This document shows, in pieces, positions 1-64,000 of a stretch of 64,000 nucleotides of DNA. The position numbers and the translations under genes are program-made. The notes under the pieces are model-generated. The model saw only the letters and a program-made list of their open reading frames with translations, did no database searches and was not told the DNA's origin. How positions within the stretch are numbered: position 1 is the stretch's first letter; each line of letters begins with the position of its first letter. The DNA is from Ascochyta rabiei (taxonomy: Eukaryota; Ascomycota; Dothideomycetes; Pleosporales; Didymellaceae): NCBI RefSeq assembly GCF_004011695.2, contig NC_082405.1, forward strand, positions 2,417,001 through 2,481,000. The letters are read 5' to 3'.

Positions 1-1549
1 ATCAGCAAGTTCGTATGTAGGATATACATCTTTGATTGAGGCGATATGGGTAATGCTCATAGGGTTGATAGCAGTGTCGGTGCTGCCATTTGAAGATCCA
101 TTCGGCATGGCATAATCATCAAGCTCATCTCCTAAAGATTCGGGCCGCACGTCGGAAAACGTCGTTGTTGGTGGAAGCTTAAGCAAGACCGTGAGGAAGG
201 TGTCTTGAAAGAAGATGGCTTGCCAGAGCTTGCGCCGCTGCTGTTTGTCGCTTCGTGAACAACGAGATGCTATGACATCTGGGTCTCGGTGTAGACCCAT
301 TGCATATGCTTGTCGTACTAGGACACCGCCGAATGCCCAGGCATCAGAAGCGTGATTGTCGTTCATAAGGAAATACCCTATAAGTACCATGGCCTGCAAC
401 GTCCTGACCGAAGCTCTGCTCAGGTACGACGACAATCTCAGGGCCTGCTGCGCCGCGGAAACGTAAAACTCCGCTATCTGCGCTCGTTCATGATTGGAAG
501 GTGTGTGAATGAACTGGGTACCCATAGCATACACCACAAAATGCAGGGCAACCACTACCGGGTCAGCAACCTGCCTCTCTTCTGGCGACATTGCCCAGAA
601 GCGCTCATAGTCAGCATAGAAGTTCCGCCGATGTATCATAGGATATACGGGATCTACAGCATCGAAATACTTATCGACAAGAATATCGGCTTGCTCCTTC
701 GCGGGCAATACACCCACAACTTCAGCTATGCCGCCGCGACTGGTCCAGTAGTTGGCGAAGGGATGTTCAGAGCCAAGGCCAAAGAATGGCTGTGGAGCTC
801 TGCTCGAAAATGGCACATTGGACAACAGAAACGGCGATGATCCAGACGACGAAAGAGACACGCTGCGATATTGCGCCCTTACTGGTGTTGGCACCTGAGC
901 ATGTGCCTGTCATGTGGGTCAGCCACTGCCAGTAAATTGGTCCGTGCATGTGGCATGTCCAAGCCATCCGCGTGCAGCCGAAGTGCCCAGGAACACCCGT
1001 TCATGCGGATCTGGTGTAACGGGAATAACAAGAAAATCGGACAATTACCTGAAGAGGAAGTGGATGAGACTGCGTGTCGCTGCCAAGCTGGAGTTGTGCG
1101 GGTTTCTGCTGCTGCTTTCTAGGTCGTCCCGAGTTACGCGCAGCGCCATCGCTGTAGGATTGCTTAGCAACGGCGTGCACGAATCGTGTACAGTGTAGTA
1201 TGCAACTCACCCATCTTGGGATGTTGCAATCAAGTTCGCTATGACTGAGTATTTACATACTGACTGTCTCTTGATGCACGCCAGACAATGAGGTCGACTG
1301 CGATCACACTGCGCGCAGTGTCAGTTTGGCGCTTTGTCGAAATTATGACACGGACAACTCATCAATACAGACGCCAGCAATTCGCAACGCAGGGACAAAA
1401 CATACTTTGGTCTTACGCTCGACGCATTCTTCGCAACTCAGAGTAGGTTTGTTTCTCTTCTGTTTCTTCTTCGGCGGTCCGCCGCCTGGCGTGAGCGAGG
1501 AGGATGACGCCTCGGGACTTGTTGAGGGATATACAGCCTCTTCCTTCAT
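1..1549 (-). CDS. Zn(II)2Cys6 fungal-specific transcription factor, C-terminus cut by window edge
   Basis: Nuclear DNA-binding regulator. Exon 1 is 1549-1406 (ATG, then MKEEAVYPST), exon 2 1308-1211, exon 3 1151-1049, exon 4 894 to beyond base 1. Introns of 97, 59 and 154 nt have GT-AG ends and keep the frame. The exon 1-2 join rebuilds a complete binuclear zinc cluster: CEEC, six residues, CDRSRPHC, two residues, C, six residues, C. It follows a Lys/Arg-rich stretch (KKKQKR). Exon 4 stays open to the edge and reads like the fungal transcription factor middle homology region, including YFDAVDPVYPMIHRRNF and AYAMGLHRDP. An upstream in-frame GTG at 1684 is not needed. Target genes cannot be read from the sequence. 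Domain identity is firm; splice sites are inferred. Confidence 0.88.
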
Positions 1550-2560
1550 GATGCGCTCGGCGCATGCGCCCTTACACTGTAACTGGCGGCACGGGAAGGA
1601 TGTCTGACACTGGCTGATACTGCATGGATGTGGCGCGAGGGCGCTGTGCAATGTGACGGGAATAAGTGGTGGTGTTGTTTCCACGAGCCCCAGAAGGTTT
1701 CCGAGGGATTGTCGTGGGGATTTTCGTGGGGAGATCCAGCCACGCCAAGACAGGTCACGGTGAGGTCTAGAACACGATGGTTATAAGTCCGTCAGCCGCT
1801 AGTTGCACGTCAATCCAGATGTTCAAGATGTGGAACTCAGACTTCTGGGTCATAGCACTAGGTGGCAGAAGAAGTGGGTGATTTGCGATGGAGTGGGCAA
1901 GGGAGATTGGCTGATGACGACTGCATGACTTAGCATGACATAGCATGTGTAGATTGGCTTTACCGACGTCAAGACCGGTATAGCCGGTGCGAAAACCGCT
2001 AAGATAGTTAGCTGATCTGAGAATAAAACCGGCGAGATTGCATCGCAATTGGTGTTGCCAGATGCTGTGTTGCAACTGTGCAGTACACGGGAACGATACA
2101 TGCGCAGACAACACAGCTATCGAGTAGGGTTGTGTAAGCGATTACCCACCTTTGTCACTAACCAACTTGTGACTTATCAAGAAAAAGTTAGTATCTATGC
2201 AACCTTTGAAATCCAAGAGAATGTGTTGTTCAAGTCAGTTATGACGTATGTGTTTATGTGATGAGATGAAAAACACAACCAGTGAGTGTGAGGAGATTGT
2301 CATGGAAAGCAAAGACTCGCATCACCACGCATGCATCATACCCATCGCCCAGCACAATCTTTAGGGATCTACAGGCATGTGTGCGTCCCAATACCTCGCC
2401 TTTCTACAGGGTCTCGTATCTGCCATGTTGTTCGTCGTAATACTCCACGCCTGTGCCAATCGAGACGTGGTCTGCTGCGTGAGAGTCGAGCCCTAGAGTC
2501 AGACAGCTCTTGCCAGCATAATATGTCAGGATCTAGGTTCTAAAAGAGCGTGCAAAGACT
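1550..2560. other. Intergenic, between two minus-strand genes
   Basis: Short overlapping ORFs on both strands lack ATG starts or family resemblance. The part next to 1549 should hold the promoter of the Zn2Cys6 gene and the part next to 2561 the AAA terminator. No RNA gene or repeat seen. Confidence 0.5.
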
Positions 2561-5500
2561 TTAGGTGTAGTGCAGCATGGCATCGCGGTATCCCTTGCCG
2601 CCTCGCATATCGTCTTCGAAAGCCTCAGCAACCTCTAGAACACGCTTAATGTGCTCCATGCCGAAGGCGGCGCCCTCGGACAGTGCGATGGATTGGCCGG
2701 TTTTGACCGTGTTCTTGATCTGTAGAAGGCTGTTAGTGAGGCTACAAGAGTTTGTAGTAAGGATACACACCTGGCGTCCATTCATGTTCTTTTTGCTCAA
2801 CTCGTCAAAGTCCAGCTCTTTGAAAGGCTTCTTCTCGCTCCGATCCTTCCCCTTCCCTTCTTGAAGTTCCTCCATCGCCATCTTCTCTACCTTGCCCACG
2901 TGGTGTTGCCAGATCTTCTTCCTCGCTGGCGGCTTCAGGTTCTCGTACCGAATACCCATATGGATACGGCTTTGGAACGCCTCATCGAAGGTCTCGACAC
3001 GGTTTGTGGTCAGAAAAAGGATGCCTTGGTAGTATTCTGTAAGCCTAAGAAACACCGAGACAAGGCTGTTGCGGTGAATATCATGCGGCTGGCGCGCTTC
3101 AAGGAAGACATCAGCTTCATCAAGAAGTAAGATGGCGCCCCAAGAGTGCGTTATGTCCATGATGCGATTGAGATCACGCTCCAGACTGCCGGAGTTGGTG
3201 CCAAGCTCGCCGGCTGAGACGGCATACAGAGGGCACTTGAGGTATTCTGCAATGGACTCGCCGGTAAGAGTTTTACCAACTCCTGGAGGGCCGTGGAGCA
3301 CAACGTTCAGCCCTTTGCCTTTGCCTTGGATAACATCGTCAATTGTCCGAGCAGCATTGAAGCGATGTGATGAGACGAGACCTTTCAAATTAGATTTAAC
3401 GCGGTCGGGCAGAACAAGGGATTCGAAGGCTTCAGCGTTCCATTGTATCTCTTCGATACCGGAAAGAGAAAATTCCAGCCAGAGTTTCTCAGAGAAGGCA
3501 AAGCCGAGGACTACGGGTGAAGCGATGAGAAGCTCTTCCTCGGTGAAGATGTGGCGCGCCATATGACCATCTTCGTCCATCTCGAGCTTCGACGTAGCGT
3601 TTTCTCCGACACCGTTCTCGGCATCGACCTGACTCTGGAATACTGTGATGGGATGCTTCTTGCCTTTGCTGTCTTTCCACAAAACAACGCGTAATGGGTC
3701 CTTCTCAGGTCTCTCGCTACCTGACAGGTCTCCATCATCCTCTTCATTCGAGTAGCAGCAATCGTCGCTCACTTCCTGTTCCTCATCTTCCCGGTCCAGC
3801 TCGTCTTGTTTGATGTAAGACAGTGGGTAGTTTGGCTGTATTCGGCGAAAAATCGCAGGATCGATCATGACACGGCCGTTAATGTTGAACTTGGCGATTG
3901 TGTTCTTAACCTTCATGTAAGCGATACCCTTCTGTAGACGGTAGCTCATCCCTTGAAGCGCAACAAATTTCTTGCCTCGCTCGATGAGTTGCTTCTGAAT
4001 ATTCTGCTTCGTAGTCAGTTGCTGGTCGCCTTCGTTGCTTATACTCCTTCCTTACCTTCAGATCTTTGTGATACTCCAACGGGTACGCGACAAGACTGGT
4101 GATCTTTTTGTGCCCCTTGAAAGCCTTGATTTCAGTTTGATGATCTCCGAAACCAAAGACTTTACCATCATACTCAAGATAGCGACCGTTGATCATCCAG
4201 GACTTGGCCCCACTCAGCCAACTCTCGTACTCAAAACACTGGTCGACCTTGAAACATCTCGGATCATCTTTGTTACCGTATGTGGGCGTATAGACAATCG
4301 TATCCGGTTTGAACAGTGCCCAGCACAAGTCGTATGTAATAGTGCCCGCCTTGAGCAGGGGCTTCAACGCCTTCCGAGTCGCAGCAAAGTCCTCATCGAT
4401 GTAGCCCAGTAGTAATTTGCATTGAGCAATCTCTTGCGTGAGCTTCTTTCGATCCTTGGATTTTCTCGTGCGTTTCAGTTTGGGCTTCATAGTATGTTTG
4501 ACATACTGCTTGATTTCGTTGTAGTGATGGAACAGCGTATGAGGGTCAACTTCGGGAGTATCCTCAACGAGACTAACGTTCTTGCACTCTTTCAAAATAA
4601 CCTGAAGTGCACTTCTCAGAGCTTTTGACTTGATGTCCACAAGCGTCTCATGATGCTTGCCTTCCCAGTTGAACCTTCGCCGTACAGTGAAAACACATTC
4701 GAACTCATCCTTTTGGTCGGCCGTACTTTCAATGAGCTTGTAATCACGGAGCTTGGTATCCCACACCTGGTCAATGCGCTTGAACTCATGTGCGTTCTTT
4801 TTGGCTAGCGACTTGGGTAACCGCGGTGTGATACCAACTGTGGCAGCATTCGTAGCAGCGAGTTGTTCCGTCTTGAGGCTCCGCAAGATAGCATCCATCT
4901 TTGCTACTTGCGTGTTAATATCATCCCCAGGAACCGGAAATTCAAGGATTACACCCGGAGAAAGGGGCGCGTCTTCGCTTTCGGATGCAGACGCAACGAA
5001 TTCCACAAGCTTCTTGACTCTGCGTTTTGTCTTGGCCCTTTTGCGTTCTGCCTTCACGTCGTCGGAAGTAGAGTCTGAGTCGCTGCTGGAAGAGGTGTTG
5101 GAGGATAACTCAGACTCATCATCATCGCTAGAGGTCTCATTTCTCTTCGACTTCCTCTTGGATTTTGATTTGGCTTTGTGGGTCTTATGACTGCTTCTCC
5201 GTGTTCTGTTGCCATCCGTCTCAGAATCTGAGGTCGTATCTAAGCCCGACTCGATCGAGGTTCCGCAAGTATCGTCGCTTGAGTCGTCACTCAGATCTGC
5301 CTTCTTGATCCTTCTCTTGCTCTTCCTCTTCTTCAACTTTGCTTTGATCTTGCTCCTGCGAGTTTCCTGCGTCTTTACGGCTGCTTTACGTTTCTTCTTA
5401 CGCTTGCCTTTTTCGTGGTCGACACTGTTCTCGGATTCACTCTCTGCATCGCGAGTGTCACTATCAGACGACTCTGTGTTCTTAGGCTTCGAGGTCTTTG

Positions 5501-5843
5501 ACGATTTCTTTGCTGGCTTGTTCTTCTCAGTCCTCACTTTTTTGGCACCAGTAGCAGCGATTGTAACTTTGCTTTCTTCGTTGACGGTGGGAGGCGATGG
5601 TGGCGGCGCAATCATTGATTCTGGTTCACTGTTTGGCGTTGTTTCAGCTACTTGAATCTCAGTTTGGTCTTGATTGGTCTCCATATTAGATCCTTCTAAA
5701 AAGATATGGTCCATCTCTGAGGTCACTGAAGGAGTGGGGAGAACGATGGGCGAGGAGTTCAAACTTTCTGACAGTTTAACCTCCACTGGACGAGGTAGCG
5801 AAGAAGTCTTCGGGGTGGAATCTGTGCTCTCTGAATGATTCAT
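2561..5843 (-). CDS. AAA+ ATPase with DUF7025-type N-terminal region
   Basis: Exons 5843-4056, 4003-2771 and 2719-2561 encode 1059 aa. Introns are 52 nt (4055-4004) and 51 nt (2770-2720); the second is a multiple of three with no stop, so it reads through if retained. Residues about 1-270 are low-complexity: Ser/Glu patches alternating with Lys/Arg runs, probably disordered and nuclear. The middle (about 330-800) resembles the domain found before AAA modules in many Pezizomycotina proteins (RYLEYDGKVFGFG, ALQGMSYRLQKGIAY). The ATPase has Walker A GPPGVGKT near 824-831 and Walker B ILLLDEAD near 877-884, then a sensor segment FLTTNRVETFDEAF. Members of this family are mostly uncharacterised; remodelling of a protein complex is the generic inference and the substrate is unknown. 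Confidence 0.9.
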
Positions 5844-7166
5844 AGATTGTAGAATGGGTAAGCTTGAAGCTCAGCTGAGAATCGAACTTGTGGCTGTTTG
5901 CTTAATTGTTTAGCGAAGCATTTTGAACTTGGTTGAATGTGAAGAAGTTGAGTAGTTAAAACTGTACAGTGCAACGAGAAGCACAGGCTCAAACAAACCT
6001 TTTATCTGCCGGAAGTATGGATGGCTATCTGATCCGCTTCGGGCAGCTTCTGCCTTCGCTTCCGCCCTTGATGGGTATCTGACTTTGGGGAAGGCTCCAG
6101 CAGAGTGCTGTCCTGCAAAGGTATTGGTACGTGACGCCCCCTCAGGTAGTCAAGATTTCGAGTAATATGGAGGCACAAGACTGAAAAGTCTCGAGAGTAC
6201 ACAGTTCCCCGCTTCTCCACCTGTCATTGCAGTTATATAGGCTGCTGAGCTTGAGCCTCATGCAAGTGCAGACAGATCGCACGTCAGAGATCCTAGGCAA
6301 AAATTGGGAAATACACGACAGCGTGCATCTGCAACGTGGATTGATCGGTGGTGATCGAGTGGTGTTAGGCAGAGCGATATACAAGGCTACCGGTGAACTT
6401 AGGGCGAATCCGATGTTGCGTGGCTTCAGCCTTGCCGAAGCGCGGTTGATATGCCCTTGGTTCTGAAGCTTGGTGGTAAGACTTCTACTTGAACATTGAT
6501 TCACAATAGCAATGTTCGCTCTCCGAACCTATTTTAACGGGACTTTTGACCTGTTCTTATGGTACATTATCACAGCGGTCCGCAAGGTTGTACGTTGCGT
6601 TGCGGCTTGACATCCTAAATGTACACGAAACGTGTACGCATCTCTGTTTGCGGCATGCTGATTTGAGATGGAAGCCGACGCACTTGGTGGTTACACACGA
6701 AGTGATGGTGATCGAGTCCACTGGTCGCAGTGATGCGTGAGACGACGCTAACGACTCGAAGCGAGCAGTGCTGACGGAAGGTGCATGTGAGCATCGCCTC
6801 ACTTTCAAGCACAGAAGCACAGCACTCGAGCTTTTGGTCGTCGGCTTTAGCTTGCCGGGCGCGTAACCTCAGCATTTTTGCTACAGTATATCATGTAAAA
6901 TTGCTGCTGAAATGGTATATCTAAAGTATGGCAAAACACAGTCGTCCCAGTCAAAGCTGAACCGTGCTCACTAGCACGTGCGCCCTGACACTCCGCGCCT
7001 TCAATGCATCCTGCAAGCTACAGCATATACACGTAGATGCTTCGTGCACTTATCTGATACGCCGCATCACTTTCTGATGGTATTTTCCTCAACACACCAG
7101 CGCCAAAGCCTCGTTCTCCAGTCTGTGTGTTGAAGATCACGCGCGCTGCCAGCAACTTTGTGCATC
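5844..7166. other. Intergenic, 1.3 kb
   Basis: Upstream of the AAA gene and downstream of the PTEN-like gene. The small ORFs here do not resemble known proteins. No tRNA, strong repeat or mobile element recognised. Confidence 0.5.
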
Positions 7167-9090
7167 TCAATTTGAGAGCTTACTCCTTCCCACGTGGCCA
7201 AGTCCATGTTCCTTCGCATCCTTCATCTCGCCTTCTGGCTTCCCGTCGGGTAGGTCGCCCGTCGAAGCTGCGCCAGACACGTGGTACTTCACGTTGTCGA
7301 TGATCTTTTCTACATGACGCGTGCCTTTGTGCGAACCTACAGAGGGTGGTCTCGAGTGCGCCGCTGAGCCCTCGGGCTGACTTGTCAAGATGGGTTGCGA
7401 GGCTGTCGCCTGCGGCCCTTTGCTGTTCCCGCTAGTTTCCAGACTTGTCCTTGCACTTGTGGAATATTGAAGGACTTCCTCGCCATTAGGACCGTGTGAT
7501 CGGACATCTCTGGTATCGCTATCATCGCTCTCGCCACTGTTCCGGCGGCCAGGCATCCTGATGGCGGTTTTGTTTTGCTCATTCGCGCTTTTGATAGCAT
7601 CTGTATGGGTAAGATCGACCTCTGAATCGTCTGGGCTTGAGATACGCAAGCCAAGATCCTTGCCTTCACTCGGCTCGACACCTTTTGTGCCTTTCCAGTC
7701 TGTAGGGCCTGTCTGCCGAACTTCCTCGCCTTCCTTGGGCTCGGTAATGACAACGCCAGGTCGCCCATCCTCAGCATTGAGCGCGCGCCACACGACAGCA
7801 ATGTGCTCAAATGCCTGCGTACCTTTGCGAGATGAACCTTTTATACCATCCATTGCATCCCAGTTGATCTCGAAGACGCCTGAATCGTCCGCCATGCCAT
7901 TTTTCTCCGCGCCATTTCCTTCAAAGAACGTGTTGAACCAGACATGTGCGACCGCCGTGACCATGGTAAGATCAAACGCAGCCTTGCTGCGACGCTCGAC
8001 GTCAATGTTCATGTCGTTCGTTGGCAGCACGACTCGCTTCGAAGGTCGGAAGACAACGTCGCCCGTGCCTGGGAGGAGACTTTCTTTGGAGCTCACCTGA
8101 GGGGTTGCAGTACCGTCTGCGTCACGAGTTACTTCCAGCGACGAGCTGCTGGCATTCTGAGAAGTGTCTTTGTTGCCGTCTTGCTGCGCGTTGGCCTTGC
8201 CAGATGAGCCACTCAGTCCATTCTTGTACATGACCTCATGCACTGCTTGTGCCATGCCCGTTGTCTTGACCTCGCCTCTCACAACCTCTCGCTCTTCCGT
8301 TGTGAATGTGTGGAAATTCTTGATGAGCTTACCATCCTCGACGAAGCCTTCAATCTGAATCTTGACGCCATCTCTCAGGCCCCAGCAGTGTACTTCCAAC
8401 ACTTCGACTTGTCTCTCCACGTACATCTTGCCATGCTTCGCCCAGCGGTCCACATATGTGAGCCACCGCAGCTGACTGGGTATGCTGACTCCCTTGTAGC
8501 CCATTCCTGGTCGCATGCGCCGCTCGGTAAATCGTTGTAGAGCCTTCTCCATCGGCCAGCCTTCCTCACTCATCAAGTAGCTGCAGCTTGCTGTACCTGA
8601 TCTGCCTTTTCCGGCTTTACAATGTACGACCACTACGCGCCCCTCCTTCTCCTTCAACCAGTTGCGCATACTGGCCATGATGTTCGGTATGAGGGCGAAG
8701 GGGGGTGGATGGTGGTCAGGGAAAGGGTAGTGGTATACGCGATTGTAGACTTCGCTGTCTGGATAGCCAGTGCCCTCAGCGCGGAACTCCCATATTGCCC
8801 AATTATCGCCATGCTTCGAGTCGAGGAACTTTACAAGGGAGTCGAGAGGGTTTCGGTATGCGCGCTGGGGATAGGTGCCGCTGGGGCCTGATGTAGCAAT
8901 GACTAAGAGAGGTCAGGTTGGTGTTCGGTATGAACAGTAAGGCTCCGTACTGTTGTCTGTAACATAGCACAGGTCAAGACCAGCTTCAGCGTGCCTGGCG
9001 CGGGGGCCAGCTACAATCTGTCTCAATATTGAGGCCTGATGGCATGTCAGCCTATGTCGCAGAGCGCACCATCCTCCTGCCACATACCAT
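7167..9090 (-). CDS. PTEN-like phosphatidylinositol-3,4,5-trisphosphate 3-phosphatase
   Basis: Removes the 3-phosphate of PI(3,4,5)P3 and opposes PI3-kinase signalling at the plasma membrane (family knowledge; fungal TEP1/PTEN). Exons 9090-9088, 9035-8951 and 8902-7167 give 607 aa. The N-terminus reads M, then ASILRQIVAGPR, GLDLCYVTDNIIATSGP and AYRNPLDSLVKFLDSKHG, following the PTEN phosphatase fold. The acid loop is YPFPDHHPPP and the catalytic loop HCKAGKGRSGT, with Cys at residue 124, the same number as in human PTEN. A C2-like region follows (about 165-330) and then a long charged, probably disordered tail to residue 607. Exon 1 is only the ATG, followed by a 52-nt intron with GTATGT, GCTGAC and CAG. 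Fungal PTENs vary in tail length. Confidence 0.9.
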
Positions 9091-10362
9091 TGTGAAGCGT
9101 GGAAGGTATATGTTCACTTCTTAGGAGGCCTTCGCGCTACATGCCGAGTCCTGACGTTTGAGTGAATCACGCCTTCCTGATTCCTGGTTTGAAGCTTGGA
9201 CCGTTAACGACGTCATCCCTGTCTGGCTCGCTAGCGGGACAACAAGCTTTCAGAAGCGTGAACCCTGCGTCTCCGTGGACTCTCCACACTAATTAAACCC
9301 CACCGTGTTTTGCCTCACCAACGTAAACGTGCTTGACTGTCTGAGGACGGGGCTCGCATTCCTCGTTTTTGCTGTCCTTTCTATTTTGTTTGCGATGCTC
9401 TGAAGAGCCTCTGCTGTTTGCGAAAAGGAGGCTCAGGATGCCGTGTTTCCGAGACCCAGCAATTCGCCGTGGCAGTATTGCGAGGCTTGCCGTGTTATCC
9501 GAATGAACCAGATAATGTCTCACTGCGTACTTGACGACAGACTGCGCTCCGATTGAATTGACATTGAATGGGCACAATCCCAACTATGAACAATGCATGT
9601 TTGTCGAGTGGTCAACGTTATGTCTTCTCATAGCTCCGTACAGCTCATGAACAATGCTATTGTTTCTATCTCTATGCAGAACCATGCATAATTTGCGCAT
9701 TCCAGCAACCAACTCTATTCACACTTGCCCTTAAACATCACGTCTGTTCAAATAAAGCGATCGAAATCTTACCTCTCACAAAGGCCTATTCCTTACACAT
9801 TAATGACCTACAAAGGTTGCACATAATTACAGTGACTCCATCCGTGAGTTAAGAGCTGAATTGGTGTACTCTCAGCGACTCTTCCAGCTTGAATAAAGAT
9901 TAGCCCTCGGTCACTAAGGTATGTCTCTGCACATGGTTCAAACTCAAGGTGAGTACTACGCACCTTTTAAGGGGCATAGCTTATGAAGTTCGCTATTGAG
10001 TGAACACGGCGACTTAAAGTAAACTCCTGATCCATCTTCACCTCATCTTGGTCTCATCACTAAAACTTTGCGTTAGCCGCACCAATAGATGTTACGCTCA
10101 TGGGTGTAAGCTGAAGGGTGAGTGACGCGACTTACGTTTAGCTAAGCTCAAAAAGAGCCAAGAAGTAGGGCGGCTGCAGCCAGTATCACCTGTGCGCTGT
10201 AAGAGAAAAACTGTTGTCAAGGGGAAGCTGAATGTTGATTGATACACCTGTTATTATACGAGTCGCCTCCCCCAACTTTTCTGGTCGCAACGCTCCAAGC
10301 TTCTTCAACCTAACACTCTCCGTTCTCCAACGCACTGCTCCACGCCTTTTCAACTCGACGCC
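9091..10362. other. Intergenic, 1.3 kb
   Basis: No convincing gene. The reading frame at 9293-9583 on the minus strand begins at TTG and resembles nothing known. From about 10250 to 10362 the plus strand becomes pyrimidine-rich (CTCC/TTC tracts), typical of a fungal 5' UTR in front of an ATG. Confidence 0.45.
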
Positions 10363-10566
10363 ATGGACGATCTGACCGACCTCAAGACCTACAATGATTC
10401 CAAACGCCTCCACATTGGCAATTCTCAAGACGACCGGGAGATCACAGCGACATGGCACAATCGAAATACTCGAGGCCGATCAGATGCGAGCAAGGGAACC
10501 ATTAAGTATTTCATCAGAGATACGGATACCTTCTCGAAGAGGGGACAGATAGTCCCTTGCTGGTAA
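10363..10566 (+). CDS. Possible small protein, 67 aa, unrecognised
   Basis: ATG in a good context (GACGCCATGG) after a pyrimidine-rich leader; the product is hydrophilic (begins MDDLTDLKTYND). No domain recognised. A possible donor (GTAAAG at 10564) and acceptor (TTTCCAG near 10617) overlap the stop, but joining them ends the frame at once. It may be a short real gene, an upstream ORF of a non-coding transcript, or chance. Confidence 0.25.
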   Translation: MDDLTDLKTYNDSKRLHIGNSQDDREITATWHNRNTRGRSDASKGTIKYFIRDTDTFSKRGQIVPCW

Positions 10567-10991
10567 AGACCACTCGTAGCAGTGCAGCACGTGATGACTG
10601 GAATACGCTCTTTCCAGAAGGGCAACAAGCTCGAGTCTACAGTGAAGGCTCGACACCAGTCTGCATTGCGGCAGCAGGCACGCAGCCGAAGCCATCTAAC
10701 TAGTAAAGGACTCAGAACGATGACGAGGTACCTACACCTGGGTATTGTATAAGCGGCAGCCCCTCAAACGTACTGCTGGAGGTCTTGGCGCTGATTTCAG
10801 CTGCGTTTCAGATTCAAGAGACGTCGCTGTAGTCTTTTGATACTATGCTAGGTTGCAGGTTTTTATAATAGATAGCATTGAATACCTTCTGTATTGTCAA
10901 GGACAGCCTAGGTGTTGGCTTGCAGCCGGCTGTTTTTGCAACGCGAGAGACGCGCTAGTACGGTAAGCTTGCGCATGGACCACCGCCCTGC
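10567..10991. other. Intergenic, upstream of the macro-domain gene
   Basis: About 425 bases without a supported gene; it should carry the promoter of the plus-strand gene at 10992. Confidence 0.45.
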
Positions 10992-12078
10992 ATGAGCTCC
11001 AGTACGAAGTACCTCGTACACGCCGACGCTTCCCTTTTCCAACCACAGCATACGTGCATGTTTCGTTACCTCACCAAACGCGCAATGACAAGTGCTTATT
11101 ACCTCGCGAAGCCTCCTAGTAGCCCCTTCAGTGGCCAGTCGCAAATGGCGTCCTCCGTTCCACTCGACGAGATACCGACCTTGACTCTTCTGTATAAGCT
11201 TAAGAAGATCGAACCCGCCGCAGACAGCGCTTCAACATACAAGCCAAATGCTACATACAACGACCGGATCAGCATTATCCGTCAAGACATCACCACGCTC
11301 GCTGTAGATTCCATCGTGAACGCTGCGAATACGTCATTGCTTGGAGGAGGAGGCGTGGACGGCGCAATTCACCGCGCGGCAGGTCCTGAGCTGCTAGACG
11401 AGTGCGGTACGCTCGGTGGCTGCGAAACCGGCAGTGCCAAGATCACGGACGGCTACGAATTGCCCGCCGACAAGATCATACATGCTGTTGGGCCAATCTA
11501 CTGGAACAAGAGCAAGGACGAGGCAGCAAGACTACTAGCAAAGTGCTATACAACCAGTCTGCAACTGGCTGTTAACAATGAATGCAAGAGCATTGCGTTT
11601 TCGGCATTGAGTACAGGCGTGTATGGATATCCCAGCGGCGAAGCAAGTTTGGTAGCGTTGGAAACTGTTCGCAAGTTCCTTGAAGAGGGAGAAAAGGCAG
11701 ACAAGCTCGATCGCGTCGTCTTCTGCAACTTTTTGCAAAAAGACGAGGATGCCTATTTCAAGAACATACCGTAAGCGAAACCTGGCTTGCGTTACCTGCT
11801 TGTACTAACGCATATATAGAACATTCTTCCCTCCTATCACAGAGGTCCATGCCAATGCTGACAACGGTTGTACGGAGGATGAGGAGGAGCACACCACCGA
11901 AGCAATCACCGAGATCCTTTCCCAGCTCCCTGATGCTCCAACTGATGAGCCTGTGGACATCGACGACGCCAAACTACCTTCGCAGAAGAAACAGAAGACG
12001 GAAGAGGTGTTGGACGATGATTTTGTCGTCGTCAACAAGGAAACAACGGACGGCGCAAAGCCAAAGGCGGAGCTTTGA
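10992..12078 (+). CDS. Macro domain protein (ADP-ribose / O-acetyl-ADP-ribose hydrolase type)
   Basis: Exons 10992-11770 and 11820-12078 give 345 aa. The 49-nt intron has GTAAGC, a perfect TACTAAC branch site and TAG. The macro domain covers about residues 91-255: VNAANTSLLGGGGVDGAIH is the ADP-ribose binding and catalytic loop of the MacroD/YmdB class, followed by IIHAVGP and FSALSTGVYGYP. This class removes ADP-ribose from acidic residues or deacetylates O-acetyl-ADP-ribose. The C-terminal tail after the intron is acidic (DEEEHTTE) with a Lys-rich end. Start choice is uncertain: in-frame ATGs lie at 10992, 11058, 11085 and 11145. The upstream ones would add a basic segment (MFRYLTKRAM) that could be a mitochondrial presequence. 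Confidence 0.9.
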
Positions 12079-13843
12079 ACAAAGACTGTCATTACATGAT
12101 GACTCCAAGGATGTAAACTGGTTTTACATAATGTTTTCTATGACATCGGCAAGTACTGGCGTTTTAAAACACGATTTTGCCCCGGGCACGACCGAAACGA
12201 CGTTCAATGTTAATTACACGACACGGCCATTCCCATACGTGGACCTTATCCGAATTCCCAGCATGAAAATCGACCGGGAAATTCTCTAAACCCCACAAGT
12301 TTTCCCAAGAAATAAGAACATAACCAAGTGGAGAGCAGGATGGGGCCGTCTGAGCTTCGGAACCTGGGGTACCGCTAGTAGCAATGTCGGGGACGGCAAC
12401 CACATCGACCCTGAAGTAGACTTCCGAGCCCGAAGTAAGCCCACGCTCGTTCACTCGCCAAGTGTGGGATGCCATACCCTTGCTATACCTGGAAGACGAA
12501 GGGGCGAGTGCGTCGCCAAGATGTGGCTATCAACATAAAATCAGCTGACACGAAGACACAACGACTGTTTCAACTCGGATGGTGTAGAACACTAAAACCG
12601 TTACCACTGTCTAGTCCATTCGAACTTAGATTTCTAAACTATTTAAGGGTCATTCCTGGCGGGTAATCTTGTCTTGGAGTTTGCTCAAGTGTTGTTGGGC
12701 GCACCTTGATGCTGAAGAAGGTGTCGTCTCGAGGCACGTTCCGTATACCAAGGACGCCACATCCACACGGCGACCATACTCAAGAGAGCCCGCCAAGCTC
12801 GACCGTGCGTAGAAGCTGGAGAACGTATCCGCGGCCGGTGCTGACGACGCTCACTTGTCGCTTGCAGTCCCGCTCCCGTTCAGTTCGTCAGCTACTGTCA
12901 GAATCTGCCAAGCACGCGGAGCTAAAAGCATCAGTTTTGGGCGCCGGATTATTCTCGTACGAATCCCTGAGGCTGCAGACTCAGGAAGCTGATTGTGTGC
13001 TATTGGTTCATAAGGTCTATTTCGATGAATCAGCAGGCGGCCAACCCAGCCACTGTGTATAGAAGTTGGCGCTCATAGCGCGATGATGCTTCTGTTCATG
13101 CAGGTCGTACTGGCTTCGTACATTACTGTCCCTCGACTGGAGCTGCGGCCCCCACAATCTGAATCCCAGTTTGCAAGGCAGAGAACAGTTGAACCCGTTC
13201 AAACAAAGACTTGCACAAGGAGAGACTCTCGTTCAGGTTGCATCTCAAGAGAATGAATCGAGGGCGCAAGTCGAGAGGACTAGCTCTGAACAGCAGTGGG
13301 CTTGTCGTTGAGAAAGAAATGCCAACCTGGGCCACCCGTTCACGAACGGTCTTCCCCGCACTTGCAACTACGTCGCGGGGTAGCGCCATTGCTGATCTGC
13401 CAAGCTTCACCACAGATCCCAGCACCAACAGTCCCACCCACCAAGAATGCTCTTTCTTTGCTTCGACATTCCCTACCTATCACGATCGCTCCTCCTTGCC
13501 AAGACGCAGTCAAGACATCACCTTGTCAGCAGCCAAGCTGCTAAACCCCAGGTTTCCTGCGATAGTCCATGGTGTTATCTGAACAGAGAAGGTGACTGGC
13601 ATAGTATGGCACGATGTGTAACTCTCGTGCATCTCACCCCGCGTTGTATGACTCGGCAATCGTGGAGGGTAGTATTTCTGAGGCCGATATGGCACGGCAT
13701 GATGCACATGGGTAGAAGAGAAGATGATATAAGAGTACTACATCATGTGTCTATTGCGTGCACAAGCTTCGCTCCATTCAGCAAACGCTTTTGAATCCCT
13801 CAAACCTCAGCTTTGAACACCCCTTTAACAAGCACTCCCTGGA
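12079..13843. other. Intergenic, 1.8 kb, with one weak ORF
   Basis: No recognised gene. A minus-strand ORF at 12475-12164 starts with ATG (MASHTWRVNERG, 103 aa) and has a coding-like Pro/Ala/Ser stretch but no family match. Another minus frame at 13437-13123 opens at GTG and includes MALPRDVVASAGKTVRERV; it may be an exon or relic. The last 100 bases should include the promoter of the transporter. Confidence 0.4.
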
Positions 13844-15690
13844 ATGGGCTGTTTCACCACTCATGCATCTGGCACGTTAGATCCTCCGCAGGTGAGGAAC
13901 TGGCGCCTCCATGTTATCGCTTGTATTGCCTCGATGTCGGCCCTAGCCAGTAAGTTGTCGCCATGGTACTCAAGAGAGATAGACACTAACAGCCAAAACA
14001 GTGGGTTACGACACTGCCGTCATTGGCGGCACTATGGCCCTCGACTCGTTCAGACGCGACTTTGGGACTGTCAACATCCCTCAGACTCAGCGCGACACGA
14101 TCCAGGGTAACATCGTCTCTACTTTCCAGGTATGTGAAGACCCGCATATAGCATAGTCATAGTCAGTAAATAACATTGTCAGGCTGGCTGCTTTTTTGGC
14201 GCTCTTCTCGCCTTCCCACTTGCGGAAAAGCTCGGTCGAAAGAAAACGATGATCATCGCCTCGTCTGTCTTCCTTCTTGGAGGTACGTTGATGACGGCAG
14301 CACGTGGTAGCCTCAACATGATCTATTGTGGACGAGCTGTAGCAGGCTTAGGCATCGGTGCATCGTCTATGACAGTGCCTGTTTACATTGCCGAAATCGC
14401 TCCACCATCTGTTCGAGGTCGACTCATTGGCATCTTCGAGATCGCCTCCCAAGGTGGAGGCATGTTGGGATTTTGGATCAACTATGCCTGTGATCGATCG
14501 ATCGATGTCAATAGCCAAGCTCAGTGGACCGTTCCACTTGCCATTCAGCTGATTCCTGGTCTCTTGCTTCTTCTGGGCGTCGCTTGGTGCCCTGAATCAC
14601 CTCGGTGAGTCAACTCTAGTCGCAAAGTACAGCTACATTGCTAACAACCTGCAGATGGTTGGCGCGTGGCGACAACTTTGAAGGAGCTGAGAAAATCCTG
14701 ACAAAGCTTCGCAACCTTGACTCGTCCCATGCATACATTCAGCACGAAATGAGCGAGATCCGCGCACAAGTAGAGGAGCGCAGCACGAACCGCATGAGCA
14801 AGAAGGCGCAGTTCAAGAAGCTCTTCCAAAAGGGCGTACGGAACCGCATGGCCATCGGCCTTGCTCTCATGTTCTTGCAGAGCTTCACTGGAGTAGGTCG
14901 TCACGTCAAACTTCAATGTCTACTTATTGCTAACCCAGACTAGGTCAACATCATCACCTACTACGCTCCCCGAATTTTCGAGACGCTCGGTATATCTGGG
15001 ACCTCGCTTAAGCTCTTTTCCACCGGATTTTATGGTATCGCCAAAACCCTCGGCATGTGCACCTTCACCTTCGTCGTAGTCGAGCGTGTAGGTCGCCGCA
15101 AAGGCCTCATATGGGGCGCTGCGCTCGGCTGTATCCCCATGTGGTACATAGGCGGTTATGTCATGAAGGCTGACCCTGCTGCCGCCGCCGCTGCTGGCAA
15201 CATCAACCGCGATGGCTGGGGCTACCTGGCCATGGTTTGCGTCTACGTCAATGCCTTTATCATCTGTGCAACATGGCAAGGAATCACCTGGACATACGCC
15301 TCAGAAATCTTCCCTCTCGACATCCGTATGCTTTGCGTCTCGCTCACCACCGCAGACACTTGGCTTGGATCCTTTATCATCGCACGAAGCACACCATACA
15401 TGATCAGCGATCTAGGGTATGGCGCTTACTTCTTCTTCGCCTCCATCTTAGTTGCCATGGGAGTGTGGAGCTTCTTCTTTGTTCCAGAAACGAAGGGTGT
15501 CACGCTTGAAGAGATGGACGCATTGTTCTCGAAGCCCATACACAAGGCTGTGTGGGCTCAGATTCGTGGAAAGCCTTTGCTCGTTGATGAGGACGAAGCT
15601 GCGCGAGGCAAGGGTTTGAACACCATAAAAGAGAAAAATATGGGAATAGAACATGTCGAGAGCGTGTCATATAAGAGAGATTCGATGTAG
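13844..15690 (+). CDS. MFS sugar/quinate-type transporter
   Basis: Five exons (13844-13949, 14002-14129, 14183-14604, 14655-14892, 14944-15690) encode 546 aa. Introns are 50-53 nt with GT-AG ends and CTAAC branch sites. The protein has about twelve membrane segments. Sugar-porter signatures are present: MGYDTAVIGGTMALDSF in the first helix, AEKLGRKKTM after helix 2, PVYIAEIAPPSVRGRL, PESPRWL after helix 6, ERVGRRKGL after helix 8, and PETKGVTLEEMD at the C-terminal end of helix 12. The first-helix region and the INYACDRSIDVNSQAQW segment recall fungal quinate permeases, but substrate cannot be set by eye. No quinate catabolic genes flank it. Confidence 0.93.
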
Positions 15691-16225
15691 ACCGCTTGTG
15701 GTCCGGTTCGAGTGATCACGGCTTGGCGTGGCCGTCTGCAAAGAAAGGATGCAGCTGCGCTAGTCGACAACAATACAACACTCAATCCGTCTCAGTTCTT
15801 CTATATGCTGTGACCACCTTGAGATACTCGTCCTCGCCTTCTTGCGTGGGCCACCGAAAGTAGTGGCTTCCTTTGCGAGCTGCTCTCCTTCCTCCTCAAG
15901 ATCAATCATTTCCAGATTTGAATATTCAGCGAAAAAAAGTCCTATATCTGAAATCGTCCACACTCGGATATATTCAAAAGTGACTATATCAATGGGCTGT
16001 GGTGGTGCTATCGACCAAGCGAATTGCGCAATACCTGGCGTTCAGTCGGCCAATGACAATCACCTGCCGAGGCCCTTCACCATCGACGCGAACCACTCTC
16101 AGACCGCGGAGGACGGGATCGCACTGGAGGGATGCGGTTCCGAACTCCTATCTCATAAATCATGGAATCGCTTATATCTAGACGGCGGCGCGTTGCTGAT
16201 GCGCCGGCTGACCTCTGTGTAGGGC
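15691..16225. other. Intergenic
   Basis: No supported gene; the longest plus frame (15842-16222) lacks an ATG and looks non-coding. Confidence 0.45.
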
Positions 16226-16534
16226 ATGCTGTCGGGCACCTGGAATCGCTACCACCAGACATTCGCAGCACCTCATAATATCCTCCGTCTTTCTGCAGAG
16301 ACAAAATCCAAATCAGTTCGGGACACCAGCAGCACCCGTGAAACGATGTTGCTGATTCAACCACGAAAGCGCACGCATGCTATCTGCGAGCAGTCGATCC
16401 CTCAATCGCACCAGATCTCAGAACCACAACCACAGGAGAAGGACTTACCGCACGATGACTATAACGATTTCTTCAAGAGCGAGATTACGACCATGACCCT
16501 GGCGCAGCTCCAATCGATCAACCTACTTGTCTGA
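16226..16534 (+). CDS. Uncertain ORF just upstream of and in frame with the TPLRRI-repeat gene
   Basis: ATG at 16226; 102 codons, begins MLSGTWNRYH, hydrophilic, no known domain. It ends at TGA 16532-16534, 6 bases before the ATG of the repeat protein and in the same frame. No intron with compatible phase that would skip the stop was found. It could be an upstream ORF, a 5' part of the same gene broken by a nonsense change, or chance. Confidence 0.3.
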   Translation: MLSGTWNRYHQTFAAPHNILRLSAETKSKSVRDTSSTRETMLLIQPRKRTHAICEQSIPQSHQISEPQPQEKDLPHDDYNDFFKSEITTMTLAQLQSINLLV

Positions 16535-16540
16535 AACCGT

Positions 16541-17410
16541 ATGCAGATTAAGAGGCGGTACAACAGTACACCTCTTCGCCGTATCATTGCTCGTCAGGTA
16601 TTGGAGGACGTTCCTTAGGCTACTTCTCGGCTGGAGTCGGACACGTTCAGCCAGACCGATACACTCGTGCACACTGAACTACACGAAGAGAAAGAATCTC
16701 AAGAGACTATACAGGCTCGTTACAACAGCACGCCTCTCCGACGCATTCTATCACGACAAATGTCTGCCGAACAAGAGCGCGTCAAATTATTCAGCTCTGC
16801 TTCTAAAATCGCGAGTTACGAGGCGGAAACGCCAGAAAACTGGAAAGCGAGGTACAACGACACTCCACTTCGCCGTATCCTTTTACGCCAAACCTCTGGA
16901 AAACAGCACAACGAGCACGAAAACACCATCAAACAGGACTGCTTTACCGCCCAGAGAAACTCTACATCAACACCGACTCCGCGCAGTAACACACCACTTA
17001 GACGCATCCTCTCACGCCAAGTATCCCATCACACTATAACTACAAAAGATGACGACGAGCTGTCTGAGCGCGCTGACTCTGTCATCTCCCCGTCTTCATT
17101 GGTCCGCTCACGAAGCACTCAAGGTCCCGCAACTGTACATTTGACTTCGGAAGACCAGATTCGTGCCTACCAAGAAGAAATATGGAGGAAGTCAGCTACT
17201 ATCTCATCTGTGGGGAACTATCAAAAGCAGCTCCAAGAACAAGAGAAACAGGGGCTTTCAGCCGTCCAGATTATCGTCACGGAACTCACAGCAGACACGA
17301 ACAGATCGAGGAGATTTATCGTCGATTCAAAAGGCAGCCCACTGAAGCGAATCTTGCAGAGACAGAACAGTAAAGACTGGAAGGCGCCGGCGAGGGTGGC
17401 TGCTGTGTAG
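16541..17410 (+). CDS. Unrecognised protein with five TPLRRI-type repeats
   Basis: Exons 16541-16597 and 16655-17410 give 270 aa; the 57-nt intron starts GTATTG and ends CCAG. I do not recognise a family. Five copies of a motif of about 14 residues are visible: RYNSTPLRRIIARQ, RYNSTPLRRILSRQ, RYNDTPLRRILLRQ, RSNTPLRRILSRQ and KGSPLKRILQRQ. All share S/T-P-L-R/K-R-I-L/I and end in RQ. Spacers are hydrophilic and rich in Glu, Ser and Thr; a Gln-rich helical stretch (NYQKQLQEQEKQ) precedes the last copy. No signal peptide or membrane segment. The basic Thr-Pro repeats look like short docking or phosphorylation motifs in a disordered protein; this is inference. Confidence 0.6.
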
Positions 17411-18822
17411 TATTGCGTTCTTTTCCCTTGCAATATGCTAGTCGATGTCGTGTTTTTGCTCACGAATGTTTTCTTCTAACTATTGGGTGAGAGTGTTAGA
17501 TCAAGGCGCTGTACGAGACATTAGCTTAAATGTACACCCTGGGTAGAAAAATTCCTTCCGCTAGAGCGTTCACAGCAAAAGTCTCGTTTCCTTGTTCTAA
17601 GGAAGCAAGTTTGATAGTGTGCAGTAGGTGTAAGAGCAACCTTCCATAGCAGATTGGATAGGCTGCAGTCTTGACTTGATACCAACTGTGACTATCGGGT
17701 AATATTTGAAACGATTGGCTCATCAACTAAGCACGCGAATCATCTTCACAGCCTGCGACTTGCATGCTCTGTTTCTTCAAATATTGCTGACTTCACAACC
17801 TGCAACGTCCCTTTCTCAGGTAGCAAAGGGAAGAGCAAACAAACGATTTTGCTGTTAAGTATTCAATATCCTTCAAGCAGCCTAAAAAAGTACAGTAACG
17901 CTGTATAACTAAGCAACGTTGAAAAGCACTGCGTGTCTTTGCAGGCAAGTCAACAAACAATAGTTTCATAGAGCTACTTTGACCACCTCCTAAACCTTAA
18001 ACAGATCGAGCGTTATCTTCTTCATCTGCAGTTAAACCTCTACCCATTTTGCTAGATATGTATAAGTCCCTGCAACACGACTCGCAAAACCAAGCACCAC
18101 AGAACCAAGCCTCAGCCTCAGCCTCAAGATGAAAAAGCCTCACGGGTTCTTCCAACATCGAACAACAAGAGAATCCTTCTCCCTCCCCTCCTTCCTCTCC
18201 ACCCACATCTCCACTCCAAAAGCACCACAGCCAGGACAGCCAGAACAGCTCGTGATACCGGTAGCAGGTCACGCTGCAGCCACCGTTGTTGCTTGCCTAT
18301 GCCCGACCTCTCCCTGCCCTCCGACATGCACCTCAGCAGCCCCAACTCCCAGCGTCCTAGAACTAACCACTGGCCGGAGAGAAACTAGCCCTTCGCAGCG
18401 TCCATCCTACATGAACGGATTGCGCTAAAGTCTTAGACTCCTGGCAACCTGACAGGGCTTGCGGAGATCTCTTTGGACCACCCTAGCATACATACACGGA
18501 GTTCCCGCTCGTATGTATCGTTTCCTGTGACTCGAGAGTACAATTTTGTCAAAAAGAAAACGCTAAAAGAAGAGTTGTTAATGATGATATAGGTTTTATA
18601 TTGGCACGCAGTACGCTGTGTTAAATGCATGCGCTAGAGTAGTATCGTGGGGAGGGAGTGTAGTGGAGTGGGACTTCGGAATCAATATCGTTGAGGACTT
18701 GATCGAGTATGGGCCTCGATATAAGGATTTAGTAAACATACAGATAGGTTGAATTCATCTGGAACTACTGCTTTGCATAAGGTAGTTCCTTTGGAAGTTC
18801 AAATTCCGGCTTAGATCAGCAT
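17411..18822. other. Intergenic, 1.4 kb, with low-complexity coding-like stretch
   Basis: Around 18058-18425 the plus strand reads as Gln/Ser/Pro-rich protein in places (MYKSLQHDSQNQAPQNQ), interrupted by stops and changing frame. The ATG frame at 18129-18428 is Pro/Ser/Thr-rich without family resemblance. Could be a decayed gene; not called. Confidence 0.35.
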
Positions 18823-19605
18823 TTACTGTCGGCCAAACTGCCCTCCCTTGGGTGGTTGTGGCACGCCCTGCTCTCCAATATCCTCCTCGCCACTCGTCTT
18901 CCCGCCACTAATCTTCGTTTCGGTGACTGGCCCTGTCCTCTCCCCCAAACCTCCAGCCTCTGGTGGGCTCTTCGTTCCCGGGCCGCCTCTCTTCTCCCAG
19001 TCGTTCCAGCTACCCATATACTCGCCGACGTTTGTGTATCCGGCCTGTCGCGCAATACCCGCCGCGGCTCTGCTCCTCACGCCTGCTTTGCAGAAGAAGA
19101 CAACTTCTTTGTTAGTTGGGGGCTTCGCAAAGCCAAATTGGTCTTGAAATTCGGAGGCGGAGAGAAGAAGTGCGTCTGGGTGGGAGGTAATGGGGAGATT
19201 GATGGCGGTGGGGATAGTATTGGCGTCGAACTCGTGGGGTTCGCGGACGTCGATTAAGAGGCGGGAGTCAGAGGGGTTTTCGAGAATGGATAGGATCTGT
19301 GTGTTATTAGACGATGTGGTTGGCGCGTAGTGAAATAATAATGATGGAGGGAAACATACGTCGTCAAATTCGTACAGTCTGCCACGGCCATCTGGACGCT
19401 CAGAGATGTATCTTCTCTGCGAAATCTGACCGGCGATGTTGATCGCTGACTGCTTCTGGAAGCCACCGATATTTCTGGGGGTGGTTGTGAGGTTACGCAG
19501 ACCCATGTTTGCTTCTTTTGCGGGTAGTACGAAAGTGCGTACGGCTGTTCGCTGCGCAGTGCGGGCACCGAAGCGCAGGGCCATTAATGCGGTTTTGGAA
19601 GTCAT
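18823..19605 (-). CDS. Mitochondrial rhodanese-domain sulfurtransferase
   Basis: Exons 19605-19360 and 19296-18823 encode 239 aa. The 63-nt intron is a multiple of three with no stop, so retention would add 21 codons. The basic, Arg-rich N-terminus (MTSKTALMALRFGARTAQRT) looks like a mitochondrial targeting sequence. A single rhodanese domain covers about residues 80-190: LLIDVREPHEFDANTIPTAINLP, then the active loop CKAGVRSRAA with Cys151, then GYTNVGEYMGSWNDW. The C-terminal 45 residues are Gly/Pro-rich. Single-domain mitochondrial relatives such as yeast RDL1/RDL2 transfer sulfane sulfur from thiosulfate; the substrate here is inferred. Confidence 0.92.
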   Translation of the reverse strand: MTSKTALMALRFGARTAQRTAVRTFVLPAKEANMGLRNLTTTPRNIGGFQKQSAINIAGQISQRRYISERPDGRGRLYEFDDVCFPPSLLFHYAPTTSSNNTQILSILENPSDSRLLIDVREPHEFDANTIPTAINLPITSHPDALLLSASEFQDQFGFAKPPTNKEVVFFCKAGVRSRAAAGIARQAGYTNVGEYMGSWNDWEKRGGPGTKSPPEAGGLGERTGPVTETKISGGKTSGEEDIGEQGVPQPPKGGQFGRQ

Positions 19606-20541
19606 TGTGTGTTTTGAATCAACTCAGGTCGTGAGTATGGTATCGGTTACTATTCCTATGCAATTGAGCTTGACGACGAAAGTTGTCCTGGTGCTGGGAG
19701 CTCGACGCCAATGACGAAGGAGTGGAGCTCAAGCTCGGATCTAGGCGAATTATCGCCGACGTCACTCCTACGCTGCCACTGCACGTGCACGGCCATTCCA
19801 CTGTTGTCTTCCTAAGACTGCATCAAATCCCAAAGTCATAGTGGAAAGAGTTTAAACAAAGTGGGTACATACGAGTCTGCACGTAATTTCGTGAACTGAG
19901 AAGATTCTTGGGGTTGGCAGATTCAAATACCTCGTACGTTTGCTGTCCGTTCCTGGCAGGTAGCTCATCTTTATGACGGAGATGATAGACATACACAAGT
20001 TGCAGTAAGCAATATACGCTTTTAGCATGGATAGCAGAGTCTTTGAGACCTAGAGATATATAATATAAAAGCATGTATGTGACGTACACGCACCATTGCT
20101 CGAATCTGAGTACCTATTAACTCGTTTACTGACAAGACTTCTGACTACGGCCGACGTGGATGTTAACGTCTGTCATCACACATTCAAGAATCCAAAACAT
20201 AGGCACAGCAATTCAAGCAGCAAATTGGTATATTTCTTTTTGCGCCGAGGGGGAATCATCTCAAGTACCACAAGCGCCAAAAGACAAAAACAGCACAAAG
20301 CCTAGCAACTAGACAACAACGACAACAGCAACGATAACAATGATATAATGCGCAGCACTCGAACACCTGCCAAAGCAATGTCGCTTTTACACTTGTTCGC
20401 CAGTATAGAGAGGGGTATAATTCTTTTATCGTTTGCGTGACGCGTGTGCACCGGACAAACGCGTAGCTGGACGGGGGTATTCTTCGTAATGGTATGGCCG
20501 GCGCAGAATATCAAGTAGAGTGGTCGAGAATGGTGTATCAT
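19606..20541. other. Intergenic, 0.9 kb
   Basis: Moderately AT-rich, with short CAA/ACA-rich runs near 20290-20340. No gene or structured repeat recognised. Confidence 0.45.
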
Positions 20542-23500
20542 TTAACGAGGAGGCCCAATAGGGGCCGGGTATCCAGATGCAGAATGAGAAGTACTGGGGC
20601 GACCGCTGTCCACGGAGCCCCGCGGGTCGTACCTGGGAGTGACGTCTCCAGGCGCCGCGGAAGAAGAACCAAAAGGAAACTTGGATTCGTAACGGGGTGT
20701 TGGCATAGGTTGAGGCCAACTGTTGGCGTGGTGCTCGTCATCTGCGAGGTTGATGCCACTGTCGTTCCAGGGGTTGCGATAGCTACCGGTGGACTCGAGG
20801 CTAGCAAGGGATGCCTTGGAAGCATTGCTGGAGGCATGCTTGAACAGAGATCCGGGAGAGTTGGTGTTCTTGCGTCCGTTGAAGATGGATGTGAAAGAAG
20901 ACATACTACCTGGCTTACGAAGGCGGTCGAGCATGCCAGGAGGACGAGTTGCATCTTCGTCACCGAAGTGCGAGCGAGTAGGAGAATCGGTGCTCTCAAC
21001 GGGTGGCTCAGCTCGCTGGAGCAACTTGGACTCGAAGAAGGGCAATGAATCTTCGAAAGAATCGGACTTGGGACGTGGGAGATTGCCACTGATGGTGTTC
21101 GCATCCAATCCGTGCACGACAAGGTGGTTAATCAAGAAATCAAGTGCATCCTTCAGTCCACCAGCGTTGTTGCGGGTGAAGTTGAGGTGGAGCGTCTCGA
21201 TTTGCTGCTCCTTGCCTTCGACAGTCTCCGTCGTAGGGTCCTTGACGCGAGCGTCAACAACATGCTGGGTCTCGAGCTTGTCAAGGACTTCGGTCTTGAA
21301 CTCGGCGGAGCGCATGTGCTCAGAAAGTTCTGTGCTGGAAGGGAAGGAGAGCTCGTGAGCTTCTGGAACCATGCCCTGTGGTTTGTTAGCCTTTGCTCTA
21401 CTATCGAAAGTCGTGAGGAGACTTACCAAGAATTCATCAACTGCCAATGGCACCTGGTACTCAGGGCCAGAGACAGTGACTGTGTCACTAGCTTCCTCGG
21501 TGCTTGGGAAAGTGATCTTGCAGTTGAACTTCTTCTCAAGCTCATCGATCTTGTCTAGACGAGCAATGAGCTCACGGTGGTAGAGACGGTTGATGTTGAT
21601 AGTCTCGGAGACAAACTCGGCATCGGCTTTTTCAACCATGTCCATGATCTCCTGCTTGACAAGGTCAAGGTTCTGAGCGTTGCGAGCAGGGGTACGGCAG
21701 ATGACATTGTCAACCTTGATGTCATCTTCCTCTTTGCCGAAGCCACCACGGTCCATGGCGTTGGAGAACTTGACAAAGACGGAATACTTCTTCATGATGC
21801 GCTGAATGTGCTGACCGCCAATGCCGATAATACGCTTGTGGTACTGATCTGGCACATGGAACGAGATGGCAGCAGGCATCTCCTGTTCGACAAGATCGAG
21901 ACCGTTCTTGGTCGCTTCGTACTGTGCGCCACGTACTACAATGTAGAAATTGTACTCGTTGAAACCGTCAAACACGATCTGCACGCTGCTGTGGCTCATG
22001 ATCTTGTTGATCTTGCCATTCTTCTTACCGCTGACGAACTCTTTGTGCTCGTTGGCAAGCTCAATCTTGACACTCATGTTGTACTGAGATTTCTTCACGA
22101 ATGGGATGTTGCTAATCACCATCAATGCAGCCCTCACAGCATCGTCTGATCCATAGATGTGGAAGTTGAGCTTCTCAAAGCTGACTTCAGCACCTGAGTT
22201 GATGCAGATATCAGAGAGCATAGCGCGAACGTCAGCTGCAGTGGGCGGGCGCTGCGTAGGGTCAGGGTGAGTGATGAACCACGAGGCACTGTAAAATTGT
22301 CCAGCCTGCAAGTTGTGAGTATATGGGATCACGTGATCGAGGGCTTGCAACTTACGAGGGCCATCAGTTCACGCACTGTGCGCTCAACATGCAGGACATC
22401 AGTGCCCTGAACGCGAACGACACCTCGCTGGACACCGAGTGGTGGCAGCAGAATATATGAACCGTTGTTCTCAATGATCTTGCGCACTTTGTCAAGACGC
22501 TCAAGAAGAATGGCATCAAGCTTAGTGTCAGTCACCATCACAGGCTTCACGAACACCTTGGTGGACATGACGAGATCGTGCAGACGTTGCTTGGCGCGCA
22601 AGATACACTCCGAGTTCTCGCCTGTGATGTATACCAAGTCGTCCGGCCTTCGCTGTGCGCCTGGGGGGGTGTACCCGAACAACCGAGGGAACGGGGGCGG
22701 GAAGTAGATGGCGGTTCCTGTGGCAGATTCAATCATCTTGATGTTCTTGCGTCCGCGGCCGCAGATCAACGTATGCATGGTCAGCTCGAGCTTCATCGTG
22801 TCAACATATCGTTTCAGCTGCCGCGACGACGATTAGCATTCAGCGCGGACAAGAGCAGGCGGCCAGGCTCAGATGACTCACAATCTGATCAATCATGATC
22901 AACACGCGCGTCTTTGCGTGCTCCATTGTCTCCAAATCGCCGTAAATGGCGCAGCGGAGACGGGGGTCCATGGTGGAGTCGAGGTTGCCATTGAAGCTCG
23001 CAGACTCGATATCGGGGGTCTTGGGCATCAGCAGGAAGATGTCGGCCTTGGTCGTCTTGGAGATGAGATCGAGCTGGTTCAGCACGGCGGCCTTGATGTT
23101 CTGCGTGGGGCGGTCGATGATGAGATCCGAGTCGATGTCGACAAACGACGACCGCTGTGCCAAGTGTGTCAGCCACTGCATGATGATGACGCTTCTGCGC
23201 TGAGGCCTACCAGTGAGATGGGGGTCGAGTTCAGGATCTTGCACCGCATCGAGTTGACAATCTCCAGCTCGCCGGACAGGCACACGTTGGTGACGAGCGC
23301 CCTCAATGGCCCGCGCTGCAGGCCCGGCAGCGGCTTGGACTCGGCTGACACGACCGTGGCGGAGACACGTCCCTCGGTCTGCTCGCTCACGTCGCGGCAC
23401 AGTGCGCGCAGGTTGTCGACGTTCTGGGCGTGTACGGGCAGCTTGTGCGTGGGCGTGGCCTCTGCCGTCCCTTCCGGCATGGTCCACCGTGCCTTTGCTC

Positions 23501-23750
23501 CGGGGCTCGCCCACATCATGTCGTCAGGGTCCGGCCCGGCGAGGTTGCTACTGAAGGGCACGTTGAAGCTGAGGTTGACCTGCGTGCCAGGCGGGATGAC
23601 GGGCGGCGCCGAGGTTGCGGTTGGCGGGCGCTTGATCGAAGCTGTGACGGGCATCTCGTGGTTGGACCTCGAGAACGGGAAGCCGGCCGACGGCGTCATT
23701 TTCTCCCAGCCGTGCCGGGCTTGACCCGTGAAGTTGGATATCTTGTGCAT
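20542..23750 (-). CDS. Multi-KH-domain RNA-binding protein
   Basis: Exons 23750-23211, 23154-22882, 22817-22356, 22305-21427 and 21375-20542 give 995 aa; introns are 50-64 nt and every join is phase 0. Three KH GxxG loops are clear: CGRGRKNIKM near 290, GKKNGKINKIM near 518 and GIGGQHIQRIMKK near 586. Other segments (SSFVDIDSDLIIDRP, MVTDTKLDAILLERLDKV) look like diverged KH or linker units. The C-terminal third is Ser/Pro-rich and probably disordered (DEDATRPPGMLDRLRKPG). It resembles the yeast YLL032C-type KH proteins, whose role in RNA metabolism is poorly defined. Start at 23750 is the first ATG; one at 23699 is possible. Intron 4 (51 nt) is stop-free and in frame. Confidence 0.88.
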
Positions 23751-25322
23751 GCTAATGGGAAGACAGGCGCCCTTGGGGGTTGCGGGCGGGCGGTGGTGAT
23801 GAAGAGGGAGAGAAAGCAGTCGAAGCGAATGTAGCGAGCCATTCAGCAAGGCTGAGGCGTGACGGCCAATCGACGGCCAGCGCACGGCCCACCACCACCT
23901 CGAATCCTGGCATCACCACACCGCGCCCAAAAAGCAGCCCGTCAGCCACTCAGCCCACCGCTGGCCGGACGCACGCTTGGCCTGAAGCAACTGTCTTGAA
24001 GAGCCTCTCGCGCCGTTCTGTGTTGCCGCAGTGCCGCGGAGCCGTCCACGCCCTCTCGCGCCTGCCCTCGGTCTCGCGACGGCCACCCCAGCACCCCAGC
24101 ACCCCAGCACCCCAGCGCTTGTTGGGCTGGCATTGGGGTTAGTGGGCGACAACACCACCCGCGGCTCAGTCCCGGTCACGGGCAGGTAACGCTGTGCCAC
24201 TATGGACATGATCCTTCACTGCCCTGCTGCTTTGGTCGGAGGCCTCGTGTAAACACCCCAGTGACCCCACCTTGCCCGTTTCACCTCACTCGCCCACACT
24301 GTGTCTCTTGCAACCAGCTCTGTTTGACCTCTGCTTTCAAGCTTTGCATCGTGCACTCTCACCCCATGAGTTCGAGCCCAGTCGTCTAGACTGGTGCAGT
24401 CATGGCTGGCTGTATGCTTTGATGCAGGGCGCGAACGCCTGTGGTGACACCCCCATCTGTGGTGAAATCGAGGCGTGAGACCAACGAGACCGAGCAGCCC
24501 CCCTAACAGGCAAGTCGCGACTTGATCCAGGCACAATGTACGTACCAACGTGACTTGGGTACCTGCACGTCGATACGCATGGGCGTCATCTTTCTGGTGT
24601 GATTGCTGTGCACTGTCTGTCTGCTGTGGACGTACAGAGACTATGACGCACCTGCCCCTAGGCTCCCGGTTGCTGAAGCCTGCTGTCAGTCTGTCGAGCG
24701 CACCGATTGTGTTTGGCCGGACATCAGCATTCAGCTCAGTCATGGGTACGTACGTACCCGCCCGCCCGTATATGCTGACGTATACCTCCACATCTCCTAT
24801 TCTCTGCATGCCCAAGGTTCGAATCAAAATTCGAGTTTGAGGCTGTGCAGGAGCTTGTGCTCGGAGAAATGGGGAAGAACGGCTGCACCTCAGCTCACCA
24901 CGGCGTCATGGCATGTGCACCTGAACACGTTGCAACGTCCAACGTCCAATGTCCAGCTACTGTGCATATATAGTTTGCTCAGCGAACAGTCCTCAAAACA
25001 ACTAGGACTGACTCCACGCCCAGCACTTACAGTAGCTCTCTGACGTTCACACTGCAGACCGCTAAGCTATCGATATCGTAATCGATAGATGATCAAGCCC
25101 ACAAATATCCGGCCCCTCCGCAGTGATGTGCTGTAAGCAACGGTCCTCAAATCCTGTGGGAATCTCACGACTTCACGTAACATTGCAGTGAGCCTGTAGT
25201 GGTCGCTTGCATTGACTTCAAATTGTCGCCTAAGCGTACGTTCACAGCTGATAGCTAAACACCGTATATCTACTCCAAGCTGACGTGACAACAACCGATT
25301 GGGATCATATTTTACCCAACAC
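23751..25322. other. Intergenic, 1.6 kb
   Basis: GC-rich near 23751-24200, with three to four copies of an AGCACCCC unit around 24086-24116, then mixed sequence. A long minus frame at 24827-24216 opens at TTG and is not convincing. It should contain the promoter of the KH gene (near 23751) and the 3' end of the gene at 25323. Confidence 0.45.
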
Positions 25323-27752
25323 TCAATAACGATAGCTTACATGTCGCGGCACAGCCGGATAAGACTCTGGTGCGACTTCAACAGGCCCTTCCTCAACATA
25401 TCGCCGACTTTGAGGTGGAGCCATGACATATCGATCCGAAGCTTCTGGATGAGCGATGCTCACCTCACGATAACGAGGTTGTGCTGATGCACGTACAGAA
25501 CCTGGTTGAATGCTTTCATGACGGACGTAGCCCTCAGGAACTTCCCTTCGCACAACCTCTGGGCGGACGCTGTATGCGCGAGATGGCATGTACTGCGGTG
25601 GACCCATGTCCTCGTATTGTGACACTGGCCGGCGCTCGATGAGCTCTTGAGGACGATATTCGACCTCGACAGGACGACGAGACGTCTCCCTTTGCCCATA
25701 TGGTCGCGCGTCGACATGTTCCGGTTCGGCGGCCGCTAAATACCGCCGCGGTGGTGGTGGAGGCATTCTTTGTCCGATTTCATCCTCATAAATGTCAGAC
25801 CGAGCAGGCGCACGCATCGTAGGTTCTCGAGTCACGGCACGCTCGTAGTACGGGTCAACTTCGATGCGCCTGCTAGGCGGCGCAGCTGATTCTCTCGCGT
25901 CGACGGGTGCTGCGTAGTATTTGTTGCCATACTGATCCACCACAATCCGGCGAGGTGGGGGCATAGGTTCGTAAATCGGTGATCGCGACCGTTCACGAAT
26001 ATACCGTGGCGCCATTGAGGCGCGAGTTGAAGGTTCGCGGAAGACTGGTACTTCCGGCCGATCTGCGTATGCATGGGATGCAGCGCGGATTGGACGATAT
26101 TCTGGAGGGGCTGCATAGACATCACCGCCGCTACCGCCGGGTGAATAGGGGCGTCGAGCATACTGTAGACTTGCCACTCTCCTCAAATCCTGCTCTTGAG
26201 GTTGTGGCCTTCGCTGGGGTGCGTGAATCACAGTTGGTGAGGTCGGCTCGTCGTATTCGCGGTAGTAGACCGGCTGCATCCTGGTATCTCCTCGTGGCGA
26301 CATCATCTCGATATCATTAGGAAGAGGCTGGAGAGCTCGACGTTTGCTAGGCTGCGACTCTGCCAATGGAGGCGGTGATTGAGGCTCCTCCTTGATGTAA
26401 GGTTCAGGAGAACGGACGACACGCTTGTTGGCTTGTTGTTCACGCCGTTTTTCCTGGCGCTTCTCTTCTCGTCTCCGTTTGCGAGGATTTTGTAGCGGCG
26501 GCGCTGGGCCTGACGGGCTATTACGGCGGGAGCTGCATAATGTCAGCCTATGTTGCTTCAATATAGAAAGGCGTCCAGGTCGCGTGATTGTAGGGCCCAA
26601 TCGTGTTGATCAAGGAGGCCTAGATGTGCTCCATGGTTCCAGAAACGAAACGGTTTCGCTGCTGAACACTCGTGACGGGAGGTCACCAATGTGCAATGTC
26701 AAAACCGTTACAGTTGGAACGGTGAAAAGCAACAGACTCAGACACGGAAATCTGAACATTGAAAGTACCCACGGAAAGAATGATAGAAAGAAAAAATGCT
26801 CATACCCGTTTGCATCGCCGTTGCCAAAGCCACGGTCTCGTGCTCGACCTCTACTAGGCTCACTGGGGCCGATATCAGCCGGAGGTGGTGAGTAATCCTC
26901 CTCGTCTGCGTCATCCCCAAGATCAACCTGCTCTGGCTCATAGATCTCTATATCATCGGTTGGCTCATAAGCTTCCTCGTCAAGGTCGATTACAGTAGGC
27001 TCATTAGGTCTGGACTGATCAAGAACATGCTTCACAAGCTGTTTTCCCTGAGAAACAAGTGACCCTGTGGCATCAGCAATAGAGGTTTGGTTGACATCAA
27101 CATCTTCCGAAGACCAACTGTCTGCTTTGCTAGAGTAGTACGAGTTCTCGTCAAACGATTCGGCGCCGTCACTGTTGTTAGTTGTAGGCTGTAAGCCAGA
27201 CACGGGCGGCACGCGAAGATGGGCTTGGATCAAGCATTCCTCCACATTGAAGTGGGCCTCGCGCTCCTCATTGTCATTGCCTCGACCCTTCTTGTCGAAC
27301 TGGTCTTTCAGAAGCCGTTCTATTTGTTGTCGCTTGAGCTGCAACTCTGCCCTGATCAAGTGGTCAGACTTGGTGAGCAACACCGGGTCGATGCCAGAAG
27401 ATGCGGACTTGGCAGAGTAGGGCCGCTGTATGGGCTGGGTAGGGGAAACAAACTCGTGTGCTTGCGCGGTCTGTTGTAGCGAATTGTCTGGGCGTGGCGG
27501 GAACAGCTGCGAGGCGCCGGTGCCATTCGCAATGCCGTTGGTCGAAGGCCTGCTGGGTGGTGTGGTTTGCGGCGGACGTGGTGCAACCTGTTCTATTACT
27601 TTGGGTGGAAGATGTATACGCGGGTGTTTGCTAGCAAACACATCGTCGCGTATCTGCAGGATCTGCCTCAAGAAGTCGACCTCGCGATGAGCCTCTGCGG
27701 ATACCACACCTGTACCGTTGATGTGCGGCAGTGCAGTCGCAATTGTCGACAT
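25323..27752 (-). CDS. Unrecognised 718-aa protein, acidic middle and Arg/Pro/Tyr-rich C-terminus
   Basis: Exons 27752-26806 and 26532-25323 join in phase across a 273-nt gap with good GTATGA and GCAG ends. At about five times the local norm, this gap may hide a small exon. Start ATG gives MSTIATALPHING. Residues about 20-45 could form a helix (AHREVDFLRQILQIRDDVF); 110-175 contain a charged helical stretch (RAELQLKRQQIERLLKDQF); 215-310 are acidic (YEPTDDIEIYEPEQVD). After the intron comes a bipartite-type basic segment (RKRRREEKRQEKRREQQ), then about 330 residues rich in Arg, Pro, Tyr and Glu, with repeated PRYIRER/PPPRRI words. Probably nuclear and disordered, perhaps RNA-associated; function not recognised. 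Confidence 0.65.
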
Positions 27753-28294
27753 TGCGCAGCTGGCACGCAATTCGCCTTTCAGAATCCACAGTGGGGGCTT
27801 GTGTCAAGCCGACCAACACACGTCGATACTCAAAGGTCGCAGATGCACAAATACAAGCAGTGCACACGCTGCCGTCTGATGTCGCGGTTGATGAGGACGA
27901 AGGGGTTGGGTGATAAACTCGCGCTGGACGAAAGCCGCGGTGTTTTCGGGAATTTCAGCAGGCGCGCTAAATCCACTAGCGCATAACAGGAACCCGCCCA
28001 GTTGTTCACCCCCATGCGTTATGACTCTTGCGTACCTTTTCCCTGCATGCAGTTGATGCAATTCTCACGTCGCGTTATCGAAAAGTTCGGTTTGTACCGG
28101 ATCGCAAGTTGTATACACTGAAGCTTCGCTCTTGACTGTCGAACAGCATATCCTGTCACAGTGTCTACACGTCGACTATCCAAGCAACTACACTACTGCA
28201 AGTCATTCCGCCGCAGCGAAGAGCAACCACCTTGAAAAGGGCGGAGTCATTTTCTATAAAAGCCACCACCGTTCAATTGGGGAGAAACGTCTGC
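27753..28294. promoter_or_regulatory. Divergent promoter region
   Basis: 542 bases separate the ATGs of the minus-strand 718-aa gene and the plus-strand nucleotidase gene, so both promoters must lie here. A TATA-like element sits close to the right-hand gene (28255-28261). Confidence 0.5.
28255..28261 (+). promoter_or_regulatory. TATA-like box of the nucleotidase gene
   Basis: TATAAAA, 34 bases before the ATG at 28295. If used, the mRNA leader would be very short. Confidence 0.4.
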
Positions 28295-29185
28295 ATGGCG
28301 CAAGAAAACGAGAAGCCGGTGTTCTTCTTTGACATCGACAATTGCGTCAGTACATGTATGCTGCTACATAGATGAGCTATGCTGATTTCACTACAGCTTT
28401 ACCCAAAGAGTGCGTGTCTGGAGACCAACTACTTCATGATCACTGACCTTACTAGGTCTCAAAATCCACGACATGATGGCTGAGCTTATAGGCGAGTTTA
28501 GTCTAGTATCAATTCTCAAAGCAGGTGTTAACGAAATGCAGACAAATATTTCCAAACCCACCTTGAACTGTCACAAAAAGAGGCCAACGAACTTCACTAC
28601 AAGTACTATCGAGAATACGGACTTGCTATTGAAGGTCTTGTCAGACACCACAGGATTAATGCATTGGACTACAACAAACAGGTCGACGATGCCTTGCCTC
28701 TGGATGACGTGATCAAGCCAGACCTGGAGTTGCGCAAGCTGATCGAAGACATCGACACAAGCAAAGTCCGTTTGTGGCTGTTCACGAATGCCTACGTCAC
28801 TCATGGCAAGCGTGTGGTTAAGCTATTGAAGATTGATGACCTGTTCGAGGGGATGACATACTGTGACTACAGTTCGGATAGATTCGTCTGCAAACCGCAA
28901 GCTGAGATGTTCGACGAAGCCATGGAACAAGCGGGAGTGACCGACAATCAGAAATGCTATTTCGTGGGTAAGTCTATCGTGAACTCTTCTGTGTTTTGCT
29001 CCTCAATAACATTACAATCAGACGATTCGTATATAAATTGTAAGGCCGCCCATGAACGAGGGTGGAAGGTTGCACACTACTTGGACCCCGGCATGGAACC
29101 ACCTCCACAGCAGGCTGCGAAGCACCAAATCAGGGATCTACAGGAATTGAGAAAGACGTTCCCTGAGGTATTCAAGGGCTCATGA
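28295..29185 (+). CDS. SDT1-like pyrimidine 5'-nucleotidase (HAD superfamily)
   Basis: Dephosphorylates pyrimidine nucleoside monophosphates in the yeast SDT1/PHM8 family. Exons: 28295-28345, 28397-28409 (13 nt), 28456-28491 (36 nt), 28542-28967 and 29022-29185, 229 aa. HAD motif I, FFDIDNCLYPKS, is assembled from the first three exons; motif II is FTNAYVTH; CKPQAEMF and VDDSYINC supply motifs III and IV. Introns of 51, 46 and 54 nt are GT-AG. The third (28492-28541) has a GC donor (GCGAGT) with CAG acceptor, and only this choice restores the expected AELIDKYFQTHLELSQ. It is divergent from the 718-aa gene. Confidence 0.92.
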
Positions 29186-29500
29186 AATCCATCAGGACGG
29201 CACACGAATGTCACTAAAGTATGACGCTAGACGAAAATACACAGAGAAACAAGATGGACAACACAGATAGGGCGTAGTAGACATTATTTCATGCGAAGAT
29301 TGTCGATTATAAAAGTTCTTGGGCAAATTCTTGATATGAATAGGCACGCGTAGCATTAGCGCGTAGCTCTTATCGGTTATCGATAGAGCTATGGCGGCCT
29401 CGATGATGCCAACGCATCTGCCTAACAACGCAACATCTGGCCACTTCGTTCTTCTTTCCCCTTGCTTCAGTTTTGCTTCCAGCGTCCCTTGAAAATCAGG
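29186..29500. other. Short intergenic region
   Basis: 315 bases between two plus-strand genes; no element recognised beyond an expected terminator and promoter. Confidence 0.4.
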
Positions 29501-30544
29501 ATGACCTCGTCGTTAACACCAAAAATGTTCCAAACCATGTCTCCTGCCCCAACACCAACGTCTGCCGAGCCTGCCCCACACCCCTCCGCATTGCCCCCGT
29601 CCACCCACGATGTGCCCAGCACAACGCAGCAAAGCAACGATACACATGACGAAGAACTCTCGGCATCAAAAGTCAAGCCGCAACGAAAGCCTCTACTTCG
29701 TCTTGAGCTTCGGGATCTCTCATCAGACGGCTCACGCGCGTTCCTCCGCCTCGTACACGCCTCCTCGGCTCTCGAATCTGCAGTAAATACTGTACTTCGC
29801 CTACTCTACACCAATGTCGAAAAGTCATGTATACCTCCGACTCGTTCCATCACGCTAGTGATACGAGACATGGATGGTGTAGCCTACACAACTGGTCTCG
29901 ACATCGATGACGATCACAAAGAGATACACTTCAGCACCAAGTACATTGAGCATGTTACAGAGTCACGGCAGAAAGAGGAAATCAACGGGGTTCTTTTACA
30001 CGAGATGGTACACTGCTGGCAACACCACGGCGGCAACACTGCACCTGGAGGCTTGACAGAAGGCGTCGCCGACTGGGTGCGCCTGAAGGCAGGCTATGCA
30101 CCACCTCATTGGAGACGTAGAGGCGATTGCGATTGGGATGCAGGATACGAGCGCACTGCCTACTTTCTCGAGTGGTTGGAAAGAGAGCACGGTGAAGATA
30201 TAGTACGGAAGATCAACCAAGCGCTGCGGGGCTGCAGGTACGATGCTAAGAAGTTGTGGCATGACTGCTGTGGGAAGAGCATCGAGGGGCTCTGGGAAGA
30301 GTACAAAAAGAGCCTCGATTGTGATGATGGCGAAAGCAAAGCAACATGTACAGATGCCGGGAAGGCAGAAGAGTCGACACACAAAGAGGAAGAAAAGCAG
30401 GAAGACGAGCAGGAAGGGAAGCAAGCAGAAAGGCAGCAGAGCCAAGAAGGGCCAACAGAGCCGGCAGAAGACCACATGACACCACGCGAGAAAGCACGAC
30501 GGGGCGGTAACATGATGGTGCCAGTGCGCCCTGGTGCGCTGTGA
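29501..30544 (+). CDS. Basic secretory protein-like zinc peptidase family protein
   Basis: Single exon, 347 aa, from ATG 29501 (MTSSLTPKMFQ); an earlier in-frame TTG is ignored. The middle (about 65-275) matches the plant basic secretory protein family (PF04450): LRLELRDLSSDGSRAFL, IHFSTKYIEHV, then HEMVHCWQHHG with HExxH at 167-171, GGLTEGVADWVRLKAG, and RTAYFLEWLEREHG. HExxH plus the downstream Glu of the TEGVAD segment suggest a metzincin-like zinc site. The N-terminal 60 residues are Pro/Ser/Thr-rich with no hydrophobic signal peptide, and the C-terminal 70 are Glu/Lys/Gln-rich, so unlike the plant proteins it may be intracellular. Fungal members are uncharacterised. Confidence 0.85.
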   Translation: MTSSLTPKMFQTMSPAPTPTSAEPAPHPSALPPSTHDVPSTTQQSNDTHDEELSASKVKPQRKPLLRLELRDLSSDGSRAFLRLVHASSALESAVNTVLRLLYTNVEKSCIPPTRSITLVIRDMDGVAYTTGLDIDDDHKEIHFSTKYIEHVTESRQKEEINGVLLHEMVHCWQHHGGNTAPGGLTEGVADWVRLKAGYAPPHWRRRGDCDWDAGYERTAYFLEWLEREHGEDIVRKINQALRGCRYDAKKLWHDCCGKSIEGLWEEYKKSLDCDDGESKATCTDAGKAEESTHKEEEKQEDEQEGKQAERQQSQEGPTEPAEDHMTPREKARRGGNMMVPVRPGAL

Positions 30545-32153
30545 GCTCAAAAGCCTGACAGAACCAGCAGAAGGCCCAACTCGGAAATGGGAACAAAGGA
30601 TTGACACTGGCTTTCCTCGAAACCAGGGGGGACACTCATGGTCAATAGACAAACCATCTACCGTCTGATGACGTATTACAGGACTACAGCAGTTTCTACA
30701 AATGTTGCAAAACGTCTGCAAATATGCTGAAGGTCTCCAGTGGTAGTGTTTGAGAGACCACCACCACGATGACAAGGCTTGTTTCTACGAGTATTTTACC
30801 CTTACACCGATCATCATTCTGGGGTGACGTTTGGCAGGAAGGTGCGATGTTGACCCCAAGGTCTCACCAACTCGCACTCCACTACCTTGCGCCTGACTAC
30901 GCTGTAACTGAGCGTCCAACGATTTAGGTGGAAGTGGACGAGGCGGCCATGGCGGTCGAGGCAGAGGTGGCAAGCGGGTTGGTGACCGAAGCTTGTCCAC
31001 TGACAAGATGTACCGCAAAGGCTGGAGGAACGAGAAAGGAAAGTTCAAAAGACCACGAAAATTGTCCTCGATAAGGCGAGCACAGTACCAGCACCAGCCC
31101 CAGCACCGCCGGCACCTCAGGCTGATCACAATAGTGACGACGAAGAAGAAGAAGAAGAAGAAGAAGAAGAAGAAGAAGAAGAAGAAGAAGAAGAAGAAGA
31201 AAGAGGAGGAGTACATGGGGACCAGCGTGAAAGGTGGATCGCGGACTTTTTGCCTTGCCCCCAGATATCGAAGAGCTCGGGCTCCTAAGCCCGTTGGAGA
31301 GCGACATACAGCCAACAGGGCAGTGCTGCATAGTGTTTGGACGTATGAGAAACAGTGTCGTGTAGGCTTGCAAATTCTGCTGAAGCATGTGCAGCTCTCA
31401 GTCAGGTCGACACTCATCTCTGCGTTTCTCCACCTCACATTCACTTTCCGATTGATTGTTGGAGAATTCCACAAGATGCTAGGTGGTCGTCCGCTTGACT
31501 GGATCAGTGACAAACCAGGCCAGTCAAAGATGATCACTGACATCAAGCGATTATTGGAGCAGCTGCTCACTTGTCTAGGAACAACACAGGTGACTAACTG
31601 TATCGAGGCTTTTAATAGCCTCACGACCAGGCGCTGAAAAGTCTGACGACCAATATCGATACGTTATGGTCCTTCGTCCGTTACGTCGCAAGAAAAAAGC
31701 AACTTGAGGTAAGAGTGGTAGAAGTCACCCACCAGAGATAACAAGAGTCTGACTATACTTCACAAGCCAAACTCATTTGGCAGATTAGTCTGTAACCCTC
31801 CCCCCAGCTGAGACACCGCCGCATGCAACCATTCAAAGAGCTTGGAGCAGTAATTGTTTACGCTGGGAAGGAGATTCTCGACTTTAATCGCCACGGTATC
31901 GATACGCCAGACCACGACATCAAAAAATCCAGCCAAGGCAATCGGAAGACAAGGCATGTCAACTGCTTTCACCAACCGCAGACCACAAGCCGTACAATCA
32001 CCACACTTGCTTAGTCACGGCAGCACGTGGAGAAAACACGGCACACGTGACCCACAATTGCGCACGGCCCTTCACTGCCAGCCCCAACCCGGTCCAACAA
32101 TGAAAATTTCGATGGCTCCACAACCATGACAGCTACGGACATGCTGGAAGGAC
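30545..32153. other. Intergenic, 1.6 kb, with possible decayed gene
   Basis: Around 31008-31290 the plus strand reads as protein without a start: ERERKVQKTTKIVLDKAST, an Ala-Pro stretch, DHNSDD, a Glu run made by the GAA repeat, then a stop. A second open stretch on the plus strand (about 31250-31637) continues in another frame and includes VWTYEKQCRVGLQILLKHV. No family recognised. It may be a pseudogene or an unresolved intron-rich gene. Confidence 0.35.
31142..31201. repeat. (GAA)20 microsatellite
   Basis: Twenty uninterrupted GAA units, preceded by GACGAC and followed by AAGAGGAGG. In the frame that reads as protein on either side, it encodes poly-Glu. Confidence 0.95.
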
Positions 32154-32158
32154 AAAAA
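32154..32158 (-). terminator. Pol III terminator of tRNA-Lys
   Basis: Five Ts on the minus strand, starting five bases past the discriminator base of the tRNA. Confidence 0.7.
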
Positions 32159-32163
32159 GAAAG

Positions 32164-32236
32164 AGCCCGACGTGGGGCTCGAACCCACAACCTTGAGATT
32201 AAGAGTCTCACGCGCTACCGATTGTGCCAGCCGGGC
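32164..32236 (-). tRNA. tRNA-Lys (anticodon CTT)
   Basis: 73 nt, no intron. Acceptor strands GCCCGGC and GTCGGGC pair with one G-U. The anticodon stem TGAGA/TCTCA encloses CTCTTAA with anticodon CTT. The T arm GTGGG/CCCAC encloses TTCGAGC. A-box and B-box match consensus. Decodes AAG. Confidence 0.95.
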
Positions 32237-33092
32237 TTGCTGTTGCTTTGTTGATGGAGGGAGATATGAATGGTCCTTTTATATAGTCAGCGACACATCA
32301 ACGCCGTTGGGTGAGCAAGGCACGGAAAAGATTTTAAGGGATCGTGAGAACGACGAGGGCCTGGCGGCGAGGATACACTTGAGCTGACCAACGCTAAAGC
32401 TGACCTGACCATCAACTCATCAACTTAGTCCAAGCAACAAGCAAGAACACTAAAACTAAAATCTTTGCAGCTGCTGCACTCTACACCAATAAAATATAAT
32501 AGATCCTAGATAACCCTAACCCTAAAAATAACCCTAACCTCAAGCTAACTCTAACCGTGAACTAACTCTTATCCTAAGATTTTGTTGTAAATATAATCCT
32601 AACATGTTTATATCATCTTCTGAATAGGTTTGGAAGATAATGCCTAGCGTTGGTAAGCTCAAGCGTGTCCTGCCTGGCGGCTCATAGTGCAGACTTGGCT
32701 GCGCAGCGTGTGGTCACGGGGGAACCTCGGCGAGGGCAACTTCGCGGTGGAAATATCTCCAGTCAGACATCGACTACGGACGCACATGGGTCTTTTGGGC
32801 AATTCAGCAGCAACGCATGTGTTGGGGGATGAGTCAATCAGCAACAGTATGTGTCCCGGATTGGTGATGTTCCAAGGACGAGAGAGTCGGTACAGCATGG
32901 AAGAGCTGTCGTTGTTGAATCAGATGCATGTTTGTATTACAAGATATAAGTGGCGGTATCCCCAATGTCTATGTGCGCTTGCAAACTTTCCATCTGTTTT
33001 TTCCTCCCTCGCCCAATAGGGACTCTGAATTGAAGGCCTTCGTTTAAACACTTCCTTCCTTCACTTCTTACACCACAGTTCGAAAGCCAGAC
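32237..33092. other. Intergenic, with telomere-like tract
   Basis: About 0.86 kb. AT-rich from 32400 to 32640, including a CCCTAA-type tract. The plus-strand frames between 32650 and 33019 have no ATG start or known domain. Confidence 0.45.
32512..32539. repeat. Interstitial telomere-like CCCTAA tract
   Basis: Reads AACCCTAACCCTAAA, then ATAACCCTAACC: three CCCTAA units with a small interruption, followed by degenerate CTAAC words to about 32570. Fungal telomeres are usually TTAGGG/CCCTAA. This is far from any visible chromosome end. Confidence 0.75.
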
Positions 33093-36000
33093 CTAGCGAT
33101 CCAGCGCCTGAGCTTGACACTATCCATGATTAGCACACTCCCCTTCACAGCTCCAAAGAGTTGACTCACCATCTGCCAATACACGCCGCGTTTCCTCAGC
33201 AGTTCCTGGTGACTACCCTGCTCCAACACCCTCCCACTCCCCATAACAAAGATGGAGTCCGCCTTCTGAATCGTCGCGAGTCGATGCGCAACCGCTATCA
33301 CGGTCCTGCCGCCCTCGCCTGCTGCTCTCTCAATGGCTGCTTGTACCAGCTTCTCGCTCTCACTGTCGAGCGAAGAGGTCGCTTCGTCTAACAACAGCAG
33401 TCTCGGTTTCCGCAACAACGCTCTCGCGAGACTGAGGCGTTGCTTTTGGCCGCCGCTTAGAGACATGCCCTTAGGTCCTAGGCGGGTGTTGTATCCGTCT
33501 GGTAGACTGGTGACGAATTCGTGGATCTGGGCGTCTTTGCACGCAGCTTCTATTTCGGCGCTGGTGGCGGTGTCGACGGAAAGTGCGACGTTGTCTTTGA
33601 TGGTACCTTCGTAGAGCGTAGGCTCCTGCGATACAAGTCCGATCTGCTGGCGATAGAGGGATGGATCGAGAGTCGTTATGTCTTGGTTGTTGTAGAAGAT
33701 TGTGCCGGAGGTGGCATCGTAGAAGCGCTCGAGAAGAGAAATAGTGGTAGATTTACCACAGCCTGGTGGTAGATAAGCATGAGTTAAAAACCATTGAAAC
33801 CTGCTTTGTGTATAGGAACTTACCGGATGCACCAACCAATGCAGCGAATTGCCCAGGAGCAACGTGAAGATTGAGATGCGAGAGCACTTGAGCGTCACGA
33901 GACTTGTAGGTGAAGCCGACATCCTCAAAGTCGACGCTGACACCGCCAGAAGGATTGCGTAGTGCTGGATAGACAGGATTAGCGGTGGCTTTGGGAGAGC
34001 GCATACTGAGGATGCGATTTGCTGCTCCAGTTGCTTGAGCCATGTCTATTGAAGGTTAGTCAAATGATACTGGAAAGCTGTAGACATGCTCACTTGGTGC
34101 AAAGCTGAACCACATGCCAGCAGCAATAGCACCCTGTACCACCGCAGTGTATATGACGAAGAAATCAACGACGTCGTACTCCCTCGCAGCAAGTAGCGTA
34201 CCGCCGTACCAGAATGCCAAAGCCATGCAACCTAACTCGAGGCTGTCGCTCGCCGCGAACACAACAGTCGAGTACTTCGCACTGCCAAAGGCATGCTTGA
34301 CGTGATCGACCAGCAGATTTTGGTATCGGTTTCCGATCGTGTCCTCCATGATGAGACTAAGTACCGTCCGAAAGGCGCCAACGGCCTCTGTAGCGAACTG
34401 ACTACTTTCCTCAAACACTTTGGCGTTCTTCTTCTCGAACTCAATCTCCAGACGCATGCGCATGTAGCCTGCAGCAAGAATGATTGGCATGATCGAAAAG
34501 AGGGCGACTAGGGTGAGCTTCCAGCCGTAGACAAAAGAGATGATCAGAGACCCGACCAGATTAACGACTGCGATGAGTGCAATGGACATCTCGGTTGTCA
34601 TGAGTTGTCGAAGTTGCATGACGTCGGAACTTAAGCGAGAGGTGAGAGATCCTGGGGAATGTCCCTGGTCGTCAAACCACGCAATCCTCTTTCGCATCAT
34701 GTTGTTCAGATATTCTTTTCCGTATATCGACGTGACGACAACTTCCACGTAGTGGAGAGCGTACCCAAGGACAAAATAGGCAAGACCGACAGCAGCGGCT
34801 TCCACACCAAACATGCCTGCCCAGAAGTTACCTTGGCTGACAAGACGGTCGTCGGTAAAGGTGAAGACTTCGATGACTTTCGCAAAGATGAAAGCCTGCA
34901 ACGGGTAGATAGCTCCAGCCATAAGAATCCCGACTGCCGAGATTGAGTAGAGCAGCCATTGGCTACGCTGCTCATAGAGTAGGCGCCCGAAGCTGAGCAT
35001 CAGTCCTCGCTCCTTGTATTCAGGATCCTTGTCAGACGTCTGCGACTCCGTTTCTTGTACGGTAGCACGCTTCGCATCTGCAGTGTTGACACGCTCAAGC
35101 TGAGCCTCCTCAGATATATCGTTGACACCTTCCGGCTCCATCGTTAGCTCTTGAGCATATACGAGACCGCGGTAGACACCTGCTTCGAGCTGCACGAGCT
35201 CTTCGTGGGTACCCTCTTCGACAAGTTTGCCCTGGCGCAGAACCACAATCTTATCCGCCCGCTTAATAGTAGAGAGGCGATGGGCAATGACGATAGTGGT
35301 CCGGTTCCTCGAAACGCGGTCCAAGGCTTGCTGAACTATCCGCTCTGTGCGCACGTCAATTGCACTGGTCGCTTCATCCAGGATGAGAATGGTGGGCTGC
35401 TTTACAATGCTCCGTGCAATGGCTATGCGCTGACGCTGACCCCCAGAAAGCTTGATACCGCTCTCCCCAACTAGAGTGTTGTAGCCTTGGGGCAGCTTTG
35501 AGATGAATTCTTCAGCATAAGCTTCCCGACAAGCCTCGTCCACCATTTTCATCTTCTCGTCTTTTGACAAGTCTTGCATATCTGTTCCGCAGAGGCCGAA
35601 AGCAACGTTGTTGAATAGAGTGTCGTTGAATAAGAACGGCTCCTGTTGAACCAGCCCGATCTTTGAGCGCCACCACTTCAGGTCAACATCTCGGATGTCT
35701 GTTCCACCGACTCTGATCGTTCCAGTGCAGGTATTTGGTCCTTGTTCAACATTCTCCTCTTTCTTTGACTTTGCCGCTTCCTTTTCGGCTGTCTCGTCGT
35801 CAGTATTCTTCCGTTGCCAGAACTTCTTCGACTTTTGTGGTTGCTGCTCGTCCGTGACAGGCGTAGGTGGAGTGATGTCGGCGCGCGCAGCGGCAGTGGT
35901 GCCTGCTAGTTCGTACCACCTCTGCACAAGGCCAACAATAGTGCTTTTGCCCGATCCTGATGGTCCGACTATGGCTGTGACTTTGCCAGCACTAAGTGTG

Positions 36001-37610
36001 AGGTTAAGATTATCAAGTATCTGTACGTCAGGCCTACTTGGGTAGGAAAAGGCGACTTTGTCGAATGTGATATCAGCATCAGCAGTGATTTCAGGTTCTC
36101 TCAATCCGGAGATATTGGCCAGAGGGGCGTCGATAGTCACAAAGAGTTCGGTTGCTGCAGTAGCGGCCTTGGTGATGGCCATAATCGGAGCTGCTAAACG
36201 ACCAATGTTCATGACCGCCATCATAACAGAAAAAAGTACTCTGGAAAAATCAATTGCAAACTCCATGCGGTCAAAGTAAGAAACTCACACGGTGATATCG
36301 CCGACATTACCATGACCCTCTGATGCTCGTTTGATTCCGTACCAGAAGGTCAAGCCGAAGGTGCCATACATTGCCATCATCTGTGGAGCCATCATAAGCC
36401 CCATCAAGGGCGCAGCTTTCTTTTCATTCTCACCAGCCTAAACAGAGAGTATAGTCAGTCGTCGATACAGGGATAGAATGCACAGACACGACAGAGACCT
36501 ACCTTGGCGACGGCGAGCTCGTGTAGCCGAGCAAGTTTGGCTTCCGCACCAAACGCTACGACAACCCGCACAGAAGAAAACATCTCAAATGCCATGGCTG
36601 AAGCATCTTCGAGGTGTTTAGCAGTGACTTTCTGGATCTTGATGAAGGGCGGGACGATGAGACCATATATGACCAAGATGAAAGGCAGTGCTGCCGAGGC
36701 AACTAGAGTCAACAGCCAGCCTTTTACAAAAGACACAACATACAATCCGATCGTGAATGCAAGTGACTGAAAGAACATCGCAAAGTGCTGTGAGATCGCG
36801 AGTTGGACTGTATTCGATGATGTTGTGATTCGGGTCGATACTTTCCCGGGGGATATAGTATCTATCATGGCGACTGATTGAGCAAAGAGAGCGCGTAGGT
36901 ACGCCAGGCGAAGGGCTGCAGACATCCTCAACCCGCTGATGCGGATGCAGAGCTTATCTCAATTTAGCATTGCAGGGTGTGAGAACAAGATAACAACGTA
37001 CCATTGACACATAAGATAGCACAAACTTCGCGATGAACAAGTACAGAATGTAAAGGGATAGTTTGTTGATATCGGCCTGAAACTCCTCCCTCGTGACGCT
37101 TGTTCCTGGGATAAAATAGTTTGTGAAGTTACCGACAAGCTGGCCTGTTATTCCTTAGTCGAGGTTCTACGAATAGAGAACTCGACAACGTACCAAAAAC
37201 GATGTTCATCAGGGGCATTGCCTAATACCTGTCAGTATCCAGGATTGGTATTGTACGGCTCACTTACAACGCCGGACCCGATTGATGTGAGGCAACACAA
37301 GGCAATCAAGAAGTAGTCAAGTACGGTTCCGTATTTGAAGACGCGCTGTCCAAAACGTAAGCCGACATCAACACCACACCGTCGAATCTGTACTCACGAA
37401 GTAGTTCTTCAAGCCGGCGTCCGACGCTTTCTTGGACTCAGGTTTGACGTCCAAACTCGTCTCAGCAGTTTTCGCAACACCATCTTTGTCTCGTGTGCCG
37501 GCATCGATGATTTGTGCTTGGAGCGCAGCTGTCTCTCCTTCGGCGGTAGCGGACGGCGGTAGTGGTTTGATGTCTACCATGCTTGATCTGCGGATGCTCG
37601 ACCAAGGCAT
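33093..37610 (-). CDS. Full-length ABC-B (MDR/pmd1-type) transporter
   Basis: Ten exons: 37610-37398, 37345-37268, 37221-37194, 37144-37002, 36952-36503, 36437-36289, 36240-34094, 34045-33824, 33762-33170, 33119-33093; 1349 aa in a TMD-NBD-TMD-NBD order. NBD1 has Walker A GPSGSGKST (445-453), LSGGQRQR (617-624) and ILILDEATSAID. NBD2 has GASGCGKST near 1141, LSGGQKQR and LLLLDEATSSLD. Both have AHR H-loops. The last exon has nine codons ending CQAQALDR, the usual family ending. Members export hydrophobic drugs, peptides or lipids. NBD1 carries an insertion of about 60 charged residues after Walker A. Start could instead be ATG 37580 (MVDIKPLPPS). Confidence 0.93.
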
Positions 37611-39424
37611 CAAAGGACCGAGCCTTGTTATCAAGTGTGCTCTAGGCAGAAACTATGCAAAGACGCGCGTTGACAAAGGTACCAGAAACTGGTGCCTGAA
37701 GGTAGATTGGGGAGCGGTAGACTTCAGCTTGTTTACGCGAAGGCCAAGAATACCGGTAAGACAAGAGCTCTGTGTTAGCAGCAATTGCTATCAAGGTGGA
37801 CGTCTGCCTGTGATCAGGAGTGATCGGTGGTGACGACGGCGGAGACGACGACGATGATGATGGCTGTGCATTATATTTAACTTCCTGCCAAGCGTAGTGA
37901 AGGTAGTGTAAGGGTGTGGACCAGAGGTTGTAAGAGTGGAGCCTAGATCGTTCACGCTAGCTACCGCCCTGCAAGACTTTGTCCCAATCGAGCGAATACT
38001 GCGAGTTGCAAGCGACCTAGCATAACCTTAGTGCACATTCCGAAACACTGTAACTGGTTGAAACCAGATCAGCCCCAGCCCTAAGGATGACTCGCAGTAC
38101 GAACATGAACCAAAGCAAGACGTAAGAACGACGGAGCACGTGATCTACATCGGTAACCTGCCAGACCGACGAATTTTGCCGACTCTGCGCTAGTCGCTTA
38201 CAATTGGCGACTTACTGCGTGTTGTTTTCGTCTTTCATTACCCGACCTTTCATGATGGAGCTGCGGTTTCGCGAACAATCGGAGCACACCAGAGGCGCTG
38301 ACCTTCTGTCTCTGCGCGGCAGAGATATAGCCCAAGCCAGACCATCTCAGCCATGCCCCCTTTACCCTTAAATCCCATCTTCATGTGTGTATGTTCTATT
38401 CTTAACGTTCAGCACTCAACATCCTCTACTTTCTTCTATTCACGCCTTATCTATATCATAACCCTTCAATAGAGCACACAGCCTCTACAACCAATATTAG
38501 AAGTATATCATAGAATATTAAGCCTCTAGGAGCTTAGGGATGCCTTTATAAGAAGATTTTATTACAAGAAGCTAGTTTAATGACAGACACTATAACATTC
38601 AACTGATCCCTCTAATCGAGTGATTATATACAATAGAGAGTGCACATGATAAGAAAGCTAACTAACAGTCCTTGCTATCGAGTCGTAGTAACGATTCCAC
38701 CCAAGCCCTAATATTCGCGCATTCAAACACCTGCTGGAATCTCGTCCACCCCCCCCCCCCCCCCCCCGGTGGATCCGCCGTAGCTATCTCGATAGTCTGT
38801 CCCGTGTGGCTTTTGCCATGCACTGGATTTCATCGCGGTTCCGGCATAGCTGCCTGCGTTGCTGATTGTCGCAATGTTTGATCGGCTTGTTGTGTGTGAC
38901 GCATGGTTCTTTGCCCCGCTGCCTCATCTTGGAGGCTGCGCTGGCTTGGAGCTGAGGTGTGATGTACTCGCAGGGCAACTAGCAAAAGTACTACTGATCT
39001 GCTAGTAAGCCGCAACTAAGTGAAATGCTTGTAGTAGTCAATCTTTAACCTGGAATGTGTTATCTACATTACAGACTTACAGTGTTATTCTAGAGGTTAC
39101 GCTAGCCTAGTACTAAAGTATATTAATAACAAAAGTATAGAATTATATTCTATAATGCACCTTAGTCGCTATATAAGCACTTACAGAGTAACTAGTAAAA
39201 GTACTGCTAATCTGCTAGTAGGCTGCAACTAAGTTAAATGCTTGCAGTAGTTAAATCAAAAGGTAGATTGCATTATTTGTATTACAGACTTGCAGTCTTG
39301 TTGTAGAGGTTGCGCTGGTCTGGTGCTGAGGTGTGGCGATGATGGTGGTGTGGAGTTGCGCTTTCAGACGCACTGCAGTCTCGCAGGCCGACGGACGAAA
39401 GCACTGCTGATCTGCTGGCCGTTT
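37611..39424. other. Intergenic, 1.8 kb, repeat-bearing
   Basis: Promoter side of the ABC gene on the left. AT-rich degenerate sequence occupies 38390-38690, then a C19 homopolymer, then three degenerate tandem copies reaching the 3' end of the potassium channel gene. No gene recognised. Confidence 0.5.
38749..38767. repeat. C19 homopolymer
   Basis: Nineteen consecutive Cs. Homopolymer length may be a sequencing estimate. Confidence 0.85.
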
Positions 39425-39430
39425 TCAGCT
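38930..39430. repeat. Three degenerate tandem copies, middle one RIP-like
   Basis: Copies start near 38930, 39090 and 39301. Shared words are GAGGYTGCGCTGG, then AGTACTRCTRATCTGCTAG, then GCAACTAAGT and ATTACAGACTTRCAG. Copy 3 reads GCTGAGGTGTGGCG where copy 2 reads ACTAAAGTATATTA, a run of G-to-A changes typical of repeat-induced point mutation. Copy 3 runs into the last codons of the channel gene at 39425. Confidence 0.65.
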
Positions 39431-41839
39431 CGAAAACGCATCATCTGCATCATGAGCTCGCACCTGCGGCCGGACCTCCATGTCACGGATCTTCTTGATG
39501 TCCCCGTGATCGCAGGCAACCTCCCGCCGCTTCTCCAACCGGATCAAGCTCTCGACGAGCCGCTCGAGCAGCCACTCGCTTTCGCTAACGCCGGAAACCA
39601 TGGGGCTGTGTTCGCCGAGCCAATCCCAGTTAACCAGCCCTTCGTCGTCCTCGGTCTCTGCAGTCATGGTCGTTCCAAGCGCCCGATTAAGGCGGCGCGG
39701 TGTCGTGTATCTGATCAAGCGAGTGAATTCGACCCATTCTTCATAGGTGTAGCGTTTTGGTGTCGCGAGACGGAGATCAAAGGATACTTTCTTGATGCTG
39801 AGGGCGATGCGGCGGGAGAGAGAGGCTTGAGAAGGTGCTTGTGTAAGGTCGTTTTCTGCTTCGGCGGCCAGGTTTGGCAGCGTGGGGGCTGTGGCTTGCT
39901 GTGTGTCGGCGGCTGCTGCAGCGTCGTCATCATCGTCATCATCGTTGTTTGCGCTTCCGGAGTCGGGGTCGGCCGTGGCGAAGCCTTCTCTGATGCGGCG
40001 TCTTGCTTTGCGGTCCTCGATGCGCTGTTGCAGCCACGGATTCTTGGCCACGAAAGGCTGCCAGATGCCTCGCTTGGGTAGCAGCGTGAAGTCTGCGACT
40101 GTGCTGCTCCACTTTTTAAACTTTGCAACCACCGTGTCGCTCAAGTCAGAGACCAGGATAGTCATCGTAGGTACAGAAATTAGACTCCAGATGACAAAGA
40201 AGCAGCGACCTGGATTGGATTTTGGTGACAGATCTCCGTAGCCTATTGTTAGCAGCGAGATGTAGCTGGGAGCTGTCAGTACATGCTGTCGAATATGCCT
40301 GCATTTAAGACTCATTAAACATACCAGAAGTACAAGGCTTGGAAGTAGGTCATGCCTTGAGTCTCTTGCTCTGTCTGCCAGAAGACGACCGCACCAACAC
40401 ACCAGAGGATCAGGAAGGTAGTGACCGACCAAATCAGATTCATCCACTTCTTGAACCTCTTACTATCAGCTTGGATCCTGCGCATTGCATCGAAGCGGTC
40501 TTTCTCTTCCTTGAGCAGCAACAGACGCGGCTTTTGGTTCATCACGAGCGGCACCCCTAGCTTGAGCGGGAAGGAAGGGTTAGGCTGCCCGTTGGTCCCC
40601 ATTGGCGTACGGTAGGGTCTTGGAGCGGAAGGGCCACTAATCTTCAGCCTGCCAAGTGTGCCCTTGCGTACGAGCTGGCGCTCGCGGTCCCTGTATTCAT
40701 AGGAGTTGGCCACTGTCAGTTCAAGTGCATGCTCGCGTCTGCGTCTGATGTCTTTTTGGACAATATGGTTTTCACCCAATTCTCGCGCAGCGCGATACAG
40801 CGAGGCGACTATCAAACCCAGCGTTATGATGCCTCCCACAGCGTAGGGGAAGAGAAGTCCTCTGCCCAGATCGGTGGTGGCGACTAAATCTCCAAAACCT
40901 GATAAATCAGCATTGCCACCTTTTGACGATGATTGATGTCAAACTCACCAACAGTCAGAATCGTCACATAGCAGCTGCAGAGAGTTAGCCACAGCGTGCA
41001 TCAGCGACGCGGAGGTCTTACAAGTAGAGTGAGTTTGGAAATGTCCACTGATCGTCTCCAGCATCAGTCTGGATCTTGGAGTACATGGCTGCACCTCCGG
41101 CGATCCAGACGAAGAAGAACATTGTTTGTAGGATAAGTGTGCGCTGACTGTCGCTCAGAGCGAAATGGTCCGGGTAGTGTCCTAGGTAGTAGCCGAGCAT
41201 GTTGACCATCAGCAGCACCGAACAGACAAAGTAAAAGACAGCGGCAGCGACCGCATACCAATATCCCTGTGTGTAGATCTCGTAGGGCCTGTTCGGCGGA
41301 GCATAGATCTCCATACTAGCCGTGATGGCCGTCAGAAGTCCGGAGCTGATGTACCAGAAGAGAATCGTGGCAGGTAGCGCGACGATATAGCGGATCTTCT
41401 GCGTGAAGTTGCAGAGCAGGAAGACGTTGCCGAGAAAGCCGCAGATCAACGAGACGACGTTGAGCCAATAGCACCACCTCGGGTCTGCGTAGGGCACGCC
41501 GAAGAGATCGGAGACGAACTGGCCATCCAAGTAGTTGTTCTGTCGCCAGCTAGTGACTAGGGCAGCGATTGACGAGACGTTTGCCAAGGGGCCGAGTGTT
41601 GCAGCAAGGAGGGGGATGCCGGTAGAAGCAAACCACCAACTCGTCTCTGAGCCATCAGCCCACTTGTGCCAGATTCTCCAGCGTTTTGGCTGTTGGTTCT
41701 CATGTTGCGGTTTGTGAGTGGTTTCCTGCGAAGGTTGGTGGATCTGCAGTGCTTGCTGGTGCTGTGGCGCAGTGGGGTCATTACTTGGGGAAGTCTGCGG
41801 TTTCTGCACCTCAACGTCATCAGTCGGTATCGCGGTCAT
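39425..41839 (-). CDS. TOK-type two-pore-domain outward-rectifier potassium channel
   Basis: Exons 41839-41022, 40974-40949 (26 nt), 40898-40325 and 40265-39425 give 752 aa; introns are 47, 50 and 59 nt. The start is ATG 41839 (MTAIPTDDVEVQ); upstream in-frame triplets are not ATG. Several hydrophobic helices precede pore 1, whose filter TVGFGD (280-285) is assembled from the 26-nt exon and the next one. Pore 2 is TIGYGD (479-484). This agrees with the eight-segment, two-pore fungal TOK1 family, which passes outward K+ current at the plasma membrane. The cytosolic tail holds an eight-Asp run followed by five Ala (about 608-620), then a folded-looking region (YTYEEWVEFTRLIRY). A charged loop with a Lys/Arg-rich segment lies between the pores. 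Confidence 0.93.
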
Positions 41840-42384
41840 GGCAGGTGTTGGTGTTTTGCACACGACATGATGCTGATACACGACCTGGGCGTGTGGGGTA
41901 TCCAAGTATGAGATGTCCAGAACGACCGCTCCGGTCTTGTGAGGCAAAGTAAGAAAACGGGCTGGAATGCTATGAGATGCGCATCAAGGGGAAGATGGGG
42001 ACGTCAAGGCTTTGTTAACCTCCGCAAATTGACGGCTGCAAGAGGAAGTCTAGGGATGCTAGCAGTCGGCACGAGGCGGAACTGTCGCAGCCACAGTCAT
42101 AATCGGTAGGTTGGGATAGAAGGACTAGAAAGAAGCACACAAGCGAGACATGTCAGGACAAGAACGTGTTGTGATAGAGATGTGCGTTGAACGTCCTGAT
42201 CACGGCGGGGGCGTTGTCAAGAGTCGAGGTGAGGAGCGTAGCGTGCGCCACTAGCATGACGCGTCACAAGGTATCGACATTTCAAGGAGAAACCAAACCA
42301 GGGCCGTTTGTGTAGCTGAGTGCAGATTCAGAGTGTTACATTTGGATATATACAAAGTCTAGGTAGCAACAAACGACGTCATGG
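41840..42384. other. Intergenic, 545 bases
   Basis: Promoter side of the channel gene and 3' side of ETF-alpha, both on the minus strand. No RNA gene or repeat seen. Confidence 0.45.
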
Positions 42385-43528
42385 CTACTGCTTCAGCTTT
42401 TCGGTCAGTTCTGGGACCTTGTCGAACAGGTCGCCTACGAGACCCACGTCGGCAACTTGGAAGATGGGCGCGTCAGGGTCCTTGTTGATGGCGGCAATAA
42501 CCTTGCTGTCCTTCATGCCAGCCAGGTGCTGGATGGCGCCAGAAATGCCGGCGCAAAGGTACAGCTGCGGTGCCACGTTCTTTCCCGTCTGTCCGACCTG
42601 CAAGCTGTTGTCGGCGAAGCCACTGTCGACAGCGGCGCGCGAAGCACCGATGGCAGCACCCAGCGCGTCCGCCAGCGGGGGCATGAGCTTGTCGAACTCC
42701 TCCTTGGACTTCAGCCCACGGCCTCCAGAGACGACCTTGGTTGCTGAGCCGAGGTCGGGACGGTCCGACTTGGCGAGATCCTCCGACACCCATTCTGTCG
42801 GGCACTCGGCCTTGGGGTCTGTGCCTTCCTCTACTGCGGCCGAGCCTCCCTCGGGATCGGGGGCGGGGAAGGCGGTGCCGCGGACGGTGATGATCTTGGT
42901 GGTGTCGCTCGACTGGACGGTCATGATGGCGTTGCCGGCGTAGATGGGGCGAACGAATGCTGTGGGTGCGTCAGCTTTGCGTGCTGGATGGTGGCCTGCC
43001 TGCACTCACTGTCCTCGCTCTCGATGGCTGTGATGTCGGAGATCTGCTGGACATCGAGCAGGGCGGCAACGCGCGGCATCAGGTTCTTGCCAAAGGCAGA
43101 GTGGCCGGTCAGGACGTGGGTGTAGCCGCCCTTCTTGATGTTGTCGACCAGCAGCGGCGCCCAGTTCTCGGCGAGCCCCTGCAGCATTGTCAGCCCTCGC
43201 ACTCGGTCGCTGGGGGTGGCAGCCTGACCCTGTCGTATGCGGCGTTGTCGACGTAGATGACCTTCTCGATGCCCTGAGCCTTGCCCGCCTGCTCAGCAAG
43301 GGCCTTGCCCGCACTTCCGGCGACAAAGGCTGTGACGGAGCCACCGAGCTTGGTGCCGGCGGTGATGGCGGCGAGCGAGGCGATGTTGAGCTTGCCCTCT
43401 TTGGCCTCGAGGACGGCGAGCGTCGAGGCCAGTCGTGCCCATGCGGCGTGCGACTGCGACTGCGTCTGGGACTGGCGGAGCTGGGCGCGAGCTGAGCGGA
43501 GCACCGAGGGGCGGGCGGCGGCGAACAT
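42385..43528 (-). CDS. ETFA: Electron transfer flavoprotein alpha subunit, mitochondrial
   Basis: Exons 43528-43229, 43178-43010 and 42959-42385 give 347 aa; both introns are 50 nt. The N-terminus ([19 protein letters not shown]) is Arg-rich without acids, as in matrix presequences. The first domain reads [20 protein letters not shown] and [20 protein letters not shown]. The FAD-binding C-terminal domain has [54 protein letters not shown] and [22 protein letters not shown], the ETF-alpha signature. It pairs with ETF-beta and passes electrons from acyl-CoA and other dehydrogenases to ETF-ubiquinone oxidoreductase. It is divergent from the SWI3-like gene. Confidence 0.96.
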
Positions 43529-43535
43529 GGCGGGG

Positions 43536-43645
43536 GGCAGTCGTCGCGTTTCCTGTGGGCAGTCGTCGCAATTCCTGGGGGCAGTCGTCGCGTTTCCTGG
43601 GGGCAGTCGTCGCAATTCCTGGGGGCAGTCGTCGCAATTCCTGGG
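43536..43645. repeat. 22-bp minisatellite, five copies
   Basis: Unit GGCAGTCGTCGC followed by GTTTCC or AATTCC and TGGG; copies begin at 43536, 43558, 43580, 43602 and 43624, with a partial sixth. The array starts 8 bases upstream of the ETFA start codon, so it probably lies in the 5' UTR. Confidence 0.9.
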
Positions 43646-43812
43646 GGCAATGCGTGGACTCGAGCGCAGGTGGGGCGGGCAGGAGACTCGAGAGCTGCGC
43701 AGCGCGGTGACCTCGGCCTAGCCAGCCCGGCACTGATTAAGCCGCGAGCGCTGGCAGGGATGAGCACTGGCGAGCTTGCAGTCACGTGAGGGCTGCGTCG
43801 CGAGCTGCAGAC

Positions 43813-43856
43813 GCTGGACGCTGGGCGCTGGGCGCTGGGCGCTGGGCGCTGGGCGC
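43813..43856. repeat. GCTGGGC heptamer array
   Basis: About six copies of a 7-bp unit (GCTGGAC first, then GCTGGGC). Confidence 0.85.
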
Positions 43857-44126
43857 ATCGCGAACACGGAAGTTCAGACGCGACGACGTCCCATCGCGAA
43901 TCGCATCGCAGCCCCAACGCGCCCACGCCTGCACCCTCGTTTGCCGCTGCACAGCACCACGACGCTGCGCACCGAGCTTGTCTAGGCTGCGCGACCCCCA
44001 TTGTGCACTGTCGACCCGCGCGACTGCCCGTCCTGCCGCCCTGACACTGCACACGCCGCGAGCCTGCCCACGACTGCCCACGACTGCCCACGACCGCCCA
44101 CCGCCCACCGCCCACCGCCCATCGCC

Positions 44127-46754
44127 ATGTCCGACGACGCGGCTGCCAGCGCAACCGCGCAGGACCCGTCCCTCGCTGCAGAGGGCGCTGCACAGGCCAA
44201 TGCGCTTGACCAAGGTACGTCGCCGTCCACAGGCCACAGTCGACCTTCCACAGTCGACCGTCCACAGTCGACCGTCCACACAGCCTGCGCCCACCCCGTC
44301 CACCCCGTCCACCCCGTCCACCCCGTCCACCCCGTTCACCCCGTCCACCCCGTTCACCCCGTCCACCCCGTTCACCCCGTCCACCCCGTTCACCCCGTCG
44401 GCGCCATGCGCACGCTGCATCCCCTCGACGGCTTCGACCTGCACGAGCACCGTGGCTTGGACGATCCCCCCGCCGACGACAGCAGCCCCCCCGCCGACTC
44501 GGACCTCTCCACCCCGCCGCGCCTCGTACTGACCCCCGACGCAGACACCGCCATGCTCGACGAACCGCCTGCCAAGGAGTCGTCGCGCGAGCCCTCGGCC
44601 GCCACGCCCGCCCCCGCCTCCGACAACCCCCTCGATGCCCCCGACGGCCCGCGACCTGACGCCGAGGATGCCGACGGCCACGACGACGAGGACATGGGCG
44701 GCCTCGACGACGCCAAGAAGGAAAAGGACCCCGACGCGGCTGGAGCTGAGGCGGACGCTGACGCCGAAGCTGACGCCGCAGACCCCGAGGCCGCCGCAAA
44801 GGCCGACCTGCAGGCCGCCGCGCGCTCGCACTTTGTCGCCCAGACGTACGCCACCATCATCCCCAGCTACGCCACCTGGTTCGACATGCGCTACATCGAC
44901 TACCGCGAGCGCAAGGCCCTGCCCGAGTTCTTCAACGGCCGCAATCGCAGCAAGACGCCCGCCGTCTACCGCGACTACCGCGACTTCATGATCAACACGT
45001 ACCGCCTGAACCCCTCCGAGTACCTGACCGTCACCGCCTGCAGGCGCAACCTGGCCGGAGACGTCTGCGCCATCATGCGCGTCCACGCCTTCCTCGAGCA
45101 GTGGGGGCTCATCAACTACCAGGTACCCACCGTGCAATCCTGCACCCCCAACCCCAAACCCCAAACCCCTACACATCCAACTAACCCCTTCCAGGTCGAC
45201 CCCCAGGAGCGCCCGTCCAACATTGGCCCCCCCTTCACCGGCCACTTCCGCGTCACCGTCGACACACCCCGCGGACTGCAGCCCTTCCAGCCAGGCCCCG
45301 GCGCAAAGCTCACCGACGGAAAGCAGAGCGCGGCCACGGACCGTGCTGCGAGCGCACAGCCCACGGCAAAGTCGGACACCAAGTCCCTGGCCGGACGCAA
45401 CATCTACGAGGCCAACGGCAAGGAGGCGTCCGTTGAGCCGAGGGAAAAGGTTGCCAACGGCGAAGCCGCTGCGAATGGTGCCTCTGCCGACGTCAAGGAG
45501 CTCGAAGCGGCTGCCAAGGAGCCCCTCAAGGTCATCAACTGCTTCAGCTGCGGTGTCGAGTGCACCCGCGTCCACTTCCACGAGACAAAACCGTCCGAGC
45601 AGCCTGGCCAAACCAAGAGCGTGGGTGGTCTGAAGCGCGACCTATGCCCCAGGTGTTTCGTCGAAGGCAACTTCCCCTCCGGCACATCCTCGGCCGACTT
45701 CACCAAAATCTGCAACCCAGAGTCCTCGTCTGTCCCCGAGTCGGAGGAGAAGTGGACAGAGGAGGAGACGCTTCTGCTTCTCGAAGGCCTGGAGGAGTTC
45801 GACGAAGACTGGAACAGGGTGGCCGACCACGTGGCCACCAAGACGCGCGAGCAGTGCGTGATGAAGTTTCTGCAGCTCGAGATCGAGGACAAGTACATCG
45901 AGGCCGATCTGCCCCAGGGCGACGCCGCCACCCCTTCAGCCAAGTTCCTCCGCGACCTGGACTATCTCAGCGAAGGCCGCGCGCCCCTGCACCACGCAGA
46001 CAACCCCATCCTGAGCGTGGTCAGCTTTCTCGCCGGTTTGGCTCCAGCGAACGTCACAGAAGCCGCCGTTGCCTCGGGTCGCAGCGTGAGCGAGATGAAG
46101 CGCATCCTGCAGGACAAGATCAACAAGGCGCCGACAGCGCCCTCGGACAAGGGCAAGGAGAAGGAAGGTGACAAGGCCGCGACCCCTGCGACAGGTGCCT
46201 CCGACGTCAAGCCTGAAGGCGACGACGCCATGGAGGTCGACACCACCCAGGACCTCACAGTAACCAACAGGGACGCCTCGCCAGACAGCAACCCTCTCGT
46301 CACACTACCCTTTGCCCTCTCTGCAGCTCGTTCGTCTGCGCTCGCCTCTCACGAAGAACGCCACATCACCCGCCTCGTCTCGGGCTCGGTCAACCTGCAA
46401 CTGCAGAAGCTGCAGCTCAAGCTCGCGCACTTCTCCGACTTTGAGAAGCTCCTCTCTGCCGAGCGCCGCGACCTGCAGCGCCGCCGCCAGCAGCTGTTCA
46501 TGGACCGTCTGAACTTCCAGCGCCGCGTGCGCGCGCTCGAGGAGGCGACCAAGAAGATCAGCTCAGGCGTGCAGGGCCAGGGCCTGCCGGGGTCGATGAG
46601 CAACGAGGACGCCATGACGGCGCTCACCGACGCGATCCGCATGTTTGGTGTGGGCAAGGGCGAGGACAGCATGGGCGTCAAGCGGGACAGCGTGGATGCA
46701 GGCGTGCAGCCAGTAGCAGAGGGCGGAGAAGGCTACGGAAAGCTGGAGATATAA
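44127..46754 (+). CDS. SWI3/RSC8-like SWIRM-SANT chromatin-remodelling subunit
   Basis: Scaffold subunit of SWI/SNF-class remodelling complexes. ATG 44127 (MSDDAAASATAQDP) sits in a good context. A 72-nt intron at 45123-45194 has GT-CAG ends. Without a further intron the product is 851 aa. A possible 69-nt intron at 44215-44283 (GTACGT to CACAG, in phase) would give 828 aa. The HPV minisatellite is coding in either case. Domains: acidic N-terminus; SWIRM about 230-360 (SYATWFDMRYIDYRERKALP); ZZ-type zinc region about 446-505 (CFSCGVECTRVHFHET, CPRCFVEG); SANT about 517-565 (KWTEEETLLLLEGLEEFDED); and a C-terminal coiled coil about 720-785. The domain order matches Rsc8/Swi3. Confidence 0.93.
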   Translation: MSDDAAASATAQDPSLAAEGAAQANALDQGTSPSTGHSRPSTVDRPQSTVHTACAHPVHPVHPVHPVHPVHPVHPVHPVHPVHPVHPVHPVGAMRTLHPLDGFDLHEHRGLDDPPADDSSPPADSDLSTPPRLVLTPDADTAMLDEPPAKESSREPSAATPAPASDNPLDAPDGPRPDAEDADGHDDEDMGGLDDAKKEKDPDAAGAEADADAEADAADPEAAAKADLQAAARSHFVAQTYATIIPSYATWFDMRYIDYRERKALPEFFNGRNRSKTPAVYRDYRDFMINTYRLNPSEYLTVTACRRNLAGDVCAIMRVHAFLEQWGLINYQVPTVQSCTPNPKPQTPTHPTNPFQVDPQERPSNIGPPFTGHFRVTVDTPRGLQPFQPGPGAKLTDGKQSAATDRAASAQPTAKSDTKSLAGRNIYEANGKEASVEPREKVANGEAAANGASADVKELEAAAKEPLKVINCFSCGVECTRVHFHETKPSEQPGQTKSVGGLKRDLCPRCFVEGNFPSGTSSADFTKICNPESSSVPESEEKWTEEETLLLLEGLEEFDEDWNRVADHVATKTREQCVMKFLQLEIEDKYIEADLPQGDAATPSAKFLRDLDYLSEGRAPLHHADNPILSVVSFLAGLAPANVTEAAVASGRSVSEMKRILQDKINKAPTAPSDKGKEKEGDKAATPATGASDVKPEGDDAMEVDTTQDLTVTNRDASPDSNPLVTLPFALSAARSSALASHEERHITRLVSGSVNLQLQKLQLKLAHFSDFEKLLSAERRDLQRRRQQLFMDRLNFQRRVRALEEATKKISSGVQGQGLPGSMSNEDAMTALTDAIRMFGVGKGEDSMGVKRDSVDAGVQPVAEGGEGYGKLEI
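44292..44399 (+). repeat. 9-bp CACCCCGTY minisatellite, 12 copies
   Basis: Twelve head-to-tail 9-bp units. The third codon alternates GTC/GTT in the later copies, giving an 18-bp higher-order unit. In the SWI3-like frame each unit encodes His-Pro-Val. Confidence 0.95.
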
Positions 46755-47114
46755 AAACGTGAAGCTATGTTTTGGTGTTAATGGCGTGACGGGAGCTTTG
46801 ACTACGACGGGCGCAGACTTGACGACCCGGGTTTCCTAGGACTACGCTGCATTGTTGTTGACGTGTATCGAATAGTAGAAGGCTGAGTGTGTACCAAATG
46901 CATGACCTGCTTGAACGCCTGCTCGACCAAACTAGACCCATTCGGCGCAAGACCAGACCACCCGCCCTGTCGCTCTTCATCATGGTGCACGGACGCGAGC
47001 TTAGAAATGCAGGTCCGAGAACGCCGTAACTTTTGCATCAGTGACGACAGCAGCACGTAGCTACGCGACGTCCTTCCTCTTCCTCTTTCTTCGGTCATTT
47101 CCTACCCCGTCACC
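46755..47114. other. Intergenic, 360 bases
   Basis: Between two plus-strand genes. Should hold the SWI3-like terminator and MIA40 promoter; nothing else seen. Confidence 0.45.
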
Positions 47115-48173
47115 ATGTTTCGAAGCGCACCCGGATTGATTGCCCGCTCCAGCGCGCTGCGCACCCTCCCGCGCGCCGCGCCGCCTGCCCGTCGATTCAT
47201 CAGCACAGCGCCCCCGGCGCAGAAGAGCCGGAGCTGGAAGAGCTTGGTGGCGCGGCTGGGTCTTGCCGGCACCATCGTCTACTACTACAACACCACCGAT
47301 GTATTCGCCGAGGAGCCAAGACGTACGGCAGCGCCCACCACGCTGCAGATGCATGCATGCTGAAGAGAGACAGAACGGGCGCCCGCCCTCCCCGCCACCG
47401 AAGTAGAGTCGGAGACGCTCCCCACCATCGAGTCGATCGCAGCCGAGCGCGCCCAGCGCAAGGCCGTCCAGCAGCAGCTCGAGGCCCAGCGCCAGAAGGA
47501 AGCCTCGGCCGCCGAAGAGGCTGCCCGCGCACAGCCCAGCAGCGCTGAGCCGCAGGAGGGCGGCATCGAGGGCCTGGAGGCCGAGGCCGACCAGCAGGGC
47601 GCCTTCAACCCCGAGACGGGCGAGATCAACTGGGATTGCCCGTGTCTGGGCGGCATGGCGACCGGGCCGTGTGGAGACGAGTTCAAGGCGGCCTTTAGCT
47701 GCTTCGTCTACAGCAAGGAGGAGCCCAAGGGCATGGACTGCATCGACAAGTTCAAGTACGTTGCTGGAGGAAGTAGGGGACACGGGCAACGGCACGACTG
47801 ATACGCACACAGGGACATGCAGAACTGCTTCCGCCAGTACCCCGAGATCTACGGCTCAGAAATCGACACAGACGACGACGACGACATGACCGCCGACGCC
47901 GCCGCCGACGTCTCCACCCCCTCCGACTCGACACCGCAGCCCGCGCTGTCTGGCGAGACCAACACCGACGCCCCGGCGCCCGTCAAGAAGGAGTCGAAGA
48001 GCAAGAGCGTGGCACCGTCCGGCCCCCACTCCGCCGACAAGGTCGCCGAGAACAGGCGCGAGCTGGGCCTTGTACCGGAGAACTACCGGCCCGAGGAGAA
48101 GGAAGTCAAGAAGCAGGAGCCCGTCAGCGAGAGCGAGAGTCTGGTGCCCAAGGCCGCACACGACGGCCGGTAG
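47115..48173 (+). CDS. MIA40: MIA40/TIM40 intermembrane-space import oxidoreductase
   Basis: Oxidises incoming cysteine-rich proteins in the mitochondrial intermembrane space, with Erv1 as its oxidant. Exons 47115-47322, 47374-47755 and 47813-48173 give 316 aa; introns are 51 and 57 nt. A basic presequence ([20 protein letters not shown]) is followed by a single membrane anchor near 45-62 ([16 protein letters not shown]), as in fungal anchored Mia40. The redox motif is CPC (158-160) in NWDCPCLGG. The twin CX9C motifs are [11 protein letters not shown] and CIDKFKDMQNC; the second is split by intron 2. Then QYPEIYG and an acidic, Pro/Ser/Lys-rich tail. Confidence 0.97.
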
Positions 48174-48258
48174 AGCGCTTGTAGAGTACGCGTAGAGTGC
48201 TTGTAGCGTGCTTGTAAAGTACATGTAAAGCGCATGTAGAGTACATGTAAAGTAGATG
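48171..48258. repeat. 11-bp minisatellite, eight copies, starting at the MIA40 stop codon
   Basis: Eight 11-bp units of the form TARAGYRCWTG (for example TAGAGTACATG, TAAAGTACATG). The first TAG is the MIA40 stop codon. Confidence 0.85.
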
Positions 48259-48962
48259 TAAAAAGAAGACAACTCGCAGGATAAGAGAGAGCCTTGTCCC
48301 CAGCACAAAACAGAACCAATCAAATTAAAACAACACAACATGAGAAAGAATTAGAATGAAATGATATAAATGAAACCAAAAATCTAGTAACTATTGCAAT
48401 AAGTGGTTAGTTTTGTTTTTTTCTATTTTCATTAAGATGTGTATAAATTACATTTAAATAAGACAAAAAAAAATAGAAAGTTTAAATACTTCGCTACACT
48501 TCAATATACTAAACTACCATTCTTTACTCTAAAATTTAGACTTTTAAGAAAGATGATAAATAAATAGAAACCTTAATGCACGCTTCTTAGTTATGTAGCT
48601 AGAATGTGCTGTTTTTTAGTCTAACTTACATCAACTAAAATTCCATCTCTCAACTTAAGATTACTTGTTAGATATGTATTATGTTGGTACTAAGTGCTAA
48701 GTGTATTCTGTTCTATGGATAAAAGATAGATATATATATATAATGTATTTCAAGTTAGCATACCTTGTAAGTACAACAGAACAGATGTAAGGGTGAAGTG
48801 GATTTACTGATCACGTAGGATGAGTTGGTTGGTATGCTGACTACTGAGAGCTTGATATGGACGGATCCCCTCCATCACGGGTTGTAGGAAGCATCAGATA
48901 AGGCCAGGAACGTGCGGTGCTGGAGGCAGCAACGGGTGGCTGTGGTCCGACCAGACCCCTAA
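48259..48962. other. AT-rich non-coding block
   Basis: From about 48300 to 48800 the sequence is strongly AT-rich and lacks ORFs, in sharp contrast to the GC-rich MIA40 gene. It could be RIP-degraded transposon sequence, but no element can be recognised. Confidence 0.5.
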
Positions 48963-49415
48963 ATTCCGCGTCCTTCCTTGCCCCTGATTTTGTCTGTCCA
49001 GTCTCATTGGGCAGGTACAGCGACGGCGCTAGCCTTTGTTTTCTTGCTGGTCTCTCTCGCTTCCTCCGTCTGCGGCATGGTCAGTATCGTTGCTCTGAGT
49101 TTGGGTACGTCTGATCCTTTGTGTCTTGGATGTCCAGCAGATGAACGTAATTGGACCTCAATTCGCTCGTTTGCAACCTTTGATACAGTGCTTTGTGCCA
49201 CAGGTGTTGGGTTTTGGACGGCTGTAGCGAAGTCTTTTCGTCTCACTAGACGATGTACCGAGAAAGCCGAGAGACTGAAGTCCACATTGTTGAAGCTGAT
49301 CATCATCGGGCCAGTAGCCAGTGGTCTCATTTTCGGATCGACCTGTACCTCGCGATCAGATAGTTTTTTAAACACCCTCAGAACAAAGTACTGTTGGAGG
49401 TGTTTTTTTTGCTAG
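48963..49415 (+). pseudogene. Membrane-protein-like open frame without a start codon
   Basis: Open from 48963 to a stop at 49415, with no ATG until inside the first hydrophobic stretch. It predicts about three membrane segments (ALAFVFLLVSLASSVCGMV; FDTVLCATGVGFWTAVA; LLKLIIIGPVASGLIFG). A CAG acceptor-like site at about 49000 could make it an exon. No family recognised. Placed between AT-rich DNA and a clear pseudogene, it is probably a gene remnant. Confidence 0.35.
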
Positions 49416-49504
49416 GCTATACAGATGTCTTCGCGTTCATCTGACCTCGCCCCCTCAACGGAGCGACAGGTGCCTCTCGAGTCTGCCGAACCACCGATCA
49501 GAAC

Positions 49505-50165
49505 ATCGGCTGCCGAATCTTCCATGTCATGGGGAATCACGAACCCCCCTGAACGACTCACGAGGATGCTGTCGCAAGGTTGCGCAACTTTGAGGAAGAA
49601 GCCAAGAACGACCTAGGCGGTTGATTCAAGTTTCTCTGTCGTGACCAGTACGATTTGAACGAAAATACCTCAACTTTGGGCTGCACGCTAGTAACCACAG
49701 TAACGAGCAGTGATCTAACCCAACGTTGATATTTGTTGGTCCGCCATCGAACCATAGCAGGCTCGCTCAACCGACCTCAATCCCGAGCGTGGAATCAGAA
49801 ATGGAACGCTTGAGCAGGATATTCGGGGACATGAAAGAGATCCGGTATGGTTGAACGAGCAGGTGAGCATGATCCAGGAGCAAGAGCCACTGCGTCAAAT
49901 CATGATTGCGACACATCATAGTCCAACCAGAGCATAGGCAAAGTACCATGTCGAGTCATTTTGCTACAATTTTGCAGGACGAACTTTGTTGGCGATCGCC
50001 CGCCGTGAAGCTATGGGCATCTGGGCACACACACTACAGTTGCTCGTTCCGCGATGAGGAAACAGGAAACCTTGTTGTTGCAAATCAGAGAGGATGCGCT
50101 GGACTCGGGGGCTCACGGAACGGGTCAAGTTTGGGAGTCGTGGTTGTTGAAGCTGGGGGAGAGCA
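49505..50165 (+). pseudogene. Remnant of a calcineurin-like metallophosphoesterase gene
   Basis: Fragments in the order of the family occur in shifting frames. HVMGNHE at about 49523-49543 is followed by a TGA at 49550. AVARLRNFEEEAKNDLGG follows, then a TGA at 49622. QYDLNENTSTLGCTL comes next, and after a frame change RDPVWLNEQVSMIQEQEP with IMIATHHSPT. Another stop and frame change lead to AVKLWASGHTHYSC and NLVVANQRG. GNHE, the THH histidine and GHTH are metal-binding motifs of calcineurin-like phosphoesterases. The first aspartate motifs were not found. Several stops and frame shifts show that it is broken. Confidence 0.8.
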
Positions 50166-50495
50166 CTGCAGTTTAATTGATAAACTGAACAGCATCATGC
50201 AAGTGACTTTCAGGATCTCAGGTCTTTTACAAGCTAAGGCTTGCGAGGCTGGGAGCGTTCTACGTGCTTGCAGTAGTGTGGGATATACAGTCATTCCGGA
50301 TAAGCAGACGGTTGTCCAAGACCAGTTGTCTAGTGCGACTCGACCACCGATCTCGGCACACAGTCCAAGCTAGTGCCCAAAATGTACACTTTCCGTGTGG
50401 CCTGCACACTGCGAATAGACCCCTTCAGCATCTATAAATTTACCGGATTATATATAATTTAATGGACAGGACTTTCATCAACAGCTACAAAGCCT
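50166..50495. other. Short intergenic segment
   Basis: Contains the open tail of the phosphoesterase remnant (to about 50373) and AT-rich sequence upstream of the tRNA gene. Confidence 0.4.
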
Positions 50496-50635
50496 GGTCT
50501 TGTGGTGTAAGTTTAAACATCAAACCTTCAGCCTTCGAGCTCCAACTAACAATCATCCAGCTAGTGGTATGATTCTCGCTTAGGGTACCTAAGTAAACGT
50601 GCGAGAGGCCCCGCGTTCGAGTCGCGGCAAGACCC
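50496..50635 (+). tRNA. tRNA-Pro (anticodon AGG) with an mRNA-type intron in the D-arm and a 14-nt anticodon-loop intron
   Basis: Three blocks join to a 72-nt tRNA. Block 1, GGTCTTGTGGT, is 50496-50506; block 2 is 50561-50585 (starts CTAGTGGTATGATTC, ends CTTAGGG); block 3 is 50600-50635. The 5' acceptor strand GGTCTTG pairs perfectly with CAAGACC at 50628-50634. The anticodon stem is CTCGC/GCGAG with loop TTAGGGT, and the T arm is CCGCG/CGCGG around TTCGAGT. The 14-nt intron contains CCTAAG, complementary to the anticodon region CTTAGG, as in canonical nuclear tRNA introns. The other 54 nt (50507-50560) begin GTAAGT, contain ACTAAC and end CAG, and interrupt the A-box after two D-stem bases. 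Confidence 0.8.
50507..50560 (+). other. Spliceosomal-looking intron inside the tRNA-Pro gene
   Basis: 54 nt with a perfect donor GTAAGT, branch-like ACTAAC about a dozen bases from the end, and acceptor CCAG. Length and signals equal those of the protein-gene introns in this window (47-72 nt). Removing it restores the conserved tRNA-Pro D-arm GTCTAGTGGTATGATTC. Confidence 0.75.
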
Positions 50636-50636
50636 A

Positions 50637-50642
50637 TTTTTT
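50637..50642 (+). terminator. Pol III terminator of tRNA-Pro
   Basis: T6 run starting two bases after the tRNA 3' end. Confidence 0.75.
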
Positions 50643-50804
50643 GCGCACACGGTGATGTGATACTGCAACAGGGTTGTGCTTTTTTGTGTGTGGAATGTTG
50701 TGTATAGGGCGAATAAACCGCACGACAAAGGCAGACACGGCCACGCAGCCCCCTCCAGACCCCCAGACCCCAACCTCCAACTCTGATATCCACCCAACAC
50801 CTCT

Positions 50805-51638
50805 TCACACATCACGGCCCTCATCCCCGCCAGCCAACGAATCCCTCCTCCCCTTCAACCCCACCACATTTCCCCTCCCCTCACCATCCTCACAGTCTTT
50901 AGATTGCAAGCTTAAATCATACAACTTCAGCGTTTCCACCTCCACCTCCCCATGCCCAACACCACCCGATGCAACCGGCACCCGCCCACCCTTCAGCTCA
51001 GCAAGACGAGTCTCACCAATCCAGCGCCCGCGATTCCTCCGATCGCGGGCGTTCATCGATGCGTCGAATGCGTGGTGTGCGGATAAAGCGAGGGAGGTGA
51101 GGAGGGAGTCTGTGTTTGAATTCGCACCGACACCATTATCATCATCAGCAGCGTCGTTTGCACGGTCGTGGGCTTTGTCATCGGCTGCCGAGGCGGCGGC
51201 GGGGGTATCCGAGGAGCAGCGTTTATCTGGGTGATTTGCGTCGTTGGTTTCAGGGGTTGAGTTGGCGGGTGCAGAGTTGAGGGAAGAGCTTGGGGGCGCT
51301 GGGGTGCGGTCTGTGTCTGTGTCTGTGTCTGTGTCTGTGTCTGTGTCTGTGTCTGTGTCTGTGTCTGTGTCTGTGTCTGTGTCTGTGTCTGTGTCTGTGT
51401 CTGTGTCTGTGTCTGTGTCTGTGTCTGTGTCTGTGTCTATATCTGCATCTGGATTAACGCAATAATACTCCCGCTGCCCATACTTGACCACAACGCGCCC
51501 ATCGAAGCGATAATAGCGCGTTACCGTTCGCGCTGTGCAGGTGTGGTATGCCGCGTCGCGGGCTTTGAAGTGGGCTGCCCAGTCCGTTGGGGATGGGGGT
51601 TGCGAGGGCATTGCGGGTTCTTCTCGTAGGAACTTCAT
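50805..51638 (-). CDS. Unrecognised protein with an Asp-Thr dipeptide repeat tract
   Basis: Single ORF, 277 aa, from ATG 51638 (MKFLREEPAMPSQPP). Residues about 18-65 look folded (DWAAHFKARDAAYHTCT, YYRFDGRVVVKYGQREYYC). Residues about 67-112 are alternating Asp-Thr, encoded by a GACACA hexamer array. The rest is Asp/Asn/Ala-rich, then a basic stretch (ARDRRNRGRWIGE) and a Gly/Glu-rich end. No signal peptide. The intact frame across about 21 hexamers and the ordered N-terminal part favour a real gene, but no family is recognised and introns near the 3' end are possible. Confidence 0.55.
   Translation of the reverse strand: MKFLREEPAMPSQPPSPTDWAAHFKARDAAYHTCTARTVTRYYRFDGRVVVKYGQREYYCVNPDADIDTDTDTDTDTDTDTDTDTDTDTDTDTDTDTDTDTDTDTDTDTDRTPAPPSSSLNSAPANSTPETNDANHPDKRCSSDTPAAASAADDKAHDRANDAADDDNGVGANSNTDSLLTSLALSAHHAFDASMNARDRRNRGRWIGETRLAELKGGRVPVASGGVGHGEVEVETLKLYDLSLQSKDCEDGEGRGNVVGLKGRRDSLAGGDEGRDV
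51310..51438. repeat. TGTGTC hexamer array, about 21.5 copies
   Basis: Uninterrupted 6-bp array on the plus strand. On the minus strand it encodes the Asp-Thr tract of the ORF at 50805-51638. A unit of six cannot shift the frame when it expands or contracts. Confidence 0.95.
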
Positions 51639-52528
51639 GTGTGGTGAGAGGTTGAGGTCTGGTCTGGCCGGCAGACAGAGTTGGCTGTTGGTGGTTGGAT
51701 TTGTGCGGGTAGGGAGGTCTATGTTTGTGGGATGGAGTGTGGGTAATCTAACCAGCAGACAGTGTAAAGGAGTGTAAGAGTGTAAGAGTGTAAGAGTGTA
51801 AGAGTGTAAGAGTGTAAGAGTGTAAGAGTGTAAGAGTGTAAGAGTGTAAGAGTGTAAGAGTGTAAGAGTGTAAGAGTGTAAGAGTGTAAGAGTGTAAGAG
51901 TGTAAGAGTGTAATAAGAGGAGAGAATGTGTATTTATGAGGAGAGCAGGAAGCTCTGAAAGTGGCTTTTCAGCATACGCCACCTCAGAAACATTGTGGGC
52001 CTACAATGAGACAGTTTGCACAGCATTGTAGACGAGAGGCGTGGAGTGCATTATTGATATTGTGTGCATACCTTGGTCTACACGACTCTGCAGCTGTTTT
52101 AGTACACAAAGTGTGTATTCTGATGCTCACAGGCGATGGTATAATGTTGCGGAAGTGTAGGCCTCTTATTAGATAATACATGGTGTACAGCTCTGAGCTG
52201 ATGCCTCAGCCCTTACCCAACTGCCGCGTTCCCGTCGAGCCTTCTAAAGCGCGTCTGACCCATTAAGATCCTCCAATGCAGCGTGCGCCGGTAATCAATA
52301 TGCACAAGGCGCCAGTATGCAAGATTGCGAAAAGTGAGTCCAACAGCGCCCAAAAGCTTCCAGATACCGGAAAGGAAAGCTCTATGGTCGCTTGGAGATG
52401 CTAGCAGAATTCACAACGCCGGTTGAACGCCAATATCTAAATAGTGCGCAGATGGGGCGCGGGGTAATCGCAGTAGCAAGAATGCGTGAAACAAGGAATG
52501 CAAGTCAACTAAATAGGCGCTATGTCGG
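51639..52528. other. Intergenic, 0.9 kb, with octamer array
   Basis: Contains the AGTGTAAG array (51771-51914) and otherwise ordinary sequence between the 3' end of BST1 and the start of the Asp-Thr protein gene. Confidence 0.5.
51771..51914. repeat. AGTGTAAG octamer array, about 18 copies
   Basis: Perfect 8-bp units, ending in GTGTAATAAG. Lies about 130 bases upstream of the ATG of the minus-strand gene at 51638. Confidence 0.95.
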
Positions 52529-55500
52529 TCAGGGTCGTTTCTTTGTGTCTGTTTTTGAGGTCGTTGTCTCGAACATGCCGCCAATCCTCTTTGCAGTGAT
52601 GTTGGACGCATCGAAGTGTATAGCGACAAGCCAAGCGCAGAGAATATTTGCGAGGTGGTGAAGCACATACGCGTAGGTAACCCCATAGACGGCAGCGTAT
52701 GCGGCAATGGAGAAGAGGAAGATGTTGGTGAGGAAGGAGTATCGAGACTGGACGCGGGGAATCATGCGGCCAGTGCTGAGGGTTTCGACTAGGAAGATGA
52801 AGGGCATGATGGATAAGATGTTGTGATGCGATGAGAATGGCGTCCACCAATGGACAGCGAGGTTTCGTACCCAGACTACGAGAACCGGCAGGTTGATTGG
52901 CAGGATCCAGATCATCAAGATCAGTATGGAATGGGCATAGTTGTAGAAGTTGTAGTTCGTATCGAGACGTGTCTCCTTCGCCAATCTTAAACCGCGGATA
53001 CAGGTGGCCAGCTGGACGAGACAGAGCACCATGTAGGCAAAGTGGTATGGCACGACAGTAGATATAAGCGACAACAGGATCAGAGTTGTGATGGTTCGCT
53101 GTCGAGTCGAGGTGACGGCAAATGCCTTCGGAGTCCTTTGCCCTTCCTCGTTCCTGAGGGCTGCAGAGCTGACCAAGGCGTACACTGTCGCGAGGATGTA
53201 GGTGAGCAACAGAGCAACGTAGTTAAGAACGACGCATATCCCAATGCACATAAGACCAAATAGCGGTACAAGAAACCAGAAAAAGTTGTCATCCGATCCC
53301 AGAAGAAGTTCGTGGTTAGCGTCATCCAGAAGTGCAGTGGTGTTGCTGGATACGGCGTTGAGCGGCCAGTGCTTGAACGTCTCCTTGCGAGCACCGGCCA
53401 GGGCAACTGACAGAAAGGTCAACGCTGCCAAGACGAGGGGCAGAGATGTACGCAGACACTCATTGAAGCCGTTGGCGAAGCTCATGAAGATGCCTGTCTC
53501 ATCATAGACTCTGAACTGCTGGCGTATGACCAATGCGACGATGAACAGTGGGAACGCTGCAAAGACGATTCGGTAACGCATCCACAACTTGCCCAAGCTT
53601 CCTAGGACATCGACTCTCAGATTCACTTCCACGGTGCTGTCGCAGGTTGGGTCCGACCAGATCTGCAGAGACAGACCACTTGATGTCTGCTTGTGAAAGA
53701 GGGTGGGCGGCATGTATGGTGAGACGCCATGCAAGTTGAGTGTGGCGTCTTTGACATTGACGAAGAACTTGCTCTCATGCACGTCCGTAATGTACTGTCG
53801 CAGCAGAGGTGCAAACAATTCTCCACGGTCGCATGATTGCTTGCCAACATGTATGTTGTATGCCAGCAAGGCCGAATGCAAAGCTGGCACCTTGATGTCC
53901 ATAGCCAAAGGGCGGCGGTTCGACAATCGAAGGTTCAGGCCAGTCGTCAGAAGGCGTTGCAAGCCCATGTCTACTCTGTAGACCGAATCGGACGCATTGC
54001 TGAACTCAGCAACTACCCAACCAGTGCTGCGTTCGCCGGATTTGTCGACAACAGCAACGAACTGCTGATCTGACAGGTCTTTGAGGTCGTACTGCAGATA
54101 CGAAAAGGGCCGTTGGTCGGTCCTGAAGGAGAAGGTGGACTCGCGGGTGGACTCTGGGAGAGCAACGACGTCCGATGCTGCGTTCTTGCATGCGAGCCGA
54201 GTAGCGCCAGAGTTGTCGCCAGAGAGATCCATATTCATGGAGAAGAGCGTCGCTGATAACCCCGTCTGATATGGGTACACACTGCAGAACAAGACTTCGA
54301 GCTTGCCATTCTCGCCCAGGGCATCCAGCTTCTCATTGGTCAAGAGTGTGAATTTCTTCTCCTGGTGCTCGTCTTGAGGGGGCACAGGTAGCAGATAAGC
54401 CTTTGGTTTTTGTTGTGACTTTCCGAGGCTTCGCAGAACCAGCTTTTCGCCCTGCGAGATGACCGCACTGTCCTGTTCCAGAGTAAGAAGCGTTTTCGCT
54501 TGCTTGTGCGGCAACGTCTTTTCAACGGTGTCTTCCAGTCCTGTGAGGAACTGTTTCTTAAACCCTCGCATGCGTTCGGCGCGGGGCACCGTCTGCGTCG
54601 CTCGCGATGCGTCAATGACGTCGTACAGAGCACGCACAACGCTCTTCCTTTCCTGGTCGCACCATGTGATGGCCAAATGATCCATCCCTGTCCAGACATT
54701 GGGCATGGAAGACGTGAAGACGGTGAAGCCGTGGGTCTCGGGTACCAAAGATGCGATACTGGCATAGTCTGAGGATACCACCGTATCGAGACCACCACCG
54801 GCAATGGATATCAGGGTGACGTGCCATAGCGGATTGTCGATGGCCCACTTTTGGGAGTAGGCGTGTCGCCAGTAGTCGTTGACGCCCTTGTAGAGCCGGA
54901 CAATGTCTCCGTCAAAAGACACGGGTGGCCTGGCGTGCGGTGCTGCAAGCGTGACAATGGTGTTGATGGAGTTGGACTGGTAGTTGGGCATTGTGAGCAT
55001 GGTCCGAGCTACCATGCCTCCCATGGAGTGTCCCAGAATGACAACCGACGTGGGGTCCGGCAGATTTGAGTCGCGAGCCGAGCGCCCTGGAGTGTGGTAT
55101 AGGGATAGGATGAATGTGATGGCGTCGTTGAGATATTCGGCCTGATCCAGCAGTGTCTGGCCGTGGAATGCTGTAAAGTCTTCGTTGAAGTCGACGGTGA
55201 AGAAGTCCAGCGGCTTCTTTCCTGCTCTGCTGGCGGCCACGTCGTGCCTCAGAGCGTTGTGGTAGTGGTATGCTGCTTCAGCTCCCAGTGGTCGCACTTG
55301 CTTGTAGCTGCCCGCGTTTCCGGGGATGAAGAGGACGGGCACTCCTTTGACCTGTGGCACATTAGCATGTGTGTGAGTTTCCGTGCGTGCTTGTACACAC
55401 CCTGCTGTCGTCGTCTATGCCGCCCTCGCGGTAGAGGTACAACGAGTATTTGCTGGCAAAGCGGGTGTGCTCGGTATCGAAGTCGTCAAACTTGTGGAAG

Positions 55501-55997
55501 ATGGGACGCATGTACGACATCTCGCAGCCTTTGGTGTCGAGCTGGCGCGTCAGGAATGACTGTACCATGAGGAAGAGGGCGGCGAGGCCCAGTAATGTGG
55601 TGAGCAGTGTGTATGGCGAGCATGCCCAGGGGTTGCGCAGGCGCAACCTCCACCTGCCGTTCTGCCCCTCCACCATGCTGTCTGACGTGATGTCCTTTGC
55701 GGGCGGCCCGGCAGCAGTGGGGCATGTTTTCTCGTTGGACAAGGCCATGGCGGTTGGGGGGTCGGTGGGCGCCGAGGTGCTGGGTTGACGTCGTGTTGTT
55801 GCAGGCCGCTGGAATGGCACATGCGCCTGTTCGCTCCTCCTCTTTGCCTCTTTCCAGTGTGGTGTTCCCGCTGCGGTGCCTTGAAGCCGGTCATTCACCG
55901 CGACGCCATGTTCCGGGGGTGGTGCGGCCAGACAGTCGGGGGTGGAGACGGAGAGGTCGCGACCTGGACTTGGCGCTGTCGGCGGGGACGGGCGCAT
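52529..55997 (-). CDS. BST1: GPI inositol-deacylase (PGAP1/BST1)
   Basis: ER membrane enzyme that removes the inositol acyl chain from GPI-anchored proteins, needed for their ER exit and quality control. Exons 55997-55401 and 55351-52529 give 1139 aa; the intron is 49 nt. A membrane anchor near 130-150 (LLTTLLGLAALFLMVQSFL) precedes GCEMSYMRP and TRFASKYSLYLYREG. The alpha/beta-hydrolase part has VKGVPVLFIPGNAGSYKQVR and the serine motif GHSMGG (306-311, Ser308), with TLAAPHARPPVSFD nearby. The C-terminal half has about seven or eight hydrophobic segments. ATG 55748 (MALSNEKTC) is an alternative start that drops a Pro-rich extension of 83 residues. Confidence 0.95.
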
Positions 55998-56137
55998 TTA
56001 AAGAGGGTGAGAGGGCGCACAGCGTGGTCCCGCGTGGCTCCTGCCTCGGGCGTGATGTGCAATTCAGGGTCCAGCGAGAAGAATGAGAAAGTGGCCCGGT
56101 GCCTGGTTCCTCCCACACGGCTACCACGACAGCGCGT

Positions 56138-56168
56138 TCCTGGACGCTGGACGCTGGACGCTGGACGC
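56138..56168. repeat. GGACGCT heptamer array
   Basis: About four copies of a 7-bp unit, closely related to the GCTGGRC heptamers at 43813-43856. Confidence 0.75.
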
Positions 56169-56445
56169 GGCGCTGGACGGCGGACGCTGGATGGCTACGG
56201 TCGCACGAAGAGGTCACGGGCAGGGTCTGCACAGCTGCAATGGCGTGCAAAGGTTGGCAATGGCAGTCTGGCGTGCAGCGTGTGTGCAGCGGCTGCACAT
56301 GGGGGCCAGCGAGAAATGTTGAGTGCTAGCTGCACTGGGGGCAGTGGGCGACGCAATGGCCAAGAGCGAATCGAGCCTCGAAGAAACGAGCGACAGCTGC
56401 TTCAGCAGGGCACTGAGTGAACAGTGAGAGGCGCCAGGAGATGAG

Positions 56446-56476
56446 CGGCGGGCGGCGAGCGGCGAGCGGCGAGCGG
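56446..56476. repeat. CGGCGAG/CGGCGGG heptamer array
   Basis: About four copies of a 7-bp unit. Confidence 0.7.
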
Positions 56477-56536
56477 ATCCACCAGAGCACTAATTGCCTC
56501 CAGCGCGCACGAGCAGCACAGAACGAAAGAGAAAGA

Positions 56537-56604
56537 GTGACGAGCGACGAGTAACGAGTAACGAGTGACGGGCGACGGGCGACGGGCGACGAGCGACGAG
56601 CGTT
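56537..56604. repeat. ACGRGYR heptamer array, nine to ten copies
   Basis: Units ACGAGCG, ACGAGTA, ACGAGTG and ACGGGCG in series with 7-bp spacing. Confidence 0.8.
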
Positions 56605-57532
56605 ATCATCGTGACATGCACTGCTAGCCTCAACCTCGTTCTTGCAGACTCTTTGCCTGGCGCGCAAGGCTTGCGGCTAACGGGCGCCATGACGAAAGAA
56701 CAAAAGGCCCGTTGCTGCTTGGCTTGGCGCTACTCGGCACCGCTCACCACCACGAGACACGAGACCACTGTCCAGTGCAGCGTCGTTTCAACGACCCGGC
56801 CTGGACCATCTGGGGGAACACGAGCTCTCCAGCACCTCCAACGCGGTCCTCGCGCCTGTCGATAGCCGGTCGAGGCTTGTGGGGACTGCATGTCTGCTGC
56901 CAGCCACTGCAGCTTGCAAGTCTTGGATGGGAGCCTCTCCTCTCACACCCACGCCTGGTCGAGGTCGAGAACGGCTGTTTCCAACGACGTCACTCTTGCA
57001 ACGACATCAATGAACATGCCAAAGCACGAGGTCCAGACTCCACCAGGCTGGCAAGCCACCGACTTGCAGTGGAGCCGGACAGTCCAGCGGCAATCGGTTG
57101 GCACCACGGCTGCAGGATCGATGTTGGACGATCCTCCACCCACGCTCCACACGTGCACGACCTCTTCAAGTCCCCGGCTCTCCACGACAACCTCCGGCTC
57201 TTGCTCATTCAACATGCACGCTGGTACTTACACACTGGTACTCACACACTACTTGCTACACAGGCAAGAGCGCCAGCCCACCCGTCTTGGCACCACGATC
57301 GGTCTGCCGTCGTCTTACTGAACCCTTATCCGTGACCGCTTATTGGCTAGAGGACCACACTTGCGGAAGCTGCGGCGCGCATTGCGCGTCTTCTTGGTCC
57401 CACAACACAGTACGCTTGGCACGTATCTCTGGACAACAACATTGCATGTTCGTCACGACCAAGATTCAGATACGATTACCTCCCAACAACAACCAGCAGC
57501 CATTCCTGCCGCCGACAAGTACTCCCCGTGAC

Positions 57533-58555
57533 CTATGAAGACGTATCACCGTACTCTGGCTGCCCCAACTCCTCTTCCAGCTCCTGCAGATGCTCCACAT
57601 CCGCCCACCGCACCTTCTTCGCCATATGAACATCATCAAACCGCACCACCTTCCACTTCCGCTCCCCATCACGGCGAGCAAAACATGATTTCCGCTCATC
57701 TACCATCCCGGCGCTCTCTGGCACTTCGGCATTCAACGACATGCGCAGACGGTACTTGAACCCCAGCGCTTTGTCGCGTATGCGCGCCTCGTTGCTGAGT
57801 TTCAGCTGCTCGTGCGCCCACGCTTCGTTCTGCTGCAGCGACTTCAGCTTCGGCGCGTCAGTGCGTAGGTGGGCAAACTTTGCCTCGAGCTCCAGGTCGA
57901 TGGGCCGGTGCGTGCGCATGCGGTTGCATTTCGCTAGGCGCTGCTCGCGGCGGACTTCACGGGGGATGTGTTCGTGGGAGGGTGTGGTGGTGGGCTTGCC
58001 CCATGCTTCGACACCACCGTTAGGACGCTCGTTCAAGGACTTGCGCTGCAGCGAATTCGCCTCGTAGCGATGGTTCAAATGGGCCCAGAGGCTGCGCCGC
58101 TTACCTTTGTGGCGCTCGAGCGCCCATGCGCCTACGTCTTCGGAGACAATGACAACAGCAGTCACCGCGTTCTTCTTCTCCGCCACGCAGGCCCGATGCG
58201 CGTCCGACAAATTCAGTCCGTTGAGCGTCGCCTCGTACAGATCAAGATTCAGATACTGCTCCTTGTCAGTATACACGCCCTTCTCGAAGTAGTGGACAGG
58301 GAAGTAGACGGCGGGCTTGGCAGCGTAGGAGAATATGGGGTAGTGGTCGATGCTGTATGGTTTTTCTGAACCATCCGTCTGCATCTCTTGCTTCGACATT
58401 TCGCTGATAAATTCGTCTGATATCAAGAAAGTGTCGCACGAGTCTCTGACCAGCAGATTGGATCGAGCGGAAGATGCAGCGACCGGAAACTCAGTAACCG
58501 CAGGTTCTAACAGAGAGGTCGGTATCAAACACAGACACCACGACTTAAATACCAT
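57533..58555 (-). CDS. Unrecognised 340-aa protein
   Basis: Single exon from ATG 58555 (MVFKSWCLCL); an internal ATG at 58399 gives MSKQEMQTDGSEKPYS and may be the true start. The region after it looks globular: HYPIFSYAAKPAVYFPVHYF and KNAVTAVVIVSEDVGAWALE. Then comes a charged, probably helical half (RREQRLAKCNRMRTHRPID, LELEAKFAHLRTDAPKLKSL), and an acidic end (LQELEEELGQPEYGD). No known domain, signal peptide or firm membrane helix. Consistent coding character over more than 1 kb supports a real gene; function unknown. Confidence 0.6.
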   Translation of the reverse strand: MVFKSWCLCLIPTSLLEPAVTEFPVAASSARSNLLVRDSCDTFLISDEFISEMSKQEMQTDGSEKPYSIDHYPIFSYAAKPAVYFPVHYFEKGVYTDKEQYLNLDLYEATLNGLNLSDAHRACVAEKKNAVTAVVIVSEDVGAWALERHKGKRRSLWAHLNHRYEANSLQRKSLNERPNGGVEAWGKPTTTPSHEHIPREVRREQRLAKCNRMRTHRPIDLELEAKFAHLRTDAPKLKSLQQNEAWAHEQLKLSNEARIRDKALGFKYRLRMSLNAEVPESAGMVDERKSCFARRDGERKWKVVRFDDVHMAKKVRWADVEHLQELEEELGQPEYGDTSS

Positions 58556-59840
58556 TCATCACACTCGTAGAAAAGCGCCATGAACCAACAGCGCTCGAAC
58601 CTCTCGCGGCTAGTACTAGTTACTAAAATACTGGTTCCACACAGTGACTCAACAATGTCTCACTTGCTGAATCCACACCCAACGAAACCCCCTGTTCAGG
58701 ATATTCTCGTCTTTAGCCTCTCACAGTGCGGAATCTACGATGTCAAATAACACGGCCTGCAGTAGTACGGCACTGTTCGCTCCCAAGACAGCTCAGCTTC
58801 GAATGACTATCCATATACCTCTGCGCTCGACGTAGACCTTGTTGTGTTCTTCATCTCTACATGAGCGTGTAGAGACTTCTCAATGGAGAGGAAAGATTGG
58901 GATGCTCAGGAGGTGATTGTGGAACGTGGTGTGGTGTAGCAACCCACTTAGATCATCTTCTTGTTTTCTCGTGGTTGGCATGGTTTCCGATCCTCAACGT
59001 CTAGCTCTACAATTCCATCTCTCCCTCTCCAGCAGCTACCAAACCCCTGACGTTGAAAAATTAGCGACAAGCCCTTGCAAATGCGGTAACGAAGCGCTAC
59101 TACAGTCTCGTCGTCATCTATCTTGCATCCACAGACTCAAGCCTTGACTGTACGAAGTACTGAACATCGATGGATTTCATCCCAGTAACCTCCCATTCCA
59201 TCCCATCCCATCCCCGAACGCCAACCACCCAGCTCAAACCCCAACACCACTTTAAACTCAACCACCACCACAACCACAGACGTATTGATTCCGACCGAAG
59301 CAGCTCTAGGAAGATATCATCGCCGTTATACACGCACCCCCACCTACCCTCCATCTACTACCGCACACCTTGCAAAAAGAAAAACCCCACAGCCCTCTCT
59401 TCCAGATCCCAGGACCAACCCTCACGGCCACAGCCACAGCTACAGCCACGGTCCCAGCCACGGGGACAGCCACGGGCACACACCTGCGGCACAAGTGGCA
59501 AGCCACCCACCCCACCCCGTCTTCGCTGCGCAGTCGTGGAGAGAGAAGACTACACGCTCACTGCCTACATGCTCACAGACTGCGTTCGGCGGCTGTGGCG
59601 ATGTGGGGGAGCTGCTGAGGATGACAGTGGACAGTGGGGAGTCGGGAGACTGGAAAGCAGGGTGGAGGATGAAAAGGCAGGAAAGGGAAGGAAATGGAAG
59701 GAGTGGAAGGAAGGGGGAAAAGCACGTGGATGTTCTTTGCAAGTTCCGAAGAGTTTCAAATTTGCACTCTCACAAAACGCCACGACGATGCAACACAACG
59801 CGCCATCTACTTGCAGCCGCTCTGATGAACGTCACACGAC
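58556..59840. other. Intergenic, 1.3 kb
   Basis: The plus frames at 59170-60129 and 59285-60022 run antisense into the BMS1 coding region and are His/Thr/Pro-rich low complexity, so they are not called. A CAGCCACGG-type short repeat lies near 59440-59480. Confidence 0.45.
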
Positions 59841-62800
59841 TTACTTCCGCCTCTTCCCACCACCGGCACCGCCCCGCCCACTCTCGCCATCGCCCTGGTG
59901 GTGTCTCTTCTTGCCCTCGCGCTGCCAGTACTCCTGCTTTTCGCGCTTCTCCCTCGCCTCCTTCATCTCCTTGTTCTCCTCAATCTTCTTCTTGTACGGT
60001 TGCTTGCGCTCCTCTTGCTTAGCGCGGCGCTTCTCGACCTTCTCGTTGCGGATCGCCATGACCTGGTTCATCAGGCGTCTGGCCTTCTTCTCCTCGCCGC
60101 CCAGCACGACGGCGCGCTTCTGGAGGTAAGTCTCCTTCTTCTGCGGCTTCATCTGCGCGATTTGGCTCTTGAAGGGGAGCTCGGCGGCGAGTTTGCGCGG
60201 GACGCGGAGCGGGTTGAATTTTCGCTCTTCGCGCTCGATGGGGCGGTAGGCCGAGTTTTTGATGGATGGGGTCGGGAGGTTGAGTTCGGCGCGGACGGCA
60301 CCGGTCAGGCGCATGCCCGTCCAGCTCGTGCTCTCGCCTGCTTCCTTGTCTTCGGCTGTGGGTGGGACGAGCAGGTTGGTAACGGCGTTGTAGAAGCGGC
60401 GGGGCTTGATGGGGTACCAAGCTCGCAGGAAGACAATGTCAGACATCAGAATCTTGTCCTCGAAGGTCGCTCGGAAGTTACCCTCTGGCTTGGACAGCGC
60501 GCGTTTGATTTGACCGCGGACACCGGAGACGGTGCGGATTGAAGCGCCTTCGAACTTTGCGATTTCGAGCGAGGACTTGAACATGTCCTTGATGAAAGCT
60601 GTGTTCTTGAAGATCTTGTATGGGTGTCCTGTGAGTTTGAGCTTCTTGACGATCTCGGTCGATTCGTCGACATTGAGGACAACACCGGTAGCTGATATCC
60701 GGAAGCCAGGAGACTTGTTCGAAAGCGACTGGATGCAGCAGAAACCTGTGTTGGGCGCAACGAGCGGGCCGTAGAAGGTACCGAAGCAATGCATGTGCTC
60801 TGGGGTGTACTTGAGCATGCGGTTTCGCGTCCGCGAGTCGGAGATGGAGTAGATAGGAGTGGTCTGGAATCGTCTCCATCCGAGGGAGAAAATGAGGGGA
60901 TCGTTGGTCTTCAGGATCTTCTTGTGCCAGCGGTGGCGCTTGATACGGATCTGTACGAAGCCAAACCGTTCCTCAGTCGGCGTCAGACCGCCAATGAGGA
61001 CTGGGAATCGGGGATTGAAGTTTGTAGAAAACTCGCAAGGGACCTTCTCGAGTACAATACGTGCGTATGTGCCAGCCTTGTGCCCCTCGACGCGTTGACG
61101 GGAAGCTTCGTCCAGCTGGTCAAACTCGGCGCGGTTGATGTCGAGCTGCTTCTTGAGGAGGGCCTTCTGCGCATCATACCAGTCGTCCTCGCCAAACTCT
61201 TCTTCTTTCCCACCTTCTTTACGTGCATCGGCTTTGTCGTTCATGAAGCCTTCTCGATCCTCCTCTTCGAATCGCAGCTTGAGCTCTTCTTTCCGTTTTG
61301 CGTTCTTCTCTCGCTCCGCTTCAATATCATCAACTTCAGCCTCAGCCTCGGTGTTGGGCTCGTCGCCACCGAACTTCTCCCCAGTTTCGAGGTCCTCAAA
61401 CTCGCCATCACCTTCGTCGTCATCGCCCTCACCATCAAAGCCCTCGAAGTCATTGTCCTCGCCATCGCCATCGCCGCCCTTGCCGGACATGTGACCTGAA
61501 GCGAATCGACTCTTTAGTGCTTCAAGGTTTTCCTCATCTTCCCACTTTTTCGCCAGCTCTTCGTAGTTGAAGCGCGCAATGTATCGGTCTTCGTTGCTTG
61601 TATCTTGCGCCTTGGACTTCTTGAAGAAACCACCGTCGTCGTCCTCGTCCGCTTCAATATCCTCTTCTTCGTCATCGCCCTTCCACTTCTTAATCACATC
61701 TTCTGGCGCAATATCGAGGTTATACATCAGCTTTCCAAGCTCTGCGATCCGGTATGGACGCTTTCGTCCGTGCATCTTTGCAGCGTTCTCACGAAGATTA
61801 GCTTTCCAGTTCAAGGCACCATCGTCGTCGTCGTCGTCCACCTCTTCGGAATCGAAGTCGCTGTTCTCCAGATCACTGAGATCCGGCTCTTCTCCAGATA
61901 CAGAGCCAAGGTCGGAGTCACTGTCAGCGAAAGCCACCTCTTCTGCCGCATCGTCCTTCTCTTCCTTTCGCGCCAGCTTTGGTTTTCTTGTCAATGAGCC
62001 GCTTGTATCTAAGAACCCTGTGTCGTCCTCGTCGTCCTCGTCACCGCTGTGATCCTGCTGAAGCTCGTCATCGTCGCTGTCAATGCCGTCTAGGTCCGCG
62101 TCATCGATGTCATCGGCGTCAGCAGCTCGTGCTTTTCTCTGCGACCTGCGCCCTGTGTTGCCGGCCTCGTCCTCGTCATCGATGTTTTTGTTGTTGACAA
62201 GCTCACCGCCGCTGAAAAGCCGGAATCCTCGGTCGTCTTCGCCGAGCAGCTTCCTGCCACCCTGCAATCCGATCATCATCTGCTCTCCGAGTCCGCGCTC
62301 CTGATTAGGTTCTTCGTCTGGGTTGAAGGTGTTTGTCTTTACATCAATGTACACAGCATCTTTGTCGACCAAAACACCACCAACATCCGACATGGGCGCA
62401 TACAGAATCTTCTGCTTCTCGCCCAAGCGTGTGCGCTTCTTCTTGCCCGTGAGCTTCTCAGCCTGCTTCTCAAAGTACGGTGTCGGACATGGATCGGGCA
62501 GCGCCTCGGTCGATGTGACAGTCAGATCGCCCACACCTGGAACGTGTACCCTCGACCCGCCCGCTGGGAAATTGGTGCCTCGCAGATAGCCATACAGCGC
62601 GATGGTGCGATCGCACTTGGAATCCTGCTCAATATCGGTCGGTGGCGTAATATCGAGGAATCTATCCGCCAAACAGTAGGGATGCGTGTTCCTCCACACC
62701 AGCGGTCGCGGGTTCTTCATGACACTCAAGAACCTGCTCAAGTTCATGACCTCCCTGTCGGGGTACCGGCCGTTGACTACACCGGAGAGGTAGAACAGCT

Positions 62801-63442
62801 TGGCGCCCTGGTACAGCTCGCTCCAGAACCTGTGCTTGAGGCGCTTCTTCTGCAGTTTCAGCGTCTCTTGCTTCCTGAAAAGATCCAGATGTGTGAGGAT
62901 ACCGAAGACGTTACCCGGCATACCGGAGGACGAGAGCACGTTCAGGAATTCCATGGTCTCCATTTCGAATCCGTAGTTGCCGTCAATCATGAGCAGGCAG
63001 ATGTCGACGACCTTGGCAATATCAATCATGCTGGCGAGCGAGTCGGACGGACATTCAATGAACGTGAGGCGGCGGCGTTTCGAGGTGACGACGGTCAGCG
63101 GCCCGGACGGCGAAGAAAGCGTCTGCTTGGTGTAGCGTCTGATCAAGCTCTTGATGAGTGTCGTCTTGCCGACACCCGAGGGACCGACCACGGCGACGAT
63201 GATTGGGGGCGCTTCCTCGGGCAGGCGGTCGACGAGCGGGACGTGGAGGCGCTTTTCTCTGACCTGCTGCTGTCAGTCCGTAATCCAGAAGAATGAAGCA
63301 CGCCACATACATCCTGCGAGCGCGCACCCTGCTTCGCCAGTCTTCCGGGCGCTGCATACGCAAAGGCCTTGGGATTCGGCCCTCCAGAATGCGCCTTCTT
63401 CTCCTTCACCTTCCTGTGCGGTCTGTTCGCCTGGTCCGCCAT
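59841..63442 (-). CDS. BMS1: BMS1 ribosome-biogenesis GTPase
   Basis: Nucleolar GTPase of the small-subunit processome, partner of Rcl1 in 18S rRNA maturation. Exons 63442-63311 and 63263-59841 give 1184 aa; the intron is 47 nt. The N-terminus (MADQANRPHRKVKEKKAHSGG) is the usual basic Bms1 start. The P-loop is GPSGVGKTT near 70-78, followed by TFIECPSDSLASMIDIAKV and GILTHLDLF, the last corresponding to the G4 region. A long acidic middle (about 400-720) has Asp/Glu/Ser runs. The conserved C-terminal half has FGFVQIRIKRHRWHKKIL, HMHCFGTFYGPL and FRATFEDKILMSDIVFLRAW. The end is Lys/Arg/Gly-rich. Confidence 0.97.
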
Positions 63443-63932
63443 GTGTGCGACTGCTAGACGTGTCTACCTTCAGAGACACTTCCTGGGTGAGCAGCACGCA
63501 AAACTCTTGCAGTAGAAACAAAAGCGCGTGCGTCTCGACGTTGCGGCAAAGCTGCGCTCTTCCGAGCACCAAAATTTCGAAACTAGCGGGCGCGCTAGTG
63601 CAGCTGGGACAGGGATGCACCCTCGAGTTTATCGATAGGCGGAAGGCGCGATCCTTGGCGCTGCCCCTCCCCTCGACTGGACCCCACTAAAGGGCTTGCC
63701 GTACTCACAACACGAGACCGGCCGATGACGTGCGTGTCCCGCCGTCAGCGCGCATAACCAAGGCTCACATGGAGCAGCCAGGGTCTCTGATCGGATAGGC
63801 CGAATGCTAGATTGTCTATAAAGCACGCCTTGACTCTTACCTGACGCGTGCTTGCACTACTCAAGACACAGACACAATCAACACCTTGAACATTCGCACC
63901 CCTCACTACCCTCACGACTACATTCCGCCAAG
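63443..63932. promoter_or_regulatory. Divergent promoter between BMS1 and a plus-strand gene
   Basis: 490 bases separate the two ATGs. A TATA-like box lies at 63817-63823, followed by a C/A-rich leader with few Gs, typical of highly expressed fungal genes. Confidence 0.5.
63817..63823 (+). promoter_or_regulatory. TATA-like box
   Basis: TATAAAG, about 110 bases before the ATG at 63933, upstream of a CA/CT-rich leader. Confidence 0.45.
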
Positions 63933-64000
63933 ATGCCTACCACATACAACGTATGCTGTTCTGGACGCAGCGGACGGACGCTGGATCCGGGCTAATCAGA
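63933..64000 (+). CDS. First exon of a gene cut by the right window edge
   Basis: ATG in the context GCCAAGATGCC follows a TATA box and a C/A-rich leader. Six codons (MPTTYN) are followed by GTATGC, a plausible donor at 63951, so exon 1 would be 63933-63950 and the rest intron. The product cannot be identified. Confidence 0.5.

Follow-up and report, generated by a model that had tools for sequence, protein, structure and literature searches.

The splicing of tRNA has been described as needing a machine other than the one that splices mRNA. The closest precedent for a spliceosomal intron in a gene transcribed by RNA polymerase III (Pol III) is that of the U6 snRNA genes of Schizosaccharomyces, in which an mRNA-type intron is said to have been described by Tani and Ohshima (1989, 1991) and in which, to go by the title of Frendewey et al. 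(1990), a B-box match reportedly lies within the intron. By their titles, Bhattacharya et al. (2000) and Takahashi et al. (1993) reportedly concern spliceosomal introns in ascomycete rDNA and the U2 snRNA gene, which are likewise mRNA-type introns in fungal non-coding RNA genes; rDNA and U2 snRNA genes make other RNAs and have no tRNA-type internal Pol III promoter to preserve. In fission yeast the U6 precursor is transcribed by Pol III and then spliced, as set out in the available part of PMC10484740. That a Pol III gene can carry a spliceosomal intron is therefore already known from U6, an RNA that is itself part of the spliceosome and whose one intron lies near the catalytic nucleotides.

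The window, by which is meant the whole 64,000-nt stretch of Ascochyta rabiei contig NC_082405.1 that was analysed, contains a tRNA-Pro(AGG) gene that shares with U6 a spliceosomal-type intron in what is probably a Pol III gene, and elsewhere in the same genome the likeness extends to a B-box-like sequence within the intron. The difference from U6 is that the hosts here are tRNA genes for seven amino acids, interrupted at several sites and mostly carrying an endonuclease-type intron as well. With respect to the canonical introns of nuclear tRNA genes, which sit between positions 37 and 38 and are removed by the tRNA endonuclease, most of the interrupted genes have one of these too, whereas the extra introns lie elsewhere, have GT-AG ends and branch motifs, and lack a full bulge-helix-bulge. 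What looks new is that tRNA genes are the hosts, that so many of them are affected, that whole decoding sets would depend on them and that two splicing machines would work on one RNA. No report of spliceosomal-type introns in tRNA genes was found in the open-licence literature, outside which lie bioRxiv preprints and most subscription papers, and such an absence is not proof.

The tRNA-Pro(AGG) gene of the window

Read directly from the sequence, the gene lies on the plus strand as three exons (50496-50506, 50561-50585 and 50600-50635), and its features, with those that flank it, are as follows.

50447..50463, plus strand: AT-rich TATA-like element ATTATATATAATTTAAT, 33-49 nt 5' of the tRNA start
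50496..50506, plus strand: tRNA-Pro(AGG) exon 1 GGTCTTGTGGT, positions 1-11, identical in 4/4 copies
50503..50513, plus strand: A-box-like TGGTGTAAGTT, made up jointly by exon 1 and the 5' splice site; before splicing it matches the TRGYNNAR core at 8/8
50507..50560, plus strand: spliceosomal-type intron 1, 54 nt, at tRNA position 11/12, in 4/4 AGG copies
50507..50512, plus strand: 5' splice site GTAAGT of intron 1, the form seen in 18/28 GT-AG insertions
50546..50550, plus strand: branch-site-like CTAAC of intron 1, its adenosine at 50549, 11 nt from the intron end
50558..50560, plus strand: 3' splice site CAG of intron 1 (among the 28, CAG 22 and TAG 6)
50561..50585, plus strand: exon 2, positions 12-37, anticodon AGG, from sequence reading and ARAGORN on the spliced gene
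50586..50599, plus strand: canonical 14-nt tRNA intron at 37/38, endonuclease type, i(36,14) by ARAGORN on the spliced gene
50600..50635, plus strand: exon 3, positions 38-73, from sequence reading and ARAGORN on the spliced gene
50615..50623, plus strand: B box GTTCGAGTC, intact, in exon 3, from sequence reading and the B-box pattern
50637..50642, plus strand: T6 run, Pol III terminator-like; T runs also follow the other three AGG copies

The two introns of this gene are of different kinds, in that intron 1 lies at 11/12, away from the 37/38 position of canonical tRNA introns, and the 14-nt intron lies exactly there. The preliminary description had pointed to an acceptor stem paired at 7/7 positions and to an anticodon complement within the 14-nt intron, and reading of the sequence bears out both: exon 1 pairs with the 3' strand over all seven positions, and CCTAAG inside the intron is complementary to CTTAGG of the anticodon loop. 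The valid tRNA that was expected once 50507-50560 is removed was also obtained, since ARAGORN, given the gene with this stretch deleted, calls tRNA-Pro(agg), starting at nucleotide 1 and containing a 14-nt intron. For the unspliced gene there is no ARAGORN report, either in the window scan or with introns of up to 150 nt allowed (locus L011), and no Rfam match at the gathering threshold. Elsewhere in the window, at 32163-32236 on the minus strand, there is an uninterrupted tRNA-Lys(CTT), which is the sole tRNA reported there by ARAGORN and Rfam and one of six equal-score matches in the genome tRNA covariance search. The window also encodes a PGAP1 protein, 92% identical to Macroventuria anomochaeta and 91% to a Didymella sp., in keeping with an origin in the Didymellaceae.

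Interrupted tRNA genes across the genome

A search of the 41-Mb genome for further tRNA-Pro(AGG) genes yielded four loci on four contigs, the window gene included, and all four have the intron at 11/12. Without its spliceosomal-type insertions the gene is identical at 86/86 positions in the four copies (72 exonic positions and 14 of the ordinary intron), while insertion 1 retains between copies only 30-45 identical columns of 54 aligned, so that 9-24 differ. The copies on contigs C2 and C16 have a second insertion at positions 26/27, where GATT is followed by GTAAGT...CCTAACAT...CAG or TAG and then by CTCGC. The window insertion is not a matter of chance, because three further loci, on three other contigs, repeat its exons and its insertion site while the insertions themselves have diverged; constraint on the exons together with drift between fixed splice motifs is the pattern that a spliced intron would leave.

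The D-arm split by a spliceosomal-type intron that had been claimed for the window gene is thus upheld, and the same kind of interruption is found not in one locus but in 25 of the 104 nuclear tRNA loci catalogued, with 30 insertions in all. Among the loci found, those for Pro (9/9), Gln (5/5), Arg-ACG (6/6) and Ala-CGC (2/2) are all interrupted, together with one each for Met, Ser and Leu. By anticodon they comprise four Pro(AGG), two Pro(CGG), three Pro(TGG), four Gln(CTG), one Gln(TTG), two Ala(CGC), six Arg(ACG), one Met, one Ser(GCT) and one Leu(CAG). Sequence reading places the insertions at no fewer than eight sites, namely 10/11, 11/12 and 15/16, the D loop, about 24/25, and 26/27 or 27/28, together with 34/35, which splits the anticodon, and 55/56, which falls in the T loop. 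The spliceosomal-type and the canonical intron of Pro(CGG) leave an exon of just three nucleotides, GGG, between them.

The catalogue was assembled from a tRNA covariance search, B-box plus T-run patterns, a D-arm pattern, ARAGORN and similarity search, and its 104 loci, one of which is a cut-off tRNA-Lys, are a partial catalogue rather than a census. The Rfam tRNA search of the genome gave at least 62 matches, with 63 of 1588 first-look candidates scored; 19 of the 62 were dropped as they lie on contig C23, which was read as mitochondrial from its tRNA set. The B-box patterns required a T run 12-18 nt downstream, and the matches listed were about 100 of 107 in one search and about 100, reaching into contig C6, in another. 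Of one set of 60 loci, 15 were dropped for a T stem scoring below 4/5, with the exception of L134, which was kept as a Val gene by ARAGORN; within the 60, L130 and L133 have no B-box match, L133 being an Asp gene by ARAGORN. Genes split at the B box can be found by similarity or by a site-specific pattern alone, because the B-box patterns need an intact B box, and a site-specific pattern for such genes gave nine places, the six Arg loci and three with nothing tRNA-like in the match. Among the loci fetched no gene was recognised for His, Cys, Asn, Phe, Ile(TAT), Leu(AAG, CAA, TAG) or Val(TAC), and these genes may be interrupted at the B box and thus have been missed. Published counts stand at 125 tRNAs in A. 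rabiei ArD2 (PMC4835772) and at means of 129-139 in pea pathogens (PMC9410150), and the available parts of these two papers make no mention of such introns.

A number of other tRNA-like features were seen along the way. About 110 nt 3' of an Arg(ACG) gene on contig C5 near 350182 (L138/L113) there is a stray tRNA-like 3' end, GTTCGACCCCTAGTTAGGTCA, followed by a T run, which is perhaps a remnant copy. On the same contig a degenerate tRNA-like T arm near 644740, minus strand (L018), ends about 3 nt before Pro(CGG), and the two may form a two-tRNA transcript, while the tRNA-Lys(CTT) at C5:855139-855197 (L074) ends at about position 53, is followed by a T run and is probably a truncated pseudogene. 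At C4:381982 (L049) the anticodon TGC (Ala) is set in a body otherwise like the tRNA-Thr(TGT) of L047, a possible anticodon shift.

The effect of removing the insertions was followed in 23 of the 25 genes, that is, all except the Pro(TGG) gene on C8 and the first Pro(TGG) gene on C9, and the same 23 were used in the promoter and upstream tests. Spliced in silico, 20/23 give a full-length tRNA of the right isotype with ARAGORN, the window gene among them, and the remaining three (Met and two Arg) give a full-length tRNA for which another anticodon or type is called. Before removal of the insertions, ARAGORN reports nothing for 16 of these genes and miscalls six; in the Ser gene it gets the anticodon right but leaves out exon 1. 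Since a tRNA-Ser can be called there even with the upstream exon ignored, this gene makes the weakest case. The genome was also searched for uninterrupted counterparts at up to three mismatches. The Pro 5' half occurs uninterrupted nowhere, its three places all being inside interrupted genes; the Gln 5' half likewise occurs nowhere, its two places both being intron-exon junctions; and the Arg-ACG T arm has 0 places. Assembly gaps and copies with more than three mismatches aside, there is no intact Pro, Gln or Arg(ACG) copy, and the insertions must therefore be removed. The fungus seems unable to do without its interrupted Pro, Gln and Arg(ACG) genes.

Splice signals and internal promoters

Of the 30 insertions, 28 have ends of the GT-AG type and are 48-68 nt long, with a median of 53 nt. 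The 5' ends of these 28 read GTAAGT (18), GTACGT (4), GTAGGC (2), GTAAGC (2), GTACGC (1) and GTAAGA (1), and the 3' ends CAG (22) or TAG (6). In 25/28 a branch-like motif, [CT]T[AGT]A[CT], places its adenosine 10-11 nt before the 3' end; the exceptions are one Gln(CTG) and the Met insertion, where the distances are 12 nt and 14 nt, and one Pro(CGG), which has none. Gln(CTG) introns have CTAAT or CTGAC as their version of this motif. The two insertions outside the set of 28, which failed the GT-AG parse, are those of Pro(TGG) at L021 (C8:920803) and L023 (C9:807210), both placed after TATGA, 50 nt long and with GTAAGT and GCTAAC; at the point where the tRNA fold requires the intron to stop they have TG and AT, which makes them possible cases of non-AG acceptors. 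A 5' splice site of the form GTNNG is nevertheless found in all 30 (as GTAAG, GTACG or GTAGG) and YAG in 28/30, these two being the exceptions. The features of U2-type introns, GTNNG, YAG and a branch motif at a suitable distance, are thus present in the insertions overall, which to judge by their motifs resemble ordinary fungal mRNA introns. Six other stretches of the window picked out as candidate introns by the same kind of motifs are 49-65 nt long. The Gln(CTG) introns (L097-L100) have in their 5' part a common block, CCCTGATCAA, which in 3/4 copies includes the B-box-like GATCAATTC, the exonic B box being intact.

What happens to an internal promoter when its gene is split at these sites? 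The preliminary description held that the intron splits the A box, and this stands as far as the split at 11/12 is concerned; the split does not simply abolish the box, however, as the GTAAGT that follows position 11 restores the TRGYNNAR core. At the 11/12 junction, where TRGY is followed by GTAA, the core is 8/8 in the four Pro(AGG) genes and Gln(TTG) and 7/8 in the four Gln(CTG) genes, and the final G of the A box is missing, as in TGGTGTAAGTT of the window gene. The core is only partly kept in the 10/11 class, at 7/8 in Leu and 6/8 in Ser. Over the 23 genes it is 8/8 in 17, 7/8 in five and 6/8 in one, with the 3' G lost in the split classes.

The B box is exonic in the 19 non-Arg interrupted genes and intronic in the six Arg genes. 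In all six Arg-ACG loci the insertion separates T55 from C56 and so cuts through the centre of the B box, and all six introns contain GTTCRANTCC, the B-box core, overlapping the start of the branch motif, where 0/22 of the other GT-AG introns have it and shuffling gives a chance expectation of 0.0004 per intron. Looser cores do occur in the 22 non-Arg introns (GTTCRANNC in two, GWTCRANNC in five). Elsewhere the Arg-ACG introns have diverged, except at the splice sites and in a short CCA block adjoining the B box; they are of common descent and so do not represent six independent events, and conservation of the intronic B box against this diverged background points to a function.

Upstream, a TATA or AT-rich match lies at -65 to -25 in 21/23 interrupted genes, a figure obtained with a loose expression and without a background control. 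The evidence for Pol III from T runs and B boxes is in part circular, because most loci were selected through both. Avoidance of TTTT was considered as a further sign of Pol III and set aside: TTTT occurs in 0/27 introns (shuffle P about 0.02), but none of the six candidate window introns contains it either, and its absence therefore does not discriminate.

Proposed removal, gain and meaning of the introns

The features described above make it very probable that Pol III precursors are spliced first by the spliceosome and then by the tRNA endonuclease. The spliceosome would remove the introns of 48-68 nt first from the Pol III tRNA precursor, since the endonuclease measures the tRNA body, which cannot fold before the D or T arm has been made continuous, and the tRNA endonuclease and ligase would then take out the 37/38 intron. 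The internal Pol III promoter would survive intron gain at 11/12 with the 5' splice site supplying most of the A box, and in the six Arg genes with a split exonic B box the intron would bring its own.

The preliminary description had left a choice between the spliceosome, a switch to Pol II and silence; the first is now favoured, silence is disfavoured, and so, less firmly, is Pol II. Both of the disfavoured alternatives could draw on the A box being partly lost in the genes split at 11/12 and at 10/11. Were the interrupted copies dead pseudogenes, other genes would have to make these tRNAs, yet the nine Pro, five Gln and six Arg-ACG loci are all interrupted, no intact halves exist at up to three mismatches, and 86/86 positions are conserved in the four AGG loci against 9-24 differing columns of 54 in insertion 1; with every locus of these families found interrupted and the AGG exons conserved, silence is scarcely credible. 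A capped Pol II transcript, spliced like mRNA and with the tRNA then processed out of it, would explain easy access by the spliceosome. Against it stand the T run near the 3' end of the AGG copies, the TATA-like elements of 21/23 genes by the loose expression, and B boxes either intact in exons (19 non-Arg genes) or replaced in introns (six Arg genes), and these render Pol II transcription quite unlikely; in addition, the Pol III-made U6 precursor of fission yeast is spliced according to the available part of PMC10484740.

There is also the question of whether the tRNA splicing endonuclease could remove these ectopic introns by itself at a bulge-helix-bulge, as in Cyanidioschyzon merolae and archaea. 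C. merolae has multiple tRNA introns of 11-69 nt that interrupt A and B boxes (PMC3978253, in the part available), and archaeal non-canonical tRNA introns occur at many positions (PMC4090602, likewise in part). The C. merolae and nucleomorph introns treated in the available parts of these two sources are like the present ones in interrupting A and B boxes and in numbering several per gene. They are unlike them in that those of C. merolae are attributed to bulge-helix-bulge motifs and the splicing endonuclease, with spliceosomal motifs not described in the part of PMC3978253 available. A 4-bp central helix, without both flanking helices, is seen at the junctions of three insertions among the 27 tested, namely Met and the second intron of each Ala gene. 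By the strict test, which asks for the 4-bp central helix and both flanking helices, a full bulge-helix-bulge is present in 0/27, random cuts giving 0.4%, and it is because of this result that removal by the endonuclease is disfavoured; moreover, an enzyme that reads structure does not need the conserved GTAAGT, CTAAC and YAG. This route is accordingly held to be highly improbable, and splicing by the spliceosome ahead of the endonuclease is the reading retained here.

Traces of how the introns arrived may be preserved in pairs of gene copies. The Leu(CAG) gene on C12, once spliced, is identical over 82 nt to an uninterrupted copy on C4, and the spliced Met gene on C17 differs by one base over the 106-nt gene from an uninterrupted copy on C10, a difference read as falling in the canonical intron. 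The two Ala(CGC) copies differ in that an intron at 15/16 is present in one and absent from the other. Because the canonical intron is still there in the uninterrupted Met copy, it is unlikely that this copy lost its other intron through the copying of a mature tRNA; the simpler reading would be that the C17 copy gained one. An introner origin, as had been hinted for the window intron, finds no such backing: introner-like elements have many near-identical copies in unrelated genes, whereas the window locus matches the four AGG loci of its own family only, and introns of different families share stretches of just 12-16 nt, in six pairs. Of the 30 insertions, those of the AGG locus in the window and of the Arg locus on C5 were compared with the whole genome.

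The wider reading, which is likely though less so than the order of splicing proposed above, is that the spliceosome is obligatory in tRNA biogenesis in this fungus, such that decoding of Pro, Gln and the CGU/CGC Arg codons would need two unrelated splicing machines in turn. Introns would have been gained or kept where the Pol III boxes could be rebuilt from splice signals or moved into the intron, and they would make up a third class of nuclear tRNA intron, probably common to related Pleosporales. Several questions thereby become testable. Can spliceosomes act on uncapped Pol III transcripts beyond U6, and how are two splicing pathways ordered on one RNA? How do internal promoters evolve, for instance when a B box comes to lie inside an intron? 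Intron gain itself can be approached through the Leu and Met copies with and without the intron, which are natural before-and-after pairs. In practical terms, entire isoacceptor families can escape tRNA-finding programs in genomes of this kind. If the introns are indeed spliced, they represent an exception to the tRNA-splicing rule that covers all of the Pro and Gln tRNA genes found in one genome.
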